Positions 1 through 43,243 of a DNA stretch of 43,243 bases are shown piece by piece. Source of the stretch: a virus. Under the pieces are notes generated by a model, which saw only the letters and a program-made list of their open reading frames with translations, had not been told where the DNA came from and did not search any database. The stretch lies in the IMG/VR virus record IMGVR_UViG_3300027492_000003, positions 1-43,243 of that record; one strand, written 5' to 3'. Every line of letters starts with the position of its first letter. Positions within the stretch are counted from its first letter, which is position 1. A program made the position numbers and the translations under genes.

Positions 1-252
1 CCCCACCTGGCGACTTGTACAGCCCGCACTTGCCAACCCAAGAATCCCTGGGTCACTTGTCCGAAATATTTGACGGCTCGGCATTTGAGGAATCGTAGGG
101 CACTTGCCGCTAGCGTGGAAATTGCAACCTTGAAGGAAAATCCACCGAAAATATTTTTTTATTTTCACGCTTTTCTACTTCCACTAGCCGTCCGATAGGT
201 TATAATTCACGCACGCACTCCCGTGGTGGGGGTGCAACCTAGAGGTGACACG
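1..252. other. Left-end non-coding control region
   Basis: No convincing gene lies here. The stretch contains copies of a CACTTG-type motif at 26-34 and 100-108 (both GCACTTGCC), at 53-62 (TCACTTGTCC) and a variant (GACTTG) at 12-17. A very AT-rich run follows at 147-170, then a TATAAT hexamer at 201-206. The extreme right end of the window ends with the same CACTTG motif (43235-43240). The gene to the right is transcribed rightwards and the gene at the far right end leftwards, so the two ends would make one divergent promoter/operator region if the genome is circular or circularly permuted. That topology is inference. Confidence 0.55.
201..206 (+). promoter_or_regulatory. Candidate -10 element for the left-end operon
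   Basis: A perfect TATAAT lies 47 bases before the chosen start of the first rightward gene, just after a strongly AT-rich tract. The -35 position 17 bases upstream (CTTCCA, 178-183) matches TTGACA at only three of six bases, so activity would need the AT-rich upstream element or an activator. The same nine bases (GGTTATAAT) recur at 43114-43122. Confidence 0.35.
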
Positions 253-477
253 ATGACGACATATGCGTACGCCCGTTGCGGGTGTGGGAAGTTGACTAAG
301 AAGCGCTATAGCACGGAGCGCGGCGCGGGGGTGGGCCTGTATCACTTGAAGCGCAAGGCGCTAGCGTGCTGTGGCCGGTTGCAGGAATCCGGGACGCACT
401 CCGGGTACACATACGGGGTAGACGCGGCGCGGGCACTAATCGCAGTAGCGCGTGCGCTAGCGGGGGTGCGCTCATGA
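253..477 (+). CDS. Small cysteine-containing protein of unknown function
   Basis: Codes for 74 residues. I chose the ATG at 253 because AGAGGTG at 241-247 is a good ribosome-binding site 5 bases away; an in-frame GTG at 223 has no such site. The protein is basic and has a CGCG pair near residue 9 and a CC pair near residue 39, which could bind a metal. No family is recognised. Its stop codon overlaps the start of the next gene as ATGA, so the two are probably translationally coupled. Like the next gene it is rich in the tetranucleotide CTAG and in Leu CTA codons. Confidence 0.6.
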   Translation: MTTYAYARCGCGKLTKKRYSTERGAGVGLYHLKRKALACCGRLQESGTHSGYTYGVDAARALIAVARALAGVRS

Positions 478-1307
478 GCCGGGCCTACAGGCTAATGCTG
501 CAAGGGGAGCTAGTGACCCTACCCTACGGCCGGGAGCGCTACGCTACTAAGCGCGATGCGCTAGACGCGCTAGGGGAGGAATTGGACGCGCTACAGGCGC
601 TAGACGATGGTGAGCTAGCCGTGGTAAAGGTGTCACGCCCGGACGCGGAAGCGGCCATCGGTCGATTCTCACGCACGGGTAAGATGCCCGGCGCGTCATG
701 GAGCCTAAGCGCTTTTGAGTGTGGTGTGGGCGGGGTGCTTTCCAAGGTACCCGGTAGTGTATGTGCGAAATGCTACGCGCAACGCGGCGCGTATGCATGG
801 GGTAGCACCAAAAAAGCCATGGCACGGCGCAAGGCGACAATTCCCACCCATGCGTTCCAAATTGATGACCCGGCGTGGTGTGAATGGATCGACAATTTCG
901 CAGACGCGCTTGAAGGGGAAGCACACTTCCGATGGTTTGATAGTGGCGATCTCCCCGGGGTAGACTTTGCGCTAGCGGTGTGCGAGGTTGCGAAACTCAC
1001 ACCCGGCACCGCGCATTGGCTCCCCACAAAAGAGCGCGCTACGGTGTCGGAATTGGTGAAGCGCCGGGGTGCAATTCCCCCCAATTTGACTATCCGGGTG
1101 TCGGCCTATATGCGTGGGGAATCGCACGCGCTAGGGCACTTGGAAAAGCACGGGATCGTAGCGTCTACTGTATCGGCCCCTAGCCCGGATTCGTTCGAAT
1201 GCGAGGCCGATAAGCGGGAGGGACAATGTGGGCCTTGCCGCGCTTGTTGGAAGTCTAGCATCCGCACCGTCAACTACCCCGGCCGGTGGGGAGCCGACAA
1301 GGTATGA
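474..1307 (+). CDS. GP88-family phage protein with cysteine clusters
   Basis: Codes for 277 residues starting at the ATG that overlaps the previous stop (ATGA); a start further upstream would overlap that gene heavily. The sequence resembles the actinophage 'gene product 88' family: a C-x-x-C-Y motif at residues 97-101, a conserved FRWFDSGDLPG stretch at 152-162, and a C-terminal C-x-x-C-x-x-C at 252-258 with another Cys at 243. Six cysteines in two clusters suggest a zinc or Fe-S site. The biochemical role of the family is not established to my knowledge. Family membership is recalled from motif similarity, not from a search. The gene is overrich in CTAG, and the next gene also overlaps it as ATGA. 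Confidence 0.7.
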   Translation: MSRAYRLMLQGELVTLPYGRERYATKRDALDALGEELDALQALDDGELAVVKVSRPDAEAAIGRFSRTGKMPGASWSLSAFECGVGGVLSKVPGSVCAKCYAQRGAYAWGSTKKAMARRKATIPTHAFQIDDPAWCEWIDNFADALEGEAHFRWFDSGDLPGVDFALAVCEVAKLTPGTAHWLPTKERATVSELVKRRGAIPPNLTIRVSAYMRGESHALGHLEKHGIVASTVSAPSPDSFECEADKREGQCGPCRACWKSSIRTVNYPGRWGADKV

Positions 1308-1390
1308 CCGGGTACGCTATCGGCCTAGCGGCCTACGCGCTCGTAATCTACGCGGCAGTAGTCGCGCTACGCGCTAAAGGGAAAGAGTAA
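1304..1390 (+). CDS. Tiny single-pass membrane protein (28 aa)
   Basis: The ATG overlaps the stop of the GP88-like gene as ATGA and the frame runs to TAA at 1388-1390. The peptide is a 22-residue hydrophobic stretch (MTGYAIGLAAYALVIYAAVV begins it) followed by a basic end (ALRAKGKE). This is the layout of a one-span membrane micro-protein. The start overlap, the shared CTA/GCG codon style and the clear hydrophobic segment favour a real gene, but at this length chance cannot be excluded. Confidence 0.5.
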   Translation: MTGYAIGLAAYALVIYAAVVALRAKGKE

Positions 1391-1653
1391 CGCACGCGGC
1401 AACCGGGGCGGGGCGCTCGAGCGGGCGCTCCCCCCTGGCCCCTAGGCCGGTTTCGAAAACCGATCCGGACTTTGGGGCCGTCAGTCTTCGTCATTCGTAA
1501 TATAGCCCCCCACCCGCTCTCTCGCGCACACATCCCCCTACCGGTTTAGCAAACGGTTCGCTGAAAAAAGGTGTATGTATCTAAAAATTAGGCCCGTATA
1601 GATAATTTTGATATAAAGTAAAAAGTTTTGCGGTAAAAAGGGACATCCTAACT
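1391..1653. other. Intergenic region with hairpins, between the GP88 cluster and the next unit
   Basis: No gene is supported. The first half is GC-rich and has a direct repeat GGGCGCTC (about 1415-1434), a perfect 6-bp hairpin CGGTTT/AAACCG at 1448-1462, and a bulged hairpin around 1540-1556 followed by six A residues. The second half (1561-1640) is strongly AT-rich and could hold a promoter for the following genes, but no convincing -35/-10 pair is present. The switch from GC-rich CTAG-dense sequence to a different base style near 1560 suggests a module boundary. Confidence 0.4.
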
Positions 1654-1767
1654 ATGGCACGACTAGGTCAAATGGCGTTTCAGGTGGTGTTTTTGGCGAT
1701 TGCGGGGTTATTTGTGTTATGTTTTGTGTTTGGGTTGCCATTTTTGTGGTATGGGAGGGGTAAATGA
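1654..1767 (+). CDS. Small membrane protein (37 aa)
   Basis: The ATG at 1654 opens a 37-residue frame: a short basic start, a strongly hydrophobic segment of about 25 residues (residues 8-33) and a basic tail ending in RGK. The stop TGA overlaps the next start as ATGA at 1764-1767, as elsewhere in this genome. A weak AAGGGA site lies about 9 bases upstream. It could be a small inner-membrane or lysis-modulating protein; no family is recognised. Confidence 0.5.
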   Translation: MARLGQMAFQVVFLAIAGLFVLCFVFGLPFLWYGRGK

Positions 1768-2261
1768 GCGAGTTACCGACATGGGGAAGGCCGAAGGGGA
1801 GCAGTATTTTGGCTCCGTTGTTGCGGATTTTGAGTCAGGACAGGAACGAGCATGGTGAGGGCCGGTTAGCGGAGTTGATTGCGCAGACGATTGTGGAGCG
1901 TGCGATTAGGGGAGATGACATTTCGGGGTTGCTGAAGCTGGTGGAGCGGATCGACGGAGCGGTGATTAAGCGGATGGAGCATTCCATCCAGGCTGACCGG
2001 ACGATTGTGGTACACCCTGGTGAGTACAAAGTGATCCCAGAGCTTCCTGGTGGGCCTGTAATCGCGCTGGAGACGGCTGCGGAGTTTGCTGCGTCCTTCA
2101 ATCAGGAAGAGCGTGTAGCGCTTGTAATGCAGCCGAGCGTGGATGTGCTAATGCCGAGCTTCGAGGTGGAGCCTGAGGCGACGGCGGAGAAGACGGCCAA
2201 GGCTGGGATGGTGGTGAACCACCCTGAGCATGGGGTGCTGGATGCTGCGTCTTTGGACTAA
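1764..2261 (+). CDS. Putative small terminase subunit-like protein
   Basis: Codes for 165 residues. The segment around residues 35-70 (ERAIRGDDISGLLKLVERIDG) resembles the helical region of phage proteins annotated as small terminase or DUF5681-type, where 'gd..Al..ll.RidGkv' follows a DNA-binding start. The C-terminal half is acidic and low in recognisable motifs. If correct, it would recognise the packaging site and work with the ATPase encoded at 7184, an unusual 4.9 kb away with host-interaction genes in between. The assignment is an inference from weak similarity. It is coupled to the upstream membrane micro-gene and followed directly by a terminator-like hairpin. Confidence 0.4.
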   Translation: MSELPTWGRPKGSSILAPLLRILSQDRNEHGEGRLAELIAQTIVERAIRGDDISGLLKLVERIDGAVIKRMEHSIQADRTIVVHPGEYKVIPELPGGPVIALETAAEFAASFNQEERVALVMQPSVDVLMPSFEVEPEATAEKTAKAGMVVNHPEHGVLDAASLD

Positions 2262-2262
2262 G

Positions 2263-2294
2263 TGGGAGGTCTACTTCCCAATTTGCTTTTTTTT
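2263..2294 (+). terminator. Rho-independent terminator-like hairpin
   Basis: TGGGAGGT (2263-2270) pairs with ACTTCCCA (2273-2280) over eight positions with one G-U pair, and a run of eight T residues follows at 2287-2294 after a 6-base spacer. It begins one base after the stop codon of the preceding gene. The spacer makes it less than ideal, but the position supports termination there. Confidence 0.55.
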
Positions 2295-2525
2295 CTGATT
2301 TTGCCTCTTGACAAGACTTGACAAGTGGTGCAGTTTACGGGGGTTCTTTTTTTGAGGGGTTTTTTCTTCTTTTTTCAGTTTAGCTTTGGCTGTCCGCTGG
2401 TGATGCGAGTGACGAGACAAGCAAGTGAGACGAGGATGATGGCTGACAAGGAAGACGAACAAGCCGGACTTGAATAGAGTAAGGGCCGGAGTGACAAAGA
2501 AGCAAAAAGCGAGCTACAAAACAAA
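2295..2525. other. Intergenic leader with T-rich tract and tandem palindromes
   Basis: No firm gene. It contains two tandem CTTGACAAG palindromes (2307-2325), a 40-base pyrimidine-rich tract (about 2341-2382) and a possible 24-residue reading frame at 2403-2477 that I consider too weak to call. It is the natural place for a regulatory leader of the large rightward structural operon. Confidence 0.4.
2307..2326. promoter_or_regulatory. Tandem CTTGACAAG palindromes, candidate operator
   Basis: CTTG-A-CAAG occurs at 2307-2315 and again at 2317-2325. Each copy is an inverted repeat and the two are offset by exactly 10 bases, one helical turn, so two protein dimers could bind the same DNA face. 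Both copies contain a TTGACA -35 hexamer (2308-2313, 2318-2323), but no good -10 follows at 16-18 bases. Possible binder: the leftward HTH protein or a host regulator (inference). Confidence 0.45.
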
Positions 2526-3131
2526 ATGAGCAAGTTAATCCTGCCGAGTCCGGTCATCCTCGCAAGTGAATCGTTTGATGTGGACACGAGCGGTATTGGG
2601 CCTGCTGGAGCCACAGCCAACGGCGCTGCAACAATTTCGCCGTTGCGGTTTTTGATTCCGGCTTATGCCACGACGAAGGATTCGTCCATCGACATTGAGT
2701 TGGCGGTTACGTCTGCGGCTCTTGCTGGCAACTACACTTTGACACCGCAATTGGTGTTTACTGATCCTGATGGCGTAACCAATGCAACTAACTATGTGTT
2801 TGCGCAAACGCTAACTGTTGACCCGACTAACGCGCAAATTATTAATTTTAAGATTAAAATGTTTTTTGCTAAAGGCGCGTCTGGCGCTCCTACTGAATAC
2901 CGTCCAGTTTTGCATTACCGTGGCGCTACTTGCTCGGTTGACTCGACTTCAACCGCCACCGTTGATACTGGTTCGTACAACACGGGTAACTCGCCGGCTA
3001 TGACGCGCATGGATTATCCTCGAGCGCTTACGGTGCAGCTTATTCGTGCTGGTGCAGGTACATCTCGAATGAACGTCCGGTTCGTGCGAGCGGTCGGATA
3101 CAACCTCAACATGGACAACTGGACGGTCTGA
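2526..3131 (+). CDS. Hypothetical virion-associated beta-rich protein
   Basis: Codes for 201 residues, rich in Thr, Ala, Ser and Asn with alternating hydrophobic residues, typical of phage appendage or decoration proteins. No catalytic motif, signal peptide or membrane segment is visible. It opens a run of structural genes, 18 bases ahead of the esterase-like gene, so a role in the adsorption apparatus is plausible. No family is recognised. The ATG at 2526 is the first methionine of the frame. Confidence 0.6.
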   Translation: MSKLILPSPVILASESFDVDTSGIGPAGATANGAATISPLRFLIPAYATTKDSSIDIELAVTSAALAGNYTLTPQLVFTDPDGVTNATNYVFAQTLTVDPTNAQIINFKIKMFFAKGASGAPTEYRPVLHYRGATCSVDSTSTATVDTGSYNTGNSPAMTRMDYPRALTVQLIRAGAGTSRMNVRFVRAVGYNLNMDNWTV

Positions 3132-3149
3132 GCCTTTAGGTAACGCACA

Positions 3150-4697
3150 ATGCCCGCATTAACACCGACTACGCAAGACACCTTTTACGGCCCGTCCATC
3201 CACCAGTCCTACGATGTGTACCGTCACCCGGTGCGCGATGTGGGCGGCAATCCTGTGTTGGTTTACCGTCACGGTGGAGGCTGGGCGAGCAACGACAAGC
3301 GGGACATTGGCGTAGATGGCAATGCCTCTAACCGCCTAGCGGATTACCTACTGAAGCGGACGCTGCCGACTGACACGCACTTTGACATTATCAGCGTGGA
3401 AAGCCGTCAGTTTAGTTTTAGCTCAAGCGGTGCTGCGTTTGGTTACGCACAACCGAACGATGCACCGGCATTCTTCCCCGAAGCTTGGGACGACCTCAAG
3501 TTAGCTCTTGTGCATATCAAGCAGAACGCCACGACTTTGGGTATCGACCCGAAAAAGATGGTGCTGTTTGGTAACAGCGCGGGCGCAACTACCTTGTGGT
3601 GGTCGCAGTTGACTGCGCCCTTGGTTGTGGATGGCGTGGACAGCCGTGCCCTAGCGATGATCTTTGAGAAGCCGCTGGTCGATTTCCGTCGCGATGGCGC
3701 AGGTACGGAAACCTACAACAGCGCTACCGACAACTTCTACGACTATGTGTTTGGCACGGTCGCGGGTGTTAATGCGTACCCTGGCACGCAATTGTCTACC
3801 GCCACGCGCAACGCAGCTAGCATTGCCTGGTATTACGAAACAAACCAGTTGCAGTATGCAATCCCCACGCTGATTATGGCTGGCCCGCAGCGTACGTTTA
3901 CGGCTGGAGGTACTATTGGCGGCACAGCTACATTAGCTACCTTAACTGGTTTCTTTAGCGGCTGGGTCAACAACTTTGATCGTTTAGAAATCGTTGGCTC
4001 GCCTACAGCGTTTACAGGCGCAACCGGTATGTCGCCTGCGGCGTTGTACAAGGGCTACATGCAAGTTGCTCCAACTAATGGAATCTACACCGTGGCTAGC
4101 GGTGCAACAGCTAACGCACGGACTATTTCGCCTGCCTGTGGCGCGCCTGCTATTACGGCTACAGGTTCAACCGTAAGCAAAGACGGTATGCAAATTACCA
4201 ATGTCGCGTTTGGCAGCTATGTCCACCAAGACGGTGACATGTTGTGGATCCACGGTGAAAGCGCTGCGGGAACTGCGGTTTTGAGTCAAAGCGGTGCTGG
4301 CGCGTACCGCGTTATGGGCAAGTCGGCAACAATTGCTAACACGATTGAACTTGACCGCTCGTGCCGTACTTCTAGCACAACTAGTGGCACGGTAGACGCA
4401 ACGTTGTACCCGCGCAACTTCTCTGTTGGCGCAACTGCGTCGTTCAGCAAGATTCCTGGCAAGCCTTATGTCGATCCGCACGACCCGCAACAGTACGCCA
4501 GCATGCAGTCGCTGAACGCGCAGAACCAAGACACCTCGTTGCTGTCGTTCCTGCCGTACTTCCAGTACGACGGCGATGCGGCTGCACCGTTTGTGGACTA
4601 CCGCCACTCTGCGATGCTGTACGCCTTTGCCGCAGGCGCGGTGAAGGGCCGTCCGACCGCCCTCAGTAGCACCCTGGTTGGGAGTCAAGTAGGCTAA
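3150..4697 (+). CDS. Virion alpha/beta-hydrolase (esterase/deacetylase-like tail protein)
   Basis: Codes for 515 residues. Residues 41-45 are HGGGW, the oxyanion-hole motif of the hormone-sensitive-lipase type of alpha/beta hydrolases, and residues 141-145 are GNSAG, the nucleophile elbow with Ser143. A late His in DPHD or YRHS may complete the triad. A beta-rich Ser/Thr/Ala stretch (about residues 270-430) separates the nucleophile from the C-terminal part, like an inserted appendage domain. Lying in a block of fibre-like genes, it probably de-esterifies host surface polysaccharide, O-antigen or capsule during adsorption. Substrate and attachment to the virion are inference. The stop overlaps the next start (TAATG). 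Confidence 0.75.
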   Translation: MPALTPTTQDTFYGPSIHQSYDVYRHPVRDVGGNPVLVYRHGGGWASNDKRDIGVDGNASNRLADYLLKRTLPTDTHFDIISVESRQFSFSSSGAAFGYAQPNDAPAFFPEAWDDLKLALVHIKQNATTLGIDPKKMVLFGNSAGATTLWWSQLTAPLVVDGVDSRALAMIFEKPLVDFRRDGAGTETYNSATDNFYDYVFGTVAGVNAYPGTQLSTATRNAASIAWYYETNQLQYAIPTLIMAGPQRTFTAGGTIGGTATLATLTGFFSGWVNNFDRLEIVGSPTAFTGATGMSPAALYKGYMQVAPTNGIYTVASGATANARTISPACGAPAITATGSTVSKDGMQITNVAFGSYVHQDGDMLWIHGESAAGTAVLSQSGAGAYRVMGKSATIANTIELDRSCRTSSTTSGTVDATLYPRNFSVGATASFSKIPGKPYVDPHDPQQYASMQSLNAQNQDTSLLSFLPYFQYDGDAAAPFVDYRHSAMLYAFAAGAVKGRPTALSSTLVGSQVG

Positions 4698-5935
4698 TGG
4701 CTGACAAAATCCCGCTAAAGCTGTCTACCGGCCCAAACGAGATCCAAGAGTTTGCGGCAGGAGGTACGCCTGACACCGTACCGATTGCCAATTTGCCGAC
4801 TACAATTGTTTACACCGGCGACGCGCAGACTTTGTCTGCAAAATTGCTGGATGCAACAAATAAAATCAGTACCACGCTTTTAGACGGCACAGGTGCTGCG
4901 CCTGTATTGTCTGCTGTTAAAAATAGTACACCTACTACGAGTAACTACAGTTGTCCAGAACTAGTTACTTCTGTTCCTCTTAATGGTGCTACTGTTCAAG
5001 TAAAAAGCAGCGCTACAAATTCTGATTTGTGGTTGCAGCCAAAAGGTGGCGGCATTGTAAGAACAACAAATGGTGAAATTGTTGGCACAATTGGCTCGCA
5101 AACGCTGACCAACAAAACGCTAACTCAGCCGGTTATTAGCGATTTTACAAATGCGGTACACAGTCATTTAAGCGCTGCTAGTGGTGGTACAATTGATGCC
5201 GCAGCAGTTGCAAGCGGTTCGTTTAGCCAAGATCGTATTGCTGATGTCGGCAATCGTAGTGGCAGCTATGCGTTTGGTCGCGGTAATTCGGTTTTAATTG
5301 ACGGTACGGTGGCTGCTGGCAGCGGTGGAACAAGTCGTTGGGCAGAGCGCTCGCGTGTAGCGCAAGTACAAACAGCAAACTACACCGTATCTACTGGTGC
5401 AGCCACGGCAACTTATGCGGACTGCACTAATTTAAGCATTATTTGTAGTGCAACATCAGGGTTTTCGTTTAATACAACGCCTGATTGCATTGTAGACAAT
5501 ACTGGCGGTGGCCTTGGCCTTAGCTCGGCATTGCGTCAAGGTAAAACAATTCGGTTAACACTAAATGGGTCGTTGACTGCATCTGCAACAAAAACTGCTA
5601 ACTTACGGTTTCGGTATAACGCAGGGGTTATGTCTGTATCTTTGCAGGCAGCATCAATTCCTGCAGGTACTTTTCCGTGGGCTGCGGTTGCATATGCTGT
5701 ATTTCATGGCACGCAAGACGGTGTTTCTGCAAATATGCATATTTGGATTGAATCGTTTAAAGTATTTCAAGCGGGCGCAACTATTGACGGCATTGGCGTA
5801 ACTGGCAGCAGTTTTACATCCACAAGCATTACAAATGGCAGCGTTCTGTCGTTTAGTGCGCAAATGCAATACACCATTGGCGCAGTAGGCGACTCTCTGG
5901 CATGTCATAACGCCGTGTGGGAGGTACTTAACTAG
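4697..5935 (+). CDS. Tail fibre/appendage protein
   Basis: Codes for 412 residues. Residues around 135-160 contain a SQTLTNKTLTQPVISDFTNAVHSH-type stretch that recurs in phage tail-fibre and head-fibre proteins. The rest is Thr/Ser/Gly-rich and beta-prone, ending in a compact domain of about 170 residues that may be the receptor-binding head. The gene is markedly AT-richer than its neighbours (38% GC in the line at 4921), a common sign of exchange in receptor-binding genes. It starts at an ATG overlapping the previous stop and ends overlapping the next GTG start. Confidence 0.65.
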   Translation: MADKIPLKLSTGPNEIQEFAAGGTPDTVPIANLPTTIVYTGDAQTLSAKLLDATNKISTTLLDGTGAAPVLSAVKNSTPTTSNYSCPELVTSVPLNGATVQVKSSATNSDLWLQPKGGGIVRTTNGEIVGTIGSQTLTNKTLTQPVISDFTNAVHSHLSAASGGTIDAAAVASGSFSQDRIADVGNRSGSYAFGRGNSVLIDGTVAAGSGGTSRWAERSRVAQVQTANYTVSTGAATATYADCTNLSIICSATSGFSFNTTPDCIVDNTGGGLGLSSALRQGKTIRLTLNGSLTASATKTANLRFRYNAGVMSVSLQAASIPAGTFPWAAVAYAVFHGTQDGVSANMHIWIESFKVFQAGATIDGIGVTGSSFTSTSITNGSVLSFSAQMQYTIGAVGDSLACHNAVWEVLN

Positions 5936-6801
5936 TGCCCGACTTTGTTCGCTTTCAGGTGCGCAAGTCTGACGGCACATTGGCAAACATTACGCCTAAT
6001 GTGAATAGCCGTATCAGCGTGCGCGACCAAGGCGGTACATTGCGCGAAATTGTAAACAGCCCTGATGCTGTGCCGCCAACAGGTGAAGTGCCAGTAGACC
6101 AGCAAGGCGGCACAACGGTTACCGTGCCGTATTGGTGGGTTGGACAAATCAACCCTGTGCCGTTGCCGCAAACACCTGCGGTGACCATTACTTCGCCTGC
6201 TGCACCCGTTACCGTAGACGTGCTTGATACGGTATTGTTGCAAGCCTCTTGCACGCTAAACGGTAGTCCTGCGTCGGCCTCAACCGTTGTGTGGTCAAGC
6301 AATCTTGACGGCCAGTTGGGTGTGGGCGAGTCGGTGTCTACCGATGCGTTGACCGTGGGCGTTCACACGATCACGGCTAGCTTTACCAACGGCACAACCG
6401 CAACTGATACTGAAACGGTAACAGTCGTCAACGCTAGCACGCCGCCGGTTGTCACTATTTTGTCGCCTAGCGACTCAAGTACTTTTGAGTTTGGCGCAGC
6501 AATCACATTTACAGCTACCGCAGTAGACGCTGTAGACGGCAACCTTAGCTCGTCTATTAAGTGGTATCGCAACACAGCGTCAGGCTTGTTGTACGAGGGC
6601 CAGACCTTTGTGTTCAGCAGCTTGCCGCCGGGGCAGCATGAGATTCGCGCAGTATGCAATGACAACGAAGCGCCGCCTAACCAAGGCTCAGACACGGTCA
6701 ACGTGCTAATCAGCAAAAGTACGCCTGGCCTTACACAGTTGGCGTTGCAGGATCAGGTAGTAATTGGGCGACAGTCGTATGGGGGTCAGGTAACGCAATG
6801 A
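5935..6801 (+). CDS. Ig-like domain structural protein
   Basis: Codes for 288 residues from a GTG start at 5935 that overlaps the preceding TAG; GGGAGG at 5919-5924 is a good ribosome-binding site. After a 75-residue N-terminal part come two bacterial Ig-like repeats: one around residues 80-165 (a 'vtitsPa' start and a 'vGvHTItA' strand) and one around 170-265 (vTILSPsds start, 'PPGQHEIRAVCND' strand). Such domains decorate phage capsids and tails and bind carbohydrates weakly. The C-terminus ends in QSYGGQVTQ. Location between the fibre gene and the terminase suggests a host-contact role. Confidence 0.7.
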   Translation: MPDFVRFQVRKSDGTLANITPNVNSRISVRDQGGTLREIVNSPDAVPPTGEVPVDQQGGTTVTVPYWWVGQINPVPLPQTPAVTITSPAAPVTVDVLDTVLLQASCTLNGSPASASTVVWSSNLDGQLGVGESVSTDALTVGVHTITASFTNGTTATDTETVTVVNASTPPVVTILSPSDSSTFEFGAAITFTATAVDAVDGNLSSSIKWYRNTASGLLYEGQTFVFSSLPPGQHEIRAVCNDNEAPPNQGSDTVNVLISKSTPGLTQLALQDQVVIGRQSYGGQVTQ

Positions 6802-7187
6802 TTGTTGCTACACAAAACCAGAACGAAGACATCATTACGCTGGCTCGCGTTGTCAACCCGCAACAAAGCCCCATTTTGCAGGCGGATGTTAACTCGGTGG
6901 CGTTGAAGGTGTACGACTTGTCCACGCAGTCCACCACGGCTGTGTACACCATTGCCTCTATTGCCGTTGGCCTTGTGGTTTTTGACACGCTTCAAACGAC
7001 CTACGGTTGGTCGCAGGACGCAACAGGCTGGAACTTCAAGCACCGCTTAGAAGTTGGCCTAGTTGCAGGCGGGTTGATCGGTGGGCACACCTACCGCCTC
7101 GAGTACAAGCTCCAGTCAACAGGCACACAAGACTGGAACTATCTCTATGTGAACAAGGCGGTCACCATCTTGCCGCAGCTATCGTGA
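6798..7187 (+). CDS. Small beta-rich structural protein
   Basis: Codes for 129 residues, with the ATG overlapping the previous stop (ATGA). The pattern of a short start, a 'V.LKVYDLST...TVYTIASI.VGLVVFDTLQ' core and a C-terminal 'HTYRLEYKLQ.T' strand is typical of small beta-sandwich proteins that sit beside phage fibre or neck genes. It may be a chaperone-like or baseplate-type accessory. No precise family is recognised. Its TGA stop is overlapped by the GTG start of the terminase gene. Confidence 0.5.
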   Translation: MIVATQNQNEDIITLARVVNPQQSPILQADVNSVALKVYDLSTQSTTAVYTIASIAVGLVVFDTLQTTYGWSQDATGWNFKHRLEVGLVAGGLIGGHTYRLEYKLQSTGTQDWNYLYVNKAVTILPQLS

Positions 7188-8677
7188 TCGAAGAAGCCCA
7201 AATCCCGACCAAAAAGGAGCAGTTTCACGCCTACGGTGAAGGCGCGAACCAGCTTTTTGGATGGCTCAACGGCAGCGTCAAGCCGCCGATGGAAGCCATT
7301 TACGAGGGTGTGGCGGGATGCGGTAAGTCGCGCTTGATGGGTGAGTGGATCAAGGCCGTGTGCAATACATTTCCGCAGTCCAAGATCTTGGTGCTGCGCG
7401 AAACGCGAGTGTCTTTGAACGAATCGTTTTTGGACATCTGGGAAAACGAAGTGTTGGGGCCAGATCACCCTGCTGTGATTAACGGCCCCACGCGAGAACA
7501 CCGTCAGTCGTACAAACATCCTTCGTTGGGCGGGGAGGTGATCTTAGGCGGCTTTGACAACCCCACAAAGCTGTTCTCAACGCAGTACAATGTCATCTTC
7601 TTCAACGAGTGCCAAGAAACGACATTGGCTAAGTGGGAGTCGCTACATCGCGCTCTCCGTCGCTCTGGAACGCCCTTCCGCGTGCTTGTAGGCGACTGTA
7701 ACCCAGAAGACGAGTACCATTGGGCAAACCAGCGTTGCTTGCAGGGAAAGGCCCGCAGGATCGTTGGGCGCTTCTGGGATAACCCGAAGTGGTACAACCA
7801 CAAAAATGGTACATGGACGGTGGATGGTACTGAGTACCTCAACCGCCTCAAGAACAGCTTGTCCGGCGTGCGTTTGCAGCGTCTGTACTACGGCAAATGG
7901 GTCAGCGCCGAAGGTCAAGTGTGGGAGAACTACGACCAGCATCACCACGTGATCGACGGTCAAATGGAAAAACAAAACGGGGAATGGTTCCTCGTTTCGC
8001 CAAATCTCGACAAGCCAGTCCACATCAAGTGGTTCCTTGGCGCTCAGGATATTGGGTTTGATGCCCCTGGTGTCTTCCAATGCTGGGGCGTGGACGGCGA
8101 AAACCGCATGTACCGCTTAGTCGAGATCTACAAGCGCCATTGGGATCACGACCAATGGGCTAAGGCCATCGTTGAGGTCAACCAAGAGTTTGAGATGGCC
8201 GCTATCGTGACCGACCACGATCCGGCGTTCATCTCTAACCTCAACCGCTGGCTAGATCGTCACGGTATGACTCGCATTGTGCGCGAATGGGACAAGCACC
8301 GTGGGCCTGGCGGCGAGAAGGCCGGCATTGACCAAGTGCGCGTGCGCATGAAGCGGCGCGGTGACGGCACGTTCGGCTTGTATCTTCTGCGCAACGCCAC
8401 CAAGTACAAGGATGTGCGCTTGGAAGGCGAAGGCAAGCCGTGGTGTACCGAAATGGAAATCCCTGCTTATGTCTATCCGTTAGTGGAAGACGGCAAGCTC
8501 AATCGCGATACTCCTGACCCTGGCTGCATCGACCACGGCTGTGACGCTATGCGCGGGGCTTGCACCTTCTCGTGGGAACGCGATCTCGGCAAAGAAGTTG
8601 AGTACAAGGCCAAGTATGACGGTGGAACGCTAGGACACATTTTGGATCACGAAAAATGGGAAGTGAGCAATGCTTAA
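7184..8677 (+). CDS. terL: Terminase large subunit (packaging ATPase-nuclease)
   Basis: Codes for 497 residues from the GTG at 7184, which overlaps the preceding TGA; the open frame extends further upstream, but that part is only the shadow of the previous gene. Walker A is GVAGCGKSR at residues 42-50, Walker B is VIFFNE at 137-142 with the catalytic Glu, and a GDCNP coupling motif follows at 170-174. The RNase H-like nuclease half shows Asp289 (AQDIGFD), Asp344 (VTDHDP) and a late Asp in DHGCDAMRG. It pumps DNA into the prohead through the portal encoded directly downstream and cuts the concatemer. The overlap with the portal start is 8 bases. Confidence 0.93.
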   Translation: MIEEAQIPTKKEQFHAYGEGANQLFGWLNGSVKPPMEAIYEGVAGCGKSRLMGEWIKAVCNTFPQSKILVLRETRVSLNESFLDIWENEVLGPDHPAVINGPTREHRQSYKHPSLGGEVILGGFDNPTKLFSTQYNVIFFNECQETTLAKWESLHRALRRSGTPFRVLVGDCNPEDEYHWANQRCLQGKARRIVGRFWDNPKWYNHKNGTWTVDGTEYLNRLKNSLSGVRLQRLYYGKWVSAEGQVWENYDQHHHVIDGQMEKQNGEWFLVSPNLDKPVHIKWFLGAQDIGFDAPGVFQCWGVDGENRMYRLVEIYKRHWDHDQWAKAIVEVNQEFEMAAIVTDHDPAFISNLNRWLDRHGMTRIVREWDKHRGPGGEKAGIDQVRVRMKRRGDGTFGLYLLRNATKYKDVRLEGEGKPWCTEMEIPAYVYPLVEDGKLNRDTPDPGCIDHGCDAMRGACTFSWERDLGKEVEYKAKYDGGTLGHILDHEKWEVSNA

Positions 8678-10589
8678 AGTAACTGCACAAAACTTGTACG
8701 ACGAAGTGCAGGCCGCTCAACGGTATTGCGAAAAGCATCGTGAATGGTTCGGGCGGCAGGTGCAACGCTACGCTTCGCCGTTTTATGGTCGGTTCTCGGG
8801 CAAAGAGGAATACTTTCCTGAGAACTACTACTACTCGTATGTCGCGCATACTGTCGCCCGTCTTACTGCTATTGAGCCTAAGATTCGTTTGTCTACCGCA
8901 CGCGACCAAGCGCGTGTGCAGGCACTTGAAGATGCAGGAAACCGCTGGATCCTAGACACTAACTACCAGCGCGAGCGCGAGAAGCTCGGTACTGACTTCT
9001 GCTTTGCATGGTCTGTCGCCATTGTCACCCAAGGCGCACGCACGGGCTTTGAGCAAGCCGAAGACCCCGTGATGACCCCGAAGGCGATCCGTTTGTCGCC
9101 GCGTCGATTTGGTTGGGATCCGTTGTCGTTGTCTATTGAAGAAGCGCGGTACATGTACCACGTAATGATTCGCGACAAGGACGATATCCTAGAAGACGCA
9201 AAAGACGCAAAGTCTGGTTGGATTAAAGAAAACATCGAGTCTGTTCCTACGGACATTGATGCAAAAGGGCTTCGTAACAAGTACGAGTACGGTGAAACGC
9301 CCTCTCGTAACGAAGTTATCTACTACGAGATTTGGGTTCCTGAGTACACGCTGCCGGAAGACGATGACTTCTGGAGCGGTATGTCCAAGGAAGAGAAGAC
9401 GCGCTACCACGGCACGATCTTCACCGTTGCGTGGGCTAGCGAAGACGGCAAAGGCCAAGCAGCGTACCTGCGTGACCCCAGGCCGTTCTTTGGGCCGCGT
9501 TGGGGGCCGTACATCGTTGGCGGTCAATACACCGTGCCTGACGAGTCTGCGCCGTTGTCTGCGCTAACGGCTAACGAAGGCCAGATCCAAGAGCTAAACA
9601 ACCAGGCTCGTGCTAACAACAACGCTGCGCAACGCCGCAAGACCCTTGCGTTGGTCGATGGCTTGAAGCCCGCAATGATCAACAAGCTGGCTGCTGCGCC
9701 AGACGGTGACATTGTTGCGGTTAGCGGCATTGAGAAGAACAAGGTTATCGAGATTGAGGTCGGCGGCGCATCTCAAGACGCTCAAATGCGCGAGTTTGAG
9801 CTTCGCGGGCGCGTAGATCGCAACCTTGCAATGGGCGACGCTGTGCGCGGTCAAGTCAGCGGTGCAGGCACGGCGACGGAAAACGCCATTGCTGCGCAAG
9901 CTAGCTCGGCGCTGACAAGTTTCGTGGACATGAAGTTCATGGAGTTTGAGAAGCGCTTGTTCCGCAGCGTGCTGTGGTACTTCGACCAAGACGAGCGCAG
10001 CGTGCTGCCGCTAGGCCGCGAGTACGGCGTGTTCGTTGGCGGTCAATCGCCTGAGCAAATGTCCGAAGGCATTCGCCGCGCCGTCAAGGCGGGTTATATG
10101 CCGCGTGACCAAGGCGACGCGATGATCCAAATGCTGGGGCAAATGACCGATACCGACGAAGAAGGTTCGGGCATGAGCTTCGACGATTTGGAGATTCACA
10201 TCGACGCTGTCCGCAACGACGGCAGCGAAGTGCAAAAGATGATTGCGGCTAGCAACGCAGTCATGCAGATGCTGCCTGCGGTCATGTCCATTCCTTTCTG
10301 GGATTGGAAGTCGTGGCTTAAGCGTTGGGGCGAAGCCTTCAACATGCCTGACCTCGATCAGTACCTGAACCTTGACGCTGCCGCTGAGATGGCTTCCATG
10401 AATATGGAAATGCAGATGATGTCGGGCGGCGGTGCTGGTCAAATGGGTGGTCGCCCCGGCGGCGGTCAACCTGAACCAGTACGCAACGCTCCGAAGCTCG
10501 CTCAAAACCAAGGCTTTGGTAAGGCGATTGGTGCAGGTGTGAATCCAACCAAGTCTAAAACCCAAGGAAAGCCTAGCAGCGGTTCATAA
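8670..10589 (+). CDS. Portal protein
   Basis: Codes for 639 residues, the usual size for a podovirus portal. It follows the large terminase with an 8-base overlap and precedes scaffold and capsid genes, the standard order. The N-terminal part has a helical and aromatic start (WFGRQVQRYASPFYGRFSG), the middle includes the 'LTANEGQIQELNNQARANNNAAQRR' helix-loop typical of the portal stem and wing region, and the C-terminus is Met/Gln/Gly-rich and disordered. It forms the dodecameric DNA channel at one capsid vertex. The assignment rests on size, gene order and general portal-like pattern. Confidence 0.85.
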   Translation: MLKVTAQNLYDEVQAAQRYCEKHREWFGRQVQRYASPFYGRFSGKEEYFPENYYYSYVAHTVARLTAIEPKIRLSTARDQARVQALEDAGNRWILDTNYQREREKLGTDFCFAWSVAIVTQGARTGFEQAEDPVMTPKAIRLSPRRFGWDPLSLSIEEARYMYHVMIRDKDDILEDAKDAKSGWIKENIESVPTDIDAKGLRNKYEYGETPSRNEVIYYEIWVPEYTLPEDDDFWSGMSKEEKTRYHGTIFTVAWASEDGKGQAAYLRDPRPFFGPRWGPYIVGGQYTVPDESAPLSALTANEGQIQELNNQARANNNAAQRRKTLALVDGLKPAMINKLAAAPDGDIVAVSGIEKNKVIEIEVGGASQDAQMREFELRGRVDRNLAMGDAVRGQVSGAGTATENAIAAQASSALTSFVDMKFMEFEKRLFRSVLWYFDQDERSVLPLGREYGVFVGGQSPEQMSEGIRRAVKAGYMPRDQGDAMIQMLGQMTDTDEEGSGMSFDDLEIHIDAVRNDGSEVQKMIAASNAVMQMLPAVMSIPFWDWKSWLKRWGEAFNMPDLDQYLNLDAAAEMASMNMEMQMMSGGGAGQMGGRPGGGQPEPVRNAPKLAQNQGFGKAIGAGVNPTKSKTQGKPSSGS

Positions 10590-10591
10590 TC

Positions 10592-10897
10592 ATGGCCCAG
10601 TACGAATTCCAAGCTGATGACGGCGAGATCATTATTCGGGAATACCCGATGACAAAAGCGCCGAAGATTGGCAAAACTATCACGCACAAGGGCAAGAAGT
10701 ATTCGCGGATCATCTCGACATCTAAAACAGAGGTGCGTTTGTTTGAGCCTAATTTTGTGTCGCACTCGTTGCCACGGTGGCATCCAGATGCGCCACATCA
10801 CGAACCTGGCACAGGCAAGCCGTGTTTCCAAAACATGAGGGAAGTCCGCGAGTTTTCAGCTAAAACAGGATACAAGTATGAATACGGAAACGGCTGA
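10592..10897 (+). CDS. Small protein resembling degenerate FmdB-type zinc ribbon
   Basis: Codes for 101 residues. The start (MAQYEFQADDGEIIIREYPMTKAP) looks like the N-terminus of FmdB/zinc-ribbon regulators, where CPxC pairs normally follow, but these cysteines are missing here: the only Cys is near residue 79. It sits between portal and scaffold and overlaps the scaffold start by 20 bases. Phages often carry such a small gene at this position, with no known role. Calling it a zinc-ribbon relative is an inference. Confidence 0.5.
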   Translation: MAQYEFQADDGEIIIREYPMTKAPKIGKTITHKGKKYSRIISTSKTEVRLFEPNFVSHSLPRWHPDAPHHEPGTGKPCFQNMREVREFSAKTGYKYEYGNG

Positions 10898-11981
10898 TAC
10901 AACGCAAACGACTACGCAACAAGAACCCAGCGCTGAACAACAAGCGCGTGCCGTCTATGATCGCCTTGCTGGCGAGCTTGCGGAAAAGGAATCCGTAAAA
11001 GCAGAAGCGCTCGAACGCGCTAAGAAAGACGCTGCACCTAAAGAGCAATCCGAATCGCGCAAAGAGCGTGGTGAGGATGGCAAGTTTGTCAAACCGAAGG
11101 CAGCGCCAGAGCCTAATCTGGTTAAGCCTACAAGTTCCGAATCCGAAGACGACGAGGGGCCGGAAGTTGACGGCACAGATGCGAAGGCGCAAGAACGCGC
11201 CCTAACCGCTCTGCGCCGCGCCAAGGTTCCTAAGGACATCATGGAAGGGCTTCCCGAAGAGGTGAAGCTCAAGTGGGGTCGCCAGCTATCAAAAATGCAA
11301 AGCGAAACCGACCGGATGGCGCAGGAGTTTGCCGCTCTCAAGAAGAACGGTCAGGCAGAACCGAAGGAAGCAAAGAAATCGGATAACCAGTCGGAGTCTA
11401 CGCGGGCCACGCAGGCTGTAGAACAACCCGAACAGGCTTACATCCGCTCTGCTGCCAAGAAGCTCGCTGACACCTTCATGTTGGGCGACGAAGCTGAGGA
11501 GGCTTTTGCAGACGCATTGCAAAACGCTACCAAACCGCTTGCCGAACGCTACGGCGCACTCGAGCAGCAGTTGCAGGTAGCGGCTGGTCTTAGCACCCAG
11601 ATGCTATTGGCTAATGCACGCAATACGTTGTCAGCCGACTTCCCTGAGCTACGGGACAAGGAAGGGTTTGTGCAAGTGACGCAAGCTATGCAACGACTTG
11701 CGGAAAGCGGCGCATACGCAGACATCGACGATCTCAATGAGAGAGCTGAAGCTGCTATGCGCGATGCTGCCCAAGTTGTGTTTAGGGAGCAGATCAACGC
11801 ACGACTCAAGGCGCAAAGAACTTCAATCGACCAAAAACGCAACGCAGGGCAATCCAGCGTCCCCAAAAGGAGCGGTTCAACCGAAGTTAACGGTATGAGC
11901 CGTGATCGCGCCATCTTCCACCTTATGTCAAATGAAAATTTGACGGGTGCTGAGGCCCGTCGTCGCGTAGATGGTTACTAA
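10878..11981 (+). CDS. Capsid scaffolding protein
   Basis: Codes for 367 residues, extremely rich in Glu, Lys, Ala and Gln, with predicted long helices and little hydrophobic core. An N-terminal disordered part (residues 1-100, ending in an acidic SESEDDEGPEVDGTD stretch) precedes a coiled-coil-like middle. The C-terminus is basic (DRAIFHLMSNENLTGAEARRRVDGY), as needed for binding the capsid protein. Its position directly before the major capsid gene is the classic scaffold location. It assembles the prohead and is released or degraded during DNA packaging. Confidence 0.82.
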   Translation: MNTETADTTQTTTQQEPSAEQQARAVYDRLAGELAEKESVKAEALERAKKDAAPKEQSESRKERGEDGKFVKPKAAPEPNLVKPTSSESEDDEGPEVDGTDAKAQERALTALRRAKVPKDIMEGLPEEVKLKWGRQLSKMQSETDRMAQEFAALKKNGQAEPKEAKKSDNQSESTRATQAVEQPEQAYIRSAAKKLADTFMLGDEAEEAFADALQNATKPLAERYGALEQQLQVAAGLSTQMLLANARNTLSADFPELRDKEGFVQVTQAMQRLAESGAYADIDDLNERAEAAMRDAAQVVFREQINARLKAQRTSIDQKRNAGQSSVPKRSGSTEVNGMSRDRAIFHLMSNENLTGAEARRRVDGY

Positions 11982-12003
11982 CAAAATCACAAGAGACTGA
12001 AAA

Positions 12004-13230
12004 ATGCCTGCAATCGTATCTTTTGCCGACTGGGCAGAAGCGACTGGCCCGCTGCTCCTTACGGGGCCGGAAAAGTTCGTTAACGCTGCTCAACTCCAAA
12101 ACTATTCATGGGCGCGCTTCGTGCGCGGTAAGGAATACTCTGAGATCGTTCAGGGTGGTTCCGAAATCCGCGACGAGTTGATGTTCGACGAAGCTAACAC
12201 CTTCTCGATGTATCAGCCCAACGACCCCCAAACCCCGACGATGCCCCAGGTGCTTACGCGCTGGTCGTCGCCGTGGCGCTTCGCCGTTGACAGCTATAGC
12301 TGGACGGAAGAAGAAGAAGCGTTGAACGCTGGCTCTTCGTACACCGAAGACGCTCGCTTCATGCAATACAAGTCGCTCCTCACCAAGCTGGAAATGCGCG
12401 TGCAGACCTCGATCTGCAACGGCATGGAAACCAAGTGGTGGGCGGTTCCCGATGCAAGCACGATGGAAGCTGCGGCTGGCAAAGAGCCGTATTCCATCCC
12501 GGCGTTCATCAACGAACAAGCCAACGGTTTGTTTAATGATATTGGCGGCTCCGGTGCGTTTACGACTGTTGAAACCATCAACCCGACCGCCGTTGGCAAA
12601 ACCAAGTGGCGCAACCGAGTGATCGGCTACGACAGCCCCGCCGTGAAGCCGACTGCCGGCGCTCGCAACGTCATCAACGCGATGGACGATGCGTTCTTGC
12701 AGTTGAACTTCCGTCCGCCCGCTGGCAAGGAAGCCTACTTCGAGCCGAACACGTGGAACAGCATCGCGTCGTTCACCTCCAAGAAGGGTCTTCTTGTGAT
12801 GACCGACCTGCTGCGCCAAGGTCAAGACTGGTACACCAACCGTACCAGCCCTGACTCGGCCTTCAACGGCCCGATGTACGCCGGTATGGAAATCGTGTAC
12901 GTGCCTCAGTTGGATGCAGCTCCGCTGTACGCCTACGGCAGCACCGACATGGTTTCGGAAGGCGACACCAACGCTTCTGGTCGCGGCCCGCGCTACTACT
13001 TGCTCAACGCCAAGTACCTGAAGACTGTGTTCCACAAGGACAAGTACTTCGTTCGCAAGCCGCCGATGTCGCCGTTCAACCAGCCGTTCACGAAGACTGT
13101 TTACATCAACAGCTACTTCAACAACGTCTGCACGGCGCGTCACACGCACGCGATCATCACTCCTGGCACGGTTACGGGTTCGTTCCCGTCAACCACGCTA
13201 ACTCCGGCCACGGTCTACTCGGCCTACTGA
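12004..13230 (+). CDS. Major capsid protein
   Basis: Codes for 408 residues, the size of podovirus-type HK97-fold capsid proteins, directly after the scaffold gene. It is compact, with aromatic-rich strands (YSWARFVRGKEYSEIVQGG; RWSSPWRFAVDSYSW) and an MRVQTSICNGMETKWW helix typical of this fold. It has no protease-delta domain, which agrees with a separate scaffold. Codon use is GC-rich and strongly biased, as expected for the most abundant virion protein. A long antisense reading frame under this gene is a by-product of that bias. Confidence 0.85.
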   Translation: MPAIVSFADWAEATGPLLLTGPEKFVNAAQLQNYSWARFVRGKEYSEIVQGGSEIRDELMFDEANTFSMYQPNDPQTPTMPQVLTRWSSPWRFAVDSYSWTEEEEALNAGSSYTEDARFMQYKSLLTKLEMRVQTSICNGMETKWWAVPDASTMEAAAGKEPYSIPAFINEQANGLFNDIGGSGAFTTVETINPTAVGKTKWRNRVIGYDSPAVKPTAGARNVINAMDDAFLQLNFRPPAGKEAYFEPNTWNSIASFTSKKGLLVMTDLLRQGQDWYTNRTSPDSAFNGPMYAGMEIVYVPQLDAAPLYAYGSTDMVSEGDTNASGRGPRYYLLNAKYLKTVFHKDKYFVRKPPMSPFNQPFTKTVYINSYFNNVCTARHTHAIITPGTVTGSFPSTTLTPATVYSAY

Positions 13231-13248
13231 TAGGAAAGGAATAAGACT

Positions 13249-13953
13249 ATGTACATCGACAAAGGCTTTAACTTCCCGCAGTTTGGTATGCAAACTGGCC
13301 AAGGAGTTGATCTGTCAATTGGCGCGTATCCGCTTCCGGTCGTGCTGTTTGACGATTTCCTTCTTGGAACGCCGCTTACTGCCAACCAAACGGCTGGCCC
13401 GTGGGCCGTTCAAGGAACTGGCACGGAACTCGCTCCGGCGGCACTTGCTGCTTCAACTACTGGTGAAGTAACAATTGGTACTGGTGCGAGTTCTGGCGAC
13501 ACCTGTCAATTGCGGACTCCAATTCCGTTGCGTTTGGTTGCCGGTAAGCCCGCTGCTGCTGTTTGCCGTATGCTGTCTACGACAATCACAGACCAAAACA
13601 TTTGGTTTGGTTTGTTGGCATCCAGCGAAACGCCGTTGACCAGCACTAACTTCCAAGGTGCTGGATTTGCCGTGATTAACGGTCAAATTCGTTACGGCGC
13701 GTCTGCAACGGCTGTGGCTTACGCTGGTGCTACGACTGCGTTGTCCACGGCTGCTGTTGCTGCCACCTACATTGACATGGCTGTGGTTTGGACTGGCTCT
13801 AAGTGCCAATTCTACCTCAACCAAGCGTTGGTTGGTGAAAGCACCGTGGCCCCCACAGGCATTGCGTTGTACTTGCAAGCTGGCGTTCACACCACGGCTG
13901 CTTCCAGTAAGACCGCAACGATTGACTACTTGGGCTACAACGCTTTGCGTTGA
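13249..13953 (+). CDS. Capsid-associated beta-sandwich protein
   Basis: Codes for 234 residues. It starts 18 bases after the capsid gene with AGGAAAGGAA as ribosome-binding site. The sequence has the rhythm of concanavalin/LamG-like proteins ('FDDFLLGTPL' start, 'aavcrmlsttiTDQNIWFGLLASSETPL', 'KCQFYLNQALVGESTV', ending 'ATIDYLGYNALR'). Such proteins are common right after phage capsid genes and are thought to be decoration or host-adhesion proteins. No enzyme motif is visible. A strong hairpin follows the gene. Confidence 0.65.
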   Translation: MYIDKGFNFPQFGMQTGQGVDLSIGAYPLPVVLFDDFLLGTPLTANQTAGPWAVQGTGTELAPAALAASTTGEVTIGTGASSGDTCQLRTPIPLRLVAGKPAAAVCRMLSTTITDQNIWFGLLASSETPLTSTNFQGAGFAVINGQIRYGASATAVAYAGATTALSTAAVAATYIDMAVVWTGSKCQFYLNQALVGESTVAPTGIALYLQAGVHTTAASSKTATIDYLGYNALR

Positions 13954-13973
13954 TCTAAACTAGTCCGCTACGC

Positions 13974-14000
13974 AGGGGAGGCGGCGCGTCCGTCTCCCCT
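13974..14000 (+). other. Strong GC-rich hairpin between head and tail genes
   Basis: AGGGGAG (13974-13980) pairs with CTCCCCT (13994-14000), followed inwards by G-U and then CGG/CCG, giving an 11-bp stem with a 5-base loop. There is no T tract, so it is not a classical terminator. It may act as an attenuator, an RNA-processing site or a transcript stabiliser between abundant head proteins and less abundant tail proteins. It strikingly resembles the hairpin at 37424-37449. Confidence 0.65.
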
Positions 14001-14021
14001 ACAACCCGAACACACACGACT

Positions 14022-14765
14022 ATGACCCTAACCGCCGCACGCTGCGTTGACCACATCCGCCACACGCTAGGCAACGCTTTGCCTTCGCAGACGATTGACC
14101 CCATGACGGTCATCAACCAAGCGGGCCAGTTCCTCTGCACCATGCACGAGTGGAAGTGGCTAGAGCGCCAATCGGCGTATATCGGCTTTACAGGCGGTCA
14201 GTCGTGGTCAACCTGCCCCTCCGACCTGCGCGACCTTATTTCTATCCAGTTCACCCAGGGGCTTGTTAATCGCGTCAGGATTACCTCTATCAACGAGATC
14301 TCGCGCCTGCGCTCGCACAACATCGGCGTAGGCTTGGCGATGACTTGGGTTTCGCTCGTTTCCCGCGCTAACCCCACAGGCGGCGCTCCTCTGCCGATCT
14401 TGGAGCTGTACCCCACGCCCGTCACGACCGACAACCAAGCGTTGACCGTCTACTACCGCGCTGGCTGGACTCCTCCCGCAAACCTCGACGAGTCCTCCTT
14501 CATCAACATCCCTGAGTACATTGAGCCGCTGTACATCCAAATCCTGCGTGCTTTTGCTCGAGGCTACGAGGAGGAAGATCAAGGTTCGTTAGACACTCGC
14601 CTACAAGCTCTGTACACGGGAGTTTTGTTCCTAACTGCTGCTGAACGAGATGGTATGATCCAGCACCAGTACGGGCCTCCGCTGCAAACAGGTCTGAGTG
14701 CTGTGGGAACCTACCTCCCTGGCGTTCCGGCTTCTCCCTACACCGTTGGAAACCCCACACCGTAA
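14022..14765 (+). CDS. Tail tubular protein A-like head-tail connector
   Basis: Codes for 247 residues, similar in size and position to T7 gp11-type tail tubular protein A. It begins with a helical part containing DHIRHTLG and a later aromatic MHEWKWLERQ, and a beta segment, then a late helix (IEPLYIQILRAFARGYEEED). It would form the ring joining portal and nozzle. No obvious Shine-Dalgarno sequence precedes the ATG; the nearest GGGGAGG is locked in the hairpin at 13974-14000. The assignment is supported by the tubular protein B-like gene at 15515. Confidence 0.7.
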   Translation: MTLTAARCVDHIRHTLGNALPSQTIDPMTVINQAGQFLCTMHEWKWLERQSAYIGFTGGQSWSTCPSDLRDLISIQFTQGLVNRVRITSINEISRLRSHNIGVGLAMTWVSLVSRANPTGGAPLPILELYPTPVTTDNQALTVYYRAGWTPPANLDESSFINIPEYIEPLYIQILRAFARGYEEEDQGSLDTRLQALYTGVLFLTAAERDGMIQHQYGPPLQTGLSAVGTYLPGVPASPYTVGNPTP

Positions 14766-14768
14766 GTC

Positions 14769-15137
14769 ATGGCCGACAATATCTACGACAATCAACCCTG
14801 TTACTGGTCTACCGTATCAGCCGTAGCTGCTGCGCGGTATCCATCGGATACCATTGGTGGAGTAACTGCAACGCTAGGTTCAAGTTACTTTGCAACTAGC
14901 AATCGCAACGCTCGCATCCAAAGCATTATGATTAATGCTACTCCAGCAGGTGCTGGGACGATTACTTTGACACCGTTGATTGGCGGCGGTTCAATTATCA
15001 TCAATCACACAGGTGCGCGCACAGAGCCTCACGACCTGTCTTTTGGTGGTGATGTTGGCACATTTATGCGCGGCGGTTTTAGCATTACGCCTAACTCAGC
15101 AGATTGGAATGTGGTTGTGTTTTGGAGGCCCGAATAG
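14769..15137 (+). CDS. Tail-associated protein, copy 1 of a tandem paralogous pair
   Basis: Codes for 122 residues, beta-rich. It shares with the next gene an N-terminal 'IY-x3-QPCYW' motif, an internal 'QSI' strand, an 'I-x-PL' strand, a 'FG..xGxFMxGGFxxxP' turn near residue 95 and an FRP/WRP ending. The pair probably arose by duplication. The location between tail tubular proteins A and B suggests a structural role, for example a neck or nozzle decoration. No known family is recognised. The stop codon overlaps the next GTG start. Confidence 0.6.
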   Translation: MADNIYDNQPCYWSTVSAVAAARYPSDTIGGVTATLGSSYFATSNRNARIQSIMINATPAGAGTITLTPLIGGGSIIINHTGARTEPHDLSFGGDVGTFMRGGFSITPNSADWNVVVFWRPE

Positions 15138-15511
15138 TGGTAACGGTCATCTACGAAAAACAACCGTGCTACTGGATGATGGTTGAGGACAGCGTTGCAT
15201 CAGAGGTATATGTGCCTCTTGATGGCGTTGGCGACTACACAACCTCTACCAACGGGTTTTTCATTGACCAAGCTAAAGACGCTATCCTGCAAAGCATCGT
15301 TGTTACCAAGTTCCCTGGCGGCAAAGCCTCAAACATCGTCATTGAGCCGCTATCTGAAGCCGCAACGCCGATCACGCTGACAATCGGCAACGCGGTTAAC
15401 GAACCCGTAGAGATTTTGTTTGGCTCGGCCCCTGGCGTGTTCATGCCTGGCGGGTTTCGAGTCATCCCTGACGATGTGTTCAGCTTTGTGGCCCACTTTC
15501 GCCCGCAGTAA
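15137..15511 (+). CDS. Tail-associated protein, copy 2 of a tandem paralogous pair
   Basis: Codes for 124 residues from the GTG at 15137, which overlaps the preceding TAG stop; an upstream ATG in the same frame lies inside the previous gene and is less likely. It shares the IYEKQPCYW start, the ILQSI strand, the IEPL strand and the FGSAPGVFMPGGF turn with its upstream neighbour. Between these motifs the two copies are clearly diverged, so the duplication is old or under diversifying selection. Probably a component of the tail or neck (inference from position). Confidence 0.6.
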   Translation: MVTVIYEKQPCYWMMVEDSVASEVYVPLDGVGDYTTSTNGFFIDQAKDAILQSIVVTKFPGGKASNIVIEPLSEAATPITLTIGNAVNEPVEILFGSAPGVFMPGGFRVIPDDVFSFVAHFRPQ

Positions 15512-15514
15512 CCC

Positions 15515-18500
15515 ATGGCAAACTTTGAGCTACAGTTTCCTCTTGGTGGACTAAACGACAATGTCGCGCAGTCCAAGCAGCCTAGCGGAACTACAAACGA
15601 AGCTGTCAATGTGCGGGGGCAAGACCCTATCACGGGACGCATCCGTGGCGCTCAAAGAAGCGGGCTTACAAAATATGTAGTTGAGTCGATGGAGGCACGT
15701 GTCAAGCGGTTTGAGAAGGTTGTGTACGACAACCGCCAACTGCGGTATGTGCCTTTAGACTCAGCCAACATTAAGTTGATTTGGGAGAAGGCTAACAACA
15801 ACTCAAACGCCAGCACCTACTGCGTTGTTGACTACAAGGAAAATGTTTATGTAGTTGACGCTGGCCGCACGGTGCAAAAGTTTAACAAGAACGGCGTGCT
15901 GGTGTACACATTTGCACCAGCAGGCTTAGAAGATGTCAATTTGTACATCCGTGGTTTAGCTGTAGATGATGCAGGCGGTGTATGGATTGGAACAGGTCAC
16001 AAAAACGCTGCTGACCTAGCAATTAGCCCATCGCAGCTTGCAAATTTGACATCTTTAAGTAAAACACGAATCTGGAAATATAAAGAATCTGAATCAGATG
16101 TTCCTCCTGTTTTGGATTATGCATTTGAACCAAAATTGACAATTGAAAAATTGGTTTTACAGCAAGGAATGCTGTATGCAGCAGCTAATGATCCATTGCT
16201 AGAGGTGGGCTATGTTGTAGCTTACGACGAAATTTACAGTACAGGCATGGAAGAAGCGGCTCGTAGAAAGATGCCGTATCCATTGTGCGATATTGATGTG
16301 TTAGCTGACGGAAAAGTTTGCTTTACTTCTCCAGTTAACCTAAATCGTTACGAAAAACATTCACAACAATATCCAAATTACAGACCAACTGCGGTCGATT
16401 GGACTCCAGCTCAGATTCCTAATGACAAACTTTGGTCTTGGTATGACGCTTCTCAAATGGAAGGCGTAACTGACAATGAACGAGTGACGGCTTGGTTTGA
16501 CGTAAGCGGCGCAGGACGCAACTTAGGCTGCACGCTTACCGAAACGGGGCCAAAGTACTTAGCAACTGGCTGGGCTGGTCAGCCATGTTTTGATTTTGAT
16601 GGTGCTTCGCAACTGTATACCGTTGGAGGGCAGCCGACAACACCTCAGTCTAGCGATGGTTCTGCTTCAGCGTTTCCTAATTATGCAAACGCCAAATGGG
16701 CTATGCATATTGTGTTTAGGCCACAAGTAGCAGAAGATGAAAATCCGATTACAGCTCCAACTTATTTGTGTGGGGTTGATACATCGTTGCCAGAAAAACA
16801 TGATTTGCATGTAGCTGTACACAAATCACAAAACCTTATGTTTCCTGGGCAAGTCAACCCAAATAAGGTTTTATTGTATGCTACACCAGATAGTGCGCTT
16901 TCTTGGAGTAGATTATCTAAAGGCTACAATGGAACTAACGTACAAGAAGAGCCTAATCCGCCGTTTGCAACAGGTGGAAATCAAATGTCATACATTGGCG
17001 CTGGAGCTTTTAAATTTCCTGCGTCAGCAACTTTGTCAACAGTTAACAATGCTAGTATTTTAACTATTATTTATGCAGTTGGATCAGGCGATGGCACTAC
17101 TGAACTTGAATGCCATTATCGTTTTAATGGACAGCCTATTGACCGTTGGCGTGGAGCGCAAATTAGTGCTTCTGCTGGATTTTACCTAGGCCGTCAGGCG
17201 CCCAATTTATCTTCATCAACAACTAACTGGTTTAAGGGCCAAGTTGCGGAAATTATTACGCTGCACAATTTAGATCAATCATATGTTCCACAATATCCGC
17301 GTACCTTAGGTTTAGCTTGCAAAGCGCCAACTCAAACAGTTACAGCTACTAAAGACACATATTCCTACAATGGATTAGGCCAAGGAGAAGCGCCAAATTT
17401 AATTTCGCCTTATTTTGTTCCAACTACAGGATCAGAAAAGCTGTATTTTAATTATATTTTGCTTTGCGATCCAGTTAATCAAGTTGATTTGTTAAGAGGT
17501 GATGTAGTACAAATTTACGGGCAAATTCGTGGAGTTTTAGGGCCAAGACGAGAATACACTTATCCCGATCAAGGTGATTCATCTGATACATATTATACTG
17601 GAATGCCAATTACCTATCCATTTACGTGGGGCGGCAGTTCAACTACTGCTATTGTAAATCCTGCAAGCCTACATAGCGCCGCAGCAACATTTGTTCCTAA
17701 CATTACTAACGCAAATGCAACGCTGTGCGAAAAAATTGAAGGCTATTTAGCGTGGAAGTGGGGCATTTGGCATTTGCTGCCTAAAGGCAATCATACGCCG
17801 CCGCAACTTGCCATGGATACGACTTACAATTCTGGCAACTGGCCGCATCCGTATCGCAATGCGCCGCCGAGTTCTGTGGACACGGACACCGTTAGCAAAA
17901 CCGCTGTGATTGCTAGTCCGCTAGCAGTTGCTGGATGCCTTGAGTCAATTGACGGCCCGTATCGCTGGGTTGTAGACGGTTTAAGTGGCTTTGGCGCAGG
18001 CGTTGGTTTGCGTATTATGGCAACCGAAGCTGCGTTTTATACTATGGGTGACCCGCAGTTTACGGGTTCTACAAACGATGGCACTTACAGTTGGCCGGAT
18101 GCCAACGGCAACGGGCGCAAGTTGGTTTACAACGCGGCTACGCAAGTTGTTTCTGATGCGTGGTCGGGAACGCTAGCTAGCTCTAGTACGACCGCTATCA
18201 GCTCAAACGATTACATCCCGCACTTGTCTAAGGATGCGTTCGATAATGTGTACTACCCGTTCACTTTTGTCGGTGGCGCATACGGTGTCGGTTGGTCAAT
18301 CGTAGGCAAAGACGCAGGTAACACGCCGATTGCCCTGTTGTCTAAGGACACCAATGGCGACGTTGTTTTACAGGCTGCGCCTGAGTTTGTGTCGCCAGAA
18401 TATCGCATTGGAAATAGCATTTCCGCTGATTTTCCAAGTATTCCTGACCCATTAGATCCCGACACTTATCCGCGTGCAGAAAATGTCTACGTGTTAAAAG

Positions 18501-19870
18501 ACGGCACAGGTGACGAGCAAACAATTGAACGATATGAAATTGTTGCTAGTGTTTCTGATTCAAACAATCCATCACCACGAGCGCAGGTATTGCTTGCTGT
18601 ATCTAACGGCAAAATCAAAAAAATTACGCCAAGCGGTGTAAGTTCGCCTGTTGGCGTTGATACTTTGACGCAACCGGAACTAGATGCTAATGCGCCGTAT
18701 GTTGACTGCGCGGTGCTGTTTGGCAAAGTGTATTTTACTGATGGTTTGGCATACCGCGTGTTTGACCCGCGCAACGACACGGTGCTGGAGTGGAAAGCGC
18801 TTGATGCTGGAACGCTGCCTAACCGCTGCAAACTCGTAACAAACTGGCGTGGTCGTGCGGTTTTAGCCCGTGGTGCTGACGATCCGCACAACTGGCACAT
18901 GAGCGAGCAGGGCAATCCTACCGGTTGGGACACTTTTCCAGCTGTTCAAACAGCTACGCAAGCTATCAGCGGCAACAACGCTCGCGCTGGCTTGTGCCCT
19001 GACTTGATTAACAGCCTCATTCCTTACAACGACGACTTGCTGCTGTTTGGCTGCGATTCGTCGCTGTGGATGATGCGCGGTGACCCGATGGCCGGCGGCG
19101 TGTTTGACCTTGTGTCAGATGTCACCGGCGTTGCGTTTGGACGCTCGTGGGCCAAGGATCCCGAAGGCACGCTGTATTTCTTTGGATCTCGTGGCGGCGT
19201 GTACATCATGAAGCCAGGCAGCGTGCCTGTGTCCATGACGCAGTCCACGATTGAGCGGCGGTTGAACAATGTCAACTTGTCGCAGTTCTACGTCGAGATG
19301 TTCTGGAACACCTACGACGACGGCCTGCACGTGTTCCTGATGCCGTTTACCGACACGGCTAGCCGCACTAAGCACTATTTCTGGGAGCGCAAGTCTGGCG
19401 CGTGGTACGAAGACACCTTTGCGCTAACCAAGCAGCCCTCTGCCGCAGTTGTCATTGACGGTGATGCCGCCGATGACCGCTGCTTGCTGATCGGAACCTA
19501 CGACAGCAGCATCGTGCGTTGGGACAAGCTCGCTACAAGCGACGACGGCCAGCTTATCGACGGCAAGGTGCTTATTGGCCCCATCGCGCCCGACGATAGC
19601 GAGTTTGACGCACGTATCACCAACCTTGCAGCCGTGATGGCAAACCAAGGTGCAGTCAACTACAAGCTCTACGCTAGCACTACGCCGGATGACAAAGGCC
19701 AGCCGGTTGCCAGCGGGCAGTTTGTCCCTGGGCGCAACCCGATCCACCTTGTACGCGCTCGAGGGGCGTTTGTGTGGATGGAGCTACAGCAAGCCAATGC
19801 GTTTACGCGGTGGTCGCTAGAGTCCATTCGCTTGGATGCGTACCCCGCAGGAAGGAAGCGTAATGGCTGA
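15515..19870 (+). CDS. Tail tubular protein B-like nozzle protein with inserted LamG-type lectin
   Basis: Codes for 1,451 residues, nearly twice the size of T7 gp12. The N-terminus (FPLGGLNDNVAQSKQP) and the last 400 residues (GCDSSLWMMRGDPMAGG, 'gtLYFFGSRGGVYIMKPG', 'DDGLHVFLMPF', 'FALTKQPSAAVVIDG') match the tail-nozzle family. In the middle, residues about 300-590 are a concanavalin A/LamG-like domain (LWSWYDASQ start, W.D.SG.GRNL, 'VAEIITLHN'), and its usual C-terminal signature IEGYLAWKWG appears only at about residue 740, after some 150 extra residues. The insert is AT-rich (33-35% GC in lines at 16081 and 17041 against 60% at 19201). It should build the nozzle and add a sugar-binding module. 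Confidence 0.82.
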   Translation: MANFELQFPLGGLNDNVAQSKQPSGTTNEAVNVRGQDPITGRIRGAQRSGLTKYVVESMEARVKRFEKVVYDNRQLRYVPLDSANIKLIWEKANNNSNASTYCVVDYKENVYVVDAGRTVQKFNKNGVLVYTFAPAGLEDVNLYIRGLAVDDAGGVWIGTGHKNAADLAISPSQLANLTSLSKTRIWKYKESESDVPPVLDYAFEPKLTIEKLVLQQGMLYAAANDPLLEVGYVVAYDEIYSTGMEEAARRKMPYPLCDIDVLADGKVCFTSPVNLNRYEKHSQQYPNYRPTAVDWTPAQIPNDKLWSWYDASQMEGVTDNERVTAWFDVSGAGRNLGCTLTETGPKYLATGWAGQPCFDFDGASQLYTVGGQPTTPQSSDGSASAFPNYANAKWAMHIVFRPQVAEDENPITAPTYLCGVDTSLPEKHDLHVAVHKSQNLMFPGQVNPNKVLLYATPDSALSWSRLSKGYNGTNVQEEPNPPFATGGNQMSYIGAGAFKFPASATLSTVNNASILTIIYAVGSGDGTTELECHYRFNGQPIDRWRGAQISASAGFYLGRQAPNLSSSTTNWFKGQVAEIITLHNLDQSYVPQYPRTLGLACKAPTQTVTATKDTYSYNGLGQGEAPNLISPYFVPTTGSEKLYFNYILLCDPVNQVDLLRGDVVQIYGQIRGVLGPRREYTYPDQGDSSDTYYTGMPITYPFTWGGSSTTAIVNPASLHSAAATFVPNITNANATLCEKIEGYLAWKWGIWHLLPKGNHTPPQLAMDTTYNSGNWPHPYRNAPPSSVDTDTVSKTAVIASPLAVAGCLESIDGPYRWVVDGLSGFGAGVGLRIMATEAAFYTMGDPQFTGSTNDGTYSWPDANGNGRKLVYNAATQVVSDAWSGTLASSSTTAISSNDYIPHLSKDAFDNVYYPFTFVGGAYGVGWSIVGKDAGNTPIALLSKDTNGDVVLQAAPEFVSPEYRIGNSISADFPSIPDPLDPDTYPRAENVYVLKDGTGDEQTIERYEIVASVSDSNNPSPRAQVLLAVSNGKIKKITPSGVSSPVGVDTLTQPELDANAPYVDCAVLFGKVYFTDGLAYRVFDPRNDTVLEWKALDAGTLPNRCKLVTNWRGRAVLARGADDPHNWHMSEQGNPTGWDTFPAVQTATQAISGNNARAGLCPDLINSLIPYNDDLLLFGCDSSLWMMRGDPMAGGVFDLVSDVTGVAFGRSWAKDPEGTLYFFGSRGGVYIMKPGSVPVSMTQSTIERRLNNVNLSQFYVEMFWNTYDDGLHVFLMPFTDTASRTKHYFWERKSGAWYEDTFALTKQPSAAVVIDGDAADDRCLLIGTYDSSIVRWDKLATSDDGQLIDGKVLIGPIAPDDSEFDARITNLAAVMANQGAVNYKLYASTTPDDKGQPVASGQFVPGRNPIHLVRARGAFVWMELQQANAFTRWSLESIRLDAYPAGRKRNG

Positions 19871-20624
19871 CCCTAAGCGCATTGGCCTATCGGGCCAAGC
19901 ACGCGGTATCGACCCTCAACGCCAACGGCGCAACTCGCTGACAACAGACGAGACAATTGCCGCGCCGCTGACGCTAAACGAACGAGGGCAGATTACGCTT
20001 GCGCTGACGGGGCCGTTTACGCTAGACAAAGAAGGTGCGCTGGTACTGAACATCGCACCGCCGCTAACGGTAACTAACAACAGTCCGCTGACGCTGACGC
20101 TGCAAACGGATACTACGCTTAAAACTGCTAATGGAAAACTTACTACCAACATTCCTGTGGCTAATGCGGGCCGCGCAGGTCTTATGCCTGCGTTGGACGG
20201 TAGCTCGGCAAAATTCTTAGCAGGCGACGGCGCGTATCGTATTCCAATTTACCCAGTACCGCGCCTAGACGAGTGCGCACCACCGACAGACACTACAAAC
20301 CTAGATAGCTCAACTACTGCCCACGGACTCCTGCCTAAGCTCTCTGGCGTAGTTACAGAGGTGCTGTTGGGTGATGGCACCTGGGGCGTACTAGCTACCG
20401 ATCTTGGCTATGTCGCGGCGACACGCGATCTCACGAGCAGCACGGGCACATCGGTAAATTTACCGCTGTTTACCGACACAGAAGACGGACTAACTCCTGC
20501 ATCTGGCGGCGGCACAACCAACTTCCTACGGGCAGACGGCACTTGGGCAGCACCTGGCGGCGGCGGCGGTAGCGGACTAGACCAGCCTGCGGTCATGGCC
20601 CGTATGGCGTTCGGAGGATTCTGA
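19863..20624 (+). CDS. Tail fibre protein with three GLxP...DGxW repeats
   Basis: Codes for 253 residues. The ATG at 19863 overlaps the preceding gene by 8 bases and has AGGAAGGAAGCG upstream. The N-terminal half is Thr/Leu-rich (LTLNERGQITLALTGP) as in fibre shafts. Three imperfect repeats follow: GLMPALDGSSAKFLAGDGAY, GLLPKLSGVVTEVLLGDGTW and GLTPASGGGTTNFLRADGTW, spaced about 50-60 residues. The last runs into APGGGGGSG. This 'FLxxDGTWxxP' signature is common at the ends of phage fibre and tail collar proteins. It probably attaches to the nozzle. Confidence 0.7.
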   Translation: MADPKRIGLSGQARGIDPQRQRRNSLTTDETIAAPLTLNERGQITLALTGPFTLDKEGALVLNIAPPLTVTNNSPLTLTLQTDTTLKTANGKLTTNIPVANAGRAGLMPALDGSSAKFLAGDGAYRIPIYPVPRLDECAPPTDTTNLDSSTTAHGLLPKLSGVVTEVLLGDGTWGVLATDLGYVAATRDLTSSTGTSVNLPLFTDTEDGLTPASGGGTTNFLRADGTWAAPGGGGGSGLDQPAVMARMAFGGF

Positions 20625-21811
20625 TGGCAATTACACTTGACGCTACGACCAAGTCCTTAGACCTCACGACTAGCTCGACCGCTGACATTGACTACGCGGT
20701 GTCGTATGTGGACATGACCACCACGGCGTTCACGCCAGGCGATGGTCACGGCACGATCAACACGGCAGGTACAACCGTGATTGTCGCTGCTCCCGCATCG
20801 TCAACCCAGCGCGGAGTAAAGTCAATCTCGATCTTTAATCGTCACGCTACGACGGCCAACACGGTGACGGTCAAGAAGGATGTCAGCGGCACGGAGTACT
20901 GCTTGTTCAAGGCGGTGCTCATGGCAGGTGAGTCGTTGCAATGGACTGACGGCTGCGAGTGGTCGGTGTATGACGCAACGGGCGACAAGAAGGTCAACAG
21001 CCCTGTTAATGTGGGCATTACTGGCCGCGTCATTCCGATCAACAAGGTCGGCACGGCGACCGAAGGTACAGCCTACTGGTACAGCTTCGGTAAAGACGCT
21101 GGATTCACGGGCGCGTGGTCGCCTGGCACGCCTGGCATCAACGGACGAGCAACTGACGGCACGACCGCTGCGGACAACGGCGCATTGCAGTTGTGGACAC
21201 CTACCGGCTCTTTGTACATCACCGAGACGGCAGCGACCACGACCACACTCTGCACCATTATGCTGGCGGATGTCGTGTGGGTGAACACGGGCATCGTGGT
21301 GACGACGACCACGGCACAGGCCATCACATCGCCTACCTTCCCTGCTCGTGACCTGAACGGCAGCACGGATGGCGAGGGCTATGTCATCGGCCTGCTGACC
21401 ACTACGGCCAATACGAACGCCGCTGCGATTACGAACAGCACGGTCAGCTACACCAACAGCGCAGGCACAGCAGGTCGCACAGCCACGCTCCTAGCCGTTG
21501 CAGGCGATCAGATTCCGCCTAGCCCTGTGCTAGGTACGGTGGTGTGGTTCCAATTGGCGGCAGGCGACAAGGGTGTGCGTAGTATCCAATCGATTACATT
21601 GGGCACGAGCTTGGTTGCTGGCGCGGTGTCGCTGATTGTGGCTCGACCCTTGACCCTGCTGAGTTGCAACCAAGTCAACGTTGCCTTGCTGTCCAAGTAC
21701 AGCGACCCTGGCATCCGCATCTACACGGGTTCGGTGATCATCCCCTTCATCAAGAACACTAGCTCCTCGGCGGTCACGCTGACGGGCCATGTGGTGGTGG
21801 CAGAACGATGA
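20624..21811 (+). CDS. Tail-associated beta-rich protein
   Basis: Codes for 395 residues. The N-terminal 120 residues (AVSYVDMTTTAFTPGDGHG, then 'RGVKSISIFNRHATTANTVTVKKDVSG', then 'MAGESLQWTDGCEWSVYDATG') match a small beta domain repeatedly seen in tail or fibre proteins of podoviruses and siphoviruses. The remaining part is Thr/Ala-rich, likely a second beta domain for trimer formation or surface exposure. No enzyme motif is seen. The start overlaps the preceding stop by one base, and the end overlaps the next start as ATGA. Confidence 0.6.
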   Translation: MAITLDATTKSLDLTTSSTADIDYAVSYVDMTTTAFTPGDGHGTINTAGTTVIVAAPASSTQRGVKSISIFNRHATTANTVTVKKDVSGTEYCLFKAVLMAGESLQWTDGCEWSVYDATGDKKVNSPVNVGITGRVIPINKVGTATEGTAYWYSFGKDAGFTGAWSPGTPGINGRATDGTTAADNGALQLWTPTGSLYITETAATTTTLCTIMLADVVWVNTGIVVTTTTAQAITSPTFPARDLNGSTDGEGYVIGLLTTTANTNAAAITNSTVSYTNSAGTAGRTATLLAVAGDQIPPSPVLGTVVWFQLAAGDKGVRSIQSITLGTSLVAGAVSLIVARPLTLLSCNQVNVALLSKYSDPGIRIYTGSVIIPFIKNTSSSAVTLTGHVVVAER

Positions 21812-22188
21812 CAACCTATGACTTCGGTGACGGCAACGGCCCTGTTTCGGCCCACCAGCACGCCAATGGCGGGGGCTGGGTAGCTGACACGGCAGTCGTG
21901 GATGACTCGGTCTGGATCGACTCGACCGCCAAGGTCTATGGCAACGCTTGGGTCTGCGACGATGCGTGGATCTACGAGCAGGCACAGATCCGTGGCGACT
22001 GTTTTGTGGGTCACGAAACCCAATGCTTTGGCAACTGTGTTGTCGAGGGCACATCCCGCGTAGAATTCGAGTCTCGCGTCTACGGAAATGCTATTATCCG
22101 TGGGGCTTCGAAACTCTACGGATGCACGTTCATCGGCGGCAATCAGGTCGTCGAAGATGAAATCCTAACAGACGAAAAGAGGGAATAA
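21808..22188 (+). CDS. Left-handed beta-helix (hexapeptide-repeat) protein
   Basis: Codes for 126 residues, ATG overlapping the previous stop. From about residue 28 there is a run of short V/I/A-x-x-x-A/S-x repeats (VADTAVVDDSVWIDSTAKVY, then GNAWVCDDAWIYEQAQIRGD, then 'GHETQCFGNCVVEGTSRVEFESRVYGNAIIRG') characteristic of left-handed parallel beta-helices such as YdcK and hexapeptide acyltransferases. No CoA-binding loop or catalytic His is obvious, so it is more likely structural or carbohydrate-binding than an enzyme. It sits at the boundary between tail and internal virion genes. Confidence 0.65.
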   Translation: MTTYDFGDGNGPVSAHQHANGGGWVADTAVVDDSVWIDSTAKVYGNAWVCDDAWIYEQAQIRGDCFVGHETQCFGNCVVEGTSRVEFESRVYGNAIIRGASKLYGCTFIGGNQVVEDEILTDEKRE

Positions 22189-22190
22189 AA

Positions 22191-22859
22191 ATGGATCCGA
22201 TCATCGGGGCAGGTTTAATTAGTGCTGGTGGCAGCATTTTGGGTGGCTTGTTTGGCAAAGAAGATCCTGCCAAAAAGCAAATGAAGCAAATGAACAAACT
22301 GTTTGCTCAAGCCAAAAAAGACCAAGATTGGATGTACGGTCAGGCGCGGCAACAGCAAGCCATGGTTTTGCCCACGCTGCAAAAGGGCTTTGCCTCGGCT
22401 AACAAGTTTGCTGATATGTACGGTCGTTCGGCCAAGCAAGGCGCATACGATCAGTCCAAGCAGCTTTCGGGGCAGATGCAGCAGTCTATGACCCAGCGCG
22501 GGTTGTACAACACGACTGCGTTTGACAACGCCTCACGAGGCATTAGCAGCGACCTAAGCCGCACGCTGATGGGTATCGACGAGTCGGTTGCTGGCATGAA
22601 AGGTCAGCTAGCACAAGCGCAAGCATCAGCAGAAGCGGGCGCGTATGGCGCGATGTCGGGCTTCTACCAGAACTACGCAGGCGCGAACACGGCGTTGCTT
22701 GGCGCACAAGCTGGTGCAACTGCGAACATTCAGTTCCAAGATCCGAACGCATGGACGGCTGGCCTGGGTCAGCTTGGTGGTACGCTGCTTGGTTACGGGA
22801 TGATGAACAGCGGCGGATCTGGTACTTCTGCGTTTAACAACAGCACATCAATTTTCTAA
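22191..22859 (+). CDS. Internal virion (ejection) protein, small subunit
   Basis: Codes for 222 residues. The start DPIIGAGLISAGGSILGGLFG is a Gly/Ala-rich amphipathic or membrane-active segment typical of phage internal proteins. A Gln/Ala/Met-rich helical region (residues 25-120) and a glycine-rich tail follow. It is the first of three consecutive genes of rising size (222, 757, 2,823 residues), the same pattern as T7 gp14-gp15-gp16, and likely forms part of the ejected channel through the outer membrane. The family assignment rests on composition and order. Confidence 0.65.
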   Translation: MDPIIGAGLISAGGSILGGLFGKEDPAKKQMKQMNKLFAQAKKDQDWMYGQARQQQAMVLPTLQKGFASANKFADMYGRSAKQGAYDQSKQLSGQMQQSMTQRGLYNTTAFDNASRGISSDLSRTLMGIDESVAGMKGQLAQAQASAEAGAYGAMSGFYQNYAGANTALLGAQAGATANIQFQDPNAWTAGLGQLGGTLLGYGMMNSGGSGTSAFNNSTSIF

Positions 22860-22881
22860 ACATCTAGCACACAAAAACGCT

Positions 22882-25155
22882 ATGGCACTAATTATTCGTC
22901 CTAACAGCGGCATTAGCAACGCGATGGCCGGCATTGCTGCTGGCTTTGGTCAAGGCATGCAGCTTGGCATGGAAGCTGAAAAACTCGAGCTAGCGCGTCA
23001 GCGTCAAGCCAAAGAGCTACAGCTTGCAGAACAGCGTGCAGCGTTGGAGCTAGCGGCAGAAGAACGTGCCAAAACACAGTTTAGTCAGCAGCAAGAACTA
23101 TTTGCTCAAGGGCAAGAAGAGCGTGCAGCTAGCAAAGAAGCCATGGGCTATCTGGCTGAAGCCGAAGGAGCGCGCACGTCGTTGCCTAACTTGCCGGATC
23201 AAACAGGTAAGTTTAGCTACGAGTTTGGTACTCCGCAGCAATCTAATCAATACACGGGGATGCCAATCAATCCCGTGAACGCCATGCTTGGCAAGTTTGC
23301 TAACCAAGCGCAATACAAAGGCGTGCTTGACAACTACAACAAGCAAATGACTATGGCTGGCAAGCTAGCCAGCAAAATGGATCCGCAAACGGCGCAGATT
23401 TTTATCAAAGAAAAAGAGCGCCAAAGCCTGTTGATGGCTGACGAGTCTGCGCGTCAATCGTTTAGTTCGATGCTAGTTGATCAGCGTGGTCGTGGGTTCT
23501 TTCAGACGTACACGCCAACTGGGGAAGCTGTAGAAGATCCGCAAATTACGGCACGGCTTGAGAGTTTACTTGAGCAATCACAAAACCGAAGCGTCCCGCT
23601 GGAAAAAACGCAACAGATTTATGACAACTTGCTAGGAGAGGTTGGCAAAGCCAAACTTAAAGCGCAGGACTTTAAGTTCCAAATGAATCGGTTCGATGCC
23701 GCTATTGCTAATAGCGAGCAAATGGGTCAACAATCTCAAGCCTTAGCATTTCAGGCATTAAAAAATAATTATCAAATTGATCCAAACATCAGCCCGCAGC
23801 AGATGTCGTTGAACATCGAAAAAGCTAATCAGGGAATGATTGGCGTGACGATTAACGGCAAACCTGAATGGGTAAACGCTGCAACAGCAAAAGAAGACAC
23901 CGCACGGCTGCAAGCAGAATCAGATAAAATGCGTGCATACGAGCGTGAAAATGCTGATTTGAGAAATCAGCTACTGCAAAAGAACATTGGCCTTACAGAG
24001 GCGCAAACGAAGTACACAGCAGGTCGCAATCAAGGTGTTAATCAATACCAAGCGCAACAACTAGCTATTCAGCAATGGCGGGCCTTAGGCGAAGACGGTC
24101 AATTCCAAGTAATTGAAGCCGGTGGAACTCCACAAGAGTGGATTGCACAGCAAGCAGCACAACTGATGTCAGGCGGCGGCATGATGCCTGCTGATGCTGG
24201 TGCTAGTGCTGGTGCTGCGGCAGGCGGTATGGGTGCAGCGAATACGCCGTTTACTGGCGGCGGTGCAGCAAGGCCGATGATGAATGTGCCTGTGAATGTG
24301 CAGGAGAACATTCGTCGCACGCTAGACGAAGCGGGCATTACTGACCCCAAGCAGCGCCAAATCGCAGCAGGTCAAATCCTGCGTGGTGAGTGGGGTGCGC
24401 GTAAGGAAGCCAAGGTTGTGCCTGGCGAACCTGCAATTACAAAAGATTACACGCCACAAAAAGACGCAAACGGCAAATATCCTGCATGGATTGCGCCGTA
24501 TGTCAAACCAGATGGAACAATTGACAAAGAAAAATATCAAGCAGACGCAGCTGAAAGAATGCGCCGTAACGAGTTGCCGACCATTACAGATGCTTCTTTG
24601 CAAGCCTCAGAGCGAGCTTTAAACCTCAATGAGTCCTTGTCTACCTTACAACCAAAGGGGACTAAGTCGATTGGTGAATACAGAAAAGAACTTGAAGGGC
24701 TAGACATCAACAAAATTGCGTCTGAAGAAGATGCCGACAATGTTATTGATCGCCTGAGAGGCATTGACAAGATCTACAAAGTAGGCTTGGGCAATGTGAT
24801 TCGTGAAATTGAAGATATGAAAAAGCGGGGCGCATATCCCGCCGGAAGTATGACTGCCGCTCAATTGGAAGCCAAGCGCAAAAAACAATACGAGCGTGGG
24901 TATTACCAAGGTGAAGCGTCAGCCAAAAAAATGGATGAAAACCAAAAAGCGGAAGAACGTTTGGCATGGGAAACGGCTTCTAGGATGCGAGCAAGCGAGG
25001 ACGCTTATGCAAAATACAATGCGTCAAAAGCTGGCTCGACAAAATCTGTAGATCCCAAAGTGACTACTATTTCTGAGTTTGCCAAAATGTACAATGTCAG
25101 CGAGCAGGATGTGCTTAAGGCATTGCAGGAAGCACGCGCCAAGGCTTCTAAATAA
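22882..25155 (+). CDS. Internal virion (ejection) protein, middle subunit
   Basis: Codes for 757 residues. After a short N-terminus (GISNAMAGIAAGFGQGMQLG) it is nearly all Glu/Gln/Ala/Lys-rich helix with strong coiled-coil character (residues 30-90 and 250-400), a flexible Gly/Ala/Met stretch at about 430-470, and a charged helical C-terminus that includes a TISEFAKMYNVSEQDVLKAL helix-turn-helix-like end. By position and size it matches the gp15-type component of the periplasmic DNA-ejection tunnel. No enzymatic motif is visible. A short leader (AGCTAGCAC) precedes the next gene's ATG, and TCTAGCAC precedes this gene. Confidence 0.65.
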   Translation: MALIIRPNSGISNAMAGIAAGFGQGMQLGMEAEKLELARQRQAKELQLAEQRAALELAAEERAKTQFSQQQELFAQGQEERAASKEAMGYLAEAEGARTSLPNLPDQTGKFSYEFGTPQQSNQYTGMPINPVNAMLGKFANQAQYKGVLDNYNKQMTMAGKLASKMDPQTAQIFIKEKERQSLLMADESARQSFSSMLVDQRGRGFFQTYTPTGEAVEDPQITARLESLLEQSQNRSVPLEKTQQIYDNLLGEVGKAKLKAQDFKFQMNRFDAAIANSEQMGQQSQALAFQALKNNYQIDPNISPQQMSLNIEKANQGMIGVTINGKPEWVNAATAKEDTARLQAESDKMRAYERENADLRNQLLQKNIGLTEAQTKYTAGRNQGVNQYQAQQLAIQQWRALGEDGQFQVIEAGGTPQEWIAQQAAQLMSGGGMMPADAGASAGAAAGGMGAANTPFTGGGAARPMMNVPVNVQENIRRTLDEAGITDPKQRQIAAGQILRGEWGARKEAKVVPGEPAITKDYTPQKDANGKYPAWIAPYVKPDGTIDKEKYQADAAERMRRNELPTITDASLQASERALNLNESLSTLQPKGTKSIGEYRKELEGLDINKIASEEDADNVIDRLRGIDKIYKVGLGNVIREIEDMKKRGAYPAGSMTAAQLEAKRKKQYERGYYQGEASAKKMDENQKAEERLAWETASRMRASEDAYAKYNASKAGSTKSVDPKVTTISEFAKMYNVSEQDVLKALQEARAKASK

Positions 25156-25171
25156 CCAACACAGCTAGCAC

Positions 25172-28100
25172 ATGGATCAAGAATACGATCTGTCGTGGGT
25201 TAACGCACCGTCTCCCACCCCGCAGCTTGCTGGCGGCGGTATGCCTGACCTGTCGTGGGCAGAAGAATCGGGGTCGTATTCTCTAGGCGAGCATTTGCAG
25301 CAAGCTGGCAGCAGTTTGGTAAGCGGCCTTACCAGCACCTTTACCGGCGCAGTAGAGGGTTTGGGTATTGCGGCTGAAGGTTTGTTTGGCGAGTCCAGCG
25401 TTGATGACTGGGCGCGTGAGACGCAAGCAAGCATTCAGTCAGCAGTACCTGGGGTTGAGGGGCTAGGCGATTCGTGGACGGCGAAGATCAGCAGCGCATT
25501 TGGTTCTGCGTTTGGCTATGTCGGCGCTGGCTTTGCAACCGGCGGTTTAGGAACTGTAGCTAGCGGAAGTGCGGCTGTTGGCCGTGGTTTAGCTATGGTG
25601 TCGTCTGGTTCGCTTGGTGCGTTAGGCACGGGCGCGTCTCGATACTCAGAAGCGGTGCAACTAGGCAAATCGGAAGAGGACGCATGGAAGTCCTACTTTG
25701 TTGGTTTGGGTATTGGCTCGCTGGAAGCCATGCCTGTCGGTCTAAACCGCGCTGCAATGCGTCTAGCCAAAGCTAACAAGGCTTCAGGCGGTGCGCTTAA
25801 GAACATCACGGTCGGTCAAGTGATGCTCGCTGAAGGCTTAGAAGAAGCCGGACAAGAGATGTTGTCTGAGGGTTTAAACCAACTCAGCGACTACGCCCTA
25901 AGCATCAAGTCGGCAGAGGAAGCGTTTGACCTAAACCAACTGCTTGAGTCAGGCGTACTGGGCTTCCTGCCAGGCTCCGCTATTGGCGGTATTACAGCTA
26001 AAAGCCAGATTGCTGCATCACTTGCAGAAGCACGCAAGGAAGCTGAAACCGCAGAAGAGGCCAAGGTTGCAGAAGAACTAAAGGCCCAACGCGGTCAACT
26101 GCTTGCCGAGCAAATTGGTGCGGTAGAAACGCAGGCCAAGCAAGCACAAGAGTTGGTTGCTGCTGGCGAGGCAGAGCTAGCTCGGTTGGAAGGTCGCGCT
26201 CCGACTACGGAGGCTGCACCTGCGGCAGAAACACCTGAAGCTGCGGCTGTAACAACTGCTGAAGGAATGCCCGTAACAGCAGAAACGCCGGCTGTTGTTG
26301 ACGGCGAAGCTGCTACAGCTACTCCTGCTGCACCACAAGTCACGGAAAAAGATATTCAGCCACTTCAAATTGAGGGGCTAGAAGACATGCCGTTTTTTAA
26401 TTACGGCAACCGTGTAATGACGTTTGTCAAAATTGGCGACACGCTGCAACCATTTTATAGGTCATCTGGAAGAAACGCTAAAAAAGGCGTATCCGCAGGA
26501 CAATGGTTGCCGTTTTTTGGAGTTTCAACACAAGGAATTGGCGCAGAGCTTGGATGGGTAGCAAAGACTGGCGAAGTTGGAAACTATTACGGTAGTGCGT
26601 CTCTTAAAGCAGCCGGTGAAATGCTTGACGCAAAGTATGGAACAGATGCTTTGCCGGATGAAAACGTGCCACAAGTTGCAATGTCTGGCATGAAAGCAAA
26701 GCTAAAAAAGAACGCTAAAATTACTACTGCTGAAAAAATTAATGCTGCAACCGGTTATACATTTAAAGATTTTCACCCAACTGGAGCAACTTCGGAGCAA
26801 AGCGCAGCCGTAATTGATTTTATTAAATCTCGCGTAGCCAAACTTGATGCCCTTGTTGCGTCTACTGCTGCTGCCGCTACACCTGCTGCGGTTCCAACGG
26901 GTACGCCAGAGCAAATTGCAACGGTCAAAGGCCAGCTAGCTTTGTTGCGTCAAAACCGTGACGCGCTTGCTGCACAGTTAAAAGCAATCACCGAAGAAAC
27001 AACCGACGAAGGCAAGGCGCTGCTTGCTGGCGCGTATGGTGAGGCACAAGCTCGCGCTGAAGCTAAGGGACTAGGCGAGCAGTTTCGTGCTGCTGTAACG
27101 CCTGGCGCAGAACGGTTGCTAACAACCGAAGAGCAAGCTGAATGGGATGAAAAGAAGCAGAAACTCGGCAAGCGCGAGATTTTCAAAAAAGACTATGACG
27201 GCCTTAAAAACAGTCGGTTGGTAGTTGCGGCAAACGAAGCGCAGCAAAAAGCCGAGAAGGTACTGACCGACCTAGGGTTCAAGGTTGAGTTCTTAGACCC
27301 AGGTAACGACAACAAGACATTTAAAGGCTTGGAAGACGGTACGACCGTTTACCTAAACGCACGGTTGTCAGACGAAGCGCTGTTGCGTCGCGTGGCGCGT
27401 CACGAGGCATTCCACGGTGTGTTCCGCTCCAAGGACGGCCAAGACCTGTGGAAAGACACCATGCAGCGTTTGCAGCAGGCCGCGCCTAATGTCTGGGCCG
27501 CAGCGCAACGCAAGGCTTTAGGTGAACTAGCGACCACTACAGGGTCTAAGGAAAAGCTCAAAGCGTTGTTGTCTACGCCGGAAGGCCGTGAACAACTTCT
27601 AAACGAACAGGGTTCGTCTGCCGTTGACATTTTCAGCGCGACGATGGATGCGCTTGAGGCAAACCCTGAACTAGCCGACGAGGCTATGCAGGCTGACCCG
27701 ACCTTCTTCCAGCAGCTGTACGACTGGGTAAAGACGAAGCTCAACAAGCTGGGCTTTAAGTTTGAAACGCTAGCTGACGCTGATCGTCGTGCAATTGAGA
27801 AGCTACCTAAGCTGCTGTATGACACCGAGCGCGGCGATGTAGAGGTAGAAGCATCTGCCAACGAGCGCATTGCTGGAGCGCAGGTGCTATTGCGGTTGCT
27901 GGCTGCGGCAGAGGCTGGAACTGTAGCTGCTGCATCTGGCCGTGAGCGCCAGGCGCGTATGTTTGCTTCGCGCACGCTAGGTGAGCTAGAAGCTACACGC
28001 ACGAAGGAAGAGCTAGCCAAGCGGCTAGAGGAAGAACAAGCTGCCCGCGAAACGGCTGCATACGAAGATCGGCGCAAGAAGGCTGTCGATGCAGCACGGG

Positions 28101-31100
28101 CGCGTCTAGGCCGCATTAAAACGGCGGACGAAGAGTGGAAGGTCATTGAGGCTATCGGTCGCGCCAGCACGCCTGCAAAGCAGCGCGAGGCTTTAGCTAC
28201 GCTGCCAGGGCTTCCGACTGACCTGCGTCCCGAAGAGGTCGCTAGCTATGTGCAAGCGGCCACCGAGCGATTCGATGCTAACGAAGCCAAGAAGGCTGAC
28301 GAGGAAGCAAAGCGTGTAGCGGCGCTGGAAAAGCAGCGTAAAAAAGAAACGGACGCTGCCCGCAAACTTGCTACGGCGCAACGCGAGCAAGAAAAGCGCA
28401 AGGAAGAAAAGTACTACGCCAAGCTAAAAGAACTGGCTAGCGACACCCCCACCGGCTCTGCGGCAGGTGTAGTCAACCGCATTGCTGCGACCGATGGTGA
28501 CCAAGCCGTTGCAGAGGACGCTGTGCGGTCGTTCCTTGGCAAGGAAGCTACTGATGACGAGGTTATCGTTGCAGCGCAAACTGCTCGAGAGACTGCTATT
28601 CGTCGTGCAGCCCGCCTTGCCGAAGAGAAGCAACGCAAGGCTAAGGAAGTCCAAGACGCTAAAGATGCACAGGCGCGGCAAGCGGCAGAGCGCGAAGCTA
28701 AACGAGCGCAAGAGCGCAAGGATCGTTTGGAAGCTCAAGCTGCAAGAGCGCAAGCTAAGGCAGATGAGCGCCAGCGCAAGCTAGATGAAAAGGCCGCTGC
28801 TCGCCAACGCCGCGAGGATGAAGCTCGTGCGGCTGAAGTCCGTGCGCAAGAAGAAGCTGAACAACAAGCTGCCCTAGATGCCGCCGAAGCAGAACGCCTT
28901 GCTACGGAGCAAGCACAACAAGAAGCGCAGGACGCGGCTGACCGTCAGCGCCGTAGACGCGAGAAGCTGCCTACGGTGGCACGCGGTCGGTTTGTGCCAG
29001 GGCAGTTGCGCGTGGGGGACATTGTCAATTTCAACAACCGCGCATCCAAGGTTGTAGATGCATCCGGTAGCGGCTTTGACCAACGCATCAAGGTAGTGCC
29101 GATTACCAACGAAGAAGCTGCACTAGCCGATGTCGTGGAAGAACGCGGCACGAAAGACTGGTGGAACGCTATCCCGTGGATGGGCGAGCCGGTAGCAATT
29201 GACATGACCGACAAGCGTTTGCTCTCTGTTATTGCCAAGCGCAGCGACACGGAGGTTATGACGCAAGACGGCAAGAAGGCGTTGCGTAAGCGTTACGAGG
29301 CTGACTTGGCCCGTAAGGAAGGCGACGCGCCGCTGTTCTCAGCTAAAGGTCAAGCCATCACTCCAGAGATGGAGGCCGAGTACATGGCTGCGGCAGAGGC
29401 TGGCGATCTGGCAACTGCCCAGCGGATGGTGGATACTGCCGCAAATAAAGTTCAACAAACTGTAGAACCAGAACTACGATCTTATGCAACTGATCTTGCT
29501 GCACTTGCGCAAAAAGAATATGACGAATGGGATCAGGACGACGACGGTTACTCAGAAGAACTAGGTACTGGAGGAATTTGCGACAGAATTGCCGACGCTA
29601 TTGGTGGATATTTATCAAATCGAGGATTTGACATTGAAAACGGCGGTCAAGATGGGGACGATCACGCTTGGATTTATGCGTCAAAACACGGGATGACGTT
29701 TGCAGTTGATATTGCACCAAACACTTACGAAATTGGTGGTGGATATTCATGGCGAAAACGTCCAAATGTTGTATTTGATGGAAAACACATTGATATTGGT
29801 GCTATGCCATACGATGCTGTTTATGGCAAGCCTTACACGCCAGAAACCATTATTCGGGACGACAACGGCAACGTAATCCCGTTGTCACAACGCTTCCAAG
29901 ACACGATTGACGACATTCGTTACTCGGTAAGAGCCAAAGTTCCTGCTGCCGTTGGCTTTGCTGGTGGAGGCACGTTTGAGATCGCGTTGAGCGATGTGCT
30001 TGACACGCAGTTGGCCGTTGAGATGCAGCCTGACATTGCCGAAGCGTACAACCGCAACGCGCAGCGTCCTTCCACGGTTGCCAAGATTGGCGATGTCAAT
30101 GCCGAAGACTTTAAGGGCAAGGTGCTAGCTCACTTTAGCCCGCCGTGCGTTGACTCGTCGTTGCTGCGTAGCGGCCAAGGTGTAAACAAGGCCGAGGAAA
30201 CAGAGCGCGGGCGTGAAGTAGCCAACATTATCCGCGTGGCCCAGAACCCGATTGTCGTTATTGAAAACGTTAGAGAATACGGCAAATCGGAAGCGTACAA
30301 GCTGATCACGGACGCGCTTACGGAATCGGGCTACACCTGGGACGCGCATGTGTACAAGGCGCAGGACTACGGTTCGCCTAGCAAGCGTCAGCGGCTGTTT
30401 GTTCGCGCTGTAAAACAAGGCGAGTTGCCGCCGCGTCCTGAGCCTACGCACTCCAACAAGCCCACTTTGTTTGAAGCTCCGTATGCCTCGTGGGGCGACG
30501 CGCTAGCTGATGTCATCGACACGCTGCCTGAGTTTAAGGGCGAATTGCCGCCGTATGTGTTGAAGGCGCTGAAGTCGGCCAACATTGATCCCAAAGCTCC
30601 GAGCAAGGCGTACTACATCAGCGGCACGCAGGTACACGGGCTAGCGCCTCTGTCGCCGTTCGATAAGCCTTCGCCTGGCATGGTTGCAAGTGGCGCAGAA
30701 ACCCCGCGCATCCTTATGCCCGATGGCCGCGTCCTGCGCGTCACGCCTGAGGCGATGAAGCGCCTCATGGGCTTTGGCGCAGAGATGCAGTTGCCGAGCG
30801 ATCCGAAGCTAGCCAAGCGCATTGTGGGCAACGGTATCCCCAAGCCGCTGACCCGTGCAGTTGTACTGCCGCTGCTGGAGTCGCAAGGCGTGCTAGACAC
30901 GCAAGGGCCGATGTTCTCTGTCAAAGGCAAGGGCGGCGAAAAGCCTGGCAAACCTAGCAAGCCTAAGCGTGTTTCAGCCAAAGCAGCTAAGAGTGCCAAA
31001 GCTGCGTTGAAGGAAGCGCAGCAACGTGCCGCAGCAGCAAAGCTAAAGCGTGCGAAGGATGCGTTGCGCAAAGAGGTAAAGCCGCTAGCCGAACAAGCGC

Positions 31101-33643
31101 TAAAGGAAGGCGAAGGCACATCGGTTGGTGAAGCGCCGGGTTCAGCAATCGCTGCGACCACAGAAGAAGCACGCGCTTTGACTCGTGGCGTGCGCGAGTA
31201 CATGCGGCAGATTGAGTACCAGATTCTGCCCACGCTGAAGGCTGACGATGACGCTCGCGCCTTTGCGCTTGCCGAGCTTGAGAACGACTACGAGGGCACA
31301 AAAGAAGCGTTGTTCGAGGAGATCCGCAACAACGGTTCTGTCAGCGAGCCGTGGAAGCAGTACGCCGTCATGGCGATTGCTGCGCAGGAAGCCGAGAGCG
31401 CTACCACAGGTCGCATGACGACCGACAAGTTCTACGCTGCATACGAGGCTGAGTCGTACGACGCTGCGATCCGCCGTAACGCTAGCGCTCAACTCCGCGT
31501 GCGTAAGGATGCAGTCATGGCTGCACGCAAGCGCAACAAAGCGCATGTGTTTGCAGGTACAAGCTCGCTGCGTAAGGCCGAGCGGGCGCTGAACAAGGCG
31601 CTAGAAGGTGGCAACAAGGCTGATGTTGCCAAGGCCCGCAAGGAAGTAGAGAAGATCCGCCGCGACCATGCCCAAGCGGTTGTGGAGTACCTCGACAAGA
31701 AGCGCGAGGAAGGCTACGACGTTGATGACATGTTCTCCTACCTTGCCAAGGGAGATCTTGTCACCTTCTCGCGTTTGATGCGCGGGTTGCATGGTGCGCG
31801 AACGGAAGCTGACTTGCGTGCTGGCCGCGTGAAGTCGGTTTGGGACGCATTCATTGAAGCGCGTCACGCCTCGATGCTAAGTGGCCCTGGCACTCACATC
31901 GCCAACATCGCCGGTAACGCCGCGATGATGTCGTTGCGCACTACGCGCCAGCTTGCCGAGGTGCTTACAAACCTAGTCATCCGTGACCGTGACAGCGCGG
32001 ATTTTGGTGACTTCAAAGCCTACATGACGGGCTGGCTGCGCTCGCTGGGTCGAGCCATGCGCAACTTCGTCATGGCGTACCGCACGGACATGCCGGTGTT
32101 CGAGGCGCAACTCAACGCTGACTCAACGCTGGAGTTTGCCGAGCAGGCTAATGCGATCCCTGGCCTTATTGGACGCATCCTGCGCTTCCCCTCGCTGACG
32201 ACCCTACGGGCGTTCGACGAGTTGTTTAAGACGATGGCAGCGCACACGGAAGCCGGTAGCTTGGCCTACCGCCAAGGCCGCAGAGACGGCTTGTCGGGCG
32301 CAGGCTTAGAATCGTTTATCGACTACGTCCTAACCGACTACAACCACCCGCTGTGGCAAGAAGGTTTGGAACGCGCTCGCACAACGGTGTTCCAGGCGCG
32401 TAGCGACGAACTGACGCGAGTGTTGCTGCAAGCGCGTAATTGGCTGGACAATAACCCGACGACCGTTCCCATCGGCTCGTTCTTGTTGCCCTACATCAAG
32501 ACCCCGACCCAAATTATCAAGGTCGGCTTGTCGATGCCGATTCACCCGTTTGTCCCGATGTTCAAGTTTGCCAAGCAAGCCTTGGGTGCTGGGACTTACG
32601 AGAAGTCGGAGCGTGTGCCGGATGCCGCCAACGCCATGGTTGCGGTGGGCATGCTGGTCTTGGCGTACAGCCTTTTGGGCGACGACGACGACGACCAACC
32701 GGCGCTCACGGGTGCTGCTCCCGCAGACTACCGCGAACGGCAACTGGCCGAGCGTACTGCGCCGCCTAACAGCATCCGCGTGGGCGACACCTGGTACAGC
32801 TACAACCGCGTAGAACCGTTTGCAACGAGCATGAGTGCGCTTGCAGACATGGTCAAGGCTACCCAGATCGCGCTGAACGAGGATGTGCCTGAGCGCTACA
32901 ACAAGGCTCTGGCAACGCTAATGAACAACGCCGTGGGCCAGCTGGAGGACAAGACCTTCCTGCGCACGCTGGGCGATGTCAGCAAGATGTTCCGCGACCG
33001 CGAGAACGTGAACGCGGCCAAGATGACCCGTGACCTGTTCATTAGCCCGATGATGCCCAACTTGGTGCGGCAGCTAGCCAGCGCTGGCGACCCCTATATG
33101 CGCGATGTGTCCGTGCGCGAGTACGAGGATGCCAGCGAATGGGATGCGATGTACCAGAAGCTGACCTATCAGGTCTACCCGTCCAAGGACAACCCTGACG
33201 CGCCGCCTATCAAGCACGACCTCTGGGGCCGGCCCGTGGAGCGCCAAGGCGGCAGCTACATGGCTCGAGCCTTCTCGCCGGCCAAGCAAACGCTGGAAAC
33301 CGAGGACATCAACAAGCTCGACCGGCTGATTGTGCGGTTCAATGACAAGGTCGAGGAGGGCACTTTTGGGGGTGCGGTAGACAAATACCTGCCGCGTGCC
33401 CCCGAATACCGGATTCGTCGTGGCGACCAAGAATTCCTGTTGAGCGACGAGGAATACAGCCGATTGACCCGTGACGCGGGCCAGTTAGCACAAAAACGGC
33501 TGCAATATCGTAGACTTAATTACGAAGATCCGACCGAGCGCGACATCGAAATCATCCGTGATGCCCTGTCGAAAGCTCGGAAAACAACCATCGACCGAAT
33601 TCTGCGGGATCGCAGAATGCAACCTACACAAACTGGAAACTGA
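25172..33643 (+). CDS. Giant polyvalent internal virion protein with peptidase and C5-cytosine methyltransferase domains
   Basis: Codes for 2,823 residues. In order: Gly/Ala-rich membrane-active N-terminus (about 90-260); helical linker; unknown AT-rich-coded domain (about 395-565); zinc-metallopeptidase motif HEAFH at 744-748 after 'YLNARLSDEALLRRVAR'; long charged coiled coil (about 930-1280); transglutaminase/papain-like domain with Cys1470 (GGICDR), His1498 (DDHAWI) and Asp1513 (VDIAPN); C5-cytosine methyltransferase (about 1590-1910) with a FAGGG motif, PPC with Cys1659, ENV at 1698, KRQRLF at about 1737 and GNGIP at 1886; then a 900-residue helical C-terminus with 'SGPGTHIANIAGN' and 'FLLPYIKTPTQIIK'. 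This multi-enzyme layout matches the 'polyvalent proteins' described in phages and plasmids, thought to enter the host with the DNA and shield it. Position equals the gp16-type ejection protein. Domain calls are motif-based. Confidence 0.8.
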   Translation: MDQEYDLSWVNAPSPTPQLAGGGMPDLSWAEESGSYSLGEHLQQAGSSLVSGLTSTFTGAVEGLGIAAEGLFGESSVDDWARETQASIQSAVPGVEGLGDSWTAKISSAFGSAFGYVGAGFATGGLGTVASGSAAVGRGLAMVSSGSLGALGTGASRYSEAVQLGKSEEDAWKSYFVGLGIGSLEAMPVGLNRAAMRLAKANKASGGALKNITVGQVMLAEGLEEAGQEMLSEGLNQLSDYALSIKSAEEAFDLNQLLESGVLGFLPGSAIGGITAKSQIAASLAEARKEAETAEEAKVAEELKAQRGQLLAEQIGAVETQAKQAQELVAAGEAELARLEGRAPTTEAAPAAETPEAAAVTTAEGMPVTAETPAVVDGEAATATPAAPQVTEKDIQPLQIEGLEDMPFFNYGNRVMTFVKIGDTLQPFYRSSGRNAKKGVSAGQWLPFFGVSTQGIGAELGWVAKTGEVGNYYGSASLKAAGEMLDAKYGTDALPDENVPQVAMSGMKAKLKKNAKITTAEKINAATGYTFKDFHPTGATSEQSAAVIDFIKSRVAKLDALVASTAAAATPAAVPTGTPEQIATVKGQLALLRQNRDALAAQLKAITEETTDEGKALLAGAYGEAQARAEAKGLGEQFRAAVTPGAERLLTTEEQAEWDEKKQKLGKREIFKKDYDGLKNSRLVVAANEAQQKAEKVLTDLGFKVEFLDPGNDNKTFKGLEDGTTVYLNARLSDEALLRRVARHEAFHGVFRSKDGQDLWKDTMQRLQQAAPNVWAAAQRKALGELATTTGSKEKLKALLSTPEGREQLLNEQGSSAVDIFSATMDALEANPELADEAMQADPTFFQQLYDWVKTKLNKLGFKFETLADADRRAIEKLPKLLYDTERGDVEVEASANERIAGAQVLLRLLAAAEAGTVAAASGRERQARMFASRTLGELEATRTKEELAKRLEEEQAARETAAYEDRRKKAVDAARARLGRIKTADEEWKVIEAIGRASTPAKQREALATLPGLPTDLRPEEVASYVQAATERFDANEAKKADEEAKRVAALEKQRKKETDAARKLATAQREQEKRKEEKYYAKLKELASDTPTGSAAGVVNRIAATDGDQAVAEDAVRSFLGKEATDDEVIVAAQTARETAIRRAARLAEEKQRKAKEVQDAKDAQARQAAEREAKRAQERKDRLEAQAARAQAKADERQRKLDEKAAARQRREDEARAAEVRAQEEAEQQAALDAAEAERLATEQAQQEAQDAADRQRRRREKLPTVARGRFVPGQLRVGDIVNFNNRASKVVDASGSGFDQRIKVVPITNEEAALADVVEERGTKDWWNAIPWMGEPVAIDMTDKRLLSVIAKRSDTEVMTQDGKKALRKRYEADLARKEGDAPLFSAKGQAITPEMEAEYMAAAEAGDLATAQRMVDTAANKVQQTVEPELRSYATDLAALAQKEYDEWDQDDDGYSEELGTGGICDRIADAIGGYLSNRGFDIENGGQDGDDHAWIYASKHGMTFAVDIAPNTYEIGGGYSWRKRPNVVFDGKHIDIGAMPYDAVYGKPYTPETIIRDDNGNVIPLSQRFQDTIDDIRYSVRAKVPAAVGFAGGGTFEIALSDVLDTQLAVEMQPDIAEAYNRNAQRPSTVAKIGDVNAEDFKGKVLAHFSPPCVDSSLLRSGQGVNKAEETERGREVANIIRVAQNPIVVIENVREYGKSEAYKLITDALTESGYTWDAHVYKAQDYGSPSKRQRLFVRAVKQGELPPRPEPTHSNKPTLFEAPYASWGDALADVIDTLPEFKGELPPYVLKALKSANIDPKAPSKAYYISGTQVHGLAPLSPFDKPSPGMVASGAETPRILMPDGRVLRVTPEAMKRLMGFGAEMQLPSDPKLAKRIVGNGIPKPLTRAVVLPLLESQGVLDTQGPMFSVKGKGGEKPGKPSKPKRVSAKAAKSAKAALKEAQQRAAAAKLKRAKDALRKEVKPLAEQALKEGEGTSVGEAPGSAIAATTEEARALTRGVREYMRQIEYQILPTLKADDDARAFALAELENDYEGTKEALFEEIRNNGSVSEPWKQYAVMAIAAQEAESATTGRMTTDKFYAAYEAESYDAAIRRNASAQLRVRKDAVMAARKRNKAHVFAGTSSLRKAERALNKALEGGNKADVAKARKEVEKIRRDHAQAVVEYLDKKREEGYDVDDMFSYLAKGDLVTFSRLMRGLHGARTEADLRAGRVKSVWDAFIEARHASMLSGPGTHIANIAGNAAMMSLRTTRQLAEVLTNLVIRDRDSADFGDFKAYMTGWLRSLGRAMRNFVMAYRTDMPVFEAQLNADSTLEFAEQANAIPGLIGRILRFPSLTTLRAFDELFKTMAAHTEAGSLAYRQGRRDGLSGAGLESFIDYVLTDYNHPLWQEGLERARTTVFQARSDELTRVLLQARNWLDNNPTTVPIGSFLLPYIKTPTQIIKVGLSMPIHPFVPMFKFAKQALGAGTYEKSERVPDAANAMVAVGMLVLAYSLLGDDDDDQPALTGAAPADYRERQLAERTAPPNSIRVGDTWYSYNRVEPFATSMSALADMVKATQIALNEDVPERYNKALATLMNNAVGQLEDKTFLRTLGDVSKMFRDRENVNAAKMTRDLFISPMMPNLVRQLASAGDPYMRDVSVREYEDASEWDAMYQKLTYQVYPSKDNPDAPPIKHDLWGRPVERQGGSYMARAFSPAKQTLETEDINKLDRLIVRFNDKVEEGTFGGAVDKYLPRAPEYRIRRGDQEFLLSDEEYSRLTRDAGQLAQKRLQYRRLNYEDPTERDIEIIRDALSKARKTTIDRILRDRRMQPTQTGN

Positions 33644-33645
33644 CC

Positions 33646-33867
33646 ATGAGTGCTATCACCGCTGTACTGGCTAAAATTTGTGGCTCCTCGACTTGGTGGG
33701 TTGGCATTCTGCTGCCGATCCTGAAGGTGCTGCTTGAGAAGATTGGCATTGTCATCCCCTGGGAAGCCATCATGGCTAGCACAGGTGCGTATGGCGTGAA
33801 GGAAGCCGCTTCCAAGTTGCAACCCCTCGTGGCAGCTAAGGTCGCTGCGCAAAAGCCACAGGAGTGA
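33646..33867 (+). CDS. Putative holin
   Basis: Codes for 73 residues. A hydrophobic segment (WWVGILLPILKVLLEKIGIVIP, residues 17-38) is followed by a weaker helix (EAIMASTGAYGVKEAA) and a basic Lys/Gln tail, as in small one- or two-span phage holins. It starts two bases after the giant gene and overlaps the next GTG start, forming a small lysis cassette at the end of the late operon. The muralytic enzyme is not here but in the leftward operon. Function is inferred from size, topology and position. Confidence 0.5.
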   Translation: MSAITAVLAKICGSSTWWVGILLPILKVLLEKIGIVIPWEAIMASTGAYGVKEAASKLQPLVAAKVAAQKPQE

Positions 33868-34121
33868 CGGTGGGCACGCCGACTGAACGCGATATCACTA
33901 AGGCCGTTGTGCCAATTACGGCTTTGTCGGTCATCGCTGGCGCGACATGGTGGTTGGCTTCTAGCCTGCATGGCGTAGACAGCCAACTGCAATCGTTGCG
34001 ATACGAGCTTCAACAAATCAGATCGCAGAATGAGCACAACCTGCGGCGCGACGAGTTTCGTGCTTGGGTGTATCAACTGCAATCTAGCAACGCGACGATA
34101 AAGGTTCCTGATCCGCGTTGA
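33864..34121 (+). CDS. Putative spanin-like (Rz-type) membrane protein
   Basis: Codes for 85 residues from the GTG at 33864 that overlaps the previous TGA (an alternative GTG lies at 33870). One membrane segment (VVPITALSVIAGATWWLASS, residues 15-34) is followed by a predicted coiled coil (residues 38-70) and a Pro-rich end. The N-in, single-span plus periplasmic coil layout fits an inner-membrane spanin, although no partner lipoprotein gene is seen. It could also be a holin antagonist. Ends at the convergent terminator. Confidence 0.5.
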   Translation: MTVGTPTERDITKAVVPITALSVIAGATWWLASSLHGVDSQLQSLRYELQQIRSQNEHNLRRDEFRAWVYQLQSSNATIKVPDPR

Positions 34122-34129
34122 CAAAAGAA

Positions 34130-34165
34130 GAGCGGTAGCGCAGATGTCGGGATGCGCCACCGCTC
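34130..34165 (-). terminator. Terminator hairpin for the leftward operon
   Basis: GAGCGGT (34130-34136) pairs with ACCGCTC (34159-34165), and GCGCA (34138-34142) with TGCGC (34153-34157), making a 12-bp stem with one mismatch. Read leftwards it is followed by a T-rich run (complement of 34121-34129, TTCTTTTGT), fitting a Rho-independent terminator for leftward transcripts. Confidence 0.75.
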
Positions 34166-34166
34166 A

Positions 34167-34187
34167 TTGCCTGCAACATACAGGCAA
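34167..34187 (+). terminator. Second convergent hairpin
   Basis: TTGCCTG (34167-34173) and CAGGCAA (34181-34187) form a perfect 7-bp stem with a 7-base loop, followed rightwards by CTTTACT. With the neighbouring hairpin it separates the two convergent transcription units and probably helps stop rightward late transcripts. The T run is short. Confidence 0.55.
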
Positions 34188-34189
34188 CT

Positions 34190-34741
34190 TTACTCGCAAG
34201 TCCAAATCTGCGTTTGGGCTTTGATTTGTTGTTGAAATCCGTAGGTCACAGAGCCGCGTGATTCGTCGTGGAACACGATCTTGTTCGTAGGCCGAATAGC
34301 CAAACGGCCATTGTTTAGCGCGACAAACATGTATTCCTTTGCTTGCTCAGGCTCTTCCGTCCAGCCGTCTTGCAGGGGAATCAGCGTAAACAAGTACCGG
34401 CCTTCTAGGAAGAATGGGTACACGCCACACTTCATGTTGCGTAGGTAGGTATACTCATGCACAGCGAAGTCTAGGCCGGTGCAATCCCATTGCTGTGCGC
34501 TGGCTAGTTGCCAGGATTCGTCTGGCGCTTCGCTGAATGCGATGTAGTGCGGAGGCAGGTTACGGATGACTGCGCCGTCGTCGGTACGCACATGGCATCC
34601 AAAAGCGCGACTAGGGTTTGAGCTAATACCAAACCACACTACCGGCTCGTAACCTGAGTCCTCGGTAGTGCGGATGTTTTGGCTTTTGACCCACACATAC
34701 TTGTGGGTAGGCAGCGATCCAGAACCTGTAAACTTACTCAT
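34190..34741 (-). CDS. Hypothetical protein (183 aa)
   Basis: Codes for 183 residues from the ATG at 34741, preceded by CCGAGAGA as ribosome-binding site; a TTG two codons upstream is less likely. The protein is aromatic-rich and globular with scattered cysteines (three or four) and no membrane segment. It has no recognised family. It is the last gene of the leftward operon and ends next to the terminator. The 58-base gap to its upstream neighbour is longer than usual in this operon. Confidence 0.65.
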   Translation of the reverse strand: MSKFTGSGSLPTHKYVWVKSQNIRTTEDSGYEPVVWFGISSNPSRAFGCHVRTDDGAVIRNLPPHYIAFSEAPDESWQLASAQQWDCTGLDFAVHEYTYLRNMKCGVYPFFLEGRYLFTLIPLQDGWTEEPEQAKEYMFVALNNGRLAIRPTNKIVFHDESRGSVTYGFQQQIKAQTQIWTCE

Positions 34742-34799
34742 ATGCAATCTCTCGGCTTTTTAGAGTTGGCGATCAGGGTTATGGCATAAAAATCAGTTG

Positions 34800-35015
34800 T
34801 CATACGCGCTTACCGTCCTGTTCTGCATAGCGTGCAAGTTCGGTGTCGTAATGCTCCCAAATAAACTGAGCAAGCTCTTCTTCGTTCGTGAGCGAAACAA
34901 ACTCGACCTTGGTCACATCACCTAGTTCAAGCGTGACATGCACCTGCACGCCGTTGACTACCAGATCAAACACACCAGTCATCCCGCTGTTTAGCCAAGG
35001 GGGAGTCTGAGCCAT
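34800..35015 (-). CDS. Small acidic hypothetical protein (71 aa)
   Basis: Codes for 71 residues. GAGGTG lies about 4 bases before the ATG, a good start site. The protein has a central beta-like stretch (VFDLVVNGVQVHVTLELGDV) and an acidic helical C-terminus (NEEELAQFIWEHYDTELARY). No family is recognised. Located one base from the preceding gene's stop in the coupled leftward operon. Confidence 0.6.
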   Translation of the reverse strand: MAQTPPWLNSGMTGVFDLVVNGVQVHVTLELGDVTKVEFVSLTNEEELAQFIWEHYDTELARYAEQDGKRV

Positions 35016-35016
35016 G

Positions 35017-35205
35017 TTACACCTCGCGCCGTGCTGGGATGTAGATTGTGCCTTCTAGGCTTTGGTTGAGCGTCACGAATGCCACCTCAGCATCGTTACC
35101 GAAACGCTTAACCGCTGCCGCTCGTGCAACCACCTTTGACCAGAACGGGCCGTAGGCTTGTACCACACCGTTGGGCGCGGTGTACAAGAAAATGTAGATT
35201 CTCAT
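35017..35205 (-). CDS. Small hypothetical protein (62 aa)
   Basis: Codes for 62 residues: strand (MRIYIFLYTAPNG), helix (WSKVVARAAAVKRFG), strand, strand (EGTIYIPA), a compact alpha/beta layout like many phage accessory proteins. No family is recognised. The ATG overlaps the stop of the Dcm-type methyltransferase gene as ATGA, so it is translationally coupled to it and may be co-expressed with modification functions. Confidence 0.6.
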   Translation of the reverse strand: MRIYIFLYTAPNGVVQAYGPFWSKVVARAAAVKRFGNDAEVAFVTLNQSLEGTIYIPARREV

Positions 35206-36692
35206 GGCTTCCCGGCTTTGAGCTTTTCGACTTTGGCGATGCGTTCACCAATCCATCTCATCACCGGCACGGCCATGCTGTTGCCAAGCGCCTTGTAGCG
35301 CGGGCCGTCAGGAGTGTCCTTGCCACGAGGCCGAATGTCGGTGTAGCCGTCTGGGAAGCCTTGTAAGCGCTCGCACTCCACCGGCGTGAGACGACGGACT
35401 TGCATGGCTGGAGAAATTGTCATTTGATGTTCTGGAATTCTGCCAGCACGCAAAGTTCCAGCAGAATCGTATTCTGCAACGCCGTATTGGCTGTCTTGGA
35501 ATACTGTACTTGGCCGCGACACGAGCGGCGTACCTCGACCAGTCCCGTCTTCGCTTGCATTAAATCCTCGGCCACGCAGAGTGTGGGTAACAGAAGGCTG
35601 CTGCACCATCACCGTTGGCCCCGAAGCGTTCACAGACGAACCTGGCGTGCCCATTGTCGCTGCAACATCACCAGTCACGCTTCCGTTGTAGCAGTCGGTT
35701 CCGAGCGCCACCGCCATCGTGTGTCCGTCAGTATCAACTGCGCCAGATTGGTTGCCGTACTGCACAGGATCTTGTCGTGCGTTAAACCCAACAAAGTATC
35801 CAGCGCCGTCGTCAATGTGCTGGTTGTCCTGCTCGTACTTGTCGCCAAATTGCGCGTTCATGCACGGCACAACGTCAGCCGGCCATGTTACATGCAGGTC
35901 GCTAGCAGACTTGAAGTCTCGAGCAGCGACTGTAGATGCAATGTCATCCTCCACATACGAGTCGATAGCCAACCGCCGTGCGTTCATGCATTTGGTTGCA
36001 ACCATATGACCCGCTACCGCATTTTGTGCCCGCTGCGCGTTGATCCTGCAATCAATTGCGCCAACTACATCTGCGCTACTTGACGCAAGGCCGCTTCGAG
36101 CGCCGGAGGAAGTTTCTTGTTGCGCTTTGCTGCGCGGCGAAGAATCCCCTCGCACGCTTTCGCGCTCAAAAAGAACCGCTGCGGCACAGCGCCAGTCACC
36201 AAGGTATCCAACAACGAAGACTCTTCTACGGCGCTGGGCCACTCCGAAGTAACGAGCGTCAAGCACTCGGTAGGCGAACCCATACCCGAGTTGAGCCAGC
36301 GCCCCGAGGAAGGAACCAAAGTCCCGTCCTCCTCCGCTGGACAAGACTCCAGGCACATTTTCCCAGACGATCCATTTTGGCTGTAGCTTTTCAGCCAAGC
36401 GGACAAACTCAAGTGTAAGTTGCCCTCGACCGTCAACCATTCCTCCTCGCTTGCCAGCGATGCTGAAAGATTGACATGGGGTTCCTCCGACCAAAAGGTC
36501 AACTGCTCCACGCTCCAAAGGCCATTTGTCATGTTGTGTCAGATCTTGAAAATTCGGCACATCGGGATAGTGATGCGCCAAGACTTGTTGCGGAAATTTT
36601 TCGATCTCAGCAAAACCCACAGGTTTCCACCCCAGGTGATGCCAAGCGACAGTTGCGGCTTCGATACCGCTACACACGGATAGGTACTTCAT
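35202..36692 (-). CDS. Dcm-type C5-cytosine DNA methyltransferase
   Basis: Codes for 496 residues with the full C5-methyltransferase motif set: SVCSGIEAATVAWHHLG (motif I, residues 5-21), FAEIEKFP (motif II), GGTPCQSFS with catalytic Cys73 (IV), ENV at 111-113 (VI), QRRRRVF at 153-159 (VIII), RRLTPVECERLQGFP near 430-455 (IX region) and GNSMAVP at about 471 (X). It methylates cytosine at carbon 5, probably shielding phage DNA from host restriction. Residues about 170-430 form a long, low-complexity target-recognition region, so the sequence specificity cannot be read. Overlaps both neighbours as ATGA. It is distinct from the methyltransferase domain inside the giant virion protein. Confidence 0.92.
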   Translation of the reverse strand: MKYLSVCSGIEAATVAWHHLGWKPVGFAEIEKFPQQVLAHHYPDVPNFQDLTQHDKWPLERGAVDLLVGGTPCQSFSIAGKRGGMVDGRGQLTLEFVRLAEKLQPKWIVWENVPGVLSSGGGRDFGSFLGALAQLGYGFAYRVLDARYFGVAQRRRRVFVVGYLGDWRCAAAVLFERESVRGDSSPRSKAQQETSSGARSGLASSSADVVGAIDCRINAQRAQNAVAGHMVATKCMNARRLAIDSYVEDDIASTVAARDFKSASDLHVTWPADVVPCMNAQFGDKYEQDNQHIDDGAGYFVGFNARQDPVQYGNQSGAVDTDGHTMAVALGTDCYNGSVTGDVAATMGTPGSSVNASGPTVMVQQPSVTHTLRGRGFNASEDGTGRGTPLVSRPSTVFQDSQYGVAEYDSAGTLRAGRIPEHQMTISPAMQVRRLTPVECERLQGFPDGYTDIRPRGKDTPDGPRYKALGNSMAVPVMRWIGERIAKVEKLKAGKP

Positions 36693-37105
36693 TGCTTGGG
36701 CCGTGCCGTAGGTTGGTCAAACTCGTTTTCCACCCACTTAGCCCCAGCAGGGTCATATCGCATTTCGCATACGCGAAGCGTCCAGCGCGGGCCGACCTTC
36801 TGCCAGCCATGCACCTCCAAGCTCGCCCAAGTCGCCCACAAGGCCGCAGGCGCGGTCTGGCGGATCTTTGCCTTGCGTGCGCTCATGTTGCCGCGTGTCG
36901 TCACCTGCACGCCTAGGATCGGCGCTGTGGGACTGACGGCAACAATGTCGATCACCTGAAACAGATCCTGGCGAATCTTGGCAAAGGGGTTCCACCTCTC
37001 GACGATCTGCGCGGTCACGCCTTTGCGGCGTAACCAAGCCATCGTGAGTTGTGTCGGGGAAATCTTAGTCGTTTTCTTCTTCGTTGAGGTCTTCTTCGTC
37101 GTCAT
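36689..37105 (-). CDS. PD-(D/E)XK-like nuclease-fold protein
   Basis: Codes for 138 residues from the ATG at 37105 (the TTG two codons upstream is unlikely). After a Lys/Thr-rich start comes 'LRRKGVTAQIVERWNPFAKIRQDLFQVIDIVAVSP' and then 'ILGVQVTTRGN', the pattern of restriction-endonuclease-like phage proteins with Asp in VID and a Q-x-T where E/Q-x-K is usual. The Lys is missing in place, so activity is uncertain; the nearby RGN or ARKAK may supply it. It precedes the methyltransferase gene with ATGA overlap and overlaps the small upstream gene by 41 bases. It could process or repair DNA, or be an inactive DNA-binding relative. Confidence 0.55.
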   Translation of the reverse strand: MTTKKTSTKKKTTKISPTQLTMAWLRRKGVTAQIVERWNPFAKIRQDLFQVIDIVAVSPTAPILGVQVTTRGNMSARKAKIRQTAPAALWATWASLEVHGWQKVGPRWTLRVCEMRYDPAGAKWVENEFDQPTARPKQ

Positions 37106-37244
37106 AGTCAAATCCGCTGTGCGCTAGTAGGCACATCATCAGCACGCCGACCACCTCGGCGCGTGTAAGGTGATATTTTTCAGCCGTTTTAGCGATGGTA
37201 AGTGAAACTGCGTTTCCCAGTTTTTCGCGGCCAACACTTGTCAT
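37065..37244 (-). CDS. Small acidic-tailed protein (59 aa)
   Basis: Reads from ATG at 37244 to TAA at 37067-37065, 59 residues: MTSVGREKLGNAVSLTIAKT, a helical KYHLTRAEVVGVLMMCLLAHSG part, then a very acidic tail (DYDDEEDLNEEEND). The ATG overlaps the upstream gene's TGA as ATGA, the standard coupling in this operon, and the codon pattern is regular, so I consider it real. It overlaps the start of the nuclease-like gene by 41 bases. The acidic tail is reminiscent of DNA-mimic or chaperone-like phage proteins (speculative). Confidence 0.6.
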   Translation of the reverse strand: MTSVGREKLGNAVSLTIAKTAEKYHLTRAEVVGVLMMCLLAHSGFDYDDEEDLNEEEND

Positions 37245-37411
37245 TGCTTCTTTTTAGGCTTTTTCTGATCCATCCGCCACTTTGCAAACGGATCCATGAA
37301 ATTCCAATTTTCAGCATTCCATTTAGTGCTACAAGCCAATGAACACAATTTCTGGTTCTTGTTTTTGCGGCTATCAAACTGATTACCGCATTGCGGGCAA
37401 ATCTTAGTCAT
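37241..37411 (-). CDS. Small zinc-ribbon protein (56 aa)
   Basis: Codes for 56 residues from the ATG at 37411. It starts MTKICPQCGNQFDSRKNKNQ and continues to KLCSLAC, giving a C-x2-C...C-x3-C zinc ribbon, then a basic tail (QKKPKKKQ). An in-frame GTG at 37438 would add nine residues and has a stronger ribosome-binding site, but that site is buried in the hairpin at 37424-37449. A role in nucleic-acid binding is likely. The stop overlaps the downstream ATG. Confidence 0.65.
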   Translation of the reverse strand: MTKICPQCGNQFDSRKNKNQKLCSLACSTKWNAENWNFMDPFAKWRMDQKKPKKKQ

Positions 37412-37423
37412 GTGCGCGATGTT

Positions 37424-37449
37424 GGGGGAAGCGACCACTCGCCTCCCCC
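37424..37449 (-). other. GC-rich hairpin upstream of the zinc-ribbon gene
   Basis: GGGGGA (37424-37429) pairs with TCCCCC (37444-37449) and GCGA (37431-37434) with TCGC (37439-37442), a 10-bp stem with one mismatch and a 4-base loop. There is no T tract. Read leftwards, GGGGGAGGCGA contains a Shine-Dalgarno-like stretch, so the hairpin could hide a GTG start. It is very similar to the hairpin at 13974-14000. Confidence 0.6.
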
Positions 37450-37466
37450 TGGGTTGTTGTTACTCG

Positions 37467-38156
37467 TCAGCTTGCCTGAGCAGCACGCCGCTCTTCCAGC
37501 AATTTCTTGAGTCCTTCAATATCTTTCTTGGCTGCTTCAACGCTGACCCATTTGGGGACATAACCGAACGCTCGAGAGTTCAACTTGAACCACTCGTCGC
37601 GGACATCGTCTTCGGCTTCGCGCTTAACCGGCTTCATGACGGTCGGCTGTGACTTGCCTGGCTTCACTTCTGCGCTCAACTCGAACAAGCCCTGCCAGCT
37701 CTTGGCAATGCTCTGTTCAATGACCTTGCAGAAGTACTGCGGGCCTTGGGACTCGAACTGCTGAAGGTTGGCTTTGAGCGTGCGCTGCTGCCACTTGGCC
37801 AAGTTGCGCTCGCGACGATAGGCGTACCATTCGGTCAGAGCAGCTTTCACCTCAGGCGTATCCAGAGCGGAAAATTCCGCTAAAATTTCAAATTCCGCCA
37901 AGGTTCTTCCTCCCCCTTTGGATACCCTCTCCTTTTCCGGAGTGCTTTTTGAAACTACCGTTTCAAGAGAGTCAGAACCGCCCCCTCCGTTGGTTCCCCC
38001 TCCTTCTACACCCTTGTCAAGGGGCTGGCAAACAGAAATTTCGGATTTTTCTACAAGTTTTTTCTCGGTAGAAAGTTGCGATACGGCATTTTCCAGCCGG
38101 TCAAGGCGTTGGCCGTAGGACACGATCTCATTCAAAAGCTGTGATAACAGTTGCAT
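37467..38156 (-). CDS. Putative replication protein (DnaD/DnaT-like helicase loader)
   Basis: Codes for 229 residues. Residues 1-40 form a coiled coil (MQLLSQLLNEIVSYGQRLDRLE...), 45-85 a Gly/Ser-rich disordered linker, and about 90-170 contain 'VKAALTEWYAYRRERNLAKWQQRTLKANLQQFESQGPQYFCKVIEQSIAKSWQGLFELS', which follows the DnaD-like/phage replication-initiator pattern in which a helical block ends with 'v..SI..gW.Glf'. The basic C-terminus could bind DNA or the host helicase. As no helicase or polymerase gene is present, this may recruit host DnaB. The assignment rests on a pattern, not a search. Confidence 0.5.
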   Translation of the reverse strand: MQLLSQLLNEIVSYGQRLDRLENAVSQLSTEKKLVEKSEISVCQPLDKGVEGGGTNGGGGSDSLETVVSKSTPEKERVSKGGGRTLAEFEILAEFSALDTPEVKAALTEWYAYRRERNLAKWQQRTLKANLQQFESQGPQYFCKVIEQSIAKSWQGLFELSAEVKPGKSQPTVMKPVKREAEDDVRDEWFKLNSRAFGYVPKWVSVEAAKKDIEGLKKLLEERRAAQAS

Positions 38157-38314
38157 TTGTCTTCTCGTCTGCTAGGTTCTGTGGGTCGTTGTTGTCTGCC
38201 GACCTTGGCCCACCACGAGGTCGGAAGTTCGCCCGCAAGGGCTTGAGCGGATAGAAGCCTGCGGAGTCACCACCTCCTCCGCAGGCTTCACTCTTTGTGA
38301 GGCTTCCTAAGCGC
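38157..38314 (-). ncRNA. Structured intergenic region with three hairpins
   Basis: No gene is seen in these 158 bases. They hold a perfect 13-bp stem GAAGCCTGCGGAG/CTCCGCAGGCTTC (38254-38266 with 38277-38289), a GNRA-type mini hairpin GCCC-GCAA-GGGC (38231-38242), and a 7-bp stem CCGACCT/AGGTCGG (38199-38205 with 38218-38224). None has a T tract on the leftward strand, so termination alone does not explain them. Possibly a structured leader, processing site or small RNA between the SSB-like and the replication gene; the RNA type is a guess. Confidence 0.4.
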
Positions 38315-38779
38315 TCAGAACGGCGTTAGGTCGGGATCCTCGTCAGGACTGGGCTTCGTGCGCGGACGGCCTGCTGGGCGGTCAGGATTCTTGTGCTGCG
38401 GATCCTGCGGCGGAGCGTCGCCCAACAACTCGGCGGGCACGACATAGCCGCCCGTCTTGGTCGCAAAGGCTTTGACCTTGAGCCAGTCCTCGCCTTGCCA
38501 CTCCTCGTAGCCCAGATGCGCTGATACCTCCTTGTCGAGGAAGTCGGGCGCATCCGGCTCGTAGCCTGCTGCAAAGCCCCAGCCAACCAGCTTGAGCTTG
38601 CCCAGCGTCACGCCTTTGCCGGCCAACATGATCGTCTCCCAGACCTTGTATCCAGGATGGTCGATCAGCTGGCACTCGACGCTGAAGTAAGCGTCACCAG
38701 AGGCTTTCGCGTGCTTCTTGGCGCACTTGATGCACCGTAGCCGGTAGATGCCGTTGGGCAGTTTCGGTTTGCTACTCAT
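38315..38779 (-). CDS. SSB-like single-stranded-DNA-binding protein
   Basis: Codes for 154 residues from the ATG at 38779; a TTG at 38791 is possible but too close to the GGAGG site. The N-terminal part is beta-rich with a CIKC pair at residues about 16-19, suggestive of an OB fold with a metal site, and the C-terminal 30 residues are a proline/acidic disordered tail ending DEDPDLTPF. An acidic tail ending in Pro-Phe is the hallmark of SSB proteins, which dock partners through it. Neighbouring recombinase and exonuclease genes support a role in recombination or replication. Overlaps the previous gene by 8 bases. Confidence 0.6.
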   Translation of the reverse strand: MSSKPKLPNGIYRLRCIKCAKKHAKASGDAYFSVECQLIDHPGYKVWETIMLAGKGVTLGKLKLVGWGFAAGYEPDAPDFLDKEVSAHLGYEEWQGEDWLKVKAFATKTGGYVVPAELLGDAPPQDPQHKNPDRPAGRPRTKPSPDEDPDLTPF

Positions 38780-39083
38780 TGGTAGTAACAACCTCCGCCT
38801 TGTCGGCCTCTAGACCTTGCCAGTTACGCATCTTGGTCGGACTGCCGTAGGAGTCACGCGGTGCATAGTGTTCCAAGAACCGCGCAAGCTCCCCAATAGC
38901 GTGTTGGTTGTGCAGGTCAGCCCGCAACGCCACTTGGATAAAGTCGTTGCTTAACGCTGCGGTCAGGAACGACCCTGGGCGTGCGCCAAAGACGATGTAA
39001 CGCACAAGCGATTCCGCCGTGGAATCGGACAAGCGCGGACATTGGTTGCGGACATGGGTTTGCCACATGGAATACTGACTCAT
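38772..39083 (-). CDS. Hypothetical protein (103 aa)
   Basis: Codes for 103 residues, predicted mainly helical (SDSTAESLVRYIVFGARPGSF, then ALSNDFIQVALRADLHNQHAIGELARFLEHYAP), with no known motif. The ATG has GGAGGTGAG in front and overlaps the upstream stop as ATGA. It sits inside the recombination gene set, between the SSB-like gene and a small membrane protein, and may be an accessory of it. No family is recognised. Confidence 0.6.
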   Translation of the reverse strand: MSQYSMWQTHVRNQCPRLSDSTAESLVRYIVFGARPGSFLTAALSNDFIQVALRADLHNQHAIGELARFLEHYAPRDSYGSPTKMRNWQGLEADKAEVVTTNE

Positions 39084-39256
39084 TTGCTCACCTCCAGAAC
39101 TGCTTCGTTTTGCTTTTTCAACTCTGTATGGATGCCGTCAAGCTTCGACCAGAAGAACAACGACCACCAGTAGATCAGGACTGCGGGCGCACCACCGAAG
39201 GCAGACGCTGCAAAAGTCCCAGCTACGCACAAGACCGCTAGAAGGAATGACTTCAT
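39080..39256 (-). CDS. Small membrane protein (58 aa)
   Basis: Reads from ATG at 39256 to TGA at 39082-39080, 58 residues. An N-terminal signal-like segment (MKSFLLAVLCVAGTFAASAF) and a second hydrophobic run (APAVLIYWWSLFFW) are followed by a helical KLDGIHTELKKQNEAV end. Both ends overlap neighbouring genes as ATGA, strong evidence that it is translated. It could be a superinfection-exclusion or membrane-anchored accessory; no family is recognised. Confidence 0.65.
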   Translation of the reverse strand: MKSFLLAVLCVAGTFAASAFGGAPAVLIYWWSLFFWSKLDGIHTELKKQNEAVLEVSK

Positions 39257-40101
39257 TGCGCGGCCTCAGGCTGCGTCACAGGCTTGATGTCAGCCAAGTT
39301 GACGATCAGCTTTGCACGCGGCGTAAAGAACTCGTCGCGGGTCGCGCTGCCATCCTTAATGCTGTTGTAAATCTGGCGCAACTCAGCGATCTCTTCTGCG
39401 CTGGCATCATCCAGGCGATGCTCAAGGCGGTCTTCAATCATGTCCTTGCTCACGCCGTACTGCTGATATGCGGTCACCAGCTTCTTGAGCGTACCCGTGC
39501 GGTCGGCCTTGATCTCGCCGCTCGCCGTCTTGGCTTCGCTTTGCGTGCAAGCTGCCATCGCATCCTCGATCAGGTCAGCGGGCAACAAACGCAACAACGC
39601 ATTGCGCTCAAGGAATGACGCACGACGGCTCACAAGCTCGCGCAGGTCGCGCTCGTCGGGGGTAACCCATTGCGTCTCCTCTTGGCCGTCCGGCGTGCGG
39701 AATTTGCGCTGGATGCGAGCGTTGAACTTGTCCTCCAGCACAACGCGACGATTGGTTTGCTGATCCCAAGCGTAGCCCTGCAAGTGGATCTGGTCGTCGT
39801 CGTTCGACAGCACGCGGTAGCCGCTCACGCAGTTGCCATAGCAGCGTGCGATCTCACGCGCCAGCACAACGCTCGCGCCGCTCACCGTCGTCTTGCCACG
39901 CGGGTAACGATACACCGCCTTGTTGGCAAAGCTCGGGCGAGCGCACGAGTTCATAATGTTCTGGAATGCTGCGAGTTCGTCACGCGGGAATTGTTTGGCA
40001 AGCATCACCGCTGCTTGAGCTTCACCAAGCTCTCGAGCGACCAAGGCGTTGCTGTTGGTGTTGTTTGTCGTCATTGCGTTGTTGTTGTTTGCGAGTGTCA
40101 T
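39253..40101 (-). CDS. Putative ssDNA-annealing recombinase (RecT-like candidate)
   Basis: Codes for 282 residues from the ATG at 40101, preceded by GAAAGCAAACAA exactly as at the exonuclease start; an ATG at 40125 would add eight residues. After an Asn-rich start, the core 'AAVMLAKQFPRDELAAFQNIMNSC', 'ISGASVVLAREIARCYGN'-type helix and 'LQGYAWDQQTNRRVVLEDKF' is shared by a widespread phage family found beside exonuclease and SSB genes. That setting suggests single-strand annealing in a lambda Red/RecET-like system. I recognise the family pattern but not a proven biochemical activity. The end overlaps the next gene as ATGA. Confidence 0.5.
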   Translation of the reverse strand: MTLANNNNAMTTNNTNSNALVARELGEAQAAVMLAKQFPRDELAAFQNIMNSCARPSFANKAVYRYPRGKTTVSGASVVLAREIARCYGNCVSGYRVLSNDDDQIHLQGYAWDQQTNRRVVLEDKFNARIQRKFRTPDGQEETQWVTPDERDLRELVSRRASFLERNALLRLLPADLIEDAMAACTQSEAKTASGEIKADRTGTLKKLVTAYQQYGVSKDMIEDRLEHRLDDASAEEIAELRQIYNSIKDGSATRDEFFTPRAKLIVNLADIKPVTQPEAAQ

Positions 40102-40113
40102 TTGTTTGCTTTC
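40102..40113 (-). repeat. Conserved start leader, copy 1
   Basis: Leftward GAAAGCAAACAA directly before the recombinase ATG at 40101. The identical 12 bases occur before the exonuclease start (40957-40968). It may be a translation-initiation element, since the Shine-Dalgarno match is only GAAAG. Confidence 0.6.
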
Positions 40114-40117
40114 TAAG

Positions 40118-40954
40118 TCAGTCATTGTTTTCAGTTGTAGGGGATACAGAGAACTGTTTGCGGCGGCGCTCGCCGTAGGGGCATTTCGACCAGTAGCCGC
40201 ACCATTTCGGGTTGCAGCACCAGTCGTTGGGATCTGCGGGCATGAACGCGCCAGAGTCGAATACACGCACCGCTGCGTCGATCCGGCGCAACAAAGGCTC
40301 GTGGTCGGTCGGGGTCTGGCTCGACACTTCCTGGTACGCAGTCTTCTTGCCGGACTGCACGAGGACATCCAGCTTGAAGTCCTTGATCGCAAGGCCATGT
40401 TGCTGCGCCATGAGCGCGTAGAAGTCTTTCTGGACGCTGTTGGCGGCTGCGTCAGGCGCATACGCCTTTCCAGTCGTCTTGGTGTCCCGTAGCGTGCCCT
40501 TGCTAGCCTCTACGACATCCACCGTGCCCTCCAGCGCGATCCTGCCGCCCGTCTCAAGCCGGAACACCTGCTCAACCGCAGTCGGCTGGATACGCGGTGC
40601 GGCTTGGGTTGCATGAAGCTCGGCCAGCTTGACGACTCGGTCGATGGTCTGGCCCATAAGATTTTCACGGCCTACGGTCGCCTCTTCGGGAGTCAGCAAA
40701 ACCTCCTGCTCGAAACCGTCCCGTGCTGCTTCCGCTGCTGCGCCCCGGACATCCTCCAAAGGCAGTAGCTGCCCAGTTTCGATCTTGGCCCTAAGGTTAC
40801 GCTCGACCGCCTTGTGCGTTGCCGTACCAGCCAGCGCTGCGATCCCAGGGGCCGATCTGATCCCTTCGATGTAGCGATAGTACGCCTGCATTCCGCAGCG
40901 CGAAATCGTGCTAAGGGTGCTTTGGTGAATTGTCAGTTTTTTCTGCGAGTCCAT
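40118..40954 (-). CDS. PD-(D/E)XK exonuclease, Cas4/RecB-like
   Basis: Codes for 278 residues. The nuclease core is seen in 'EGTVDVVEASKGTLRDTKTTGKAY' (metal-binding Asp in VDV, Asp and Lys in RDTK) after a 'GTATHKAVER' helix that supplies the early His. A late cysteine cluster (WCCNPKWCGYWSKCPYG) with Cys21 near the N-terminus (ISRCGMQAYY) forms the Fe-S clamp typical of Cas4/AddB-like exonucleases. It probably resects DNA ends to give single strands for the neighbouring annealase and SSB-like protein. The starting leader GAAAGCAAACAACC matches the one before the recombinase gene. Confidence 0.82.
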   Translation of the reverse strand: MDSQKKLTIHQSTLSTISRCGMQAYYRYIEGIRSAPGIAALAGTATHKAVERNLRAKIETGQLLPLEDVRGAAAEAARDGFEQEVLLTPEEATVGRENLMGQTIDRVVKLAELHATQAAPRIQPTAVEQVFRLETGGRIALEGTVDVVEASKGTLRDTKTTGKAYAPDAAANSVQKDFYALMAQQHGLAIKDFKLDVLVQSGKKTAYQEVSSQTPTDHEPLLRRIDAAVRVFDSGAFMPADPNDWCCNPKWCGYWSKCPYGERRRKQFSVSPTTENND

Positions 40955-41100
40955 GGTTGTTTGCTTTCGCGTTCGATTGCTGCAATTAGCTCAAGGTAGG
41001 TTCGGAGGAGGGCGGCATTTCGCCTGGATTCACCCATGCTTCGGTCGCTGAGGCAGGAGTCAAAAGCTCGGAGGAGCCGCTCAATGTGGGGTTCGAGCAT
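40933..41100 (-). CDS. Small helical hypothetical protein overlapping the HTH gene
   Basis: Codes for 55 residues from ATG 41100 (MLEPHIERLLRAFDSCLSDR, then SMGESRRNAALLRTYLELIAAIERE). It looks like a genuine helical phage protein, but the ribosome-binding site is weak and it overlaps the HTH gene by 115 bases in another frame; an ATG at 41163 would lengthen it by 21 residues. It also overlaps the exonuclease start by 22 bases. Either the HTH gene really ends earlier through a frameshift, or the two are read in overlapping frames. Confidence 0.5.
   Translation of the reverse strand: MLEPHIERLLRAFDSCLSDRSMGESRRNAALLRTYLELIAAIERESKQPWTRRKN
40957..40968 (-). repeat. Conserved start leader, copy 2
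   Basis: Leftward GAAAGCAAACAA two bases before the exonuclease ATG at 40954, identical to 40102-40113. The repetition supports the start chosen for the recombinase gene. Confidence 0.6.
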
Positions 41101-41324
41101 GGTGATGGAGTCTTGCCGCGAGGCCTGATAGGACGGTGTTCGCCGGTGAAAGTGATTTTCCATTTGTGACCGTTAATGATATTGCTGATCAGCGGCTGGC
41201 TCACGCCAAATCTGGCTGCAATGTCAACTTGTCGCCAACCTTGACTCCGCAGTCTCCGAATTAGCTCTACATCCTCTCGCGACAAGCGCGACATGATGTG
41301 GGCTTCGCCTGGTTGCATTACCAT
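40986..41324 (-). CDS. Small HTH DNA-binding protein
   Basis: Codes for 112 residues from the ATG at 41324 (GAGGTGAG is a good ribosome-binding site). Residues 11-58 (MSRLSREDVELIRRLRSQGW, then RQVDIAARFGVSQPLISNIINGHKWK) form a typical helix-turn-helix of the Trp-repressor/sigma-like class. The tail after about residue 62 is Pro/Ser-rich and looks like out-of-frame coding, because the reading frame of the following gene overlaps it. It could bind the palindromic sites near 2307 or at the window ends (inference). TAATG overlap with the upstream gene. Confidence 0.65.
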   Translation of the reverse strand: MVMQPGEAHIMSRLSREDVELIRRLRSQGWRQVDIAARFGVSQPLISNIINGHKWKITFTGEHRPIRPRGKTPSPCSNPTLSGSSELLTPASATEAWVNPGEMPPSSEPTLS

Positions 41325-41491
41325 TAGCTCACCTCGTACTCTTCGATTTTATAGGCTGAGACTGCAAAACCATCGTCTGTGTCTTCTTGGACTTGCTTGT
41401 CTGCTGCCTGCTGTGTGGCATAGACTCCAACAACGATGCGTTCGTGTTGCCATGCGCCGCGAATCACATTCGTCAAAACATAAACCTTCAC
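41324..41491 (-). CDS. Small hypothetical protein (55 aa)
   Basis: Codes for 55 residues from a GTG at 41491 that overlaps the preceding TGA, with AAAGGAGGTGGCGAA upstream as a strong ribosome-binding site. The sequence MKVYVLTNVIRGAWQHERIV, then GVYATQQAADKQVQED, ending AYKIEEYEVS is a beta-alpha-beta pattern common to many small phage proteins of unknown function. I chose this start over an ATG far upstream because of the ribosome-binding site and the overlap. Confidence 0.65.
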   Translation of the reverse strand: MKVYVLTNVIRGAWQHERIVVGVYATQQAADKQVQEDTDDGFAVSAYKIEEYEVS

Positions 41492-41718
41492 TTCGCCACC
41501 TCCTTTGCATCCATCACGGCGTTGAAAGCGGCTACGGCTTCTACCAAACGAGGCCAATCAGGATGGCTTGCTTGAAGCAAGATCGTCACATTTGGGTAGT
41601 CTTGTAGTTGAAATACGCCAATCCCGCCTAGTGACTCGAAATTAACCGGAGGGGCGTACAGCCGACATGGTTGCTGCGGTTTAAGAACCACAGTATATTG
41701 AGTAGAAAAGTTGCTCAC
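41488..41718 (-). CDS. Small protein, paralogue of the upstream gene (copy 2)
   Basis: Codes for 76 residues from the GTG at 41718, overlapping the preceding TGA; AAGGAGGAAAGCAA provides the ribosome-binding site. The C-terminal half contains HPDWPRLVEAVAAFNAVMDAKE, nearly the same as in the upstream neighbour, while the N-terminal beta part is diverged. The function is unknown. The shared C-terminal helix may be a common dimerisation or targeting element. Confidence 0.65.
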   Translation of the reverse strand: MSNFSTQYTVVLKPQQPCRLYAPPVNFESLGGIGVFQLQDYPNVTILLQASHPDWPRLVEAVAAFNAVMDAKEVAK

Positions 41719-41930
41719 TTGCTTTCCTCCTTTGCATCCATTGCAGCGTTAAAAGCCGCAACTGCTGCTTCTAGCCGGTGCGCTTCGGGATGACCTTGGT
41801 TGGCAAAGATCGTCAACTCTAAGGGGTATCCTTGGATGTAAAACCATTGCAACCCCCTAGCAGAAACAAACTCCAATCGAAACGGGCGGTCGGCGGAAAC
41901 GGACACAGTAATATTGGCCTTGACACTCAT
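41715..41930 (-). CDS. Small protein, tandem paralogue (copy 1)
   Basis: Codes for 71 residues from ATG 41930, overlapping the previous stop as ATGA, with AGGAGATGAGCAA in front. The C-terminus HPEAHRLEAAVAAFNAAMDA matches the following gene over about 20 residues, and both have a beta-rich N-terminus with an 'RL' strand. The pair indicates a local duplication. No family is recognised. Confidence 0.65.
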   Translation of the reverse strand: MSVKANITVSVSADRPFRLEFVSARGLQWFYIQGYPLELTIFANQGHPEAHRLEAAVAAFNAAMDAKEESK

Positions 41931-42334
41931 TTGCTCATCTCCTTTTTCACTTTGTTCCAGTAACCAACAGTTGCCTTCTTCGTGTGACCCTTCGGGCCTC
42001 CATTGTGGATGCGTGCAAGCACCTCCCAGTTCTTCTCAGCTAGCGCACGCGGCGCATAACGCTGCATGTACGCCAGCACGACCTTGTCGCTGTATTCACG
42101 GCTCGTACCGCATTGTTCGTACAGACCTGATACACGCGAGTCGATCCAGTACACCTTGTGGATCTGCATCGGCCCCAGAGCCTTGCCGTTGTCACCCACT
42201 ACCCCCAGACCGCTCCCAGCGCCTGTTTCTACGCGCTTGATAGCGTCCAAGAACCGTTGGGTATCCTTATCGGCAGGAGCCGCTGCAAGCGTTCCCAGCG
42301 CCAATAGCGCGATTGCCAGTACCTTCATGATCAC
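41927..42334 (-). CDS. Exported lysozyme/transglycosylase-like endolysin
   Basis: Codes for 135 residues from the GTG at 42334 (overlapping the previous TGA); an ATG at 42328 is also possible. A signal sequence (KVLAIALLALGTLAAA, residues 4-19) is followed by a lysozyme-like domain with candidate catalytic Glu36 (RVETGAG), GPMQI at 54-58 and ARIHNGGP at 107-114, the three SLT/GH23-type motifs (E, GLMQ, A.YNGG). It would cleave peptidoglycan in the periplasm after Sec export, so a holin is not strictly needed. Unusually it lies in the leftward operon, 8 kb from the holin- and spanin-like genes, so an entry role is also conceivable. Confidence 0.75.
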   Translation of the reverse strand: MIMKVLAIALLALGTLAAAPADKDTQRFLDAIKRVETGAGSGLGVVGDNGKALGPMQIHKVYWIDSRVSGLYEQCGTSREYSDKVVLAYMQRYAPRALAEKNWEVLARIHNGGPKGHTKKATVGYWNKVKKEMSK

Positions 42335-42675
42335 CAGCCCCCCTCAGGCGTTCGTACAGACCTGATTTGCTTAGAGTCGCGCATAAAGCGTGCATCACAA
42401 GTCACATCCAGGCGATTGTGCGCCGATGCAGGCCGGCAGATAGCCCTGTACACCTCCCTGGGCACTTCATCCCCAACAACCTCATCCACACAAATTTCCC
42501 AAATGTAGTGCCTGGCAACATCGTCTCGCACCCGCAGAATGTCGTCTAGGATTTCATTCGCTGCGTCAATTGCCAAAGTCGGCGCGTAATGCCAAGTGGC
42601 ATCGGTATCGACCTGCTCGGCGTTGCTGACCCGCACTTTGCGGAATCCTACTCGGTAGCTGACCCAAGCCCTCAC
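42331..42675 (-). CDS. Hypothetical protein (114 aa)
   Basis: Codes for 114 residues from the GTG at 42675, overlapping the previous stop (GTGA). Contains an aromatic strand-rich start (MRAWVSYRVGFRKVRVSN), a helix (TLAIDAANEILDDILRVRDDVARH) and three cysteines towards the C-terminus. No recognised family. Member of the promoter-proximal part of the leftward operon, so probably expressed early and possibly acting on the host (inference). Confidence 0.6.
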   Translation of the reverse strand: MRAWVSYRVGFRKVRVSNAEQVDTDATWHYAPTLAIDAANEILDDILRVRDDVARHYIWEICVDEVVGDEVPREVYRAICRPASAHNRLDVTCDARFMRDSKQIRSVRTPEGGW

Positions 42676-43031
42676 GACTTCACCGCCTTGTTCTTGCAGT
42701 CGTGCTGGCCGATCACAACGCCGTCTACCGACAAGGTTGTCAGCTTGTGGTCGTAATTCAGGATACGGGCAACTTGGTCGGGAGTGGCCTCAGCTTGGAT
42801 GTGTGCATAAACCAACTCCTCGTCACCATTGTCCGAAGTGTGCAGGCCGACCACATCAGAGCCAAAACGCTCCACAATCTCGCTCGGATCGTGAATCGTA
42901 GAGAGTTGGTTCAGTACATCGTCGGCAGCGTCCAGAACCGAGTACCAACTACGGTAAATCTGCACCCGCGATCCCAGCTGGTGAAACATCGTGCGGACGA
43001 CCACTTCGCTGTCCTTGTTGAAAGAGTCCAT
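42672..43031 (-). CDS. Hypothetical protein, first gene of the leftward operon (119 aa)
   Basis: Codes for 119 residues from the ATG at 43031, with AAAGG eight bases before; longer versions start within the structured leader. Sequence features: helix-rich middle (YSVLDAADDVLNQLSTIHDPSEIVERFGSD) and beta C-terminus (LTTLSVDGVVIGQHD). It shares with the next gene a 'DAA..(D/L)' helix followed by an 'I..D' element, a hint of distant relation. Being nearest to the putative leftward promoter, it is a candidate host-takeover protein (inference). Confidence 0.6.
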   Translation of the reverse strand: MDSFNKDSEVVVRTMFHQLGSRVQIYRSWYSVLDAADDVLNQLSTIHDPSEIVERFGSDVVGLHTSDNGDEELVYAHIQAEATPDQVARILNYDHKLTTLSVDGVVIGQHDCKNKAVKS

Positions 43032-43114
43032 TTGCATTGCCTTTCGCTGTTGCCAACCACCCGCACGCGCTCGCAACCACCTCGGTCACCAACCCGCGTG
43101 CGCTGTTGACATGG

Positions 43115-43120
43115 GTTATA
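43115..43120 (-). promoter_or_regulatory. Candidate -10 element for the leftward operon
   Basis: Leftward TATAAC preceded by AT (GATTATAAC) lies about 84 bases before the first leftward start. The -35 region offers only TTGCTG at 15 bases or GTTGCT at 16, so it is weak. It would need help from the repeats and palindromes upstream of it. Confidence 0.3.
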
Positions 43121-43182
43121 ATCGGCTTAACACCCCAGCAACGCAACAAAATTCTAGGATATAATCCAAAAAAGTTCCCTCG

Positions 43183-43227
43183 CCAGGATTTAAGCGCTTC
43201 TGTCGGCAGGACTTAAGGGAAATTTCC
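43183..43227. repeat. Direct repeats and palindrome, candidate operator
   Basis: CCAGGATTTAAG (43183-43194) and GCAGGACTTAAG (43206-43217) match at 10 of 12 bases and start 23 bases apart. A perfect palindrome GGAAATTTCC adjoins the second copy. Placed upstream of the leftward operon, they are good candidate regulator-binding sites. Confidence 0.5.
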
Positions 43228-43243
43228 GAAAAGCCACTTGCGC

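Follow-up and report, generated by a model that had tools for sequence, protein, structure and literature searches.

What is a cytosine-specific DNA methyltransferase (MTase) doing inside a giant phage protein, and where would it act? The question is raised by the window, the whole viral contig of 43,243 bases analysed here, which belongs to a podovirus-like phage. A first-pass annotation had pointed out in it a frame of 2,823 residues without a stop, labelled as an internal virion protein and said to contain a complete C5-MTase domain. The frame is indeed there (Table 1). Its parts follow one another as an N-terminal region, a zincin-like peptidase motif, a charged repeat-rich stretch, a cargo region bounded by linkers and a gp16-C-like part, with the C5-MTase as the final cargo, just before the gp16-C-like part. 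Pfam detects a single family in the whole ORF, PF00145. The region around the HExxH motif is, judging by the motif, a probable zincin-like peptidase; Pfam gives no peptidase match there.

Table 1. Features of the giant ORF and of its surroundings (positions are those of the window, residues those of the giant protein)
Feature	Positions	Strand	Residues	Basis
222-aa protein, gp14 position	22191..22859	+		Only position and size, by comparison with ProddE and Syn5
757-aa protein, gp15 position	22882..25155	+		Position and size
Giant ORF, 2,823 aa	25172..33643	+		Reading frame without a stop; probably a gp16-type ejection protein grown into a polyvalent protein
HExxH motif RHEAFH	27398..27415	+	743-748	Read in the sequence; kept in three relatives
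Linker 1 (LFSAKGQAITPEMEAEYMAAAEAGDLATAQRMVDTAAN), start of cargo region	29324..29446	+		Repeats at other module borders in relatives
Upstream cargo module	29447..29863	+	1426-1564	Other modules in its place in relatives
Linker 2 (NGNVIPLSQRFQDTIDDIRYSVRAK), immediately 5' of MTase	29864..29938	+		dS 0.32 vs G001
C5-cytosine methyltransferase domain	29939..30907	+	~1590-1912	PF00145, AlphaFold, M.HhaI fold match
Motif I FAGGG		+	1596-1600	Sequence
Motif IV SPPC, catalytic Cys1659	30137..30148	+		Cys invariant in 68/68 clade members (in part by construction, see text)
Motif VI Glu-Asn-Val (ENV)	30263..30271	+	1698-1700	Sequence, clade alignment
Motif VIII KRQRLF, Arg1739 and Arg1741	30383..30400	+	1738-1743	Sequence, clade alignment
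Motif X GNGIPK	30827..30844	+	1886-1890 (GNGIP)	Sequence, clade alignment
Linker 3 (QGPMFSVKGKGG), end of MTase module	30902..30937	+		Recurring linker pattern
gp16-C-like internal virion protein D region	31844..33319	+	~2225-2716	phrog_6651; Syn5, P60 and ProddE matches
Stand-alone C5-MTase, separate from the giant protein	35202..36692	-		PF00145, E 8.2e-56

The PF00145 match (E 3.4e-22) extends over residues 1596-1897 (29957-30862) and covers profile positions 7-318 of 324. The same domain matches phrog_116 in PHROGs (E 1.3e-28), with which PADLOC concurs; the NCBIfam dcm model is matched at 61 bits, below its curated cut-off of 101 bits, and a sequence search of the PDB leads to M.HhaI (E 2.9e-6). 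The AlphaFold model of residues 1580-1918, made with a 22-sequence alignment, has a pLDDT of 88.9 and a pTM of 0.88, its low-confidence parts being both ends and the loop that follows the catalytic Cys. M.HhaI is also the top solved structure for this model in Foldseek (E 2.6e-17, TM 0.69). The structure prediction that the first-pass annotation had proposed as a check thus returned the methyltransferase fold and, together with the nearly full PF00145 profile, bears out a complete domain. Motifs I, IV, VI, VIII and X, which had been read by eye in this order, stand where they were placed, an arrangement far above chance. Among the PDB-sequence and fold matches was 8yf3, which raised the possibility of carboxymethyltransferase activity; this activity is tentatively disfavoured, as the Asn of motif X, which we take to be the informative residue on this point, is kept.

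The evidence for a place in the virion comes from the other end of the protein. Residues 2225-2716 match phrog_6651 in PHROGs (E 1.9e-14) and give tblastn matches to Syn5, P60, S-TIP28, ProddE and others, and an HMM made from three sequences of this region finds internal virion protein (IVP) D of ProddE (E 3e-23) and Syn5 gp45 (E 6e-13). The internal virion protein label of the earlier annotation appears to be sound in this part, which these matches indicate to be homologous to the T7-gp16-type IVP D. There was no PDB sequence match to the region; its AlphaFold model (pLDDT 39.6) was not used, the alignment being too shallow, and scans of viral contigs yielded nothing from the single sequence and only two already-known relatives from the alignment. 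The IVP D homologue of ProddE and of Syn5 comes third and last among the internal virion proteins. In the window a trio of 222, 757 and 2,823 aa fits the order and size of gp14-gp15-gp16, the first two by position and size only: the 222-aa protein has no sequence match, and the 757-aa protein resembles IVP C of ProddE only very weakly (E 0.017). Because of the IVP D match and the third place in a gp14/15/16-like trio, the giant protein is likely to be ejected together with the phage DNA. For T7, the C-terminal part of gp16 is presumed to enter the cytoplasm, where it would bind DNA (PMC8954989).

The history of the C5-MTase within this protein can be read from relatives of the window (G001, G008, G009 and others), viral contigs chosen by a 93-100% identical major capsid protein. 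Between the window and G001 most of the giant protein is ~55-75% identical and synonymous sites are near saturation, while the MTase module is 94.5% identical with a dS of 0.25 (elsewhere in the gene dS is >1.2 or saturated), which indicates that the module was recently exchanged. Its dN/dS of 0.14 (bootstrap 0.075-0.217) indicates purifying selection, and in the catalytic lobe dN/dS is ~0.06. The upstream cargo module is only 28% identical to that of G001 and has no Pfam match. The backbones of G008 and G009 are 99.5% identical up to the first linker, with different cargo beyond it; at the DNA level the cargo of G009 shares 94.5% identity with a module of G001, although the remainder of these two genes shows almost no DNA alignment. 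In the same slot G008 carries ART-PolyVal matches and a C5-MTase ~30% identical to that of the window. The MTase is one exchangeable cargo module between linker repeats.

The linkers between modules follow a recurring pattern, (R/L/M)(F/Y/M)S(V/A/Y), and are candidate sites of recombination as well as of cutting by the putative peptidase. The linker peptide is also present in unrelated giant ORFs of other phages (L062-L084; ~2,400-4,500 aa) that have no C5-MTase by motif check, so polyvalent proteins in general may be exchanged or cleaved at such sites. The giant ORFs L053 and L056, whose backbones are 99.5% identical and whose cargo differs from the first linker on, offer a natural experiment on the role of the cargo. 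A weak likeness of the window ORF at 366-1307 to a module of locus L055, suspected by eye, was not confirmed on comparison.

A profile search found about ten more giant phage ORFs with a C5-MTase. In two trees, all embedded domains form a single clade (support 100/99 and 100/100), separate from 22-24 stand-alone enzymes of phages, plasmids and genomes. A second search, seeded with embedded members, produced 78 loci, 66 of them within the clade; the ORFs of these 66 are at least 1,500 aa long in 48 cases, 800-1,499 aa in five and <800 aa in 13, the shorter members being nested inside the clade. A clade exclusive to giant proteins had agreed with the first trees; the larger sample, with its 13 short ORFs, weakened this to 'mostly'. 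Further domains in the giant proteins of the clade are ART-PolyVal, LPD22, YunG and a virion-RNA-polymerase match, and the neighbouring genes include those for tail, head and internal virion proteins. Stand-alone phage C5-MTases (phrog_116, PaV-LD type, as well as the one at 35202-36692 in the window) share the PF00145 fold and motifs with the embedded domains; they are separate genes outside the clade and are ~23-31% identical to the window domain. Close stand-alone relatives were also looked for in sequenced phages, where the matches to two clade members were merely ~25-28% identical. It is possible, though we would put it slightly short of an even chance, that the clade is a dedicated C5-MTase lineage carried as cargo of ejected giant phage proteins, swapped at linkers and delivering a host-matched MTase at DNA entry.

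Two arrangements among these loci are unusual. Clade members of ~430 aa with an N-terminal extension (L189-L193, L211 and L219) are followed immediately by a gene that, judged by eye, probably encodes a large terminase. At the C-terminal end of the giant ORF of L109 (2-10876, on the same contig as L240) the embedded C5-MTase looks, by eye, like a circular permutation, with motif I placed after the target-recognition part and motif X.

Does the domain still work as an enzyme? The first-pass annotation had noted VDSS after the catalytic Cys in place of the usual QxFS and had suggested altered specificity or activity. The reading of the letters is correct; the departure is mild, with Ser1663 retained. 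Motif IV in the clade is SPVCK followed mostly by N, F/Y/L and S, so that K takes the place of the usual Q in 66 of 68 sequences; SPPCVDSS, with V instead of K, is confined to the window and its closest relative, G001. If SPPCVDSS is taken as a mark of lost or changed catalysis, the domain would contribute DNA binding to the ejection protein, and the motif VIII-to-IX stretch, short in comparison with stand-alone relatives, could be read in the same way. A pure binding domain, though, would need none of the residues that are invariant in all 68 sequences (the Cys, Glu-Asn-Val, both Arg and one Trp), where the conservation around the Cys is partly by construction, one search pattern having included HASP(V/S)CK, and that of Glu, Arg and Trp is unaffected. 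The low dN/dS of the catalytic lobe is equally hard to reconcile with such a role, which we regard as highly improbable. Loss of the catalytic Cys in the clade had been suspected from a pattern that missed SPVC; the Cys is present in every sequence read. The SPPCVDSS variant may possibly change specificity, and an inactive domain is unlikely.

Several known systems resemble parts of this arrangement. Ejected polyvalent proteins with adenine MTases, and a proposed anti-restriction role on incoming DNA, are already described in the text of Iyer et al. (2017, PMC5512222), the archetype being DarB of phage P1. By profile, the window protein combines a C5-MTase with an internal-virion-protein region and so shares the basic design of polyvalent proteins, large phage proteins that each unite at least two unlike enzymatic or binding domains; like those in the text of PMC5512222, it is giant and multidomain, is probably delivered with the DNA, has a peptidase-like motif and a DNA MTase, and has relatives with ART modules. 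The MTases catalogued in that text are for the most part adenine enzymes of the EcoKI/TaqI-like kind, fused to LPD36 and an SWI2/SNF2 helicase, whereas that of the window is a C5-cytosine enzyme with no helicase match, set in a gp16-type ejection protein as a linker-bounded cassette. None of the DarB-type features (an NPPY/F adenine N6-MTase, LPD36 or an SWI2/SNF2 helicase) was found in the giant protein with Pfam, PHROGs or NCBIfam.

With T7 gp16 and IVP D (Syn5 gp45, ProddE IVP D) the protein shares a homologous C-terminal part, and the order and size of the genes would fit the last place among three internal virion proteins; it differs in its length of 2,823 aa (1,268 in ProddE and 1,415 in Syn5), the extra being the peptidase-like region and the cargo modules. 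We know of no such cargo in T7 gp16. The virion RNA polymerase of N4, of 3,500 residues, is an ejected enzyme that stands in for gp16 as the third of the ejection proteins and is active in the cell once delivered (PMC12633501). Like it, the window protein is a giant enzyme-bearing protein in the place of gp16; the enzyme activity differs, and ejection is here a prediction from homology. Within the clade, L090 has an additional match to phrog_2206, the family of virion RNA polymerases. What appears to be new, as far as sequence comparison goes, is a C5-cytosine MTase in an ejection protein beside the known adenine MTases of polyvalent proteins. The open-access literature yielded no phage ejection protein with a C5-MTase, and an earlier description elsewhere is possible; in the text of PMC5512222, 'cytosine' occurs solely within a reference title.

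The first-pass annotation had proposed that the virion carries an MTase able to modify the incoming genome before restriction, a view that the present evidence supports in part. We consider it reasonably probable that a gp16-type DNA-ejection protein has been enlarged to a polyvalent protein whose MTase methylates the entering DNA ahead of restriction. The giant protein would be packaged in the virion and thread into the cell before the genome, where its C-terminal part would act as a hub that binds DNA in the cytoplasm, the role presumed for T7 gp16. With AdoMet from the host, the MTase next to this hub would methylate its target sites on the incoming DNA, or would alternatively be freed by cutting at the linkers and then do so, in either case before the host restriction enzyme acts. 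Swapping of the MTase among phages as a cassette would follow from restriction specificities that vary between hosts. For this protein we infer packaging, ejection, refolding, activity, timing and the anti-restriction effect. The C5-MTase domain with its predicted fold, the IVP D homology and a third place in a gp14/15/16-like trio that fits the order in ProddE and Syn5, the recent exchange of the module and the purifying selection on it, and a clade whose members sit mostly in giant phage proteins with virion-gene neighbours all argue for this course of events, and DarB in P1, the N4 virion RNA polymerase and gp16-C in the cytoplasm are precedents for it. On the other side, so large a domain has to traverse the tail channel and regain its fold, position is the sole basis for recognizing the gp14- and gp15-like neighbours, and the model of the gp16-C-like part is of low confidence.

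Late expression of the gene is moreover to be expected, and the enzyme could just as well work in the producer cell, methylating progeny DNA before or during packaging, with its site in an ejection protein incidental or serving as a portal tether. The place of the gene among structural genes implies that the protein is present while progeny DNA is packaged, and some clade members are short and adjoin probable terminase genes (by eye). Such a task needs no fusion, however, and giant virion-type proteins, where the clade mostly sits, are unnecessary for it. The separate C5-MTase of the same genome bears on both accounts: it could protect replicated DNA, which counts against a need for the ejected enzyme, and, being present in the window and as a 96% identical copy in G008, it is the simpler agent for work in the producer cell (no copy was found in the examined part of G001). 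We hold methylation in the producer cell, the leading alternative, to be unlikely. Beside the stand-alone gene lies a small gene (36689-37111, minus strand) with a 42% identical homologue (E 2e-25) in the distant phage L087, where it sits downstream of the giant gene.

These genomes bear a probable mark of restriction. The observed/expected ratio of six-base palindromes is 0.51 in the window, 0.52 in G008 and 0.44 in G001, against 1.01 for other six-mers; 17 of 45 six-base palindromes are strongly avoided in the window vs 19 of 3,218 other six-mers, and among four-base palindromes ACGT is avoided most strongly (41 observed vs 185 expected). The avoidance points to pressure from palindrome-reading restriction enzymes and is no demonstration that this MTase acts. 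It is uninterpretable as a guide to the MTase target, since protection and absent restriction pressure are indistinguishable. It counts in favour of methylation of the entering genome and bears on a further alternative, in which the ejected MTase would methylate host DNA, altering expression or disturbing defence, as one of several cargo effectors. The neighbouring cargo of relatives has ADP-ribosyltransferase domains, proposed in the text of PMC5512222 to be host-directed effectors. Still, few enzyme copies acting over a short infection would presumably methylate little of the host chromosome, and palindrome avoidance indicates restriction as the pressure. We judge such a host-directed role very unlikely; like the non-catalytic role, it is less likely than methylation of the entering DNA.

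A phage MTase synthesized in the cell arrives too late for the first entering genome. An MTase carried in the ejection machinery would fix this timing for cytosine-specific restriction, as has been proposed for DarB with adenine. The swappable cassette also provides a ready set of natural enzymes, and comparing their specificities with the hosts' restriction systems would put the arms race directly to the test. Should the linkers turn out to be cut, they would reveal the way in which a phage frees separate enzymes from a single ejected protein.
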